Assembly (NCBI GenBank): GCA_040753875.1
Contig: JBFMDV010000014.1
Coordinates: forward strand, 1 to 43,371
Source: Candidatus Zixiibacteriota bacterium
Lineage (GTDB): Bacteria > Zixibacteria > MSB-5A5 > GN15 > FEB-12
Direction: 5' to 3'
Length of the DNA: 43,371 nucleotides
Every line of letters begins with the position of its first letter. Within the stretch, counting starts at the first letter, position 1. A model generated the notes under the pieces. That model was not told the origin of the DNA and did not search any database. It saw only the letters and a list, made by a program, of their open reading frames with translations. This document shows, in pieces, positions 1-43,371 of the stretch. Position numbers and translations under genes: made by a program.

Positions 1-125
1 GAGCTATACGTGATTACATCGACTCCCACAACCAGCACCCCAAGGCCTTCGTCTGGACCGCCTCGGTCGAGGCCATCATGAAGAAAATATCCAAATGTAA
101 AGAAGCGTTAGATACAGGACACTAG
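1..125 (+). CDS. IS630-family transposase, C-terminal fragment
   Basis: The window opens inside a gene. Read in frame 3 it gives the last 40 residues of a protein ending at TAG 123-125. The pattern YIDSHNxxPKAFVWTAS followed by a Lys-rich helix (KKISKCKEAL) is the usual C-terminus of IS630-family DDE transposases, which cut and paste insertion sequences at TA sites. The catalytic DDE residues lie upstream of the window, so it cannot be told whether the copy is intact. No terminal inverted repeat could be identified downstream. The gene end overlaps the end of a minus-strand pseudogene, as expected for an element inserted into older mobile DNA. Confidence 0.75.
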   Translation, partial: AIRDYIDSHNQHPKAFVWTASVEAIMKKISKCKEALDTGH

Positions 126-653
126 CTCAGGCTTCTGGTTCGCACACTGGTGATTTACCTGGTGCGATCGCGAGCGTTCAAAAGGAATGGTGGGGAACGG
201 GCTGGCCGGCAGTACTTTTGTCCTGTGAACAATCTGCCAGACTTTCCCCAAGATATGCTCCGGCTGGTCAAGCTGGACGTGATCCTGCGTGGTCAGAAAG
301 GCGATGTCAGTTCGCGGGTTTGTGTCGGCTAAGTCGTGGACCACTTGCAGGAGGTTTTGAAGCCGCTGCTCACTCGAAGTGATCCAGAGAAGTCGAAACG
401 TCGGAATCTTGAGGCCAGCGAGTAACGACTTCGATTGCCAGAAATCCAGTTACGCTTCCAGCTTTGTCCGGATTCTGGTTAATGGGGCGGTCGCCCGGTC
501 AACTTCCAGCATGCAGAAGAAGTCTTTGTCTTGGGTGCGAAGTCCGAAAAATCCATCCGGCACAATCGGCACCTGAACAGGTGCTGTGCCGTCAGGCGTC
601 TCGGCCTTGCTGCCTCGTGATTCGCCCAGGTGTCGGGCGGAGACGCCCGACAT
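108..653 (-). pseudogene. Replication-relaxation family protein, broken by an internal stop
   Basis: One minus-strand frame reads PDGFFGL, FFCMLEVDRAT, RIRTKLEA, stop, LDFWQSK, FRLLWITSSEQRLQNLLQ, ILGKVW. This is the typical core of replication-relaxation proteins of plasmids and integrative elements: a conserved LEVDR-type strand, then a KL.AYLDFW helix, then an FRLLWIT strand. The frame is continuous except for TAA at 452-450, exactly where relatives appear to carry the Tyr of AYLDFW, so one nonsense change explains the break. A second in-frame stop lies further upstream, just before the ATG at 653, and the N-terminus is not recognisable. The lesion and the adjoining transposase suggest decayed mobile DNA. 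The family call rests on remembered motifs. Confidence 0.55.
631..652. repeat. Perfect GTCGGGCG palindrome, copy 1
   Basis: Arms TGTCGGGCG (631-639) and CGCCCGACA (644-652) pair perfectly around a GAGA loop. The same core, with the complementary TCTC loop, recurs at 31212-31235, so this is a dispersed short hairpin rather than a local accident. Confidence 0.7.
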
Positions 654-876
654 TACAAAATGCCGCTAATTGGACCTCGCACCTTGGGCACGTTGTCGAA
701 CGTCGGGCAACAGCATTCGGGTGCCGGTACCACCAGCATTGAGTTTGGCCAGGTACATAGGGGGTTGCTCCAAATCCGTAAGGGTCTCCGATTCAACAGT
801 TCCTGGCCGGTCGGTCGTGTGCCAATCCCAGCCTCTCCGCGGCTAAAGTTTTTTGTGGAAATCCTGTTTTTTTCGC

Positions 877-904
877 TTGACAGCTATGGGATAATGGTTA
901 TCTT
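877..904 (+). promoter_or_regulatory. Sigma70-type promoter, first of three CGCTTGACA promoters
   Basis: TTGACA at 877-882, 16-nt spacer, TATCTT at 899-904. The -35 lies in CGCTTGACAGCT, nearly the same words as in the promoter at 2117 and similar to that at 1143. A Fur-like palindrome overlaps the -10, so binding there would block transcription. Confidence 0.55.
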
Positions 905-908
905 GCTC
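890..908. promoter_or_regulatory. Fur-box-like operator overlapping the -10
   Basis: GATAATGGTTATC at 890-902 is a GATAA-TGG-TTATC palindrome. Aligned with the 19-bp Fur consensus (GATAATGATAATCATTATC), bases 890-908 match at 14 of 19 positions by hand count. It is weaker than the two operators downstream but equally well placed. Confidence 0.5.
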
Positions 909-910
909 GT

Positions 911-995
911 GCAATCGGAAAGTGTTACTCTTTCTGTGGATTACCTAATATCGTCCACCCAGGTAGGCCGAGCAACCTGCCTGGGGTTTTTATTT
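911..995 (+). ncRNA. Candidate Fur-controlled small RNA, about 85 nt
   Basis: Transcription from the promoter at 877-904 should begin near 911 and stop at the strong terminator 958-995. The predicted RNA has a 5' hairpin (GAAAG 918-922 pairs CTTTC 930-934), an unpaired stretch of about 20 nt, and the terminator stem. That is the usual design of a trans-acting sRNA, with size and Fur-type control like RyhB. No open reading frame of note lies within. It could instead be the leader and attenuator of a lost third gene copy. RNA-level evidence is lacking, so this is an inference from promoter plus terminator. Confidence 0.4.
958..995 (+). terminator. Strong intrinsic terminator
   Basis: CCCAGGTAGG (958-967) pairs with CCTGCCTGGG (976-985) over 10 bp with one G-U wobble and an 8-nt loop, followed by a U-rich run (TTTTTATTT) from 987. 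It ends the candidate small RNA. Confidence 0.8.
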
Positions 996-1142
996 GTATC
1001 ATTTCCCCTATGAAATAGTCGGTTAACGCCAGTCGAATTGGACCAAGGAGCACCGAAGTCGTTCTTGCCTCCCTCCTTGCAAGGCACCCCAGAATCGGGG
1101 CATCTTCACCACCCGCCATAGACTCCTTGATAAAAAAATCGC

Positions 1143-1171
1143 TTGACACAACTTCGGAATGAGGATAAAAT
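1143..1171 (+). promoter_or_regulatory. Sigma70-type promoter of the first barrel paralog
   Basis: TTGACA at 1143-1148, 17-nt spacer, TAAAAT at 1166-1171: near consensus. The Fur box sits about 20 bp downstream of the -10, in the early transcribed region. Confidence 0.75.
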
Positions 1172-1188
1172 TGCCCCCGATACTGAAG

Positions 1189-1209
1189 TGAAAATGATTA
1201 TCATTTTCA
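1189..1209. promoter_or_regulatory. Fur box
   Basis: The inner 19 bp GAAAATGATTATCATTTTC (1190-1208) match the Fur consensus at 16 of 19 positions. With one more base on each side the site is a perfect palindrome with 9-bp arms around TTA. It should be an iron-dependent repressor site for the gene starting near 1282. Confidence 0.8.
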
Positions 1210-1281
1210 TTTGTCATCGAGAGATTTTGATATTGGGAGTCAGATACGAGCACGTTTCAGAAGACAGTCGCTACCACCTCC

Positions 1282-1959
1282 TTGATTATCGCCACCTCGT
1301 GCCCGAAGGCAATTGGCCAGTTTCTTTGGATTGACTTGTCCGAAGGGATGCACCCGCATTGCACGGACTTGGAGCTGCATCATACTACCGGTGTGTCTGG
1401 TACGAGAAGTTTCGAGTACGGGATCAATTTCATCAACAGCTTTTCCTCGAGGGCCTGTGTGACGATCGCACAAGTGTTCACGCAACAGGAGGACGAGCCT
1501 ATCAAGTGGGACGCATTCCAGATTCACGGGCAATTTCAAATCGTTGGCGCTGGACGCTCGCCGGTGGATGCATCGTTGCGAGTAGAGTACAGTCGCCGGT
1601 TATCCCTTACGGCGCCAAATCAACTTGAAGCCCGGTTGATTTTGTCTCGCCAAATCGATAAGGTCGCCGTCACCCTAAATCCTGTATATGGAATGACCTG
1701 GGCTCCAGGCAGCCCTGTAACAATTGCTGGATTTGACACCGGTATAGGAGTTCAGGTTTCCGAGAGCTTCAGCATTGCAGTGGAATCGACGACTCGACAT
1801 CAATTCGCCAACTCGGATCCATCGCTCACAGAGTCGCATTTTGGTCCAACAATCGGGCTTACTGCTGAAGGGATCAGCTTTCTGGTCGGGTACCTGCGGG
1901 CATTGACTGACGACGGTGATGACACGCAACTTCAATTTCTCGTTGGGATCGGCCTTTGA
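1282..1959 (+). CDS. Barrel-like outer membrane protein paralog, probably decaying
   Basis: From about residue 16 this 225-residue product aligns with the protein at 2217-2930 to the last residue: KWDAFQIHG against KWDALQIRG, LNPVYGMTWAPGSP against LNPVYEVFWAPGEA, STTRHQF against STSRHEF, and FLVGIGL against FLMGVGL. The strand-like pattern and closing hydrophobic GL fit a small outer membrane barrel. It has its own promoter and Fur box. The start is poor: TTG 1282 has no ribosome-binding site and gives no good signal peptide. Reading further upstream gives QKTVATTSLIIATS, which resembles the partner's MKTTLIALATLTL signal but has CAG in place of a start codon. The body is intact, so loss of the start is either recent or only apparent. 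Confidence 0.55.
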   Translation: MIIATSCPKAIGQFLWIDLSEGMHPHCTDLELHHTTGVSGTRSFEYGINFINSFSSRACVTIAQVFTQQEDEPIKWDAFQIHGQFQIVGAGRSPVDASLRVEYSRRLSLTAPNQLEARLILSRQIDKVAVTLNPVYGMTWAPGSPVTIAGFDTGIGVQVSESFSIAVESTTRHQFANSDPSLTESHFGPTIGLTAEGISFLVGYLRALTDDGDDTQLQFLVGIGL

Positions 1960-2064
1960 TTGATACTTACTAAGGACATTTCAAAAATTCGAACCAAGTT
2001 GGCCGATCAGCCGACCCTACGCCCCTAACTCTCTGTTAGCCAAGGGCCAACTGGAAACAATTTG

Positions 2065-2107
2065 TCTGAAAAGACAGCTCTGGCACCTTAACTCCAGACT
2101 TTTCAGA
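2065..2107. other. Inverted repeat ahead of the operon promoter
   Basis: TCTGAAAAG (2065-2073) and CTTTTCAGA (2099-2107) are perfect 9-bp arms around 25 nt and are followed by AAAAA. It may be a weak terminator for the gene ending at 1959 or an extra operator for the promoter starting ten bases later. Confidence 0.4.
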
Positions 2108-2116
2108 AAAATACGC

Positions 2117-2145
2117 TTGACAGCTTAGGGAAATGCAGATAAACT
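2117..2145 (+). promoter_or_regulatory. Sigma70-type promoter of the iron operon
   Basis: TTGACA at 2117-2122, 17-nt spacer, TAAACT at 2140-2145, about 70 bp ahead of the GTG start at 2217. It shares the CGCTTGACAGCT block with the promoter at 877. Confidence 0.75.
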
Positions 2146-2162
2146 TCCTCCCAATTATCAAA

Positions 2163-2183
2163 TGAAAATGAAAATCATTTTCA
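2163..2183. promoter_or_regulatory. Fur box of the iron operon
   Basis: GAAAATGAAAATCATTTTC at 2164-2182 matches 16 of 19 consensus positions. The palindrome extends one base each way to 9-bp arms around AAA. It lies about 18 bp downstream of the -10, as at 1189, so both genes should be shut off by Fur when iron is plentiful. Confidence 0.8.
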
Positions 2184-2216
2184 TTTAGTTACGCTTATTG
2201 AAATCAGGAGGATCGT

Positions 2217-2930
2217 GTGAAAACCACCCTTATCGCGCTGGCAACACTCACTCTTATCACGGCAGCTTCAAGCCAAGCGGACCGTCGCAAGTACGTCTGG
2301 GCCTACGGGACCCAAACAATTGCGGCCGATGCCAGTGAGCTTGAGCTGTACCAAACCACGAAGTTGGCGGAGAACGACTGTTGGGAGTATCGAATCGAGA
2401 TCGAACATGGCCTTTCCCCTCGTGCTGACCTGGCCATCTATCAGATATTTTCGCAGAAGGAAGGGGGATCATTTAAGTGGGATGCACTCCAGATTCGCGG
2501 GCGGTATCGTCTAGCGGAAGCAGGGCGCCTTCCGTTCGCGGCTACGGCGTATGTCGAGTACAATCGAAAGATCGATTTGAAAGAGCCAAACAAGGCGGAA
2601 TTCAAGCTGTTGCTTGCGCGCGATTTCGACCGCGTCAATTTGGCGCTCAATCCGGTGTACGAGGTTTTCTGGGCGCCGGGTGAAGCCGAGCACGAACTTG
2701 GATTCGATACCGGCTTGTCGTACGAATTGTCATACAAGTGGACAGTCGGCATCGAGTCAACGAGTCGTCACGAATTTATCGACGCCGGCGATGACGAGAC
2801 CTCGTCGTATTTCGGACCAACTATTTCATTCGCTTCCGGTGAGATCTATTACACGGTCGGATACGCCTGGGGGATTACAGATGACAGCGATGACGCCCGT
2901 GTCAGGTTCCTTATGGGAGTTGGGTTGTGA
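2217..2930 (+). CDS. Fur-controlled barrel-like outer membrane protein
   Basis: The 237-residue product starts at GTG 2217 behind a perfect AGGAGG (2206-2211) five bases upstream. A signal peptide (MKTTLIALATLTLITAASSQA) is followed by short amphipathic strands rich in Tyr, Phe and alternating charges, ending in VRFLMGVGL. This fits a small beta-barrel of the outer membrane with about ten strands. I do not recognise a named family. It heads a tightly packed operon with a CXXCH lipoprotein, a heme monooxygenase and a tiny membrane protein, all behind a Fur box. A role in uptake or handling of heme or iron is therefore likely but inferred. There is no TonB-box or plug domain, so it is not a classical TonB-dependent receptor. 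Confidence 0.75.
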   Translation: MKTTLIALATLTLITAASSQADRRKYVWAYGTQTIAADASELELYQTTKLAENDCWEYRIEIEHGLSPRADLAIYQIFSQKEGGSFKWDALQIRGRYRLAEAGRLPFAATAYVEYNRKIDLKEPNKAEFKLLLARDFDRVNLALNPVYEVFWAPGEAEHELGFDTGLSYELSYKWTVGIESTSRHEFIDAGDDETSSYFGPTISFASGEIYYTVGYAWGITDDSDDARVRFLMGVGL

Positions 2931-3196
2931 GAACCGGACGATTGATTCATGCCGCATGCGCGGCAGCGGTAGTCTCATTGCTAATGATCGCGTGCGGCCC
3001 AACCGGCTCCGGCGAGGAGAAGTCGCCCGGTGAAATGGCATTCCGGCGCAGTTGCCAGACCTGTCATTCGCTGCCGAAACCATCGAAGAAGACCGATGAG
3101 GAGTGGCCGGCGCTGGTCCGGCGGTATGGTGAGAAGGCGAAACTTTCTCCAGAGACAATTGCGCAGATAACGGAGTATCTGAGAGCTTCGAATTAG
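2927..3196 (+). CDS. Small CXXCH heme-binding lipoprotein
   Basis: The 89-residue product starts at GTG 2927, sharing GTGA with the stop of the barrel gene, so translation is coupled. Residues 1-23 form a lipoprotein-type signal ending in LLMIAC, with Cys23 as the probable lipid anchor. One c-type heme motif, CQTCH, lies at residues 43-47. The C-terminal half (EEWPALVRRYGEKAKLSPE...ITEYL) resembles small c-type cytochromes in which W..LV.RM supplies the Met ligand, but here the expected Met position is not Met. It could be an electron carrier or a heme-holding protein in the periplasm that feeds the monooxygenase next door or takes heme from the barrel. The latter roles are inference. Confidence 0.75.
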   Translation: MRTGRLIHAACAAAVVSLLMIACGPTGSGEEKSPGEMAFRRSCQTCHSLPKPSKKTDEEWPALVRRYGEKAKLSPETIAQITEYLRASN

Positions 3197-3211
3197 GCCA
3201 AGGAAGTTTCG

Positions 3212-3532
3212 ATGTTTGTAGCGATTAATTTTATAACCTGCAGACCGGACTACCGCCAGCGCTTTGAAGAACTGCTTGCATCTCGGGTTCAGGCGATTGA
3301 CGAGATGCCCGGTTTCATCAGAATGAAAGTTTTACGTCCTACTACCGCCGGCGAGCCGTACCTGGTGCAAAGTGAGTGGGAGAACCGGGAATCGTTTCAG
3401 GCCTGGTCGCGCTCGGACGCCTTCTGGCGCGGACACTGTCGAGGTTTTGATGATATACAGAAAGCCAAGGAGGCGGCTGAAGAGCCCCCGATGAATTCTC
3501 GGTTCATCATGTACGAGGTGATCGCTGAATGA
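3212..3532 (+). CDS. IsdG/HmoB-like heme-degrading monooxygenase (ABM fold)
   Basis: This 106-residue protein has the antibiotic-biosynthesis-monooxygenase fold signature: an R/F-rich helix (YRQRFEELLASR), MPGFIRMKVLRP, YLVQSEWENRESFQAW and SDAFWRGH. Asn6, Trp65 and His75 sit at the spacing of the catalytic Asn-Trp-His triad of IsdG/IsdI (7, 67, 77), where His binds heme iron and Trp ruffles the ring. IsdG-type enzymes open heme in the cytoplasm and free iron. Its place in a Fur-controlled operon beside a heme-binding lipoprotein agrees. The start ATG 3212 has AAGGAAG upstream. There is no signal peptide, so it acts in the cytoplasm. The exact product (biliverdin, staphylobilin or other) cannot be told. 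Confidence 0.8.
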   Translation: MFVAINFITCRPDYRQRFEELLASRVQAIDEMPGFIRMKVLRPTTAGEPYLVQSEWENRESFQAWSRSDAFWRGHCRGFDDIQKAKEAAEEPPMNSRFIMYEVIAE

Positions 3533-3636
3533 AGCGGTGGCTCTGCCGATTCGGGTGGGGGGCGCTGCTGTTCTTCGCCCTCAAGGGAATTCTGTGGCTA
3601 GCGGTTCCGGTGTTTGTCATGAGAAGCTGCAACTGA
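3529..3636 (+). CDS. 35-residue single-span membrane protein, last gene of iron operon
   Basis: ATG 3529 overlaps the stop of the monooxygenase gene by four bases (ATGA), so it is translationally coupled. The product starts with MKRWLCRFGWGALLFF, has one hydrophobic span from about residue 9 to 30, and ends RSCN. The positive N-terminus (MKRWLCR) predicts an N-in topology. A central KGILWL motif is the only notable pattern, and I do not recognise a family. Given its coupling it may anchor or assist the monooxygenase or the transport step at the inner membrane. Its small size makes it easy to miss, but the overlap and the start support it. Confidence 0.6.
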   Translation: MKRWLCRFGWGALLFFALKGILWLAVPVFVMRSCN

Positions 3637-3659
3637 ACAGAATGGCATGACTGCCTCAC

Positions 3660-4691
3660 TCACTTGCCGGAGGCGACTCGCCTGAGGTAGCCGATCTCCC
3701 CTTTTTGTCGCCGACGAGTTTTCTGCAGCATCTGATCGATATATTCTGACAATCGCGCGGCGGCGGTGCGGGCCTCATCCCGGCGCTCGAGTGATTCGAG
3801 ACAACGGACGATGGCGGCATCGCACTCGATCAGGTTGTAGTAGTTGCCGGGGTCGTTCTTAAGATGCTCTCGCAGAATGGCGTACGTCTCCAGAGCGCGT
3901 CCGAACTCCTTTTCTTCAAACCACGCCTGCGCGAGCGGCCAGTGGAACGATTTCCCTTCAGGATACCGGGCGATCATTTCTTGAGCGACCGCAATGGCTG
4001 AGTCACGCTCCTCGCGGTCGATCCAGATCCAAATCAGCGAGCTGCGAGCGATCTCACGAGAGAGGCGAGAAGAATCGACGGCCAGTGACAATTCCGCAAT
4101 GCCGCGAGATTTGTCGTTACGGAAAAAGCCGAGCCACCTAAGCAGCCCGGCCTTGGCCGATTTCCAGTAATGGTAGGAACCGAGCCCGGCGTAGATGTCG
4201 TAGTTGGCGCTGTCCTCTCTCAGCGCGTTCATGTATTCCCCTTTGGCTCCGAGTCCCAGCCGAACCGCCGACGTGAACGAACCGAAGCGAGAGGCATAGA
4301 TGGACCGGTACGCTTTCACGTGCCCACGGATCAGATACATCCAGGAGCGATACTGTCGATCACTCGAGACCAATCCTTCGTTCGCCAGCGCCTCGGCTCG
4401 GTCCAGGAGACTGTCGTACCGAAGCGGCGAGATCTCTTCTTCCTGATCGATCATTTCGGCCATTAGTGTGACGGCGTTGAAAAAGTAGCCGATCGGATCA
4501 TCCGGATAGGTCGCACAATAGACGGCGCATGCCGAGTCTGCCTGCTGGAATTGGTCGTTGAAAACGAAATGCTGAATGGTCTGAAGTTCACTGACCCGAG
4601 TGGTGTCCGGATACGGCGTGGCGCCGACAGTGCAGGATGCCAGAACGAAGAGTATGGTGGAGAGTATGCAGATTCGGACGAGGAATGTCAT
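3660..4691 (-). CDS. TPR-like lipoprotein
   Basis: The 343-residue product has a lipoprotein signal (ILFVLASC, Cys about residue 20) and then helix pairs of tetratricopeptide type throughout: FNDQFQQADSACAVYCATYPDDP, LREDSANYDIYAGLGSYHYWKSAKAG and FEEKEFGRALETYAILREHLKNDPGNYYN. It should sit in the periplasm on a membrane leaflet and bind other proteins. No enzyme motif is visible. It runs convergent to the iron operon with only about 23 bp between, and is followed upstream by the TPM/LemA genes on the same strand. Its function is unknown. Confidence 0.75.
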   Translation of the reverse strand: MTFLVRICILSTILFVLASCTVGATPYPDTTRVSELQTIQHFVFNDQFQQADSACAVYCATYPDDPIGYFFNAVTLMAEMIDQEEEISPLRYDSLLDRAEALANEGLVSSDRQYRSWMYLIRGHVKAYRSIYASRFGSFTSAVRLGLGAKGEYMNALREDSANYDIYAGLGSYHYWKSAKAGLLRWLGFFRNDKSRGIAELSLAVDSSRLSREIARSSLIWIWIDREERDSAIAVAQEMIARYPEGKSFHWPLAQAWFEEKEFGRALETYAILREHLKNDPGNYYNLIECDAAIVRCLESLERRDEARTAAARLSEYIDQMLQKTRRRQKGEIGYLRRVASGK

Positions 4692-4764
4692 GGCACCAAA
4701 CTACGGCGGCACGGCACCAACTTCAACTTCAAAGCAATCGGGGGCGGCGAACGTATCCGGACGA

Positions 4765-5397
4765 CTATTCGATAATCTGCGGACGATCCGGCAGCTCGTT
4801 GCGGTCGTCATCATGGTGCGGAAAGAAACGCGCCAGCTCATTACCGATTGCAGTGACGGCCTGGACCATTCCTTCGGCGTGGCGACCGGCCCTGATTCCT
4901 TCCATGATCATGGCATGCGGCTCGTCCCAGTAGTCCTTGGGGACCTTGGTCGCGATGGCGACGTCGGCAATAACCGCCGCCTGTTCTTCTTCGAGCGATA
5001 CCAGGATCAACACGCCGGTATGCCCGCGAGTCGGTTTGAGCTTATAGAATAGGTGAAGCGCATTGTTCCAGACCGCGCGACGGCGTCGGCTTTCGCTCTT
5101 AAGCAGCTTCCCGAGCCCGAAGTAGCCGGCTAAAAAACCGATAATGCTCCAGAGTGCCCCCTGGGTGAAGTTGAGATAGGTCCCCCAGTTCGATTCTTTG
5201 GTCAGGTACAGTGACACTACCAGACAAACGACGGCTGCCAGGCTCGATACAACGACCCGCTCCAGAAGCCACGACCGAGACTGCGGGGCCAGCTTGATAG
5301 CCAATTCGCCGCTGGATTTCTTCTCCGCTGCCGTCACGGCCTGCTGGATGGCATCCAGGTCCGCCTCGGAAAAATACTTGTCAACTAACGTGGGCAT
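4765..5397 (-). CDS. TPM-domain membrane protein
   Basis: A TPM domain (the TLP18.3/Psb32/MOLO-1 fold) is split by two membrane spans. It begins FSEADLDAIQQAVTAAEKKSSGELAIKL, then has spans near VVVSSLAAVVCLVVSLYL and ALWSIIGFLAGYFGLG, then GHTGVLILVSLEEEQAAVIADVAI, the domain core. I chose ATG 5397 because GAGGGTGG lies about nine bases upstream. ATG 5418 overlaps the previous stop (ATGGTGA) and is the other option. It is the last gene of a lemA-TPM-TPM operon. TPM proteins are tied to envelope or quality-control tasks, but the reaction is not known. Confidence 0.75.
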   Translation of the reverse strand: MPTLVDKYFSEADLDAIQQAVTAAEKKSSGELAIKLAPQSRSWLLERVVVSSLAAVVCLVVSLYLTKESNWGTYLNFTQGALWSIIGFLAGYFGLGKLLKSESRRRRAVWNNALHLFYKLKPTRGHTGVLILVSLEEEQAAVIADVAIATKVPKDYWDEPHAMIMEGIRAGRHAEGMVQAVTAIGNELARFFPHHDDDRNELPDRPQIIE

Positions 5398-5411
5398 ATC
5401 GTATTCCACCC

Positions 5412-6173
5412 TCACCATCCGCCGCTGGCGCCGCCGCCACCCGAGGAACCACCGCCGAAACTGAACCCGCCGCCTCCGCCTGAACCACCGCCGCTAAAGC
5501 CGCCAAATCCGCCGCCGAACGAGCCAGTGTGCCAGCCGCCAAATCGCCGCGCTTTGCGCAGCGCCATGACGAGAAAGAACAGGAACAGAAGTCCGGGCAG
5601 AGCGAGCACGCGGGGCGTTTGCTTATCGTTATCTTCGGACTTGTCACCAAGCGCCGGAGGCTTGTATTCGCCGCCGATCCCCATGATGATGCCGTCGATG
5701 GCGACATCAATCCCGCCTGCGTATTCCTTCTGCCGAAACCGCTGCGACATCGGCGAATTGCGGTTGACCAGCCGCCCGCTCTCGGCATCGGTCAACTCAG
5801 CCTCAAGACCATAGCCGACTTCAATGCGAGCACGACGTTCTTCCAACGCGATGATCAAGAGCACGCCGTTATCTTTGGCCGCCTTGCCGATCCCCCACTG
5901 TTTGAACACATCGTGGGCGAAATCTTCGAGCGGCTCTCCATCGAGACTCGGCATAATCAGCACGCCGATCTCGTTGGTACTTTGTGTTCGGTAGTCAAGC
6001 AGCTTGGTCTCGAGCTGCTGCTTGTCCCCAGCACTCAGAAGACCGGCCAGATCAGTGACCGGTCCCTTGTAGGCAGGAATGGCAACTCCGAGAGCGAGTG
6101 CCGGCAGCAACAGCGCCACCGATGCAACCAGAAATGCCCGGACCAACAAGTGGCTACTTGTTGTTGAATGCAT
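5412..6173 (-). CDS. YgcG-like TPM-domain protein with Gly-rich tail
   Basis: The order is signal peptide (LVASVALLLPALALG), TPM domain (residues about 33-160: VTDLAGLLSAGDKQQLETKL, TNEIGVLIMPSLDG, DNGVLLIIALEERRARIEVGYGLE), one membrane span (LALPGLLFLFFLVMAL) and a C-terminal tail almost wholly of Gly and Ser after FGGW. This is the layout of the YgcG family, which regularly follows lemA. The start overlaps the lemA end by 20 bp. The tail is low complexity and typical of the family, so it is not a sign of error. Confidence 0.85.
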   Translation of the reverse strand: MHSTTSSHLLVRAFLVASVALLLPALALGVAIPAYKGPVTDLAGLLSAGDKQQLETKLLDYRTQSTNEIGVLIMPSLDGEPLEDFAHDVFKQWGIGKAAKDNGVLLIIALEERRARIEVGYGLEAELTDAESGRLVNRNSPMSQRFRQKEYAGGIDVAIDGIIMGIGGEYKPPALGDKSEDNDKQTPRVLALPGLLFLFFLVMALRKARRFGGWHTGSFGGGFGGFSGGGSGGGGGFSFGGGSSGGGGASGGW

Positions 6174-6771
6174 CTTTCACGCTGGGCGCTTTCTGCGCTT
6201 CAACATCGGCGGCAAAAAACGCCTTTTCGTAGGGGAAGCCAAAGATCGATCCGGCGATCAACGCCATGACGCCCTTCTGGCGATAGACGTTGTACTCGCG
6301 GATGACCTCGTTGTACACGCGGCGCTCCTGCGCAATCCGGTTCTCCGTCCCTTCGAGCTGCACCAGCAGGTCGCTGTACATCTGGTCCCCTTTGATCTCG
6401 GGGTACCGCTCCACGACCACATTGATGAACGAATTCAACTGACGCGAAAGCTGCCCGGCGAGCGAGTCCAAAAGAAGCGGGTTGCCACTGTTGAGAGCGG
6501 ATTCGGCCGCGCTTTTGAGGTCGATCACCCGCTGCCGCATGGCGATAACATCGGTGAGGGTCTGCTGCTGGCGCTGCATGAAATTATCCACGCTGGCGAC
6601 CAGGTTCGGCACGAGGTCGAACCGACGCTGGTAGACGTTCTGCACCTGTCCCCACTTTTCATCGACACCCTGTGAACGGTCGATCAGACCGCCGCGCGCG
6701 CTCCAGATGGCGCCGCCGAGGACGATCACGACCAGCAGTAACACCGCAAGAATGGCCAGAAAAACTTTCAC
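6154..6771 (-). CDS. lemA: LemA family protein
   Basis: The 205-residue product has one N-terminal membrane span (VFLAILAVLLLVVIVLGGAI) and a long helical domain with the LemA hallmark YQRRFDLVPNLVASV, followed by QQQTLTDVIAMRQRV and ERYPEIKGDQMYSDL...ENRIAQERRVYNEVIREYN. The start is GTG 6771 with AGGAG about eight bases upstream. It leads the operon with the two TPM genes behind a promoter at 6863-6892. LemA proteins are membrane-anchored helical bundles whose biochemical role is not settled. Confidence 0.9.
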   Translation of the reverse strand: MKVFLAILAVLLLVVIVLGGAIWSARGGLIDRSQGVDEKWGQVQNVYQRRFDLVPNLVASVDNFMQRQQQTLTDVIAMRQRVIDLKSAAESALNSGNPLLLDSLAGQLSRQLNSFINVVVERYPEIKGDQMYSDLLVQLEGTENRIAQERRVYNEVIREYNVYRQKGVMALIAGSIFGFPYEKAFFAADVEAQKAPSVKDAFNNK

Positions 6772-6862
6772 ATTCGTCTCCTTTCATGACGACAAGCGTT
6801 CGGACGACATTCCTGCCGCCGGGCTGTCGAATCTGTCTGTCAGATGGACAAATACGTTGACA

Positions 6863-6892
6863 ATGATAGGATGTTTCTAAAATCGGAGTCAA
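6863..6892 (-). promoter_or_regulatory. Promoter of the lemA operon
   Basis: On the minus strand TTGACT (6892-6887), 18-nt spacer, TATCAT (6868-6863). This leaves a leader of about 85 nt before the lemA GTG and lies just after the repeat that closes wecB. Confidence 0.55.
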
Positions 6893-6906
6893 GGGAAAGG
6901 GGAAGC

Positions 6907-6957
6907 GCGTCAGGTCACATCATCCGCCTGGCGGCGGATGCCAGGACCTTACGCAAC
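6907..6957. repeat. Dispersed palindromic repeat, copy A
   Basis: Arms GCGTCAGGTC (6907-6916) and GACCTTACGC (6945-6954) pair at 9 of 10 positions, 28 nt apart, with AAC after the right arm. The spacer holds a second perfect hairpin, CATCCGCC-TGGC-GGCGGATG (6921-6940). The wecB stop codon lies inside the right arm, so the repeat ends the gene and may stop its transcript. Confidence 0.8.
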
Positions 6958-8043
6958 AGGCCCGACTACTGACAACTCCTTCATAATATGCTCTGCGGCA
7001 TGACCATCACCATAGAACGACCTCGAAAAGTTGGCACGGTGGTTCATCATCGAGCGAACTGCCGAGTGAATCGCGCTCGAATCGACTCCGGAAACAACAT
7101 TGGCCCCGCACTCCACCAGCTCAACCCATTCCGTTTCATCGCGTAAGGTCACGCACGGTTTGCCGAAAAAATACGCTTCTTTTTGAAGCCCGCCGCTGTC
7201 GGTCAACACGATACTGCACGCCTTCAGCAGTTCAAGCATATCGAAATAGGTGACCGGTTCAATCACTGTTATGGCGGGCGGGCGCCCATGCTCCGACAGC
7301 ACTCGACGAGTCCGCGGATGAAGCGGCAGAATGACCGGCGTCTCCCGGTGTATCTGCTCCAGTGCCTCCACGATCGAAGTGAGCCGGCTTATGTCATCGG
7401 TGTTTTCGGCGCGATGCAGCGTACACAGCGCAAACTGTCGGAGGTTTAGGCGCTTGATGATGTCGGAATGCTCTGCGGAAAATTGACCATAGAATCGGGC
7501 GGCATCGAGCATAACATCGCCGCACTGCACGATCCGGGCGCCCGCTTGCTCCACGCCTTCCTGGCGAAGATTTCGGACTGCGGTATCGGTAGGACAGAAC
7601 AACAGAGACGACAGATGGTCGGTCGTTACTCGATTCAGTTCCTCCGGCATGTTTCGATTGAAACTGCGCAGCCCAGCCTCGACATGCGCCACCGGTATGC
7701 CCAACTTGGCCGCACAGAGCGCCCCGGCAAGTGTCGAATTGGTGTCACCATAGACCAACACGATATCCGGTTTCTCCGCAGTCAGCACTGGTTCCAGCCT
7801 GAGCATCATCTGCGACGTCATGGCGGCGTGACTGAGCGAGTTGACTTCAAGATTGTATGCAGGCGACGGTATCCCCAGTTGTTCGAAGAACACCGCCGAC
7901 ATGTTGTTATCGAAGTGCTGCCCGGTATGGACAATGACCTCACGAAGTTCTGGGTGAGCCGCGATCCGACGGCTGACCATGGCCGCTTTGATGAACTGTG
8001 GTCGGGCCCCCACGACCGTGACGATCTTCCTGCGTGAGCTCAC
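6949..8043 (-). CDS. wecB: UDP-N-acetylglucosamine 2-epimerase (non-hydrolysing)
   Basis: The 364-residue product interconverts UDP-GlcNAc and UDP-ManNAc for surface polysaccharides. The start GARPQFIKAA, the motifs VYGDTNSTLAGALCAAK, HVEAGLRSFNRNMPEELNR, LHRAENTDD and TDSGGLQKEAYFFGKPCVTLRDETEW, and the length are all typical of WecB/MnaA. It starts at GTG 8043, 12 bp after a class V PLP enzyme, with a glycosyltransferase further upstream, all on one strand. Its last codons and stop (6951-6949) fall in the right arm of a dispersed repeat, so insertion of the repeat may have reshaped the C-terminus by a residue or two. Confidence 0.92.
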   Translation of the reverse strand: MSSRRKIVTVVGARPQFIKAAMVSRRIAAHPELREVIVHTGQHFDNNMSAVFFEQLGIPSPAYNLEVNSLSHAAMTSQMMLRLEPVLTAEKPDIVLVYGDTNSTLAGALCAAKLGIPVAHVEAGLRSFNRNMPEELNRVTTDHLSSLLFCPTDTAVRNLRQEGVEQAGARIVQCGDVMLDAARFYGQFSAEHSDIIKRLNLRQFALCTLHRAENTDDISRLTSIVEALEQIHRETPVILPLHPRTRRVLSEHGRPPAITVIEPVTYFDMLELLKACSIVLTDSGGLQKEAYFFGKPCVTLRDETEWVELVECGANVVSGVDSSAIHSAVRSMMNHRANFSRSFYGDGHAAEHIMKELSVVGPVA

Positions 8044-8055
8044 GTATGGCGCGGC

Positions 8056-9483
8056 CTACAGTCGGAAGTAGTCTTCAAATGGGAGATGAAACTCCGGCGG
8101 ATAATATTCCCCCTTCTCCCGGTCAAGGCGGTACCCTTTGTAGTAGTCTCCGGAAGCGATCTTGCGGATCATCGTCACGAATGTGTCAACTTCGGACCTG
8201 GTGTTGTACAGCCCAAACGACATGCGGATAGTACCCGGGATATTCGAGCGGTCCCGTGAACGGATTTGGTCTTCCAGTTCTTTCGCCTCCCTCTCGCCGA
8301 CTCTCAAGAGCGTCTTCACGTAGGTGTGCGCGCAGAAACAGCCGGACCGTACGCCGATTCCCCCCTCATAGCTCAGGATCGCCGCCACCAACGCGTGCGG
8401 CAGATTCCCCACGTTCATTGATATCACGCCAAGGCGATTGCGGGCATTGGCGGGGTCGGTATCGCCGAAGAGGTTAACCGCGGATATTTTTTCCAGCTCG
8501 GTCAAGGCGTAGGCGGTGAGATTGGACTCGTGCTCGATGATCGCTTCCCAACCGAGCGATTCGAGCAGTTTGATCGCTTTGCCAAGAGCCACCACGCCGA
8601 TAATGTCCGGCGTGCCGGCTTCTTCCTTCTCCGGAAGGTCGGTCCAGTAGGCATCCTCGAGCGTCACGATATCGACCACGCCCCCGCCGACCGCATCCGG
8701 CTCTCCCTGCTCAAATGTCCGCTTGTCTCCTACGAGCACCCCTACGCCAAACGGCGCATACATCTTGTGGCCGGAGAACACCAGATAGTCAATCCGGTGT
8801 TCGGGGTCGTGCGGCTTCATATTGACCGGCCGGTGCGGCACCAACTGGGCGCCATCGACCAGGATCCTCGCGCCGGCATCGTGTGTGGCGCGAGCAAAAA
8901 AATCGAGGTCGTTGATATAGCCGGTGACGTTCGATGCGCCGGTGATCGCGACCAGCTTCACCTTGGCGCCGTGACGCTTCAAAAGCGAGAGAAAGTGCTC
9001 CTTACAGACTGTGCCGTCGTCGTTCGTCCCCACGTGCTCGACCCGCCCGACCCGTCGCCACGGCAGTTCGTTGGAATGGTGCTCCATCAGCGTGGTAAGG
9101 ATCACATCTCCGCGCTCAAGCGGCAGCCGGTTGGCCAGCTTATTGATGGCCTCAGTGCTATTCTTGGTGAATATTACCACCTGGTCTCTCAAGTCGGCAC
9201 CGACGAACCGTGCTACCAGATCGCGGGACCGTTCGAATATCCAGCTCGACAACTGCGATTTGAATCCGGTGCCCCGGTGGACATTCGAGTACCAGCGAAG
9301 GAACGAGTTGACGGCATCGGCGATCGGCACAAATGTAGGCGTCGACGCGGCGTTGTCGAAATTGATGTATGGCCGGGGACCATGCAAGGTCGGTACGACC
9401 GTATCGGCACCGATCAACAAACGAGGAAGATCAGCTATGCGTACTTTGTCGGCTACGGCCGGTGCTACCGGTGATGTGCTCAT
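8056..9483 (-). CDS. Class V PLP enzyme, cysteine desulfurase/SufS-like
   Basis: The 475-residue product shows the fold-type I class V aminotransferase layout: INFDNAASTPT at the start, HHSNELPWR, a PLP Lys in SGHKMYAPFGVG (Lys240), and the desulfurase-type loop RSGCFCAH with Cys382. Those points favour removal of sulfur from cysteine, but it is longer than SufS/IscS, has a C-terminal extension (YKGYRLDREKGEYYPPEF) and has no suf or isc partner nearby. A GGAGG lies five bases before ATG 9483. It sits between two polysaccharide genes, so it may act on a sugar or another substrate. The class is clear and the substrate open. Confidence 0.8.
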   Translation of the reverse strand: MSTSPVAPAVADKVRIADLPRLLIGADTVVPTLHGPRPYINFDNAASTPTFVPIADAVNSFLRWYSNVHRGTGFKSQLSSWIFERSRDLVARFVGADLRDQVVIFTKNSTEAINKLANRLPLERGDVILTTLMEHHSNELPWRRVGRVEHVGTNDDGTVCKEHFLSLLKRHGAKVKLVAITGASNVTGYINDLDFFARATHDAGARILVDGAQLVPHRPVNMKPHDPEHRIDYLVFSGHKMYAPFGVGVLVGDKRTFEQGEPDAVGGGVVDIVTLEDAYWTDLPEKEEAGTPDIIGVVALGKAIKLLESLGWEAIIEHESNLTAYALTELEKISAVNLFGDTDPANARNRLGVISMNVGNLPHALVAAILSYEGGIGVRSGCFCAHTYVKTLLRVGEREAKELEDQIRSRDRSNIPGTIRMSFGLYNTRSEVDTFVTMIRKIASGDYYKGYRLDREKGEYYPPEFHLPFEDYFRL

Positions 9484-9563
9484 GCAAGCCTCCAGTCAAT
9501 GGTCATGCGCAGACCGAATATATGGAAATAAGCGGCGGAACGAAAGGGGCTGAAAAGATAAGG

Positions 9564-10775
9564 TTAGAGGGTCTCGAGCAAATCGAGGTATTTACGCGCC
9601 CAAAGCTCGCGGCGGTGATGCTTGGTGGCGTACGTCAGGTACCGGCTCCCCAGGCTGTCCCCATCGATCTCCCCGGATCTCAACTGCAGGACGATATCGG
9701 CAAGGCGGTTGGGCTCATCGGGCGGGAACCAGAGCGCACCACCCGCTTTCTCCAGTTCGCTGATCGCTTCGCTGTCGCGCGAGCCGAACACGATCGGACG
9801 GCCGGAGGCCATGTATTCGTACAGCTTGGATGGCACGCCCCGTTTGGCCACGGGTGCATCTTTCAAACTGTGTATCAACACGTTGGAGGCTTTGAGAAAG
9901 TGCGGAATGGTTTCCAGCGGTTGCGAACCGACAAACGCCACGTTCTTCAGTCCGTAATCGTGCGCCATTCCCTCCAGGGCATCCCGTTTCTGACCATCCC
10001 CGACGAACACGAAGCACACATCGGGTTGATCGTTGAGTTGGCGTGCGGCTTCAATGACGGTCTCCAGTGAGTGCGCCCAGCCCAGTGTGCCGGCGTACAG
10101 CACCAGGAACTTTTCTTCCCAGCCGAATTTCTTTCGAATGCCGTTGAATCCGGCGGTAGCGAACTCGCTTGAGAATCCTGACTTGATAGTGGCAATGCGG
10201 CCTCTTGGAAGTCCCAGCCCCTCAAGATATTCCGCCATGCCATTGGTCACCGGCACGAGCAGGTCGGCTTTCCGGTACAGCCCGTGCATCATTTTCTTGA
10301 GCGCCCGGGTGAACACTGAGCGGTTCAGATTGCCAAAATCCTCTGCCGATTCCGGCTGAAGGTCTCGTATTTCGATTATCAGCCGCGAGCGGCGAAGCTT
10401 GCTCAGAAGCCAGCCAATGAGCGGCGTATTAACGGGCGGCGTTGAAGCCAGGACGATATCGACTTTCCCCTTGATACGAAAGGCATTGAGCAAAGATGTT
10501 ACAAGGAAAGTCACAAAACCGATCATCCGTTTACCGGGGTACCGGTTCGGTGCCGCCAAGACCCATGTCCGGTACACTTTCACGCCCTCCATCAGTTCGG
10601 ACTGGAAGAAGTGGCCCCGGTATTTGGGCGGCACGATGCCGTCCGGATAGTTCGGGATGGCTGTCAGCACCGATACCTGGTGCCCATTGGCAGCGAAATA
10701 GCGCGCAAACTCAAAAAGACGCCTCACGGCGCCTCTCTCAGGAGGGAAGTGCTGTGTCACTATCAGGATATGCAT
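9564..10775 (-). CDS. Glycosyltransferase family 4 protein
   Basis: The 403-residue product starts MHILIVTQHFPPERG at ATG 10775. Reading further upstream gives no family resemblance, so the longer frame to 10946 is not used. The two Rossmann halves are clear: N-terminal GAVRRLFEFARYFAANGHQVSVLTAIPNYP, then FLVLYAGTLGWAHSLETVIEA, VGDGQKRDALE and SKLYEYMASGRPIVF with the acidic nucleotide-sugar site. This is the WbuB/WcaI-like style of GT4 enzyme that moves a sugar from an NDP donor onto a lipid-linked acceptor. With wecB downstream it probably helps build an O-antigen or exopolysaccharide. Confidence 0.88.
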   Translation of the reverse strand: MHILIVTQHFPPERGAVRRLFEFARYFAANGHQVSVLTAIPNYPDGIVPPKYRGHFFQSELMEGVKVYRTWVLAAPNRYPGKRMIGFVTFLVTSLLNAFRIKGKVDIVLASTPPVNTPLIGWLLSKLRRSRLIIEIRDLQPESAEDFGNLNRSVFTRALKKMMHGLYRKADLLVPVTNGMAEYLEGLGLPRGRIATIKSGFSSEFATAGFNGIRKKFGWEEKFLVLYAGTLGWAHSLETVIEAARQLNDQPDVCFVFVGDGQKRDALEGMAHDYGLKNVAFVGSQPLETIPHFLKASNVLIHSLKDAPVAKRGVPSKLYEYMASGRPIVFGSRDSEAISELEKAGGALWFPPDEPNRLADIVLQLRSGEIDGDSLGSRYLTYATKHHRRELWARKYLDLLETL

Positions 10776-10868
10776 ATTCCTATTGTCGTGAGTGTAGCAA
10801 TTCCTCGTCCCAATGGCAAGATAATAATTCTGCGGTGTATGTTTTTTTGCACGACGCCATAGAAGAGC

Positions 10869-10897
10869 TTGACACCAATGTTCGCCTGTTTTATCCT
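10869..10897 (+). promoter_or_regulatory. Promoter of the tetraheme cytochrome gene
   Basis: TTGACA at 10869-10874, 17-nt spacer, TATCCT at 10892-10897, leaving a leader of about 70 nt before the ATG at 10973. The region is shared with the divergent glycosyltransferase gene. Confidence 0.65.
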
Positions 10898-10972
10898 CTT
10901 TATCCGAAAAGGCTGAAATGATTCTTGCTTCTAAGGGTATAAACAACGAGAGACTTTTGTAGGAGGTACTGA

Positions 10973-11503
10973 ATGAAGAAACTACTGATCATCATGATCA
11001 TGGTCCTGGTTGCCGCATGCATAGTCATGGCGCAGGACAAACCGGCTGCTCCGGCGGCGGAGAAAGCCAAAGCAGCGTATGTCGGCGCTGAGAAGTGCAA
11101 GATGTGCCACAAGGCCGAGTATGAGGCCTGGTCGACCACCAAGCATGCCAAGGCGTTTGAAGCGCTGAAGCCCGAAGAACAGGCGAAACCCGAATGCACC
11201 AAGTGTCATGTCACCGGCGCCACCGCCGAGGGGACAGCACTCAATGGCGTGCAGTGTGAAGCATGCCACGGTGCCGGTTCAGAATATAAAAAGCCGACCA
11301 TCATGAGCAAAGCCAAGTGGGCTGCCGATCCGGCTGCGTACAAGAAGATGGCGGTCGAGGCCGGCCTCATCTATCCGGTCGAAGCTAACTGCGTGAAGTG
11401 CCACACCAAGGAAGGGAACGTGAACTTCAAAGAGTTCACTTTCGCAACGATGAAGGACAAAGTCCATCCGGTGAAGGCTGCGGCCGAGCCGGCGAAGAAG
11501 TAG
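10973..11503 (+). CDS. Tetraheme cytochrome c, cytochrome c554-like
   Basis: The 176-residue exported protein has a signal peptide ending near VMAQ and four c-type heme motifs: CKMCH (42-46), CTKCH (75-79), CEACH (95-99) and CVKCH (140-144). The first motif is followed by YEAWSTTKHAKAF, and the second half has CEACHGAGSEY, the pattern of cytochrome c554 and related multiheme proteins that pass electrons in the periplasm. Ala- and Lys-rich linkers fill both ends. AGGAGGT lies five bases before ATG 10973. It has its own promoter and terminator and no redox partner nearby, so donor and acceptor are unknown. Confidence 0.88.
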   Translation: MKKLLIIMIMVLVAACIVMAQDKPAAPAAEKAKAAYVGAEKCKMCHKAEYEAWSTTKHAKAFEALKPEEQAKPECTKCHVTGATAEGTALNGVQCEACHGAGSEYKKPTIMSKAKWAADPAAYKKMAVEAGLIYPVEANCVKCHTKEGNVNFKEFTFATMKDKVHPVKAAAEPAKK

Positions 11504-11533
11504 ACTCTTTCGATATCATTGCATGAAAAGCAG

Positions 11534-11563
11534 AGAGCGGCCCGATCTGGCCGCTCTTTTTTT
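11534..11563 (+). terminator. Intrinsic terminator after the cytochrome gene
   Basis: AGAGCGGCC (11534-11542) and GGCCGCTCT (11549-11557) form a perfect 9-bp stem with a 6-nt loop, followed by six more T. Confidence 0.92.
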
Positions 11564-11588
11564 CGTCGATGCCACAATGGCTGTAGGT

Positions 11589-13262
11589 TCAGTCCGGCTT
11601 TCGCGGGCGCACCATAACCGACTTTTCACGCTCAATCACCACCAGCCCCGGCTTGGTATTTCGTGGTTTGCGTACGTATCGCTTCTCCGTATATGCCACC
11701 GGCACCAAGGTGTCGTTTTTCGCTTTGCTGAAAAATGCCGTGATTGCGGCCGTCTCTTCGATTTCTGCCTTTGAAGGCTGGAACGATTTGTTCGGGTACT
11801 TTATCACCACGTGCGACCCCGGGCATTGCGACGCATGAAACCAAAGCTCGTACGGCCGGGCGAATTCGAAGGTCGTGCGGTCATTGTCGGCGCCGTCCCG
11901 CCCTACGAAGATGGTCAGTCCCGTGCTTAGTTTGTATTCCCGATATGGGAGTCTTGGCGCCACCTCCCCTTTTTCGACTACATGCGGCCGCAGCGCGGCA
12001 ATGACGGTTGCATGCGTGGCGGCTGTGGTCTCAAAATTGGCCTCAAGTTCGCGCTGCAGAAGTTCCAGCTCCTTCAGTTCCGCTTGGGAAATCTCCAATC
12101 GACGTTTGAGCAGATGCAGCCCCTCGCGCCCTTTGCGATATCGCTTGAAATACGATTCCACGTTCTGTTTGGCTGACAGCGCCGGATCGAGCGGAATGCT
12201 CACCGTCTCCGGTCGGTCGCCGTACAGGTCCGTCACGGCAAGCGATGTCATCCCCCTTTTGATGTCGCCGAAGTTTATCTGCAACAGCTCTCCCTGTTTC
12301 TTGAATCGCTCAAAGTCAGCCGCCTCGTGAACATCGTGTTGAAGTTTTTCGATGCGTCGGCTCAGTTTGTGCACCGCCTTCTCGACCTGGGACAGAGTCG
12401 TCTTGCGCTCATCGGCATCTTCGACATGGGTCTGCCTGCGCCGGCTCATCGCCAGCACGGCGAGCGATAACGTTTTGAACTTCTCCGGCGTGTCGCCCGC
12501 TATCGCCAGCTTGAACGGATATGCCTCCAGGTGTCCGGCCACGGAATGGAGATACCCGGCGGTCGGACGCCGAAATCGGTCGACTATCTCTCGAACGGTA
12601 TCACTGATACGGGCAGCGCCATCGTCGGAAAGGTCTGAAACATGCAGATGCTCAACGCCTGCCCGTCGAGCGGTCTCCCGTGCCAGCGTCCGGTTGAACC
12701 CGGCGATCTGCTTTTCCAGAAGCATCACGAGCGGCTGACCGGGATCTTCAGCCGTGAAACGGTCCTTCAACATCTTTGGCGTTACCGATGCAGGAGCCAG
12801 TCGGTCAGCCGGCGCGGCAACGGTGTACGGTTCCCCCTCGGTGAATTCACGCTTGCGAAGCGTCGCCAGTTTCCGATCTTTCTCGTCAAGGAGCCAGATG
12901 TTACCGTTCGGGCCGATCGCTTCGAACGACAGATGGCGCACTCTCTCGTTCTGAACCAGCGTGAAGGTGAATATACGATCGGTATCGCGCTGGGAGATCG
13001 ACGTGATCCGGCCGCCGACGATCTCAAAGAAGGGCCACGGCTTTTCCGAGGTCTCGGGTGTCACTTTGGAGGCGGGGACTGCAAAGAAACCGGGTCCCGC
13101 CGGGTGATAGACGAACCCGAGCGCCCACAGGCCAGATTGGCCCTTGATGACAACATAGGCGGACCGCTCTTTCTTGTAGAACTCGGTGCTGACAACAAGT
13201 CCGTCGTGAATCTCCTGCTTCAATTCTGCCACCAAGGCCGTGATATGGAGCGCTGTCTGCAT
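11589..13262 (-). CDS. rqcH: RqcH-type NFACT protein
   Basis: The 557-residue product has the NFACT layout: NFACT-N (residues 1-180), a helical hairpin region, a long coiled coil (about 290-430: DERKTTLSQVEKAVHKLSRRIEKL) and NFACT-R at the end (YREYKLSTGLTIFVGRDGADND, ELWFHASQCPGSHVVIK). Asp95-Arg96 (RDTDRIFTF) matches the Asp-Arg pair of B. subtilis RqcH that recruits tRNA. RqcH binds stalled 50S subunits and adds alanine tails to blocked chains. The frame stays open upstream to 14060, but that part is antisense to two other genes. ATG 13262 fits the family N-terminus and sits six bases after a TATATT box, so the mRNA may be leaderless. Confidence 0.88.
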   Translation of the reverse strand: MQTALHITALVAELKQEIHDGLVVSTEFYKKERSAYVVIKGQSGLWALGFVYHPAGPGFFAVPASKVTPETSEKPWPFFEIVGGRITSISQRDTDRIFTFTLVQNERVRHLSFEAIGPNGNIWLLDEKDRKLATLRKREFTEGEPYTVAAPADRLAPASVTPKMLKDRFTAEDPGQPLVMLLEKQIAGFNRTLARETARRAGVEHLHVSDLSDDGAARISDTVREIVDRFRRPTAGYLHSVAGHLEAYPFKLAIAGDTPEKFKTLSLAVLAMSRRRQTHVEDADERKTTLSQVEKAVHKLSRRIEKLQHDVHEAADFERFKKQGELLQINFGDIKRGMTSLAVTDLYGDRPETVSIPLDPALSAKQNVESYFKRYRKGREGLHLLKRRLEISQAELKELELLQRELEANFETTAATHATVIAALRPHVVEKGEVAPRLPYREYKLSTGLTIFVGRDGADNDRTTFEFARPYELWFHASQCPGSHVVIKYPNKSFQPSKAEIEETAAITAFFSKAKNDTLVPVAYTEKRYVRKPRNTKPGLVVIEREKSVMVRPRKPD

Positions 13263-13268
13263 GGCGCG

Positions 13269-13297
13269 AATATAGCGACCGTTCGCAGCGGCGCCAA
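13269..13297 (-). promoter_or_regulatory. Promoter abutting the rqcH start
   Basis: On the minus strand TTGGCG (13297-13292), 17-nt spacer, TATATT (13274-13269). Only six bases separate the -10 from the ATG, which predicts a transcript starting at or next to the start codon. Confidence 0.5.
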
Positions 13298-13421
13298 GGT
13301 ACAAAGAATATCTCGCTCTGAATAACGCTCGCGGGCACGATCGGGGCGGGAAATCGTTATATTGAAGTACTAACCGGGCGGTGCCGTCTCGGCATCTGCC
13401 GTCGCCTGAGGAGACCAATAC

Positions 13422-13907
13422 ATGACCAAAAAAGAGCACCTGCTTGGACACCTGAAGACCGTCCACGGCTCGATCAGGAAGCTTGTCGACGACATCAGTG
13501 AAGAGGAAGCCATCGTCTGTCTGCCTGGAAATCCCAATCATATCAAATTCCTGGTTGGACATATCAGCACCACGGCTGCATTCGCTCTTACCGTTGCGGG
13601 GGTGAAACCGGACTACCCGGGAGAGTGGATGAAGATGTTTGCGCGCGGGGCGACCGTCACCGCCGACATCTCGGTGTACCCGTCGATCGCCGACATACGG
13701 ACACGGCTGTACGCGCTGCACGCCGCCCTGGAGGAATTCGTGGCCACGTGCGACGAGGGGGCGCTCGAACGCGTCAATGTTATCCGCCCGGGCTGGGATG
13801 AGAACGCCATGGATGGTGTCCTGTTCTTTGCCGCGCACGATTTCTATCATGCCGGACAGATCGCCATGATCCGGCGGGCGCTCGGCCGCGACCGGATGTT
13901 CGGATGA
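13422..13907 (+). CDS. DinB/YfiT-like metal-binding protein
   Basis: This 161-residue four-helix-bundle protein has His47 (FLVGHI), His139 and His143 (HDFYHAGQIAMIRRALG), the three His ligands of DinB-like proteins. Family members include thiol-dependent transferases (bacillithiol, mycothiol) and many uncharacterised stress proteins. ATG 13422 has TGAGGAG upstream. The next gene, a type III polyketide synthase, starts about 30 bp on, in the same direction. Nothing in the sequence tells the substrate. Confidence 0.82.
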   Translation: MTKKEHLLGHLKTVHGSIRKLVDDISEEEAIVCLPGNPNHIKFLVGHISTTAAFALTVAGVKPDYPGEWMKMFARGATVTADISVYPSIADIRTRLYALHAALEEFVATCDEGALERVNVIRPGWDENAMDGVLFFAAHDFYHAGQIAMIRRALGRDRMFG

Positions 13908-13938
13908 AACAGGCGATGGTGTTACACGACCGTATTGC

Positions 13939-15006
13939 GTGAGTATAGGAAGCATGCCGAGAATTTGCGCCGTACATACAGCCGTACCGCCGAACCGGTT
14001 CGACCAGAAGTCCGCCGAGCAGTTCGCGCGAGAACATTTTTCGCAATTCCTGCCGGACATCGATCGCCTGCTGAAGGTGTTCTCCGGCGCCGGTATCGAA
14101 AGTCGCTACTTTTCCTGCTCCCTGGACTGGTTTCGCACGCCGCATTCGTTTGACGAGAAGAACCACATATACATCGAGTCCGCTACAGCTCTCTCGGCTG
14201 CGGCCGCCAGGGGCGTGCTGGCCTCGGCCGGTATCTCAGCGAGCCAGATCGATTATATCATCTACATCAATACGACCGGACTGGCCACGCCGTCAATCGA
14301 TGCCCGCCTTATCAACCTGCTCGGTATGCGCTCCAACATCCGCCGCACTCCCGTATGGGGACTCGGTTGCGCCGGCGGCGTCGCCGGGCTGTCGCACGCC
14401 TACCATTATCTGCTGGGACATCCGACCGAACGAGTCCTGGTGGTCGCGACCGAACTCTGCGGCCTGACATTCATGCCTGATGATTTCTCCAGGTCCAATT
14501 TAGTCGCCTCAGCGCTGTTTGGTGAAGGGAGCGCCGCAGTTCTGTTGGCCGGCGACCAGGTTGAGCTACCGGGGATTGAGATCCTGGGCACGCAGAGCCG
14601 ATTCTACCCGGACTCGCTCGATGTCATGGGCTGGAATATCGTGTCGCAGGGGATGCAGGTGATATTTGCCCAGCGCATTCCGGATATTGTGGCTGCCAAC
14701 GCCGCCGGCGATCTCGACGGATTTCTCAACAGGCACGGCCTGACGCGAGGAGACATTGCCGCCTGGCTTTTTCATCCTGGCGGCACCAAAGTGATCGAGG
14801 CATATGAAAAGGCGCTGGCCTTCTCCGACGGTGAACTGGCGATATCGCGCTCGGTTCTTCGCGATTACGGCAACATGTCATCGGTGTCAGTCCTGTTCGT
14901 GCTGGAGCGGTATCTTCGGATGAACGGCATTGGCCGGGCGGGCCACGGCCTTCTCAGCTCGCTCGGCCCCGGGTTTTGTTCGGAATCTTTGCTGGTCAAG
15001 CTGTGA
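13939..15006 (+). CDS. Type III polyketide synthase (chalcone synthase-like)
   Basis: The 355-residue thiolase-fold enzyme has the Cys-His-Asn triad of type III PKS/KAS III: Cys144 (WGLGCAGGVAGL), His279 (WLFHPGGTKVIE) and Asn312 (DYGNMSSVSVLFVLE), with SLGPGFCSE near the end where plant and bacterial chalcone synthases carry GFGPG. Bacterial relatives condense long-chain acyl-CoA with malonyl-CoA to alkylpyrones or alkylresorcinols, which enter membranes. The start is GTG 13939 or ATG 13954 (MPRICAVHTAVPPN); neither has a well-spaced ribosome-binding site. The usual partner methyltransferase or hydroxylase is absent nearby. A HisN-like phosphatase follows 36 bp on. Confidence 0.85.
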   Translation: MSIGSMPRICAVHTAVPPNRFDQKSAEQFAREHFSQFLPDIDRLLKVFSGAGIESRYFSCSLDWFRTPHSFDEKNHIYIESATALSAAAARGVLASAGISASQIDYIIYINTTGLATPSIDARLINLLGMRSNIRRTPVWGLGCAGGVAGLSHAYHYLLGHPTERVLVVATELCGLTFMPDDFSRSNLVASALFGEGSAAVLLAGDQVELPGIEILGTQSRFYPDSLDVMGWNIVSQGMQVIFAQRIPDIVAANAAGDLDGFLNRHGLTRGDIAAWLFHPGGTKVIEAYEKALAFSDGELAISRSVLRDYGNMSSVSVLFVLERYLRMNGIGRAGHGLLSSLGPGFCSESLLVKL

Positions 15007-15042
15007 TGGCATGGCTTGACTTCGCTCGGCTCCGGGAGATCG

Positions 15043-15807
15043 ATGTCGAAGTTTCTTGATGTTGCTCTGAAGGCGATTTCCGTCGCCGAGAAGATCACGC
15101 TTTCCTCCTATCACAAACGACCGCGTGCGCGGCTCAAATCAGACAACACGCCAGTAACCGCCGCGGACCGCACAGCGGAGAGGGAGATTGCCGCTATCAT
15201 TCGTGAGGCGTTTCCCGAACACGGCATTCTGGGAGAGGAGTTTGGGCGCAAGGGCGGCAGGTCGGTCGAGTTTATGTGGCTGATCGACCCGATCGACGGC
15301 ACCAAGAACTTTGTCGGTCAAATACCGCTGTGGGGAAATCTGCTCGCCCTTTGGCACGAGGGGGAAATGATTCTCGGCGTTTCCAATATGCCTATGATGG
15401 GGGAACGACTCTGGGCCCACAAGGGGCACGGTGCATTTCTCAATGGCAAACGCGTGCGCGTATCGTCGACGAGCCGACTGGACCAGAGCATGATCAGCTA
15501 TGGTTCGCTCGGCAGTTTCAAGCAGATTGGCATGGAGCCGCGGATAGTGGAGCTCATCCAGACATGCAAACGCCAAAGGGCTTTCGGCGACCTCTGGCCG
15601 TACCACCTGCTGGCGTGCGGCAAACTCGACATCGTGATCGAGGCGGCTATCAAGTCGGTCGATGTCGCACCATTTGTTTGCATTATCCGTGAAGCCGGCG
15701 GCGCAACCTGCGACCTCCAGGGAAACCCGTTCGATTTTGGCATATCATCATTCGTGGCCACCAACGGCAGACTGCACCAGGCGGTCATGCGCCGAATGAG
15801 TTCTTAA
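15043..15807 (+). CDS. Inositol monophosphatase-family phosphatase, HisN-like
   Basis: The 254-residue product shows the metal-dependent IMPase motifs: TPVTAADRTAE, GEEFG, WLIDPIDGTKNF, and the second metal Asp in KSVDVAPFVCIIREAGG. In place of the usual WDxAA the sequence has SVDVAP. The stretch GDLWPYHLLACGKLDIVIEAA resembles the histidinol-phosphatase (HisN) branch more than inositol or FBP phosphatases. I chose ATG 15043, with GGGAG four bases upstream, over an earlier non-ATG start at 15016. It follows the polyketide synthase in the same direction, and no his genes are in the window. The substrate is therefore open. Confidence 0.83.
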   Translation: MSKFLDVALKAISVAEKITLSSYHKRPRARLKSDNTPVTAADRTAEREIAAIIREAFPEHGILGEEFGRKGGRSVEFMWLIDPIDGTKNFVGQIPLWGNLLALWHEGEMILGVSNMPMMGERLWAHKGHGAFLNGKRVRVSSTSRLDQSMISYGSLGSFKQIGMEPRIVELIQTCKRQRAFGDLWPYHLLACGKLDIVIEAAIKSVDVAPFVCIIREAGGATCDLQGNPFDFGISSFVATNGRLHQAVMRRMSS

Positions 15808-15843
15808 CCGGTGATTGTACCACTGAGATATGAATCCGAGTTG

Positions 15844-16983
15844 TCAGCGTCGGATTGAATCGGAAGCCGGTTCCTGAGACGTGACGGTAGCTGGAGCGGA
15901 TTTGGTGGGTCGAAGGAAGATCGTTTGTTTGGCGGAGCCGCGCGCAATCTGAAGCAGTGCACCTGATGATTCAAAGTCCTTGAGGATCTCCTCGATCAAT
16001 TCGCGCTGCGACGCCACCCGCCGGCCATTGACCTGATTGATGATATCGCCCTGTCGCAGGCCGCACAGATACGCCAATCGTGTTTCATCGATCTTCTCAA
16101 CAATCAATCGGTTGCTGCTGTTCATCCGCGCTGCGAAACCGAATTCCCCCTTGAGCGGGACCCCCTCGATGAATTGCCGCCGCGGCTTGCGTTCGAGCGA
16201 CGGTTCCTCCGGTAAAGCAGTGGCCAGTACGAGTTCTGAGGTCGCGGGTTCATCGGCCAGCCAGCGCGCCAGCGGATGGTCCGGTTTCAATATCCAATTG
16301 GTCTTAAAATATTGCTCAAACAGTGGTCGAGCCGCGAATTGCCGCCGCCAGAATATGGACTCATATGCAGCGCTGGTCGAATCGGATCCCAGCAGTTCCT
16401 GACCGGCGGCCAGCGCCAGAAGCATCGCCAGTTGCTGCCGTCGAAACGGCGTGGGATCCATGAGGGGATGATTCGCCACGAAGAAGAAGCCCGAGGCATC
16501 AGGGCGGGTCGCCTGCGCCAGCATCCGTTCGGACAGATGGAAAATCAGGTTAAATGTCGACACCGCACCGACAGGCACAGCCTCGATTAACGACCCCTGG
16601 CGGACACCGCCGATCGGCAGAAGCAGCGGCTCAGCCGAGCCTGAGGTCGGGAAATATCTCAGGAGATACATGTCGAACCCGGTCTCCCGCCACTGCAGCC
16701 CGGACAGTCTGGCCAGCAGAACCAGGGCGGAGTCCCCGAAGTTGTTCCAGAAAGCGGACAACTCACTGCTATTGGCGGCAACCCAGGCCATGTCTCCGGC
16801 GGCCGATCCGTTCGCATATACCTCGGGATACAATTCCGCCTGCAGAGACACCGCCCGGTCATTGATATGGACCTCCGGTATAAACATGGATCGGTCCTGT
16901 CGGAGAGAGTCCGGTTCCTCGGCATACGCAATCGCCGACAGCACCAGTGATACGATGACGATCATTGTTCGCAATCTTGGCAT
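15844..16983 (-). CDS. Secreted PDZ-domain protein
   Basis: The 379-residue product starts with a signal peptide (MIVIVSLVLSAIAYA), then about 230 residues of no recognised family (RSMFIPEVHINDRAV, AFWNNFGDSALVLLARL, FNLIFHLSERML). A C-terminal PDZ domain follows, residues about 265-350: KGEFGFAARM...DETRLAYLCGLRQGDIINQVNGRRVASQRELIEEI. No protease motif (HEXXH, GDSGG or similar) was found, so it is more likely a binding or scaffold protein than a peptidase. ATG 16983 is preferred over the much longer frame because it gives a clean signal peptide. A membrane protein gene lies 44 bp upstream on the same strand. Confidence 0.7.
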   Translation of the reverse strand: MPRLRTMIVIVSLVLSAIAYAEEPDSLRQDRSMFIPEVHINDRAVSLQAELYPEVYANGSAAGDMAWVAANSSELSAFWNNFGDSALVLLARLSGLQWRETGFDMYLLRYFPTSGSAEPLLLPIGGVRQGSLIEAVPVGAVSTFNLIFHLSERMLAQATRPDASGFFFVANHPLMDPTPFRRQQLAMLLALAAGQELLGSDSTSAAYESIFWRRQFAARPLFEQYFKTNWILKPDHPLARWLADEPATSELVLATALPEEPSLERKPRRQFIEGVPLKGEFGFAARMNSSNRLIVEKIDETRLAYLCGLRQGDIINQVNGRRVASQRELIEEILKDFESSGALLQIARGSAKQTIFLRPTKSAPATVTSQEPASDSIRR

Positions 16984-17027
16984 GGGGGCAAATAACAGCG
17001 ACCCCAACCGGTCGGCAAGGCAATATC

Positions 17028-17900
17028 TCATACGGTCACGCCGTGGGATGGCGCGGTTGCCGGGGGCGTCGCCGGGGAACCGAGGAGTTCGAAATAAAAC
17101 AGTGTATACATGGCGCTGGTGAAGGCTCCAGAGATCCCTTCGACCAGAATCGCCACCAGCAGAACGGCTGGAATACCGAATGCAAGCGCCAGGATAAGTC
17201 CGGCGGTCGAAGTCAGTGCCATCACCACGAACGGGACCGCCACCAGCGCCGCCAGCATCATGAACACCATGCCAAATCCAAGCGAGATACACAGGTACAT
17301 GAGGGTAAGAATGACGTTTTGCCCGAGATGGCGGCGGAACAGCATCCAGGCTTCATCGATGGCGTCCCCAACCACACTATCGCGCACCACCACCACCCGC
17401 TCCGCCAGTTGATAGACGGCGGCCACGACGAAAATCCCTGCTATCGCCACGGGCACCAGAATGAACAGCGATATGACTCCAAGGACGGTACTCACGAGAA
17501 ACAAAAGTATGGCCGGGACGGCGCACACTGCAACCACCACCAGAATCGACATGAAGGCCAGCAGACCAAGCCCTACCATACGCCAGAAGAAATGGAAGCC
17601 ATTCGAAAACGACTCCCCCAGGCGGTAGCTGCCGCCACGGGTGATGCGGTTGACCGCGTCGATAAGGCTGCCTGAGGTCAGGAAATAAAGGATAAGACTT
17701 ATCGTGGCAAGTGTCGTGGCGACCACGAAAAGTGTCAGGATGACGGCGTCAGAGGCGCCGAGTTGACTGAGCGTGCGGGTATCATCCTGCCAGCTCATGC
17801 TGAACGGCACCCCGCCGGAAACAAAAATGCCCAGAACCCAGAGGCTCTTGAAACGCCATGCCAGATTCCACGAATGATTCAGAAGCCTGCCATAATCCAT
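17028..17900 (-). CDS. Multi-span membrane protein of unknown function
   Basis: The 290-residue product begins MDYGRLLNHSWNLAWRFKSLWVLGIFVSG and has about six long hydrophobic spans. They come in a repeated order of membrane pair, amphipathic helix (RLGESFSNGFHFFWRM; AIDEAWMLFRRHLGQN), membrane pair. The pattern resembles integral membrane DUFs of the DUF4013 or glycerophosphodiester phosphodiesterase membrane-domain type, but I cannot assign one firmly. GGAGG lies six bases ahead of ATG 17900; ATG 17903 is adjacent. It precedes the PDZ protein gene on the same strand and may share its transcript. Confidence 0.7.
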   Translation of the reverse strand: MDYGRLLNHSWNLAWRFKSLWVLGIFVSGGVPFSMSWQDDTRTLSQLGASDAVILTLFVVATTLATISLILYFLTSGSLIDAVNRITRGGSYRLGESFSNGFHFFWRMVGLGLLAFMSILVVVAVCAVPAILLFLVSTVLGVISLFILVPVAIAGIFVVAAVYQLAERVVVVRDSVVGDAIDEAWMLFRRHLGQNVILTLMYLCISLGFGMVFMMLAALVAVPFVVMALTSTAGLILALAFGIPAVLLVAILVEGISGAFTSAMYTLFYFELLGSPATPPATAPSHGVTV

Positions 17901-18032
17901 CATACACCTCCCGGATGTGAGCGGACGGCGATTCGCTCGGCCAATATACACGCCCGTTAAAACCGGGCGCAAACTCAAACTGGCAACCAGAGTTTGCTTG
18001 CCAACGACACTGGACAGTCGTTTCTTGCCGCC

Positions 18033-18407
18033 ATGCCACCCCTGCCCCTGATCCATCGTCATCCCACCTGTCTGCTGGCGCTGGTGCTCGCGGTGATGCT
18101 CACAGGATGCGGACAGAACGAGAACAGAGCCGGCTCGCCACCGGAAGCATCCGCGGACAGTGTCGTGATCGAGCTGGCGGGGCGCGACTCGGTCTCGGTA
18201 TTTGATCTGCTGCGCTCTTCACATGAACTCGAATTCAAATCCACGGCCATGGGAATGTTCGTCCGGTCGATCGATTCGGTTGCCAACAGCTCGGCCGCGT
18301 ACTGGGTGTACTCGGTGAACGACACGATGCCCAAGATCGCCAGCGACAAGATGCTTACGCGTACGGGCGACCGCGTCAGATGGCACCTGCGCAAGACGAA
18401 GCAATAG
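18033..18407 (+). CDS. DUF4430-type lipoprotein
   Basis: The 124-residue product has a lipoprotein signal (LALVLAVMLTGC) and a DUF4430-like domain: SVFDLLRSSHELEFKST, then SAAYWVYSVNDTMPKIASDKMLTRTGDRVRWHL. This fold is also found at the end of transcobalamin and intrinsic factor, and in bacteria is often on surface proteins. ATG 18033 is preferred over TTG 17994 because it starts the signal peptide. The gene is divergent from the membrane protein at 17028-17900 and is followed at once by a dispersed repeat. Ligand unknown. Confidence 0.72.
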   Translation: MPPLPLIHRHPTCLLALVLAVMLTGCGQNENRAGSPPEASADSVVIELAGRDSVSVFDLLRSSHELEFKSTAMGMFVRSIDSVANSSAAYWVYSVNDTMPKIASDKMLTRTGDRVRWHLRKTKQ

Positions 18408-18426
18408 TGTGACGAGCAGGTCGATT

Positions 18427-18474
18427 GAGTCAGGTCACACGCTCCGAAGCCTCGCGAAGCGGACCTGGAGCAAC
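18427..18474. repeat. Dispersed palindromic repeat, copy B
   Basis: Left arm GAGTCAGGTC (18427-18436) and right arm GACCTGGAGC (18462-18471), 25 nt apart, then AAC. It is the most degenerate copy: seven of ten arm pairs hold and the spacer is three bases shorter. It lies just after the DUF4430 gene. Confidence 0.65.
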
Positions 18475-18597
18475 GAGAAAATGACCGCATGCGGGGGGGG
18501 CCACACAAGCGTGACGCGCTGAGCGGATTTAGAGCGCGCCTGTGACGGCCTGCGCCGACAGGCTGCAATCCGCACTTTCTTTTTGTCCGTCCCCTCG

Positions 18598-18603
18598 TAT
18601 ATT
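18598..18603 (+). promoter_or_regulatory. -10 box next to kdsA start
   Basis: TATATT at 18598-18603 lies seven bases before the kdsA ATG, as at rqcH. The -35 is poor (T-rich), so this is a weak call. If right, the kds transcript is leaderless. Confidence 0.35.
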
Positions 18604-18610
18604 TCGCGAC

Positions 18611-19408
18611 ATGACAAGCAATGTTTTCAGTCGGATCGAAAATGGCGAGCTGTTCCTGATCGCCGGACCCTGCGTGGTCGAATCGGAGCAGCTCTGTCTG
18701 ACTGTTGCCGAACGGCTCGCCGAACTTGCCAACCGACACAAGCTCCCCTATATCTTCAAGTCTTCGTACAAGAAAGCCAACCGCCTCTCAGCGTCATCGT
18801 TCACCGGACCGGGAGTTGATGAAGGCTTGTCGGTGTTGGCCAAGGTGAAGGCGAGCCTGGGACTTCCGATCCTGACAGACATTCACGAAACCACCGAAAT
18901 ACTCGCAGCCTCCGATGTGGCGGACGTTCTCCAGATCCCGGCGTTCCTGTGTCGGCAAACTGACCTGGTCGTGGCAGCGGGGAAAACCGGGAGATGGGTG
19001 AATATCAAGAAAGGGCAGTTTCTCGCGCCAGAAGATATGGCGTTGATCGCCGCCAAGACCGGTACAAAAAAGACCATGCTCACCGAGCGGGGAACGACCT
19101 TCGGCTATCGAAACCTGGTAGTGGACTTTCGCTCACTCGTCATCATGCGTCAGACCGGGCTCCCCGTCGTGTTCGATGTCACTCACTCGCTCCAGATACC
19201 GGGTGGCGGCGGCACTGTCTCCGGCGGACAGCCGCAGTACTCGATCCCGCTGGCCAAGGCGGCCGTAGCAGTAGGAGTCAATGGACTGTTTATCGAGACT
19301 CATCCCGACCCCCGGAGCGCGCTCTCCGATGCCGGCGCAATGGTGCCGCTGGATGAAATGCCAAAACTGATTGAGGCGTGCCTGCGTGTTCGCGACGCGG
19401 TACAATAG
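18611..19408 (+). CDS. kdsA: 3-deoxy-8-phosphooctulonate synthase
   Basis: The 265-residue product joins arabinose-5-phosphate and PEP into KDO-8-phosphate, the first committed step to the lipopolysaccharide core sugar KDO. Motifs are AGPCVVES, FKSSYKKANR, GPGVDEGL, TDIHE, IPAFLCRQTDL, GTTFGYRNLVVDFRSL and GLFIETHPDP. Cys21 in AGPC, with the later His (DVTHS), Glu (FIETH) and Asp (LSDAG), are the four metal ligands of the metal-dependent class (Aquifex type), where E. coli has Asn instead of Cys. ATG 18611 begins a family-like N-terminus. kdsC follows after 3 bp. Confidence 0.95.
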   Translation: MTSNVFSRIENGELFLIAGPCVVESEQLCLTVAERLAELANRHKLPYIFKSSYKKANRLSASSFTGPGVDEGLSVLAKVKASLGLPILTDIHETTEILAASDVADVLQIPAFLCRQTDLVVAAGKTGRWVNIKKGQFLAPEDMALIAAKTGTKKTMLTERGTTFGYRNLVVDFRSLVIMRQTGLPVVFDVTHSLQIPGGGGTVSGGQPQYSIPLAKAAVAVGVNGLFIETHPDPRSALSDAGAMVPLDEMPKLIEACLRVRDAVQ

Positions 19409-19411
19409 ACT

Positions 19412-19942
19412 ATGACCAAACTGACTCGCGAACAATTCAAAGAGCGGCTGAAAGCGATCAAACTGATGGCGCTGGATGTCGACGGCGTCTTGACCGACAA
19501 CGCGCTGTTGTTCGGCCCCGATGGCTTTGAAATGAAGCGGTTCAATATAGCCGACGGTTTCTATATGAAACTGGCCATGCGGGCCGGGCTGGAGATCGCG
19601 ATCGTCTCGGGCCGCTACTCCCCGGCCACCGACACCCGCATGAAAGAGCTGGGAGTAAAGCGCGTCATGCAGGGGAACCCGGACAAGGTCGCCATGCTGA
19701 AACCTTCGCTCGATGAGTTGGGCATAACGATGTCCGATGTCGCGTCGGTCGGCGACGAGATCCTCGACCTGGCGCTGGCTCGGAAGGTGGGTCTACCGAT
19801 CGCGGTCAACAACGCCGCCAAGGAACTGAGGGAGATCGCACTGTATGTGACAAACACGATCGGCGGCGCCGGCGCGGTTCGCGAGATTCTCGAATGCTGG
19901 TTTGAAGCTGTCGACAAAAATCCGGAACAGTATATTTATTAA
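19412..19942 (+). CDS. kdsC: KDO-8-phosphate phosphatase (HAD family)
   Basis: This 176-residue HAD-like enzyme without a cap domain (C0 type) has nucleophile and acid Asp22/Asp24 in MALDVDGVLTD, IVSGR as motif II and VGDEILDLAL as motif IV, typical of KdsC/YrbI. The Lys of motif III lies in NPDKVAML. It releases phosphate from KDO-8-P. Only 3 bp separate it from both kdsA and kdsD, so the three form one operon that leads from ribulose-5-P to KDO. Confidence 0.93.
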   Translation: MTKLTREQFKERLKAIKLMALDVDGVLTDNALLFGPDGFEMKRFNIADGFYMKLAMRAGLEIAIVSGRYSPATDTRMKELGVKRVMQGNPDKVAMLKPSLDELGITMSDVASVGDEILDLALARKVGLPIAVNNAAKELREIALYVTNTIGGAGAVREILECWFEAVDKNPEQYIY

Positions 19943-19945
19943 GCT

Positions 19946-20908
19946 ATGGACCTTCGGGAATACGCCAAAGAAGTGATCCGTACGGAGGCGCTCGCAGTCG
20001 CCCAGATGGCTGACCGTATCGACGAACATTTCAACGAGGCGGTCGAACTCATCCTGGATTGCAAAGGGCGTGTGATCGTTTCCGGTATGGGGAAATCCGG
20101 GTTGATCGGCAAGAAGATCGCCGCCACTTTCAATTCGACCGGCATCTCTTCGTTCTTCCTGCATCCAGCCGAAGCGTTGCATGGGGACCTTGGCCTGATC
20201 CGACCAGAGGATATCCTGATGCTGATCTCCAAGTCCGGACATCTGGAGGAGATGGACACGATCATCGCCGCAGCCAAACGGCTCAGTATCAAAATCATTG
20301 TTTTGGGCGGCACGGTCGGCTCGCCGCTGTATCATAAGGCGGACCTTTTTCTCGACTGTTCGGTGGCCGCCGAAGCCTGCCCCAACAATCTGGTGCCGAC
20401 ATCGTCATCAACCGCCGCACTGGTCATGGGGGATGCACTGGCGGTGGCACTCTTGAAAGCGCGCAATTTCTCGCCCGAGGATTTCGCCGCCTATCACCCG
20501 GCCGGCTTCATCGGACGGCGACTTCTCAAACATGTTTCCGAGCTTCACCATGCCGGCGAAGCCATTCCTCTAATCAAGCCGGAGGCACCGTTCTCCGAGA
20601 TGATCCTTGAAATGACCGGCAAGCGGCTGGGGTGTGTGCTAATAACCGACAGTTCCGGCAAACCGACCGGCATTTTTACCGACGGCGACCTGAGGCGTCT
20701 GATTGAAAAGGGTGCCAATTTTGCAAAGCTCAAGGCCGGCGATGTGATGATTCCAAAACCGAAGGTTATTTCGCAGGACGCCATCCTCGATGCTGCTCTC
20801 GCCGTGATGGAGAAGCACGCAATCACGCAACTGGCGACGGTTGATTCCGACGGCCGCCTGGCCGGTGTGATACACCTGCACGATATTCTCAAGTCGAAGC
20901 TGGTGTAG
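19946..20908 (+). CDS. kdsD: Arabinose-5-phosphate isomerase
   Basis: The 320-residue product has an N-terminal SIS domain (GRVIVSGMGKSGLIGKKIAATFNSTG, LHPAEALHGDLG, ISKSG, then LVPTSSSTAALVMGDALAVAL) and two CBS domains (residues about 205-320: GCVLITDSSGKPTGIFTDGDLRR; ITQLATVDSDGRLAGVIHLHDIL). This is the KdsD/KpsF/GutQ layout, which turns ribulose-5-P into arabinose-5-P. Its place behind kdsA-kdsC argues for the KDO role. A CCCCA-CAGCT-TGGGG hairpin 33 bp after the stop may end the transcript, though no T-run follows. Confidence 0.93.
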   Translation: MDLREYAKEVIRTEALAVAQMADRIDEHFNEAVELILDCKGRVIVSGMGKSGLIGKKIAATFNSTGISSFFLHPAEALHGDLGLIRPEDILMLISKSGHLEEMDTIIAAAKRLSIKIIVLGGTVGSPLYHKADLFLDCSVAAEACPNNLVPTSSSTAALVMGDALAVALLKARNFSPEDFAAYHPAGFIGRRLLKHVSELHHAGEAIPLIKPEAPFSEMILEMTGKRLGCVLITDSSGKPTGIFTDGDLRRLIEKGANFAKLKAGDVMIPKPKVISQDAILDAALAVMEKHAITQLATVDSDGRLAGVIHLHDILKSKLV

Positions 20909-20940
20909 ACCGGCATCTCTCCGACAACCCTGCCCGGGTA

Positions 20941-21121
20941 CCCCACAGCTTGGGGCTTGTTGAAAGACTATGCTGTTCCGAAGTCAGTAGCAATCGTTCG
21001 TTGTGGCGGGTCTTGCGGCCGCAAGTTATATCATCGCCGCACTTTGACTTTGCTCAGTGCGACGATGACGGTGTATGCTGGCGTTGAAGCACGGCCGTGT
21101 GACCCGCCACTTTTTCAACAG
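20941..21121. repeat. Nested palindromic element, MITE-like
   Basis: Three nested inverted repeats lie between kdsD and the radical SAM gene. The outer is TGTTGAAA near 20959-20966 with TTTCAACA ending at 21120. The middle is GTGGCGGGTC (21003-21012) with GACCCGCCAC (21101-21110), perfect. The inner is the stem 21031-21043 with 21056-21068, 12 of 13 pairs. On the right the outer and middle arms touch; on the left about 36 nt come between. No protein is encoded. Confidence 0.55.
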
Positions 21122-21549
21122 TCCCCTTGCTGTTGGTCCGCGACATTCCGATGTTGTGTCGGGCCCGGCAGCTGCTGAATGTGGAAATTGTAGGTCGGCG
21201 TTTTGAGCGGTCGACAAGACATGAATCGTCAAGCGTAGCGTGAAGAACATGGGTACAACACAGCGGCTCCAACAAGAACAAAGCGAGAAACCCGACACCC
21301 ACTAGGGCTCCAACAGGAATGTCGGGTTCCATGCTGGAGCGGTAATGAGATTGCTGGTCGGAAGCGCGGCACGATTCACGTTACATTCTGGAGTGCTGAT
21401 CCTGCCGACCGCATGAAACCGCGACCTACGGCTCAAGCACATGGTCGCTTGTTCCACGGCTTCGCTGTCGCACGCTTCCCCCCTTGCGCCTCGCCTGACC
21501 AGACCCTATCTTGTCGATGATTCATTGTAACCGTAGCACATAGTTTCAC
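21122..21549. other. Non-coding stretch with a hairpin
   Basis: No coding frame was found. AACCCGACA (21289-21297) and TGTCGGGTT (21320-21328) form a perfect 9-bp inverted repeat, and GGCTCCAACA occurs twice nearby (near 21265 and 21306). The promoter of the radical SAM gene should lie in the last 100 bases, but no clear boxes are seen. Confidence 0.4.
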
Positions 21550-24051
21550 ATGAGAGAACTGCTCGAAACTCAGTTTTTCCCCTTTGTCATCAAACCGGGG
21601 CGGTATGCCGGCGGCGAGTTGGGGCAGATCGTCAAAGAACCGGCCGGTCGACTAAGCTACCTTCACGCCTATCCGGACAAGTACGAGCTGGGCCAGTCAT
21701 ATCCCGGTCTGCAGATGCTCTATCATATCGTCAATCAGGACAACCGGTTTCTCTGCGAACGGGTGTTTGCGGTTGACAGGGACGCCGAGCAACTCATGCG
21801 GGCGAAGGGAATCCCCTTGTTTTCGCTGGAATCATGGCGTCCGGCACAGGAGTTCGATGCCTTCGGATTCACACTCGTCGACGAGACAGTCTACACCAAT
21901 GTGCTTGGCATGCTCGACCTGGCCGGCATTCCGTTACAATGGAAAGATCGCGACGACAGCCACCCCATCATCATGGCCGGCGGACCGGCGGTCTATAATC
22001 CTGAGCCGATGGCGGATTTCTTTGACCTGTTCTTCATCGGTGATGCCGAAGAGGGACTGCCGCATATGCTGGCGATCCTGCTGGAACACCGGGGCGAGTT
22101 GCGCGAAGCCAGACTGGCGGCAATCGCACGCAATGTGGAATCGGTATATATCCCGCGCTTCTACGACTCAACCAGAAAGCCGTTGACCGATTTCGCGCCG
22201 GCGAAAATCAAGGCGCGTGTCATCCGAGAACTGAAGCCTGAATACTATCCCGACCAACCGTTGGTCCCCCTTATCGAAACTGTCCATACGCATCTCGGCG
22301 TAGAGATCATGCGGGGCTGTCCACAGGGGTGCCGGTTCTGCCTGGCGGGAGCAATCTACCGACCGGTGCGTCTTCGCACGCAACATGAGATCATGTATCA
22401 AGTGGAGACCCAGGTTGCGAGCACCGGCTATGAAGATGTTGGGCTGATGTCTCTCTCCGCGACCGATTATCCCGAGCTGGAACCGTTAGCAACGACACTT
22501 GCTCGTCGTCTTGAGCCGTTGAAAGTTGGCATCAATCTGCCATCGCTCCGTCCCGGGTCAGTGACACCGGCATTGCTCGATGCCGTCAAGCGGGTGCGCA
22601 AGAGCGGTCTCACGATCGCACCGGAGGCTGGCACCGAGCGGCTTCGTCTGTTCATCCGCAAGAATTTCCCGGATGCGGCAATCTATGACACCGTGCGCCT
22701 CGCTTTTGCCAAGGGCTGGAACACGATCAAACTCTATTTCATGATCGGGCTCCCTACCGAGACCGACGACGATCTGATGGGCATCGCCAATATCTGCCGA
22801 GCAGTTGCTGGCGTGGCCAACGAGTTCACCGGGCGGCGATCTATTAACGTTACCCTCTCGCCGTTCGTCCCCAAAGCGCACACGCCGTTTCAGTGGGACG
22901 GGGTGATCTCGGAAGATGTTGTCGATCAGAAGATCCACGCCATCAAGAGACACACGCGGCTGGGGAATGTCAGTTTCAAGGTCAACAATCCCCGGCTGGC
23001 CGTGTTGCAGGCGATTCTGGGACGCGGCGGACGTGAATTATGTCCGGCTATCGAGGACGCTCATCGCCAAGGCTGCCGGTTCGACGGCTGGACGGAGGAT
23101 TTCCGGTTCGAGACCTGGCTTGCGACCTTTGAGCGTCACGGTATCAGCGTCACTGAATCTCTCAGGCCAATCCCGTTTTCGCGCGAACTGCCGTGGTCGC
23201 ATATCGACAAGGGGATTTCCGCCGAGCATCTCATGGCAGAGCGGCAGCGCACTTCGATGCAATTGAAAGAGTTCACACCGCACGCGATGACGGCTGCGCC
23301 GGAAGAGGCGGTCGAATCGGCCCAGGAGTTTGGACGCGGCAAAAAGAAGATCCCCTCGCGCAACGTGGCTGCCCCCACCAAGAACCGCATCCGACTTCGC
23401 TGGAGAAAGAGCGCTCGATTCCGCTACATGTCACACCTCGACAACCTTCGCCTGATCGAGCGAGCCATCAGGCGCTCGCGCATCCCCGTCGCGTACAGTC
23501 AGGGGTTCAACCCGACCATGAAAGTCTCGTTTGGTCCCCCGCTCACGCTGGGGTTCACGTCCGAGTCCGAGTTTGTCGATATTACCCTTGAGGTAAACCT
23601 TATGCCCTATATGATCGACAATCTCAAACAGGTCATGCCGCCCGGCTTTGATATTCTCGATGCGAAGATCGTTCTTGGCGCTGGAGAGTCTCTTTCCTCC
23701 CAGCTCAATCGTGTCACGTATACACTGCCGGTTCACTATTGGTCGGATACCCGCACTCTGGATGAGCAGCTATCCAGACTCATGGCCGCCACATCGCTCG
23801 AGATCGATCGCCCGACCAAAGAAGCCACCAAGCGCGTGGACATACGCCCGGCCATATACGGATTGAGTATCGAAAACAACAATCTGGTGATGCTGCTTGG
23901 CCTGGGGGATGGTGGCTATGCCCGGCCGACCGAAGTGGCCGAATTGTTGAAAGAAAGTCTTATCACCGACCCGATCGCACTGCCGTTCCACCGACTGACG
24001 ATGTTCCGGATGGAACCGGACGGACGACACATCGAGGGGATGGATATCTGA
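21550..24051 (+). CDS. Two-module radical SAM protein (TIGR03960 type + DUF2344)
   Basis: The 833-residue product has an N-terminal B12-binding-like domain (HAYPDKYELGQSYPGLQMLYHIVN, IIMAGGPAVYNPEP). Next is a radical SAM core with the 4Fe-4S motif CPQGCRFC (Cys257, 261, 264) and typical IKLYFMIGLPTETDDDL. From about residue 610 comes a DUF2344/TIGR03936 module (RLRWRKSARFRYMSHLDNLRLIERAIRRS...YSQGFNPTMKVSFGPPLTLGFTSESE). Some genomes carry the two parts as separate neighbouring genes; here they are one chain. The reaction is unknown; the family usually sits near translation or ribosome genes. rsmB follows after 5 bp, which supports an RNA-linked role. Confidence 0.9.
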   Translation: MRELLETQFFPFVIKPGRYAGGELGQIVKEPAGRLSYLHAYPDKYELGQSYPGLQMLYHIVNQDNRFLCERVFAVDRDAEQLMRAKGIPLFSLESWRPAQEFDAFGFTLVDETVYTNVLGMLDLAGIPLQWKDRDDSHPIIMAGGPAVYNPEPMADFFDLFFIGDAEEGLPHMLAILLEHRGELREARLAAIARNVESVYIPRFYDSTRKPLTDFAPAKIKARVIRELKPEYYPDQPLVPLIETVHTHLGVEIMRGCPQGCRFCLAGAIYRPVRLRTQHEIMYQVETQVASTGYEDVGLMSLSATDYPELEPLATTLARRLEPLKVGINLPSLRPGSVTPALLDAVKRVRKSGLTIAPEAGTERLRLFIRKNFPDAAIYDTVRLAFAKGWNTIKLYFMIGLPTETDDDLMGIANICRAVAGVANEFTGRRSINVTLSPFVPKAHTPFQWDGVISEDVVDQKIHAIKRHTRLGNVSFKVNNPRLAVLQAILGRGGRELCPAIEDAHRQGCRFDGWTEDFRFETWLATFERHGISVTESLRPIPFSRELPWSHIDKGISAEHLMAERQRTSMQLKEFTPHAMTAAPEEAVESAQEFGRGKKKIPSRNVAAPTKNRIRLRWRKSARFRYMSHLDNLRLIERAIRRSRIPVAYSQGFNPTMKVSFGPPLTLGFTSESEFVDITLEVNLMPYMIDNLKQVMPPGFDILDAKIVLGAGESLSSQLNRVTYTLPVHYWSDTRTLDEQLSRLMAATSLEIDRPTKEATKRVDIRPAIYGLSIENNNLVMLLGLGDGGYARPTEVAELLKESLITDPIALPFHRLTMFRMEPDGRHIEGMDI

Positions 24052-24056
24052 CGGCC

Positions 24057-25424
24057 ATGGAATCGACCGAGAAAGCGCTCGAACCGAAACGGTACGATCA
24101 GGTAAGGGCTGCCGCCCTCGAGGCGATCATCCTCATCGAGCAGGGGGAGCAAACGGAGGGGGCGGTACATGCAGTCACGCACGGCCGCCAGTTCCGACCG
24201 ATAGATTTGCGCTTCTTGTTGCAGTTGGTCAATGGCACCACCAAGATGCGGCGACGGCTCGACCATGAGATCCGGTTCTTCCTGGCGCGCCCTTCGGCCG
24301 AGTTGCCGATCAAGATCGCCAATATCCTCCGCATGGGTTTCTATCAACTTTTGTTCACCGACAAAGTGCCGCCTGCCGCGACGGTATCCGAATCAGTGAG
24401 TCTGGCAAGACACTTTGTCGATGACCGCATCGCCGGGCTGGTGAATGCTGTGCTGCGCGCGCGTCTTCGCGAACCGCACAAGGTGCATTTCGCGTCAAAA
24501 GACGAGCAACCAGTCAAGTATCTGGGGGATTTTTACAGCTATCCCGATTATTTTGTGAAATACTGCCTGACTGAGTTCGGTTATGCCCGTACTGAGGAAC
24601 TCCTCAAGCAGTACAACAAGGCGCCGCATGTCACCTACCGGGTCAATTTTCTTAAGGCCAAGCCGGATGAGGTGGCCCACCTCCTTCAGGAGAACCAGAT
24701 AGAGTTTTCGTATGGAAGGCACCTGCCGGAGTTCATTCATATTCAGGGGGCCGGATTGCCGCTCGAACAACAGCTTCTTCACACCGGCAAAGTGTTTATT
24801 CAAGATGAATCGGCCGGGCTGCCGGTACGTCTGCTTAACCCCAAACAAGGGGAGTCAATCGTCGATCTCACCGCGGCGCCGGGCGGGAAGGCGACCTATG
24901 CGGCAATTCGGATGCGCAACAAGGGGCGCGTAACGGCGGTGGACAAATCGCACCAGCGTTTGGAATTGGTGGTCGAAAACGCGCAGCGACTCGGGATCCG
25001 GATCATCGCCCCCGTGGCATCGGATATGGCGGAGTTTGCCGCTGAGCCATTCGATCGCGTTTTGCTCGACCCGCCCTGCTCCGGTTGGGGGACTGCCGGG
25101 AAACACGCCGATCTGCGTTGGGCAAAATCATCCGAGGATATCGAGAATCTCGTGAAAATACAGGCCAAGATGATCGACCGGGCTTCACGCCTGGTAAAGT
25201 CGGGGGGGGTGCTGGTCTATTCGACCTGTACCATCATGCGTCCGGAGAATGACCAGATCATCGAAGAATTTCTGCTTCGGAACTCGAAGTTCGAAATTGA
25301 CCCGGCCGAGCAATTTTTCGACAAGAGCCTGGTGAACGAGCGCGGCTTCGTAAAGACCTACCCAGAATGCACCGACATGGATGGCGCCTTTTGCGCCCGG
25401 TTGCGGAGGAAGCTCGAGACTTGA
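24057..25424 (+). CDS. rsmB: 16S rRNA m5C967 methyltransferase
   Basis: The 455-residue product has an N-terminal NusB-like RNA-binding domain (residues about 12-145: VRAAALEAIILIEQG, LVNAVLRARLRE) and a C-terminal SAM domain. The latter has DLTAAPGGKATYAA (SAM site), LLDPPCSGWGT with Cys341, and YSTCTIMRPEN with Cys391 as the attacking Cys of m5C enzymes. That pair and the NusB domain mark RsmB/Sun. It probably shares a transcript with the radical SAM gene. It ends about 40 bp before a dispersed repeat that separates it from the convergent alr gene. Confidence 0.92.
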   Translation: MESTEKALEPKRYDQVRAAALEAIILIEQGEQTEGAVHAVTHGRQFRPIDLRFLLQLVNGTTKMRRRLDHEIRFFLARPSAELPIKIANILRMGFYQLLFTDKVPPAATVSESVSLARHFVDDRIAGLVNAVLRARLREPHKVHFASKDEQPVKYLGDFYSYPDYFVKYCLTEFGYARTEELLKQYNKAPHVTYRVNFLKAKPDEVAHLLQENQIEFSYGRHLPEFIHIQGAGLPLEQQLLHTGKVFIQDESAGLPVRLLNPKQGESIVDLTAAPGGKATYAAIRMRNKGRVTAVDKSHQRLELVVENAQRLGIRIIAPVASDMAEFAAEPFDRVLLDPPCSGWGTAGKHADLRWAKSSEDIENLVKIQAKMIDRASRLVKSGGVLVYSTCTIMRPENDQIIEEFLLRNSKFEIDPAEQFFDKSLVNERGFVKTYPECTDMDGAFCARLRRKLET

Positions 25425-25464
25425 GCGGAACCAGATCAATTCCCGGAGGGAGAGGATTACTGCA

Positions 25465-25515
25465 GTTGTGGCAGGTCCTGCCATCCGCCGACAGGCTGAT
25501 GGTGTGACCTGACAC
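25465..25515. repeat. Dispersed palindromic repeat, copy C (inverted)
   Basis: Arms GTGGCAGGTC (25468-25477) and GACCTGACAC (25506-25515), 9 of 10 pairs, 28 nt apart. GTT precedes the left arm, which is AAC on the other strand, so this copy is inverted against the other three. The spacer holds an inner stem CCATC-C-GCC with GGC-T-GATGG. It lies between convergent rsmB and alr, where it could stop both transcripts. Confidence 0.8.
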
Positions 25516-25522
25516 ACGTATG

Positions 25523-26683
25523 CTATTTCACCACAACCTTAGGTATCAAGGGCGACAACCGCGCCAGCATCTCGTAGTTGATCGTCTGCGCCCACTGCGC
25601 CAATTGCTCGGCGGACAGATGTTCGCGCCCATCGCGGCCAATCAGAGTCACTTCTTCCTCCAGCTTCACACCGGGGATATCGGTGATATCGACCATAATG
25701 AGATTCATACAGACTCTCCCCCGCACCGGCGCCCGTCTTCCCTTGATAAGCACATGCGCCTGATTGGAGAGCGCGCGGTCGTAGCCATCGCAGTATCCTA
25801 CCGGAAGCACAGCGAGCCGCGTCCACGCGGTGGTGCGATAGGTGCAGCCGTATCCAATAAAGCTGTCCGGCGTAACCTCTTTGATTTGCGTCACACTGGT
25901 TTTCCATCGCAGCACTGGCGACAGGATATTGTTCGAGCGCCCCATCAGGCGATAGCTGAGATAGGTCTCTTTCGAAGGCCAGTGCCCATACAGCGCGAGC
26001 CCCGGACGAACCAGCTCGAAGCGCGTTTTGTCGAACAAGATCAGCGCCGCCGATGATGCCGTGTGCCGGAGCTTCGGTTTGATGCCGAGCCGCGTCATCG
26101 TTGCCACCATTCGATTGAAATTCTCCAGTTGAAACTGCGCGTACTCGTGACTGGTGGTGTCCTCGATATTGGCGAAATGCGTGCTCGCGCCGAGTGGGCT
26201 TTTAAGGTGTGCGTGCTTCTTATAGATTACTGCAAATCGCGGCAGCTCCTTCTCCGTTATCCCCTGCCGGTTAGTGCCGGTTTCGAGCTTCAGGTGTGTG
26301 GCGACATGCGTTTTTCGCTTATCCGACAGCCTGCCAAGTGCATGCAATGTTTCCGAAGTGAACACAACAGGCTCAAGTTCATACTCGAATACGGCATCCA
26401 GAGAATCGAGCGCAATCGGTCCGAGCACCATCAATTTCCGTGTCCACCCGGCTGTGCGACAAGCGATCGCCTCATCAAGCGAATGGACCGAGAGATACCC
26501 GATCTGGGTCATGGGAGCGAGCATACCAACGATCTGCGGCAGCCCATGGCCGTAGGCATTGGCTTTGACAGATGGCGCCAGGATTCGTCCCCTGCCGGCC
26601 AGTCGTGCCAGCGTGCGCACATTCTTCCCAAGCGCCGACCTCGACAGTTCTATCCAATGCAACAGCGTTCGCTTCTGTTTCAT
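25523..26683 (-). CDS. alr: Alanine racemase
   Basis: This 386-residue PLP enzyme makes D-alanine for the cell wall. The N-terminal TIM barrel has the PLP Lys40 in SVKANAYGHG. HTASSAALILF and RPGLALYGHWP follow, and the C-terminal domain has the second catalytic Tyr in IGYGCTYRT, then LPVGYCDGYDRALSN and VRGRVCMNLIMVDIT, all typical of Alr. ATG 26683 starts a normal-length protein. There is no ribosome-binding site, but a -10-like TATACA lies eight bases upstream, so the mRNA may be leaderless. The gene runs convergent to rsmB, with a repeat between. Confidence 0.94.
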   Translation of the reverse strand: MKQKRTLLHWIELSRSALGKNVRTLARLAGRGRILAPSVKANAYGHGLPQIVGMLAPMTQIGYLSVHSLDEAIACRTAGWTRKLMVLGPIALDSLDAVFEYELEPVVFTSETLHALGRLSDKRKTHVATHLKLETGTNRQGITEKELPRFAVIYKKHAHLKSPLGASTHFANIEDTTSHEYAQFQLENFNRMVATMTRLGIKPKLRHTASSAALILFDKTRFELVRPGLALYGHWPSKETYLSYRLMGRSNNILSPVLRWKTSVTQIKEVTPDSFIGYGCTYRTTAWTRLAVLPVGYCDGYDRALSNQAHVLIKGRRAPVRGRVCMNLIMVDITDIPGVKLEEEVTLIGRDGREHLSAEQLAQWAQTINYEMLARLSPLIPKVVVK

Positions 26684-26691
26684 GGCGGGAA

Positions 26692-26720
26692 TGTATAGGG
26701 ATAACGGTGCTACGGGACAA
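26692..26720 (-). promoter_or_regulatory. Promoter abutting the alr start
   Basis: On the minus strand TTGTCC (26720-26715), 17-nt spacer, TATACA (26697-26692), eight bases before the ATG. Same geometry as at rqcH and kdsA. Confidence 0.45.
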
Positions 26721-26795
26721 GAAAAAGATAGCGGGCACCTTTCAATGTGACAATCGTACGGCGATAGTCGCCCAGCTACCAATGTCGATTTGCTG

Positions 26796-26824
26796 TTGAC
26801 AACGACTGTCATATAGACTAACCT
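26796..26824 (+). promoter_or_regulatory. Promoter of the DUF3857 gene pair
   Basis: TTGACA at 26796-26801, 17-nt spacer, TAACCT at 26819-26824, giving a leader of about 35 nt before the ATG at 26866. Confidence 0.55.
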
Positions 26825-26865
26825 GTCCATACAAGGATTAGTCAGAAAACTTCTATCCGGGGGTC

Positions 26866-28794
26866 ATGTCTATGGCGTGTCGTTCCATAGTTCACTCAAC
26901 GCTCACCGCAATTCTTGTGGTGCTGTGTGTTTCCAGCGCATTCGGTTCGAAATGGGGGAAGGTCACACCCGAGGAGTGGCAGTTGATGCCGCCGCCCACC
27001 CATGCTGACATCAACGCCGCGGTCGTGTTCGACCGCTGTACGCTCAACGTCGGTGAGGAAGTTATCACGATCCGGCGTCATGTCCGGCTGAAAGTCTACC
27101 GTAAGGCTGGCGCCGACGAGATCGGCGAAAGGCACATTTATTACCGCGATGGCGACAAGCTCACAAATCTGAGGGCTCAGACCATTCTCCCCGACGGGAA
27201 AACCGTCAAGGTTGAATCGCGCGACATCTTTACAAAGACCGTAGCCGGCGAACGTTACAAGACGTTTGCGTTTCCGGTCGTTGACAGCGGCTGCATACTC
27301 GAATATCAGTACACCAACATCAACCAGCGGTATTACTATCTAAAGCCATGGTACTTCCAGGGAGGCCTTTATACCTTCGAATCGCAATTCACGCTCGAAC
27401 TGGCACCGGGGTTCGTGTACAGTTCTTCGCTTCATCGGGCCACGGGCGGCGCCGCTGAGGCCGTCGAAGACGAGTGTCTTGATCCGGCCAATCCGGGGCT
27501 CAAGATCAAGCAATACACATGGACTCAGCGGAATCTGCCGCCGATTACCGACGAACCATTTATGGCGGCACGTGAGAACTATTACTTTGCCCTGCGATGC
27601 CAGCTGGTCGAATACCGGACACCCTATAGCGTCGTAAGGTTTGTGAAGGACTGGGCCGATTTGGGGAAGGAACTGGATGAGTTTGTCGGCGCATATGCGT
27701 ACGGCGGCGGTGTCGATGACCTCGCTAAGCGGCTGACGGCCAATGATTCCACCCAATCACTCAAGGCCGAACGCTTGTACGATTTCGTCTCGGACTCGAT
27801 CAGCTCCCAGCCGGACGCGGAGGGCAAGTGGTTCACCAACAAGAACCTCAGCCAGTTGCTCAAGAACGGATTCGGCACGGGCGACGAGAAGAATCTGTTG
27901 TTGCTTCAAATGCTTCGCAAGTCGGGCATCACCGCCTGGCCGGTCTTTGTCGCCACACGGGATCGCGCCCAACTTGACCCGAATAACTGCCATCGGTCGC
28001 AATTCAACCATATCATGCTGTTTGCCCAGCTTGATTCGTCTGCCATGTTGATGGATGCTTCTTCGAAATACAGTCCCTACAGTGTCCTACCGGCGAACTG
28101 CCTCGTAGATGCCGGGTTCCTGGTCGACGGCAAGGATTCGAAGCTGATTCGCATCACGCGTGCCGATCCGCGTACGTACCGCCTCGATGCCACCGATATC
28201 GTCATCGACAGCTCCGGTAACGCCCGCTGTTCGACGACCTGCCAGATGACCGGTTATTTCGTGCCGCAGTACGGGGAGCTCCTCGACCAACAGGCACCCG
28301 ACGAATTCGTCAAAAAATATTTCCTGTCGAAAGCGAGTGACGACGCCGAACTTGACAGCAATTCGTTTTCGACGAATGACGCAGGGAATCTGACTGTTGA
28401 GGCAACGTATTCTCTTCCCGGTTACGCCCGCAGGTTGGACAACAACACGCTGATTCGCCCGCCAACCTTCTATTTTGCAGAAAACCCGTTCAAGCGGGAG
28501 CGACGCAGTTTCCCGGTTGATTTCAATTTCCCCTTCACCTACCACAATGTCGTCCGGGTCTCTTCCGCGACCGGAGCGACGTCATCGACCCTGCCGAGAG
28601 ATACGATCATGGAGATACCCGGCATTTCCTTTCAGAGAGCCAGTGTGTTCGAAAACGGTACGGCCGTGGTCGACACCCGGTTGATCGTCACCGAGCCGGT
28701 GTTTGAACCAGGCCGCTACCGCGAACTGCGACGGTTTTTCGATGAAGTGGCCAAAGCACAGGCTGAAGAGGTCATTCTGGCTTCGGAGATGTAA
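26866..28794 (+). CDS. DUF3857/transglutaminase-like exported protein, Cys lost
   Basis: The 642-residue exported protein has a signal peptide (STLTAILVVLCVSSAFG), a DUF3857 domain (VITIRRHVRLKVYRKAGADEIGE...ILPDGKTVKVE...ILEYQYT), a transglutaminase-like core (ERLYDFVSDSIS, GDEKNLLLLQMLRKSGITAWPVFV, FNHIMLFAQLD, LMDASSKYSP) and a C-terminal DUF3858-like sheet region. In active relatives the core reads GDCKD. Here the catalytic Cys is Glu341 (codon 27886-27888), while the His and Asp positions remain, so it should not be catalytic. It is followed after 2 bp by a relative that keeps the Cys. GGGGG lies before ATG 26866. Confidence 0.8.
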   Translation: MSMACRSIVHSTLTAILVVLCVSSAFGSKWGKVTPEEWQLMPPPTHADINAAVVFDRCTLNVGEEVITIRRHVRLKVYRKAGADEIGERHIYYRDGDKLTNLRAQTILPDGKTVKVESRDIFTKTVAGERYKTFAFPVVDSGCILEYQYTNINQRYYYLKPWYFQGGLYTFESQFTLELAPGFVYSSSLHRATGGAAEAVEDECLDPANPGLKIKQYTWTQRNLPPITDEPFMAARENYYFALRCQLVEYRTPYSVVRFVKDWADLGKELDEFVGAYAYGGGVDDLAKRLTANDSTQSLKAERLYDFVSDSISSQPDAEGKWFTNKNLSQLLKNGFGTGDEKNLLLLQMLRKSGITAWPVFVATRDRAQLDPNNCHRSQFNHIMLFAQLDSSAMLMDASSKYSPYSVLPANCLVDAGFLVDGKDSKLIRITRADPRTYRLDATDIVIDSSGNARCSTTCQMTGYFVPQYGELLDQQAPDEFVKKYFLSKASDDAELDSNSFSTNDAGNLTVEATYSLPGYARRLDNNTLIRPPTFYFAENPFKRERRSFPVDFNFPFTYHNVVRVSSATGATSSTLPRDTIMEIPGISFQRASVFENGTAVVDTRLIVTEPVFEPGRYRELRRFFDEVAKAQAEEVILASEM

Positions 28795-28796
28795 TC

Positions 28797-30659
28797 GTGA
28801 TCCGGTGCTTCATCGCCTTTGGCATCCTGCTCAACCTGGTCGTTGTTGTGGATGCGTCAGACGATCCGCCAAAGGGAGCCCGTATCGATTCGATTGCCTA
28901 TCGCTGCCGGGTCGACGGCAACCGGGTCCATGTCGCCGAATTCCGCCGCCTGACCGTGCTCAATCCCTCAGGTGACAAACATGCATATGTAGCTGAATAC
29001 GAAAACAGATATATCAGACTGAAGAATGTCAATATTCGCCAGTACGATGCCTCCGGCAAACTGTTGATGAAAAAATCCAAGGGGGATATGACGAAGGCCT
29101 GTGGGCAGGGGCAGTCCTATCTGCTTTACGACGATAACTGCAATTACTACATGGAACTCCCGGCACGAAGCTACCCGTACACCATTGAGCACGAGACCGA
29201 GTCCGACATGCAGTCACTATTTTTCCTGAGAGGATTTATTGTACAACGATCCCTACCGGTCGTGCACGCCGTCGTGGAACTGGAGTACCAGGATGACCGG
29301 CCGATCTTCTGGAAACTGTACAACCACGATACGACCCCCGAGGAAACTGCCGCTGCTGGCCTGCACAAGTTCCGCTGGATATTCGACTCGATCCCGGCGA
29401 CCCCTGAACTGACATACGCAACCGCGAAGGATCGCCAGGGAGCCTATCTGGCCTTTTCCGCCGAGAGCTTCGAACTTGAAGGATTCCCCTTCAATGGCCG
29501 CACCTGGAAGAACGTCGGTCTCTGGCAGAAACAGCTCTCAGCCGGTCGCACCGGCGCCGATTCGCTGCCGACACCGTTGCCTGCCACCGACGCTGCTGAT
29601 TCGATCGCCTGCGAGAAATATCGAGAGGTCACCGCTGCAACTCGATATGTAGCCGTGTCCATCGGCCTCAGCGGCTGGCAGCCGAATTTCGCCGACCTGG
29701 TCGCGCAGCGCGGCTACGGTGACTGTAAGGACATGACCTGCCTGCTCACTGCCAAACTGCACGCCTCCGGCATTGAGGCGTACCCTTGCCTGGTGATGAC
29801 CGCCGGCGAGGGCTGGCTGGACACATCGTTTGTCAATTTCCAGTTCAATCATGTGATCACTATGGCCGTAGTCGGTGGCGATACGCTCTGGTTTGACCCG
29901 ACCTGTAGCAACTGTCCCCCGGGTGATCTTCCCGATGGAGACGAAGGGATCCCGGTACTGGTGATCACGGATACGGGAGGAGTAGTCGTGACCACCCCGC
30001 TCTCCACGGCCGAGCAGAATACGGTCCGCAGGACCGCCGTGGTGACAATCGACACTACTGGCCGGGTGAGCGTAGCCGCTTCTGCCGACGTTACCGGCAA
30101 CCATGCCCATTCGCTCAGAGCATATTTCGAGGGGGCTGACCGTGAGAAAACGGAGCGGTATGTCAAGGAGTGGTTTTGGGGAGACTCTCGAAAGTTCGAA
30201 CTCGCCAGGTTCGAACTGCGCGATCTGGACAACCCCGATGTGCCGTTGCACCTGGAGGCCGCGTACCATGCCGTCAAGCCAATCGATCGCCTCCGGGGCA
30301 TCGCCTACCTCCCGCCGTTTCTATTCACGGACCGCGATATCTACGGCGGGGCCAAACTGACCGAACGAACGACTCCACTCCAGCTCGGCTACGCAAGGAC
30401 GATCAGCGACAGCATCATAGTCACCGGCCCCTTGATCGCCTGGGCCGATTCAATGCTCTTTCCGCCAGACTTCTCGGCTGATTTTTACGGCGGACACGCT
30501 TCCTGGCGATATCGCAGGGGAAACGACTCGGCGTTTGCTCGCTACGACGTCAATTATACGGGAGCATCGGTTCCGGTTGAACAGTTGCCGGCGTTCGGGG
30601 TTTTCTTGTCCGAACGGCGGAAGCAGATCGATGCCCCTATCAGGGTGTTTGTCAAGTGA
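28797..30659 (+). CDS. DUF3857/transglutaminase-like exported protein, Cys present
   Basis: The 620-residue product has a signal peptide (IAFGILLNLVVVVDA) and the same order of domains as the gene before it. Its transglutaminase-like core keeps Cys310 (YGDCKDMTCLLTAKL), His in FNHVITMAV and Asp in LWFDPTCSNCPPGDLP, so the Cys-His-Asp triad looks intact. Transglutaminase-like enzymes of this kind cut or form amide bonds in the periplasm or at the surface; the substrate is unknown. Start GTG 28797, with GGAG about 8 bp upstream, just 2 bp after the partner's stop: the two are one operon and perhaps one complex. Confidence 0.82.
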   Translation: MIRCFIAFGILLNLVVVVDASDDPPKGARIDSIAYRCRVDGNRVHVAEFRRLTVLNPSGDKHAYVAEYENRYIRLKNVNIRQYDASGKLLMKKSKGDMTKACGQGQSYLLYDDNCNYYMELPARSYPYTIEHETESDMQSLFFLRGFIVQRSLPVVHAVVELEYQDDRPIFWKLYNHDTTPEETAAAGLHKFRWIFDSIPATPELTYATAKDRQGAYLAFSAESFELEGFPFNGRTWKNVGLWQKQLSAGRTGADSLPTPLPATDAADSIACEKYREVTAATRYVAVSIGLSGWQPNFADLVAQRGYGDCKDMTCLLTAKLHASGIEAYPCLVMTAGEGWLDTSFVNFQFNHVITMAVVGGDTLWFDPTCSNCPPGDLPDGDEGIPVLVITDTGGVVVTTPLSTAEQNTVRRTAVVTIDTTGRVSVAASADVTGNHAHSLRAYFEGADREKTERYVKEWFWGDSRKFELARFELRDLDNPDVPLHLEAAYHAVKPIDRLRGIAYLPPFLFTDRDIYGGAKLTERTTPLQLGYARTISDSIIVTGPLIAWADSMLFPPDFSADFYGGHASWRYRRGNDSAFARYDVNYTGASVPVEQLPAFGVFLSERRKQIDAPIRVFVK

Positions 30660-30695
30660 CGCCCCTTCGTGCTATGAAGCAGCGCGAGCAAGAGT

Positions 30696-31043
30696 ATGGC
30701 AGAGTCTGAAGTGAAGAAACGGCTGGTCAAATCAGCCCATACCGCAACCTATACCGACCCCTTGATAGTCTCGGAAAACGAGATAGTTGAAGTCGGAAGA
30801 CGTGACTCGGAGTACCAAGGCTGGCTCTGGTGTACGGCAAAATCCGGCAAAAGTGGCTGGGTGCCGGAAAAGTACCTTGAGTGGAAAGGTGACAAGGGAA
30901 TCATGTCCCGCGATTATGACGCCACCGAGCTGACTGTCGACGTCGGCGAGTGTGTCACCGTCCTGTTTGAAGAATCCGGCTGGGTCTGGTGCCTTGCCTC
31001 TGACGGTCGTGCCGGATGGCTGCCAATCGACAGGCTGAGCTAA
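30696..31043 (+). CDS. Small protein of two SH3-like domains
   Basis: The 115-residue product has no signal peptide. Two copies of an SH3-like barrel fill it: residues about 8-62 (SENEIVEV, GWLWCTAKSGKSGWVPEKYLE) and 68-115 (LTVDVGECVTVL, GWVWCLASDGRAGWLPIDRL). The GW(L/V)WC...GW(V/L)P pattern is the core of classical SH3 folds that bind Pro-rich peptides, here in a bacterial cytoplasmic protein. It follows the DUF3857 pair by 36 bp. Whether it works with them is unknown, since they are exported and it appears not to be. Confidence 0.75.
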   Translation: MAESEVKKRLVKSAHTATYTDPLIVSENEIVEVGRRDSEYQGWLWCTAKSGKSGWVPEKYLEWKGDKGIMSRDYDATELTVDVGECVTVLFEESGWVWCLASDGRAGWLPIDRLS

Positions 31044-31501
31044 CTCAATCGTAGGTCGTGTTCCGAGGTCGCCTCGACCGAGAAACCCGATACCGTTCTC
31101 TCATGCTCCCAGTATGCTCTCGGGAGCATCTGTGGCACGCTGGCTACCCACCCAAATAAACAGGACACGTCCTCGTGTGCCGACAGCCGGCAGACCGGGA
31201 ATGCGGCTGTGAAGTCGGGCGTCTCCGCCCGACTTCCGTCACGCATGAGGCGGGCGTCAGCCAGAGACGGCTGACGGCACAGTGCAACCGGGAGGTCTGC
31301 GGTTCATGGGGAGGGATCCTTAGCCACGTATCGTCGGCCTGAGCGGAGTCGAAGGCCGAGTGTGGGAAACGGAGCAACGCTGGCTCGCTTCGCGGTTCGA
31401 CTCCGCTCACCGCGACACTACGGAATGCTGGTGACCAGGCAGTGCAGATACAACCGGACAAACAACACCCGGGCCTGCGCACCATATCTGCCCACCAAAC
31501 A
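31044..31501. repeat. Intergenic hairpin cluster
   Basis: No protein gene was found in 458 bp, but at least five inverted repeats are packed in: ATGCTCCC/GGGAGCAT near 31103-31130; a 10-bp perfect palindrome AAGTCGGGCG/CGCCCGACTT (31212-31235); CGTCAGCC/GGCTGACG (31255-31276); and GAGCGGAGTCGAA (31341-31353) with TTCGACTCCGCTC (31396-31408), a perfect 13-bp pair; plus GGTCG-CCT-CGACC near 31074. The second matches the hairpin at 631-652. This looks like a landing place for REP-type elements. Confidence 0.6.
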
Positions 31502-31529
31502 GAAAGCCCTGTCTTGCGACAGGGCTTTC
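31502..31529 (-). terminator. Intrinsic terminator of the sorted cohesin/dockerin gene
   Basis: GAAAGCCCTGTC (31502-31513) and GACAGGGCTTTC (31518-31529) pair perfectly over 12 bp with a TTGC loop. On the minus strand it comes about 30 bp after the stop and is followed by a T-rich run (TGTTTGG). Confidence 0.8.
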
Positions 31530-31557
31530 CAGGAATCAAATCCTGATGAAGTACAGC

Positions 31558-34158
31558 TTACTTCACCAAGAGCATCTTCCGAGAGGCGGAGAAGCTACCG
31601 GACGTCAGCTTGTAGATATACATACCACTTGCGACGTTCGAAGCATTCCACTCAACCTTCTGATAACCGGCTTCCGCGGTGCCCGTGAAGGTCTGGACCA
31701 ATTGACCATTCACGTTGTAGATCGCCAGGTCATACGAACCGGCAACCGGCAGAGCGAATTCGATGGTTGTCGTCGGGTTGAACGGGTTCGGGTAGTTCTG
31801 AGACAACGAGTACGTCTTCGGTACCGATCTCAGAGCCGCCGGAGCGCCCTCGGCAGTAGCCATCTCGATAGAGACGATGCTGCTCGGGACGGTCACGAAC
31901 TCACCCGTGAAGCTCTCAGTGTGGTTTACACCGTCAAACGGCGGGTAGACCAGGATGCGGGTATTCTGGCCGTCGAACTGGGCTTCCATCAGCATGTTGT
32001 TGGCCAGCAGGGTCGGAGTAACGTTCCCTTCGGCCACGATGAAGGCTGCGCCCATGTTGCCCTCAACCGAAACCACGCCATTCTCGACCGTGTAGTTCAC
32101 GGCCTCTGGGCTGATCTTCGGATACGGCAGAGCGTCACCCACCACTACACGAATCAGGTAAACCAGGTCGGCTACCGACAGGGTCAGACCATCAGCGTTT
32201 ACATCAGTCGCCGCAATCTGGCCGTTCACGTTGACCGTGAAGGCGCCCAGACCGACGATGAAGTAGTTGGTGAAGTTGACCACGTCGGCGATTTCGTACG
32301 CCAAGCCGTTCAGGTTGATATCGCCGCGGGCGTCGATCGAGTCGGCGCACACGATGTCGATGCCACCGTCAAAGAAGTCGATAATACGCCAGACTTCCGG
32401 CTTGTCGGGGTTGACGATATCGCATTCGGCCTGCGCGCCATACCAGGTCGGGAAGCCGAAGGTCGGATCGGTGATCTCGTAATAGCTGTCAGAGCCACCG
32501 CCGCCGACATAGTCGAACACCTTGCGGGAAATCAAGAGCGAGTCACCCTTGAGGTTCGAGAAGGCGTTGTCGGTGCAATCAAGCCAGTAGAACTTGATCG
32601 GCACAAACTGGCATTCCAGCGTGAAGTCGTTGGAAACCAGGAACTCCAACTGCGCAATCACGCTATCGACACCCGGAGGCGGCGGATAGTTGGTGAAGCA
32701 GCCGGGATGATTGGCACCGTTGTTGGTCTCGGCAATTGCAACCAGCTTAATCAAGCCGGTCGGACAGCCGGTACCGCAGTTGCCAAACGGACCAGTGCGG
32801 TAGGTGAAGTATTCCCAGCCGCAATCGGTCAGGAATCCACCCACCAACGCCTGGGTGAACGTCAGAGCCGACTGATCATACTGGATCAGGAGGTCAAAAC
32901 CGCCCACCGGGTAGTTGGTACCCAGGGTGATGTCAACCGTCGTGTACTGACCCTGAATCTGGTTGTGCACTTTCTCGATGACAACCTTACCCCAGTCTAC
33001 CGTTATGGTAAAGCAGCAGGTATCAGCGTTCGACGGGCTGCAGGGGCTGCAGACGTTGGCGCTGTCGGTCACTTCGACGCATGCCGTGAAAGTACCGAGG
33101 AAGTCGATGTCATCGTATACTGTCGGCCAGGAGAAAGCACCTGTCGCCGGATTGATGACCGGAGTTCCGGGACCGGAGAAGCTGACTATTTTGTAGATCA
33201 GCGGCTTCGGGCCGAAATCGGCATCTGTCCCGGTGATCGTCGCAAAGGCGGTGTCGCCAAGAACGATCTTGATCGGGGTCGCCGGGCAAGTGATAACCGG
33301 CGGGGTGTTCTGGACACAGATATCAAACGAGGTCTGCGCCGAGGCTCCGCACTTGTCGGTCACTTTCACCGTGACGGTATGGGTGCAAACATCCGCGCCG
33401 GTGGTGGTCCAGGAAATAGCGCCGGTGCTGGAGTTCACGTTCAGAGCGCTGGGGCCACTGACCTTGCTGTAGGACAGGACCTCGCAACCCTTGGCCAGAT
33501 CGCCATCACTGCCAACCGCGGTGTCGACAAAGGTCTGACCCCAATGCAGCGTGGCATTCGGGATCGACGCAATGGTCGGAAGCGTGTTGACGATGGTGAT
33601 GGTACCGGTGGTGACCACCGCTGGGCTAACTGCGGTGCCACTGGCATTTGCGAACTGGGTCTGGATTACAGGGACTGCCATCCCGCAGCCGAAACCACAA
33701 GCGCCGCCGGCGTATGCAAACGTCGAACCGGTCATTGTCACCGTGCCGCTGCACACATCGTTGGTATGGAAATTGACCTTAGCAATCAGATAGTTGCCGG
33801 CCAATAAAACGTCGCTTGGGCCAGTTTTTATAGCAGATATGCGAATCGTGTCCGGTAATACGTGATCCGCCATGCTGGTGGTATCGACAACCCGGAGATT
33901 CAGCTTCGTGAACGAAGCATCGAACGCAACGGACCAGTTGTCGAATGCTGCTCCACCAGAGCCGGAAGCAATCACGAACACGATTTCGACCGCGCCTGTC
34001 GAGTCGGCGACACTCAGGTTGATGTTCGCCACGCCGTTATCACAGCGGAGCGAGTTCTTCGATTCGAATGTCACCGTCTGAGCAAACGATGTTGAAAACG
34101 CAAGTACCGCTATAAAGGAGATCAGCAGCAAAGAATATAAGTTTCTTTTTTGCATCAT
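31558..34158 (-). CDS. Secreted cohesin/dockerin-like protein with type IX-style sorting domain
   Basis: The 866-residue exported protein has a signal peptide (FIAVLAFSTSFAQ), a cohesin-like sandwich (about 27-160), two Ig/cadherin-like (He_PIG) domains (about 195-385; TGAISWTT, TGAFSWPT), and a second cohesin-like region (VHNQIQGQYTTVDITLG...GGFDLLIQYDQSALTF). A dockerin-like pair of calcium loops follows (GDINLNGLAYEIADVV; DVNADGLTLSVADLVYL). It ends in a FlgD/type IX sorting domain (SLSQNYPNPFNPTTTIEFALP...MLLVK). Such proteins are exported through T9SS-like machinery in FCB bacteria and attached to or shed from the surface. AGGAG lies six bases before ATG 34158. The promoter is far upstream, leaving a long leader. 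Confidence 0.85.
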   Translation of the reverse strand: MMQKRNLYSLLLISFIAVLAFSTSFAQTVTFESKNSLRCDNGVANINLSVADSTGAVEIVFVIASGSGGAAFDNWSVAFDASFTKLNLRVVDTTSMADHVLPDTIRISAIKTGPSDVLLAGNYLIAKVNFHTNDVCSGTVTMTGSTFAYAGGACGFGCGMAVPVIQTQFANASGTAVSPAVVTTGTITIVNTLPTIASIPNATLHWGQTFVDTAVGSDGDLAKGCEVLSYSKVSGPSALNVNSSTGAISWTTTGADVCTHTVTVKVTDKCGASAQTSFDICVQNTPPVITCPATPIKIVLGDTAFATITGTDADFGPKPLIYKIVSFSGPGTPVINPATGAFSWPTVYDDIDFLGTFTACVEVTDSANVCSPCSPSNADTCCFTITVDWGKVVIEKVHNQIQGQYTTVDITLGTNYPVGGFDLLIQYDQSALTFTQALVGGFLTDCGWEYFTYRTGPFGNCGTGCPTGLIKLVAIAETNNGANHPGCFTNYPPPPGVDSVIAQLEFLVSNDFTLECQFVPIKFYWLDCTDNAFSNLKGDSLLISRKVFDYVGGGGSDSYYEITDPTFGFPTWYGAQAECDIVNPDKPEVWRIIDFFDGGIDIVCADSIDARGDINLNGLAYEIADVVNFTNYFIVGLGAFTVNVNGQIAATDVNADGLTLSVADLVYLIRVVVGDALPYPKISPEAVNYTVENGVVSVEGNMGAAFIVAEGNVTPTLLANNMLMEAQFDGQNTRILVYPPFDGVNHTESFTGEFVTVPSSIVSIEMATAEGAPAALRSVPKTYSLSQNYPNPFNPTTTIEFALPVAGSYDLAIYNVNGQLVQTFTGTAEAGYQKVEWNASNVASGMYIYKLTSGSFSASRKMLLVK

Positions 34159-34546
34159 TTAATGCTCCTTTAATAACCAAAAGGTCATTCAAGTTTCGGG
34201 TAATATCCCTGATCTTTAGTCAGAAACATTGACCCTGTAGTTCCGATATTAGTCTGTGAAGACCGGCTATCGGAGCCCTCCAGTTAATCACCAGATTCCC
34301 AGCTCGTTGATCAATAAGCCCAAAAGATATTGACCGCTGAACTGTTCCTCTAATGAGACTGGGGAAAAGGATGAGAGAAAAAACGAAAACCGTCCGGATA
34401 TAATCCACCGGTTTGGTTTACAAATCTCTTGTTGAAACCTGAAAGAAGCGTTCGAGTTGGCCCAACGTCAAGTTCTGCTTAACGTTGTTAAAGGTGCTTG
34501 GGACTCAAAACAGAAGCGTTTGTGCTACACAACTATTTCCCTAGAC
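34159..34546 (-). other. Long 5' leader of the sorted-protein gene
   Basis: The promoter at 34553-34581 predicts a transcript start near 34546, so about 388 nt precede the ATG. Within it lies a 62-codon frame (GTG 34408 to stop 34220) that would give a hydrophobic N-terminus (TVFVFSLILFPSLI). It has no clear ribosome-binding site and may be chance. I recognise no known riboswitch, and no strong terminator is seen in the leader. Confidence 0.4.
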
Positions 34547-34552
34547 GCCAGC

Positions 34553-34581
34553 AACATAGCACCTCCCCCCTTTTTTGTCAA
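34553..34581 (-). promoter_or_regulatory. Promoter of the sorted-protein gene
   Basis: On the minus strand TTGACA (34581-34576), 17-nt spacer, TATGTT (34558-34553). A near-consensus pair in an otherwise empty 790-bp gap, pointing at the gene at 31558-34158. Confidence 0.6.
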
Positions 34582-34831
34582 GAGAAATCTTTGAATTGAG
34601 ACGCAGATTACCAAAAACGACAGCATGTAGTAACGGAATCGTGCTCCTTGACCTGTCCAGCCGCAACCACGGTAGCCAGCCTACCTCAGCGTTCGGAGAA
34701 CAGTACCATGCGAAAAAGGGGGCATCTGGAGTCGCCCATTGGCCCGGTTCATGAGACCTGATCTGCTTTTCCTGGCACTGTCGACGCCTCCTGCAGAAGC
34801 ATTCTCCCGTCCGAATAACGCGTTGATAAAA

Positions 34832-34849
34832 TTGTGACTGTTTTCACAA
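34832..34849. promoter_or_regulatory. CRP/FNR-family operator, site 1
   Basis: TTGTGA-CTGTTT-TCACAA: a perfect palindrome containing the CRP consensus TGTGA-N6-TCACA (34833-34848), in a gene-free gap. Confidence 0.6.
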
Positions 34850-34900
34850 ACTTGGCGATCCGACCTCTCCTGATTTCCTGCATCGCTGAAAAAAGAAGAT

Positions 34901-34916
34901 TGTGAAGATTTTCACA
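34901..34916. promoter_or_regulatory. CRP/FNR-family operator, site 2
   Basis: TGTGA-AGATTT-TCACA: a second perfect CRP-type palindrome, centred 68 bp from the first, just after the end of the barrel gene at 34946. Confidence 0.6.
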
Positions 34917-34945
34917 GACGATCTGCCGTCTGTTGGTCGGATCCG

Positions 34946-36211
34946 TTAGAACGCGTAGGTCAAGCTCGACGACAGGAGCACCAGCCGGTTGTTGTCCTCC
35001 GCCCGGGTATGCCACTCCCACTCAAGCCCCAGCAGGATGTTGAAATTGAACCCTCCCACTACTCGCCAGTCGCCTATCAGGTTTAGCCGTTGATACGTGA
35101 AACTGGTCTGGAGGTCGCTTGGGTTGGTCAGGCGGCGGTATCCCAGATGGTAGTCCAGAGTACCGAAAAATCTCCCCAGCTTCGAATAATCGATGGTCCC
35201 TTTTCCCCCCGTCTCAAGATAGTCCTCCCCGTCCTGCAGAGAATCCTGAGCCATCGTCAGCCATTCCATCTCAGGGCCCAGACCAACCTCCAGGCCATCG
35301 AAACCGTACCCGGCCACCACCGAGGCAGTGGTTTTGGTGTAGTTCGAGTTCACCAGGTCTTCAGCATTGAACCAGTTTGCCTCGAACTCGATTTCGGGCC
35401 GCCCAAACCAGCCGCTCCCCAAAAGCAGCTTGCCCCGTCCCCCAAACTCTAACCGGCTGTAGTCGTCGGACCGGTCCAACCGCTGGTAGTCTTTTCGTTC
35501 CAACCGGGCAGCCAAGTCAATATCTCCCCGGCTGGCCAATGCCAACCAGGCGGCTTCCAGCCCGAAGTTCGCGTAGTTCAAGTCGCCGGAGTCGGTCACG
35601 TTACGAGCCAGGTAGAAAACGTCGAGGCTGGCCAGCGACAGCCCGGCGAACAGATCTGTTCCCAGCTTGCCTCCGAAACGCTGATAATCAAAAGCCACCG
35701 CGCTCGGATCGGCAAACCTGACCAGCTCCCCTTGCCCTTGGACCCAAAGAGTGAATCTCTCGTCAATCGGCAGTTTGAGCTTGGCCCGACCGGTCCCGGA
35801 AAGGTAGCTGTCTCCCGGCTCGACCTCGCCCCGATACCGATTCCGCCAGTCAAGTTCGCCACTGGCATCGAGTTTGAACTGCCCCAACTTAGGGCGCCAG
35901 GCCGGGTAGAGCTTCAGGCGAAGCTTCTCCGACCCCTGTTCATAGACCGCCCGCAAGTCCAGTTTGCGGAAGTCCGATGAGCTCATGCGGAGTTCCAGCA
36001 TCCCCCGGAAATCATCAAGGTAGTTCGTCTTGAGGGACCATCCTGTCAGGAAGGAATCGACTCCTGCCTGGGTGAGAGAATCCAGGAAGTACTCCTGCGA
36101 GAGAAAATCGTAGCCGATACCGGCCTTGATGCCAAAATCGGTGGCTGAGGGGGAGTGGTACGTGCCACCGACTATACCAAGGAAAATTGCCGCGACCCAG
36201 ATCCTTGTCAA
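34946..36211 (-). CDS. Outer membrane beta-barrel protein
   Basis: The 421-residue product has a signal peptide (VAAIFLGIVGG...SPSA) and many alternating strands with aromatic girdles (LRLKLYPAWRPKLGQFKLDASGELDWRNRYRG, LGPEMEWLTMAQD, FGTLDYHLGYRRL), ending in SSSLTYAF, the C-terminal Phe signature for the BAM machine. I do not recognise a narrower family and see no plug domain. It follows the coiled-coil protein gene by 30 bp on the same strand, which in turn follows a two-component pair, so all four may be one functional group. No substrate is evident. Confidence 0.78.
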   Translation of the reverse strand: MTRIWVAAIFLGIVGGTYHSPSATDFGIKAGIGYDFLSQEYFLDSLTQAGVDSFLTGWSLKTNYLDDFRGMLELRMSSSDFRKLDLRAVYEQGSEKLRLKLYPAWRPKLGQFKLDASGELDWRNRYRGEVEPGDSYLSGTGRAKLKLPIDERFTLWVQGQGELVRFADPSAVAFDYQRFGGKLGTDLFAGLSLASLDVFYLARNVTDSGDLNYANFGLEAAWLALASRGDIDLAARLERKDYQRLDRSDDYSRLEFGGRGKLLLGSGWFGRPEIEFEANWFNAEDLVNSNYTKTTASVVAGYGFDGLEVGLGPEMEWLTMAQDSLQDGEDYLETGGKGTIDYSKLGRFFGTLDYHLGYRRLTNPSDLQTSFTYQRLNLIGDWRVVGGFNFNILLGLEWEWHTRAEDNNRLVLLSSSLTYAF

Positions 36212-36241
36212 AACCGCTATCCTAAGAGCGAGGGGTGGAGA

Positions 36242-37282
36242 TTATTGGAAAAAGGCCTCCGCCTGGCGAATAACGAGCTGGGCTGCCTGAAGCGCGGCGA
36301 TGGCCTTGTCAGTCTGGCCGGAATTCAGCGCCTCCTGGGCGAGTGAGAGTTGTTCGGCCGCCTGATGCAGTTGTTCCTGCACCTTCTGGAGGGATTCTCC
36401 GGACAGACCGGAACTCTGGTCAGAAAGCTGGTCGAGCCGTCTCTTGAGGCGGTCATGGCGGGCTTGCAGCTGGTCTGTCCCTTCGCATTCGCGAGTGGCC
36501 TTGAGAGCGAATTCGCGGGCTTTGAGGAGGGTCTGAAGGGCTGCGACCACCTGGCCCCGTCCAAACAGATTCTCAGCCAGAGCAAAGGTCTCGTTCGCCT
36601 GACGGAGCATGGTCTGCGCAGATTCGGAACCGCAGTCGCTGACCGCTGACCTGGCCCGGTCGAGCAGTTGGCGGACATTTTCGTGGCGCCGGTCGTAGCT
36701 TTCTTCACGCTGATTCTGGCGATGCTCCGCTCCAAGGATCTTCCACGCCATCTTTTCAACCTGATCGGCCAGTTTGAGGGCCGGACGATACTGTTTCTGG
36801 CGGTAGAACTCCCAGGCGCGGGTCAGGTTGTCCTTGGCTGCCTCGTAGATCGCTACCAGGTTCCGGTCCTGGCTATCGGCGACAGCGGCTCCGGCGCGAT
36901 CGATCAACTCGGCAGCTCGTTCCATCATTCGCTGTACGACCGCTTCGTTCTGCTCGGCCTGACGGCAATTGGCAAGAGCCATCTTGATCAGATCCCGGGC
37001 GCGCTGGGTGAGCACATGAGCGGTCTGAGTACCCAACAATGTGTTCTGCGCGAATGCCTGCTCGGCTTCTTCCTGCCGTTTGCGAGCCTGTTCAAGAGGT
37101 GCTGCGGCCAGCGGGCAATCATAGGTCCGGGCAACTTCCTTCGCTCGGTCCAGCATATCCTGAGTCCGGTCCATCTCCATTTGGACCACTTCGCGGCCCA
37201 TTCCCTGCTGGCCCATTGCGGGAACGGCGAGGGCTACAAGAAGCGCCGCCAGCAGAAGGATTTGTATTTTCAACCGGTTCAT
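36242..37282 (-). CDS. Exported helical coiled-coil protein
   Basis: The 346-residue product has a signal peptide (IQILLLAALLVALAVPAMG) and is then almost all helix, made of loosely repeated units of about 40 residues with A/E/R/Q-rich heptads: LDRAKEVARTYDCPLA, ERAAELIDRAGAAVADS, LLDRARSAVSDCGSES, LAQEALNSGQTDKAIAALQAAQLVIRQAE. Recurring ...C(P/G).. at helix ends may form disulfides. The pattern is like a TPR or alpha-solenoid scaffold in the periplasm. I chose ATG 37282, with AGGTG about 8 bp upstream; ATG 37288 is possible. The barrel gene follows 30 bp on, so the two are probably made together. Confidence 0.7.
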   Translation of the reverse strand: MNRLKIQILLLAALLVALAVPAMGQQGMGREVVQMEMDRTQDMLDRAKEVARTYDCPLAAAPLEQARKRQEEAEQAFAQNTLLGTQTAHVLTQRARDLIKMALANCRQAEQNEAVVQRMMERAAELIDRAGAAVADSQDRNLVAIYEAAKDNLTRAWEFYRQKQYRPALKLADQVEKMAWKILGAEHRQNQREESYDRRHENVRQLLDRARSAVSDCGSESAQTMLRQANETFALAENLFGRGQVVAALQTLLKAREFALKATRECEGTDQLQARHDRLKRRLDQLSDQSSGLSGESLQKVQEQLHQAAEQLSLAQEALNSGQTDKAIAALQAAQLVIRQAEAFFQ

Positions 37283-37458
37283 TATCATTCACCTCGATTC
37301 ACGAGGATAGCAATCAAACGCTGTGCCCGTCAAGGCCGCCCGGCTAAGCCTTTGCCTGCAAGTAAGTTGCATATTACCAAACGGGCTCAATCGTGCCACT
37401 TTGTACCATCCGGTACGTGTGTTTGTCCCTTGTGGCGCACCTGTGGCGGCAAGGCCAT

Positions 37459-38805
37459 TCATTCCAATGGAATCCCATGGACTTTCATTCGGCTATACAG
37501 ACGCCGCCGGGTTATCTTGAGCAGCCTGGCCGCATCGGTTTTGTTCCCTTTGGCGCGGGTCAGCGCCGACAGGATCATCTCCTTCTCGCTCTGCTCGAGT
37601 CCCGCACCGGGAGCATGTGGTGCTCCCACGATATCGGGAGCACGAATTACGGGAGCATCATCGATCTCAAGCGAAAAATCTTCCGGTTCCAGCGGCTCAC
37701 CGGCCGCCAGGATCACCGCCCGCTCAAGCACGTTGCGAAGCTCCCGTATATTGCCGGGCCAGTCGTAGTGACGAAACAGTTCCTTGACCCCGGCACTGAG
37801 ACGGGCGTGTGGAAACTGTTGCCGGGCCAGAAAATATTCCGCCAGTTCCAGGACGTCGTCCTCTCGTTCCGACAGCGATGGCATATTGATCGGAAAAACC
37901 GCCAGCCTGAAATAGAGGTCCTCGCGAAACGCGCCTGTCCGGGTGGCCTCTTTGAGATCACGGTTGGTGGCCGCGATTATCCGGACATCGATAGCGACCG
38001 TATCGAGGCCCCCTACCCGCACCAGCTTCCGTTCTTCGATGACCCGAAGAAGCTTGGACTGCATGTTAGGGGACATCTCGCCGATCTCATCGAGGAAGAT
38101 CGTCCCCCCCTCGGCCAATTCGAACCGACCCCGTTTGCGGGCCACCGCGCCCGTGAAGGCTCCCCGTTCATGGCCAAATAGCTCCGATTCCAAAAGGGTC
38201 TCGGTGATGGCGGCGCAGTTCACGGCTATGAACGGCTGCGAGTGACGTGGTGAAAGATCATGGATCATCCGGGCGGCCAGTTCTTTACCGGTGCCGGACT
38301 TGCCGGTCAGGAGAACGGTGGTCTCGGTTCGGGCCACTTGTTCAACTAATCTGCGGACGTTGACGGCCGCTGGTGATGTCCCAATAAACCGGTCGGCGAA
38401 TCCGGCGGCGGCCACCTGTCGAAAGTGGTCGCTGAGGGATCGCTGCTTTTGCTGATCTACGAGTTTCTTGACCAACAGGGTGAGTTCGTCGAGCGAAAAA
38501 GGCTTCAGGAGATAGTCGGCGGCCCCTTTTTTCATGGCGCTGACGGCGCTTTCGACTGTCCCGTAGGCGGTCATCATGACCACCTCGGTCCCCTCCTTTT
38601 CGAGCGCCTTCTCAAGTACGACCATTCCCGAGATCTCCGGCATGGAGAGATCGGTGATGACAATATCGAACGCGTGTTTTGCCAGGAGTGTTAGCGCTTC
38701 GGCTGGTTTGGTGGTGGTGGTGACGGTATGCCCCGAATCTTCGAGCGTTCCGCAGATGAGGGAAGTCATTTTGGGTTCGTCATCGACGACCAGTATGCGC
38801 GCCAT
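37459..38805 (-). CDS. NtrC-family sigma54-dependent response regulator
   Basis: The 448-residue product has a receiver domain (residues 1-120; Asp8-Asp9, phosphate acceptor Asp52 in DIVITDLSMPE, Lys in LLKPF), a sigma54 AAA+ domain (about 140-370; Walker A GKSGTGKE, the sigma54 loop GAFTGA, Walker B IFLDEIG, NIRELRN) and a Fis-type helix-turn-helix (GNKTDAARLLKITRRRLYSRMKVHGI). It should drive sigma54 promoters once phosphorylated by the kinase encoded 2 bp upstream. No clear sigma54 site was found ahead of the nearby genes, so targets may lie elsewhere. Confidence 0.93.
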   Translation of the reverse strand: MARILVVDDEPKMTSLICGTLEDSGHTVTTTTKPAEALTLLAKHAFDIVITDLSMPEISGMVVLEKALEKEGTEVVMMTAYGTVESAVSAMKKGAADYLLKPFSLDELTLLVKKLVDQQKQRSLSDHFRQVAAAGFADRFIGTSPAAVNVRRLVEQVARTETTVLLTGKSGTGKELAARMIHDLSPRHSQPFIAVNCAAITETLLESELFGHERGAFTGAVARKRGRFELAEGGTIFLDEIGEMSPNMQSKLLRVIEERKLVRVGGLDTVAIDVRIIAATNRDLKEATRTGAFREDLYFRLAVFPINMPSLSEREDDVLELAEYFLARQQFPHARLSAGVKELFRHYDWPGNIRELRNVLERAVILAAGEPLEPEDFSLEIDDAPVIRAPDIVGAPHAPGAGLEQSEKEMILSALTRAKGNKTDAARLLKITRRRLYSRMKVHGIPLE

Positions 38806-38807
38806 GG

Positions 38808-40136
38808 CTATGTTGTCGTCCGTTTCGGCAGTTCGATTATAGCAGTCGTGCCGGTAGCTTCACGGCTGTCAAGTCTCAGAGTTCCGCCCATCTCCTCAAT
38901 GATCTTGCGGCTTACATAGAGCCCAAGCCCTGAGCCGGTTTGCCGCGTAGTATAAAACGGTTCAAACAGCCGCTTAAGCTCTTTTTTGCCTATTCCCGGC
39001 CCGTGGTCAGAAACTCTGATAATAACAGTGTTGCCGACCTCATCCGCTGACAGTCCGATCGCCATCGGCCTATCGGAGGCAAGGCAAGCCTCGGCGCCGT
39101 TGATGAGGAGATTCAGGATCACCTGGCGAAGCGAACGCGGGTGACCGGTCATTGGCATGACCGACGACGGCGGACTGCCGAACCAGATCAGTTCGTGGGA
39201 TGCATACTTCTCGGAAAGATGACGTTTGCTGCTGGCCAATAGCTCGGTCAGGTCGAACTGCTCCGGTGGTTCGCCGGATAGGAGCTGTCCTTCTGCTTTC
39301 GCGAACTCCAGGTATCCGGAGACAATGCTGTTGAGACGGTCCGTCTCTTCGATGATATACCGGCTTTCATCGGCCTGTGATTTCTTGTGCAGCCGCTCTG
39401 CTGACGCGCGAATGATCATCAGAGGATTCCGAATCTCATGCGCCACCACGGCAACCATCCGACCAAGATAGCCGTGGGTCTGCGCCAGAAACAGATGCTG
39501 TTCGGCGCGGTTGAGGTTCCGCTGCAAGAGCAGGAACAGAAATCCCAATAGAAACCCCGCGATCAGCGAAAAGAGCGTGGCGTAGGTGAGGTTTTCTTTC
39601 AGACTGACCAGCGAATCGAAATAGTCCACACTGGCTTCCACACCAAGCACGGCCAGCGTAATACCCATAGTATCAACCAGCGGTGCGAACGCTGATTTGA
39701 GGTAGAACGCGCCGGTTTGATACGATGGTGTCACGATCGCCGCATGCCGACTGCTGTAAAAGAGTGAATCGATGAACGGTCCGTTGAGACCAGCCAGGAA
39801 ATAGAGCGTGTCCGGCTCCTCTAAGGTGGTGGCCAGATAGCTGTAATTGTCGTCGAGAATGAACAACTCGGATAGTGAGTCCTCCAGCCGAATCCGGTCC
39901 AGGTAGCGGTTTACCTCAAGATACGCCTCGATATTGCCGTGGGTCAGACTGTCGACAGCGGCCGCGGATAGGCCTGCCGCACTGGTCTGGGCGACCGAGC
40001 GGAGTCGGCGAGCGAGTTGCTGTTCAAGGAGTGTCTCGGTATGCTGGTAATAGTACCACCAGGCGAGATTCACAAGCAGAACCAGAACCACCGTGAACAG
40101 CGCAACCGCGACATACCGTTTGGAGCGGGCCAGCAT
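38808..40136 (-). CDS. Sensor histidine kinase
   Basis: The 442-residue product has two membrane spans (about 9-28 and 183-206) around a periplasmic sensor region of about 150 residues, of no recognised class. The cytoplasmic HisKA has His233 in VAHEIRNPL, and the HATPase shows NLLINGAEA (N box), VSDHGPGIGKKELKRLFEPFYTT (G1/F boxes) and GSGLGLYVSRKI (G2). It belongs to the NtrB/AtoS-like group that pairs with NtrC-type regulators. Its stop is 2 bp from the regulator's start, so they are one operon. Just upstream is TTGGCA...TGCCAA (near 40179-40202), a possible operator. Confidence 0.92.
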   Translation of the reverse strand: MLARSKRYVAVALFTVVLVLLVNLAWWYYYQHTETLLEQQLARRLRSVAQTSAAGLSAAAVDSLTHGNIEAYLEVNRYLDRIRLEDSLSELFILDDNYSYLATTLEEPDTLYFLAGLNGPFIDSLFYSSRHAAIVTPSYQTGAFYLKSAFAPLVDTMGITLAVLGVEASVDYFDSLVSLKENLTYATLFSLIAGFLLGFLFLLLQRNLNRAEQHLFLAQTHGYLGRMVAVVAHEIRNPLMIIRASAERLHKKSQADESRYIIEETDRLNSIVSGYLEFAKAEGQLLSGEPPEQFDLTELLASSKRHLSEKYASHELIWFGSPPSSVMPMTGHPRSLRQVILNLLINGAEACLASDRPMAIGLSADEVGNTVIIRVSDHGPGIGKKELKRLFEPFYTTRQTGSGLGLYVSRKIIEEMGGTLRLDSREATGTTAIIELPKRTTT

Positions 40137-40283
40137 GGGGGAAGTAATTGTCTAACAAGGCGTGGAGTCAACCATTTGGATTGGCACAAGCCATAATGCC
40201 AAAGGCTGGTTCGATTTCCCAAATCGGTTGACATACCACCCGAAATCTGTATACTTGGGGCCGGTTGAAGCTTCTATTTCGAT
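40137..40283. other. Gap between the kinase and tRNA-Glu
   Basis: Apart from an inverted repeat TTGGCA/TGCCAA with a 10-nt spacer near 40180-40202, which may be an operator for the kinase gene, nothing else was seen. Confidence 0.35.
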
Positions 40284-40356
40284 GACCCCATCGTCTAGTG
40301 GCCTAGGACATCGCCCTTTCACGGCGGTAACACGGGTTCGACTCCCGTTGGGGTCA
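40284..40356 (+). tRNA. tRNA-Glu (TTC)
   Basis: Acceptor GACCCCA (40284-40290) pairs with TGGGGTC (40349-40355), followed by discriminator A. The anticodon arm TCGCC-CTTTCAC-GGCGG has anticodon TTC at 40318-40320, and the T-arm contains GGTTCGACTCC. Its sequence follows the common bacterial tRNA-Glu closely. The 3' CCA is not encoded. No downstream partial copy of its 3' end was seen, so there is no sign it is in use as an integration site here. Confidence 0.95.
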
Positions 40357-40506
40357 GTGGATTTGCCACTCTTATTCTGACGCGTAAAGAGGGGTGGTGA
40401 ATGGACTGGGGATCTCACGCGGCGTGTCGACTCCTTTTTTCCGTGAAGAGAGTTCTTGTTCGACCGAGTTGCCATATAGCAGAACCCCTTGGTGGTTCTG
40501 GCATTC
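40357..40506. other. Gap after tRNA-Glu
   Basis: No gene. A hairpin AGAACC...GGTTCT lies near 40482-40500, and GCGGAACC/GGTTCCGC follows, overlapping the end of the zinc-ribbon gene. They could end its transcript, but no T-run follows. Confidence 0.4.
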
Positions 40507-41112
40507 CTATGCCGGCGGAACCAGAAGCGGTTCCGCGCTACGTGGACTTGTTTTCACCGTATTTGTTTTCCAACGCCTGTAGTAAGCTCTTACCTTCGCA
40601 TTTCCATACAAATACCAAGCCGCGACTCCTGAGGTAACAGCACAGAAAACAAGACTCACCACATCAAGTGTTGATGTTCCATTCAACGCTGGCAAGACTA
40701 TCGTGACGCCGATTCCTGCCCAAAAGAACAGCATTGCCGGACGAGCCCATAGTTGTTCGCGCCAAATACCATAACTGACGGCGAGGCAGAGAAGAGCAAC
40801 GAAACCAAAATTGACTCCAGCCCTGCGAAGAAATTCTGCCCCGCTAACCGGTGCGTCGTTTATCGAATAGGATGCTATGTCAAAGGGAGCGAGGATCAGG
40901 AGAATGGAGGCTGCTATTCCCCACAAGCCCGAACAGATCATACCGAGAGTTAGAAAGAGTGGCCGCGGAGCGCTCTGGCATGCCAACTCCGATGTAGCAC
41001 TACGACTCAAATCGGTAGGGAAAGTTTCATTGCAATACGAACACTTATCCACAGAGCCTCCGTGAATAACCATCACTTTGCCACATTTAGGACATACTAC
41101 TGTTACGGACAT
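40507..41112 (-). CDS. Zinc-ribbon membrane protein of unknown function
   Basis: The 201-residue product has an N-terminal zinc ribbon (CPKCGKVMVIHGGSVDKCSYC) and then four hydrophobic spans (ICSGLWGIAASILLIL; FGFVALLCLAVSYGIW; PAMLFFWAGIGVTIVLPAL; VVSLVFCAVTSGVAAWYL). The tail is basic. GAGGG lies about five bases before ATG 41112. The layout is common in small bacterial membrane proteins with a cytoplasmic zinc ribbon, and no function can be given. It lies downstream of hypE on the same strand, about 130 bp apart. Confidence 0.65.
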   Translation of the reverse strand: MSVTVVCPKCGKVMVIHGGSVDKCSYCNETFPTDLSRSATSELACQSAPRPLFLTLGMICSGLWGIAASILLILAPFDIASYSINDAPVSGAEFLRRAGVNFGFVALLCLAVSYGIWREQLWARPAMLFFWAGIGVTIVLPALNGTSTLDVVSLVFCAVTSGVAAWYLYGNAKVRAYYRRWKTNTVKTSPRSAEPLLVPPA

Positions 41113-41239
41113 GATTCCCTCTTCAATGGTATTGCGGTTTGTAACTTACCCAACGGGTGTGAACTGATTGATCTGGCCAATCACTTCCGGTTATCTTCGA
41201 AACCTCATTCGACGCGCAGCGGTAAAACCGACAAGTCGG

Positions 41240-42307
41240 TCAGCAAATCCTCGGCAACTGCTCTCCCACCGGCATGTCCACCACCCGCCAGCCGCCGATA
41301 CGGGTCTGCATAGTCACGCGTACGAATGACTCAGCCGCCACCACCTCACCAATGATCGATGCTTCTTTGCCGAGCGGATGGACCCGCATCACGGCCAGCA
41401 CCGGCTCGGCGCGATGGGGTGCGACTGCCGCGATCAGCTTTCCTTCGTTAGCAACATAGAGCGGATCAAACCCAAGCATTTCGCAGGCCCCGGCTACCGG
41501 CGGGTGAACGACAATCTGCGGCTCGTATATGCGAATGCCGACATTCGAGTTCTCAGCGAGCTCATTCAGCGTCGCCGCCACACCACCCCGCGTGGGGTCT
41601 CGCATGGCATGCACAGCGCCGTCGCCGGCCATCAGGATAACCTGCACCAGTTCGTGCAGCGAGGCGGTGTCACTTTGCACGCTCGTTTCGAATGCCAGCC
41701 CCTCGCGTTTTGACAGCACGGCTATCCCATGGTCCCCGATCGAGCCGCTCAGAATGATCTTGTCTCCGATCTGAAGGTTCCGCGATGAGATCGTCCAATT
41801 GTGTTCGATCACGCCCACCCCGCTCGTGTTGATGAACAGTTTGTCCGCTTTCCCTTTCGGCACAACTTTGGTATCACCAGTGACTATCGACACCCCAGCA
41901 TTCTGCGCCGCACGTTTCATCGAAAGTACTATTCGCTTGAGGTCTTCAAGGGGAAGGCCTTCCTCAAGGATAAACCCGGCGCTCATGTACAGCGGACGGG
42001 CGCCACACAAGCAAATGTCGTTGACCGTCCCGTTGACCGCTAAGTCACCGATATCACCGCCGGGGAAGAAGATTGGGTCCACCACAAACGAATCGGTGCT
42101 GAATGACAGTTTCCCCTTTGGCGGCTCCAGCACTGCCTGATCATCGAGCTTACCAAGTGCCGGATTATCGAACGCCCAATTGAAGAGCTTGGTGATCAGG
42201 TCGTTCATCATGCGACCGCCGGAGCCGTGGCTGAGCTGCACCGTGTCGTGAGCGCTGATGGGAAGGGGGCAGTTGGCGAAATCTTCAGGAGCAAGCGGCT
42301 TGTTCAT
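41240..42307 (-). CDS. hypE: [NiFe]-hydrogenase maturation protein HypE
   Basis: This 355-residue PurM/AIR-synthase-type protein helps make the Fe(CN)2CO group of [NiFe] hydrogenases: it takes a carbamoyl group from HypF on its C-terminal Cys and dehydrates it to a thiocyanate. Motifs are VQLSHGSGGRMMNDLI, GDIGDLAVNGTVNDICLCGA, VTGDTKVVPKG, MRDPTRGGVAATLNELA, and the last four residues PRIC with the acceptor Cys. ATG 42307 follows a dispersed repeat by about 12 bp and no ribosome-binding site is seen. No other hyp gene or hydrogenase is in the window, so it stands alone here. Confidence 0.93.
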   Translation of the reverse strand: MNKPLAPEDFANCPLPISAHDTVQLSHGSGGRMMNDLITKLFNWAFDNPALGKLDDQAVLEPPKGKLSFSTDSFVVDPIFFPGGDIGDLAVNGTVNDICLCGARPLYMSAGFILEEGLPLEDLKRIVLSMKRAAQNAGVSIVTGDTKVVPKGKADKLFINTSGVGVIEHNWTISSRNLQIGDKIILSGSIGDHGIAVLSKREGLAFETSVQSDTASLHELVQVILMAGDGAVHAMRDPTRGGVAATLNELAENSNVGIRIYEPQIVVHPPVAGACEMLGFDPLYVANEGKLIAAVAPHRAEPVLAVMRVHPLGKEASIIGEVVAAESFVRVTMQTRIGGWRVVDMPVGEQLPRIC

Positions 42308-42318
42308 GGTCTTATAGT

Positions 42319-42369
42319 GTGTCAGGTCACATCGTCGCCCGGGCGGACGACATCAGGACCTGACACAAC
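42319..42369. repeat. Dispersed palindromic repeat, copy D
   Basis: The best-preserved copy: arms GTGTCAGGTC (42319-42328) and GACCTGACAC (42357-42366) pair at all ten positions, 28 nt apart, then AAC. The spacer holds an imperfect inner stem (CGTCGCCC with GGGCGGACG). It lies only about 11 bp upstream of the hypE start codon. Confidence 0.85.
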
Positions 42370-42396
42370 TACTCAATATCTATATCTATCTATGCC

Positions 42397-42422
42397 CGTC
42401 ATTGCGAGGCGCTTCGCCGAAG
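42397..42422. repeat. CGTCATTGCGAG-type palindromic repeat, cut short
   Basis: CGTCATTGCGAGGCGCTTCG then CCGAAGC match the opening of a widespread REP-like element in which GAAGCAATCT normally follows. Here it changes to GAAGCACCTA after about 42422. The break may be the insertion point of the IS110 element to its right. Confidence 0.5.
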
Positions 42423-42612
42423 CACCTATGTAAAGGCCGACGTCAAGTTCCTTTTTTGTTCCTCTTGCCTGCGTACTGGAACTCAAGCACCTATTCAGGC
42501 CCAGCACCACGTGCCGCCTATGATTTTGACCTGCCTGTCGGTACCCAACTCAATCTCACGGGCCATATTGCCCAGCTTCGGCCTCGGGCCCACCGACAGT
42601 ACATCAGTACGC
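42423..42612. other. Non-coding end region of the IS110-type element
   Basis: About 190 bp lie between the broken repeat and the transposase stop, with no protein gene. AAGCACCTAT occurs at 42420-42429 and 42485-42494. In IS110/IS1111 elements such non-coding ends can encode the bridge RNA that picks target and donor. Whether this end does so is not shown by the sequence. Confidence 0.4.
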
Positions 42613-43371
42613 TTAACTCGCCACCCGATAATACGGACGTGCTTCTGTCCAGACATGCCACACGATCCGGATCAACGCATGGGCCACCGCTACTTTCGCC
42701 GCTGCGACTGAGGTGCGATAACACAACCGACTATACAGTCGCCGCAGATACGGCGTCGTTCTGACCGCGTGCGGGACTGCCTGTATCAACAACCAGCGCA
42801 GAACCGATGGTCCTTGCCTGGTGATATGTCCGTGGTGAACCGTCTCGGCCGACTGCCGTAGAGACGGGATGAGGCCGCTGTAGGCGGCCAACGCTTTGGG
42901 AGAACCAAATCGCCGAATATCGCCAATGTGTGCCCGGAGCGCCAAAGCTGTCAAAGCTCCGATGCCATCAATGGTCATGAGCAGCGACGCGATCCGATCA
43001 CCGGCTGCCACCCGCTCGATCTGCGTATCGACCTCCAACATCTCTTCGTTCAAATTGTCGTACAGCTTGATGAGTCGATTGATCTGTCGCCGCGTCTGAA
43101 GTGACAAAGCCGCAGCCGCAATCGAAGCTCGCCCCTTCTTGCCAAAACAGTCAGTCGCCTGCACGAGCACACCCTCCCGAGACAGAAGCATCCTGGCCCG
43201 ACAGCAGAAGCGCACTTGGTCAGACATCAAAGCGCGATGTTCAGACACTAGTTGCCGCCACGACCGACATCGAGCGCTCGGCTGATAGACCTCTGGCAAA
43301 TACCCTATGCGCAGCAGATCCGCCAATATCCTGGCATCAATCCGGTCAGTCTTGCACCGACTCTCCGCGAT
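42613..43371 (-). CDS. IS110-family (DEDD) transposase, cut by window end
   Basis: The last 252 residues of a transposase whose start lies beyond the window. At the window edge it reads AESRCKTDRIDARILADLLRIG, which holds the KTDxxDA motif of the DEDD (RuvC-like) domain. A coiled region follows (NRLIKLYDNLNEEMLEVDTQIERV), then the Transposase_20 domain with TIDGIGALTALALRAHIGDIRRFGSPKALAAYSGLIPS and RQGPSVLRWLLIQAV. IS110 enzymes move circular DNA guided by a bridge RNA and leave no target duplication or classic terminal repeats. The frame is intact as far as it goes. Confidence 0.88.
   Translation of the reverse strand: MAESRCKTDRIDARILADLLRIGYLPEVYQPSARCRSWRQLVSEHRALMSDQVRFCCRARMLLSREGVLVQATDCFGKKGRASIAAAALSLQTRRQINRLIKLYDNLNEEMLEVDTQIERVAAGDRIASLLMTIDGIGALTALALRAHIGDIRRFGSPKALAAYSGLIPSLRQSAETVHHGHITRQGPSVLRWLLIQAVPHAVRTTPYLRRLYSRLCYRTSVAAAKVAVAHALIRIVWHVWTEARPYYRVAS

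Follow-up and report, generated by a model that had tools for sequence, protein, structure and literature searches.

GTT-tagged REP elements and their probable cognate RAYT transposase in a Candidatus Zixiibacteriota bacterium

Background

REP-associated tyrosine transposases (RAYTs) have two inverted repetitive extragenic palindromes (REPs) at their flanks; the abundance of REPs correlates with the RAYT, and the two co-evolve (PMC2817692). Typical REPs carry GT[A/G]G, whereas the repeats of subclass 2.6 and class 3 are atypical (PMC6006769). The Escherichia coli enzyme, TnpAREP, cuts single-stranded REP at CT and requires both the GTAG and the bulge (PMC8266576).

The repeat family described here was noticed in a 43,371-nt stretch of DNA, referred to below as the window. 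With the REP/BIME elements of E. coli and their TnpAREP (TnpAY1 subclass 2.2 / group 2) it shares a long hairpin with an unpaired internal region, a RAYT gene between inverted copies, intergenic dispersal, doublets, and a HuH/Tyr enzyme of the same predicted fold (4ER8 being the best PDB match). It differs in the tag (GTT, not GTAG), the internal loop (CTG/TGT), the enzyme sequence (about 24% identity over the structural alignment) and the enzyme motifs, which are [S/T/D]HxH for HuH and mostly YIHNNP, in place of the DHLH and YIHYNP of TnpAREP. The hosts also differ, being Zixibacteria and FCB relatives instead of Proteobacteria.

Three further systems invite comparison. TnpAY1 subclass 2.6 / Bertels group 5 RAYTs of Bacteroidetes (PMC6006769) have a comparable Y motif, YIH[QN]NP, and flanking repeats without the GT[A/G]G consensus, and the nearest non-clade sequence in our tree comes from a Bacteroidota genome (weak support, 93/75); compared by description, those systems have an NH motif and weak secondary structure, whereas [S/T/D]H and strong structure are found here. 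CGTC-tagged palindromic repeats (Di Nocera 2013, PMC3733652) are likewise tagged, intergenic and often dimeric, but they have stems of 8-9 bp and no dedicated RAYT, in contrast to the GTT tag and dedicated RAYT of the present family. IS200/IS605 elements (IS608, ISDra2) likewise encode a HuH/Tyr enzyme and end in hairpins that have a 5' guide; unlike such multi-copy insertion sequences, only two RAYTs of the clade described below occur in the genome. The element type, REP/RAYT, is known; the GTT tag and the lineage are new, and our literature search found no paper pairing Zixibacteria with repetitive extragenic palindromes.

Repeat copies in the window

The preliminary description of the window listed four copies of a dispersed repeat. 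On re-reading, all four were recovered at their positions, with 10-bp arms, a spacer of 28 nt (25 nt in one copy), ACA just inside the left arm and AAC after the right arm. A fifth copy, absent from that description, belongs to a divergent, long-hairpin subfamily (GTT-GTGGCGGGTC-TTG...TGT-GACCCGCCAC). The copies and their covariance-model scores are:

6907..6957, REP strand minus, model strand plus: REP copy 1, 70.6 bits
18427..18474, REP strand minus, model strand plus: REP copy 2, 38 bits
20997..21115, REP strand plus, model strand minus: fifth copy, 37.1 bits
25465..25515, REP strand plus, model strand minus: REP copy 3, 70.1 bits
42319..42369, REP strand minus, model strand plus: REP copy 4, 66.7 bits

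Copy 4 has perfect 10-bp arms and reads 5'-GTT-GTGTCAGGTC-CTG-hairpin-TGT-GACCTGACAC on the REP strand. As described earlier, it lies 5' of hypE (minus strand, start at 42307), 12 nt from the start codon. The pattern with both exact arms was matched once in the window, against a mean of 0.00 in 100 shuffles. Copy 3 is indeed placed between the convergent genes rsmB and alr, and copy 2, downstream of a gene for a DUF4430 protein (17994-18407), is decayed in part, its right arm GACCTGGAGC no longer matching the left arm in full. All four copies had been called intergenic, but copy 1 is so only in part: it shares the final 9 nt of wecB, whose TAA stop (6949-6951) is created by a G-to-T substitution in the right arm of the repeat (CTTACGC). 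The same copy also provides the final codons of wecB.

Near the contig end, the window additionally encodes an IS110/IS116-family transposase (PF02371, 42613-43326). A stretch of 149 bp adjoining copy 4 (about 42396-42544) has a 95% counterpart at the beginning of contig C39 (L021), which suggests a repeated insertion sequence.

A genome-wide family with covarying stems

The host genome comprises 3.29 Mb in 39 contigs. The core pattern GTCAGGTCACA-N15-40-AGGACCT is matched 21 times in it, and the reversed control pattern not once. With 20 copies as input, a covariance model located the repeat at no fewer than about 65 distinct places, a lower bound with 150 of the 2215 first-look candidates scored. 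On the model strand, the consensus is NN-GTCAGGTC-ACA-[inner hairpin]-CAG-GACCTGAC-N'N'-AAC; its complement, the REP-like strand, reads GTT-NNGTCAGGTC-CTG-[variable hairpin]-TGT-GACCTGACNN and consists of a GTT tag, a 10-bp basal stem, a conserved internal loop (CTG/TGT) and a variable apical stem. The AAC, equivalent to the GTT tag on the REP strand, is retained in 60 of 63 copies of the genome, as is ACA (likewise 60 of 63). At the hairpin foot this tag stands in place of the canonical GT[A/G]G.

Compensatory pairing, suspected earlier for the spacers, exists both in the inner hairpin and in the arms. An alignment of 20 rows, unfitted to structure, contains two-sided changes in 10 of 19 pairs (54 cells, compared with 15.5 in shuffles). 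The larger alignment of 69 rows, which leans towards the structure, has 15 such pairs (260 cells versus 68.7 in shuffles) and a covariation score of 0.511, with 0.138 in shuffles. In the arms, the two outermost pairs occur as several Watson-Crick types, and GTCAGGTC...GACCTGAC is replaced by GTCAGTTC...GAACTGAC in 10 copies. The repeat is real. Few further copies and spacers without compensatory pairing would have counted against the preliminary description, and neither is the case.

A RAYT gene between inverted copies

The genome does encode a RAYT flanked by the repeat, a gene which the preliminary description had proposed to look for. The Pfam model Y1_Tnp (PF01797) recognised four RAYTs, on contigs C28, C3, C20 and C23, and no copy of the GTT-tagged repeat occurs within 2.9 kb of any of them. 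The NCBIfam model NF047646 added two more, on C25 and C26; the C25 match (C25:149914-150309) is above the cut-off and falls inside a cluster of four repeat copies, while the Pfam match of this protein is below the cut-off. The two genes are:

C25:149854-150333 (L056:2355-2834, minus strand): probable cognate RAYT gene, HuH/Tyr transposase of 160 aa
C26:2109-2588: second RAYT gene of the clade, product 53% identical to the C25 RAYT

One repeat copy lies 17 bp upstream and another 10 bp downstream of the C25 gene, mutually inverted and with their GTT/AAC ends outward. A variant with a long hairpin, GTTCTGCCAGGTCTTG...TGTGACCTGGC, stands before the C26 gene; it belongs to the same subfamily as the window copy at 20997-21115.

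Across 26 sequences, His60-x-His62, Tyr120 and Asn124-Pro125 do not vary. A single-sequence phmmer search of the PDB gave no match; a profile search identified E. coli TnpAREP (4ER8) as the best match (1.3e-12). The AlphaFold model (pLDDT 91.9), compared with the PDB, placed 4ER8 first and the IS608/ISDra2 transposases next. The protein combines HuH and single-Tyr (Y---NP) motifs with a predicted TnpAREP fold, and it is probably the enzyme that copies the repeat around the genome.

The four PF01797 proteins were rejected as cognates, having no family copy within 2.9 kb and, for at least three, adjoining other repeats. The gene at C28:10328 is surrounded by four repeats of another sequence, about 121 bp long and 95-99% identical (L022:1236-3134). 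Two GCCGTCAGGC/GCCTGACGGC hairpins come after the gene at C20:78581 (L024:1885-2030), probably a REP family of its own, and hairpins of the CCCACCCGCAAGCGGGTGGG type flank the one at C23:1022 (L025:900-1620), probably a third REP family.

The RAYT clade in other genomes

A scan of 84,980 species genomes returned seven RAYTs at 52-57% identity, from Candidatus Zixiibacteriota (three), candidate division LCP-89, Candidatus Electryonea, an FCB-group bacterium and one further bacterium. The repeat adjoins the gene in all seven, and in none of the 73 other, more distant RAYT loci of the same scan list. Among 98 genomes searched (the host and relatives), we read 21 RAYT loci of at least 49% identity (L175-L195), every one with an adjacent copy. 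The geometry is nearly constant. Of 19 upstream copies, 18 are inverted; all 20 downstream ones are forward, and the distance to the gene is mostly 2-17 bp. The placement of a RAYT between two inverted copies, seen at C25, is matched by most of the 21 loci, which have both copies, and the GTT tag is present in 46 of the 50 copies around the relatives' RAYTs.

In the tree, the repeat-flanked RAYTs form one clade (support 100/99). A RAYT of genome G026 with two weak model hits beside its gene (L200, 35% identical) falls outside it. The RAYT locus of G020, from the same family as the host, is identical to contig QNAF01000384.1 (Candidatus Zixiibacteriota).

Copy number follows the enzyme. The median copy number is 28 (minimum 5) in genomes with a clade RAYT and 4 in those without it (Mann-Whitney p = 3e-7, with no phylogenetic correction); zero copies were counted in 23 of the 77 genomes without a clade RAYT and in none of those with one. 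Many copies were nevertheless found in some genomes without a detected clade RAYT (G029, 56; G026, 55; G049, 49), and G052 and G053 are also repeat-rich; in these, the copies may outlive the enzyme, another RAYT may serve, or the assembly may be incomplete. The strict GTGTCAGGTC pattern had no copies in viral contigs.

Turnover and doublets

In genus g30, the 56 copies of G029 stand against 0-1 in its three congeners. Two copy-bearing spacers of G029 align to orthologous spacers of congeners that are about 190-280 bp shorter and have no copies; the insertion boundaries are not readable at base level, because the aligned congeners are only about 70-77% identical.

Inverted doublets (BIME/REPIN) occur at C5:275407/275479, C28:4302/4374, C24:73794/73862 and C25:150350/150428, and three doublets have a constant 12-nt gap and a common longer unit. 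Tail-to-tail doublets are contained in a unit of about 190 bp with inverted GAGGCTGTCCC ends (L057:2850-3090, L058:4245-4485, L059:2240-2480). The GAGGCTGTCCC end has five matches in the genome, all in such doublet units or their derivatives.

Gene context and alternative explanations

Gene context was read with a simple, rough codon-usage gene caller written for this analysis. By this measure 62 of 63 copies are located between genes or near contig ends, and one overlaps a predicted gene substantially. The flanking genes are co-directional for 29 copies, convergent for 14 and divergent for 10, with 9 at contig ends.

The preliminary description had considered both a REP/MITE moved in trans and an RNA element used as a terminator or processing site. 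Movement of a REP in trans is strongly supported: the RAYT is flanked by the repeat, the whole clade likewise, and copy number tracks the RAYT. We therefore consider it very probable that the repeats are REP elements, dispersed by the cognate RAYT/TnpAREP encoded at C25:149854-150333 between inverted copies. The RNA reading is not supported. A structured RNA at gene ends (terminator, attenuator or RNase processing site), in which the covariation reflects selection on RNA, would fit the strong RNA-type covariation, the intergenic position of most copies and the distance of 20 nt or less between several copies and a predicted gene end. It is nonetheless very unlikely, as no T-tract adjoins any of the 63 copies on either side, so that the copies do not have the layout of an intrinsic terminator, in which a T-tract comes after the GC-rich stem in the sense direction of a gene. 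Co-directional placements comprise 17 sense and 12 antisense, that is, no orientation preference, and the 10 copies between divergent genes point the same way. No terminator-like site was found at 42100-42600, and no Rfam covariance model matched the copies at gathering score (the sole match in the window is a tRNA). The tie to one transposase clade would also be left unexplained. Secondary effects of copies on mRNA stability, as for other REPs, are possible.

That some copies sit in the 190-bp unit with inverted GAGGCTGTCCC ends could indicate a MITE that belongs to a DDE-type insertion sequence and is mobilised via its terminal inverted repeats, not by a RAYT. These ends, however, accompany only a handful of the approximately 65 copies, and the common unit is the GTT-tagged hairpin, which flanks a HuH transposase in several lineages, so that we regard a MITE as highly improbable. 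Even less credible is that the hairpins are protein or nucleoid binding sites (for gyrase, IHF or similar) situated near RAYT genes by chance. REPs of other bacteria do bind such proteins (PMC6006769), but about 65 copies spread over 3.3 Mb should rarely fall within about 20 bp of a given gene. All 21 clade RAYTs nevertheless have one adjacent, nearly always in fixed geometry, whereas the other four RAYTs of the genome (C28, C3, C20, C23) are free of copies over 2.9 kb.

A possible mechanism of REP dispersal

The structural features of a REPtron that we tested for were all found, with the exception of the canonical tag: copy abundance, flanking of the RAYT, the enzyme itself, doublets, and the correlation between RAYT and copy number. 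Binding, cleavage and transposition by the enzyme are inferences, as is any activity today. The RAYT would bind the folded, single-stranded REP through the tag, the basal stem and the internal loop, and would cut beside it via a 5'-phosphotyrosine on Tyr120, with a metal site at His60/His62. It would then re-join this hairpin, or an inverted pair of hairpins as a doublet, to a different single-stranded site, with replication forks as the probable place. By analogy with E. coli, the CTG/TGT loop may take the role of the bulge, and GTT that of GTAG. Selection by the enzyme for foldability would keep the arms paired while their sequence drifts, and template correction within the DNA hairpin possibly contributes to arm pairing.

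More tentatively, though with a slight preference over the contrary, we propose that a RAYT lineage widespread in Zixibacteria and FCB relatives uses a GTT guide and a conserved CTG/TGT internal loop in place of the GTAG tag, so that its cleavage-site rule would differ from that of known RAYTs, and that the sister RAYTs of C25 and C26 (53% identical) diverged jointly with the short- and long-hairpin REP subfamilies. The REP/RAYT system is herewith extended to Zixibacteria and FCB relatives, with a clean pairing of gene and repeat over dozens of genomes. The co-varying pairs of enzyme and hairpin in these genomes, which carry a different tag, are natural material for studying what guides a RAYT to its hairpin and cleavage site.

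Two minor observations concern the arrangement of copies. The singletons at L085:5465-5520 and L072:2203-2258 resemble deletion products of doublets between the repeated arm GCGTCAG, the resulting hairpin being double-tagged (GTT...AAC). In the relative G029, five or more REP copies stand in tandem at C1:428920-429371 (L206), with a period of 99 bp.
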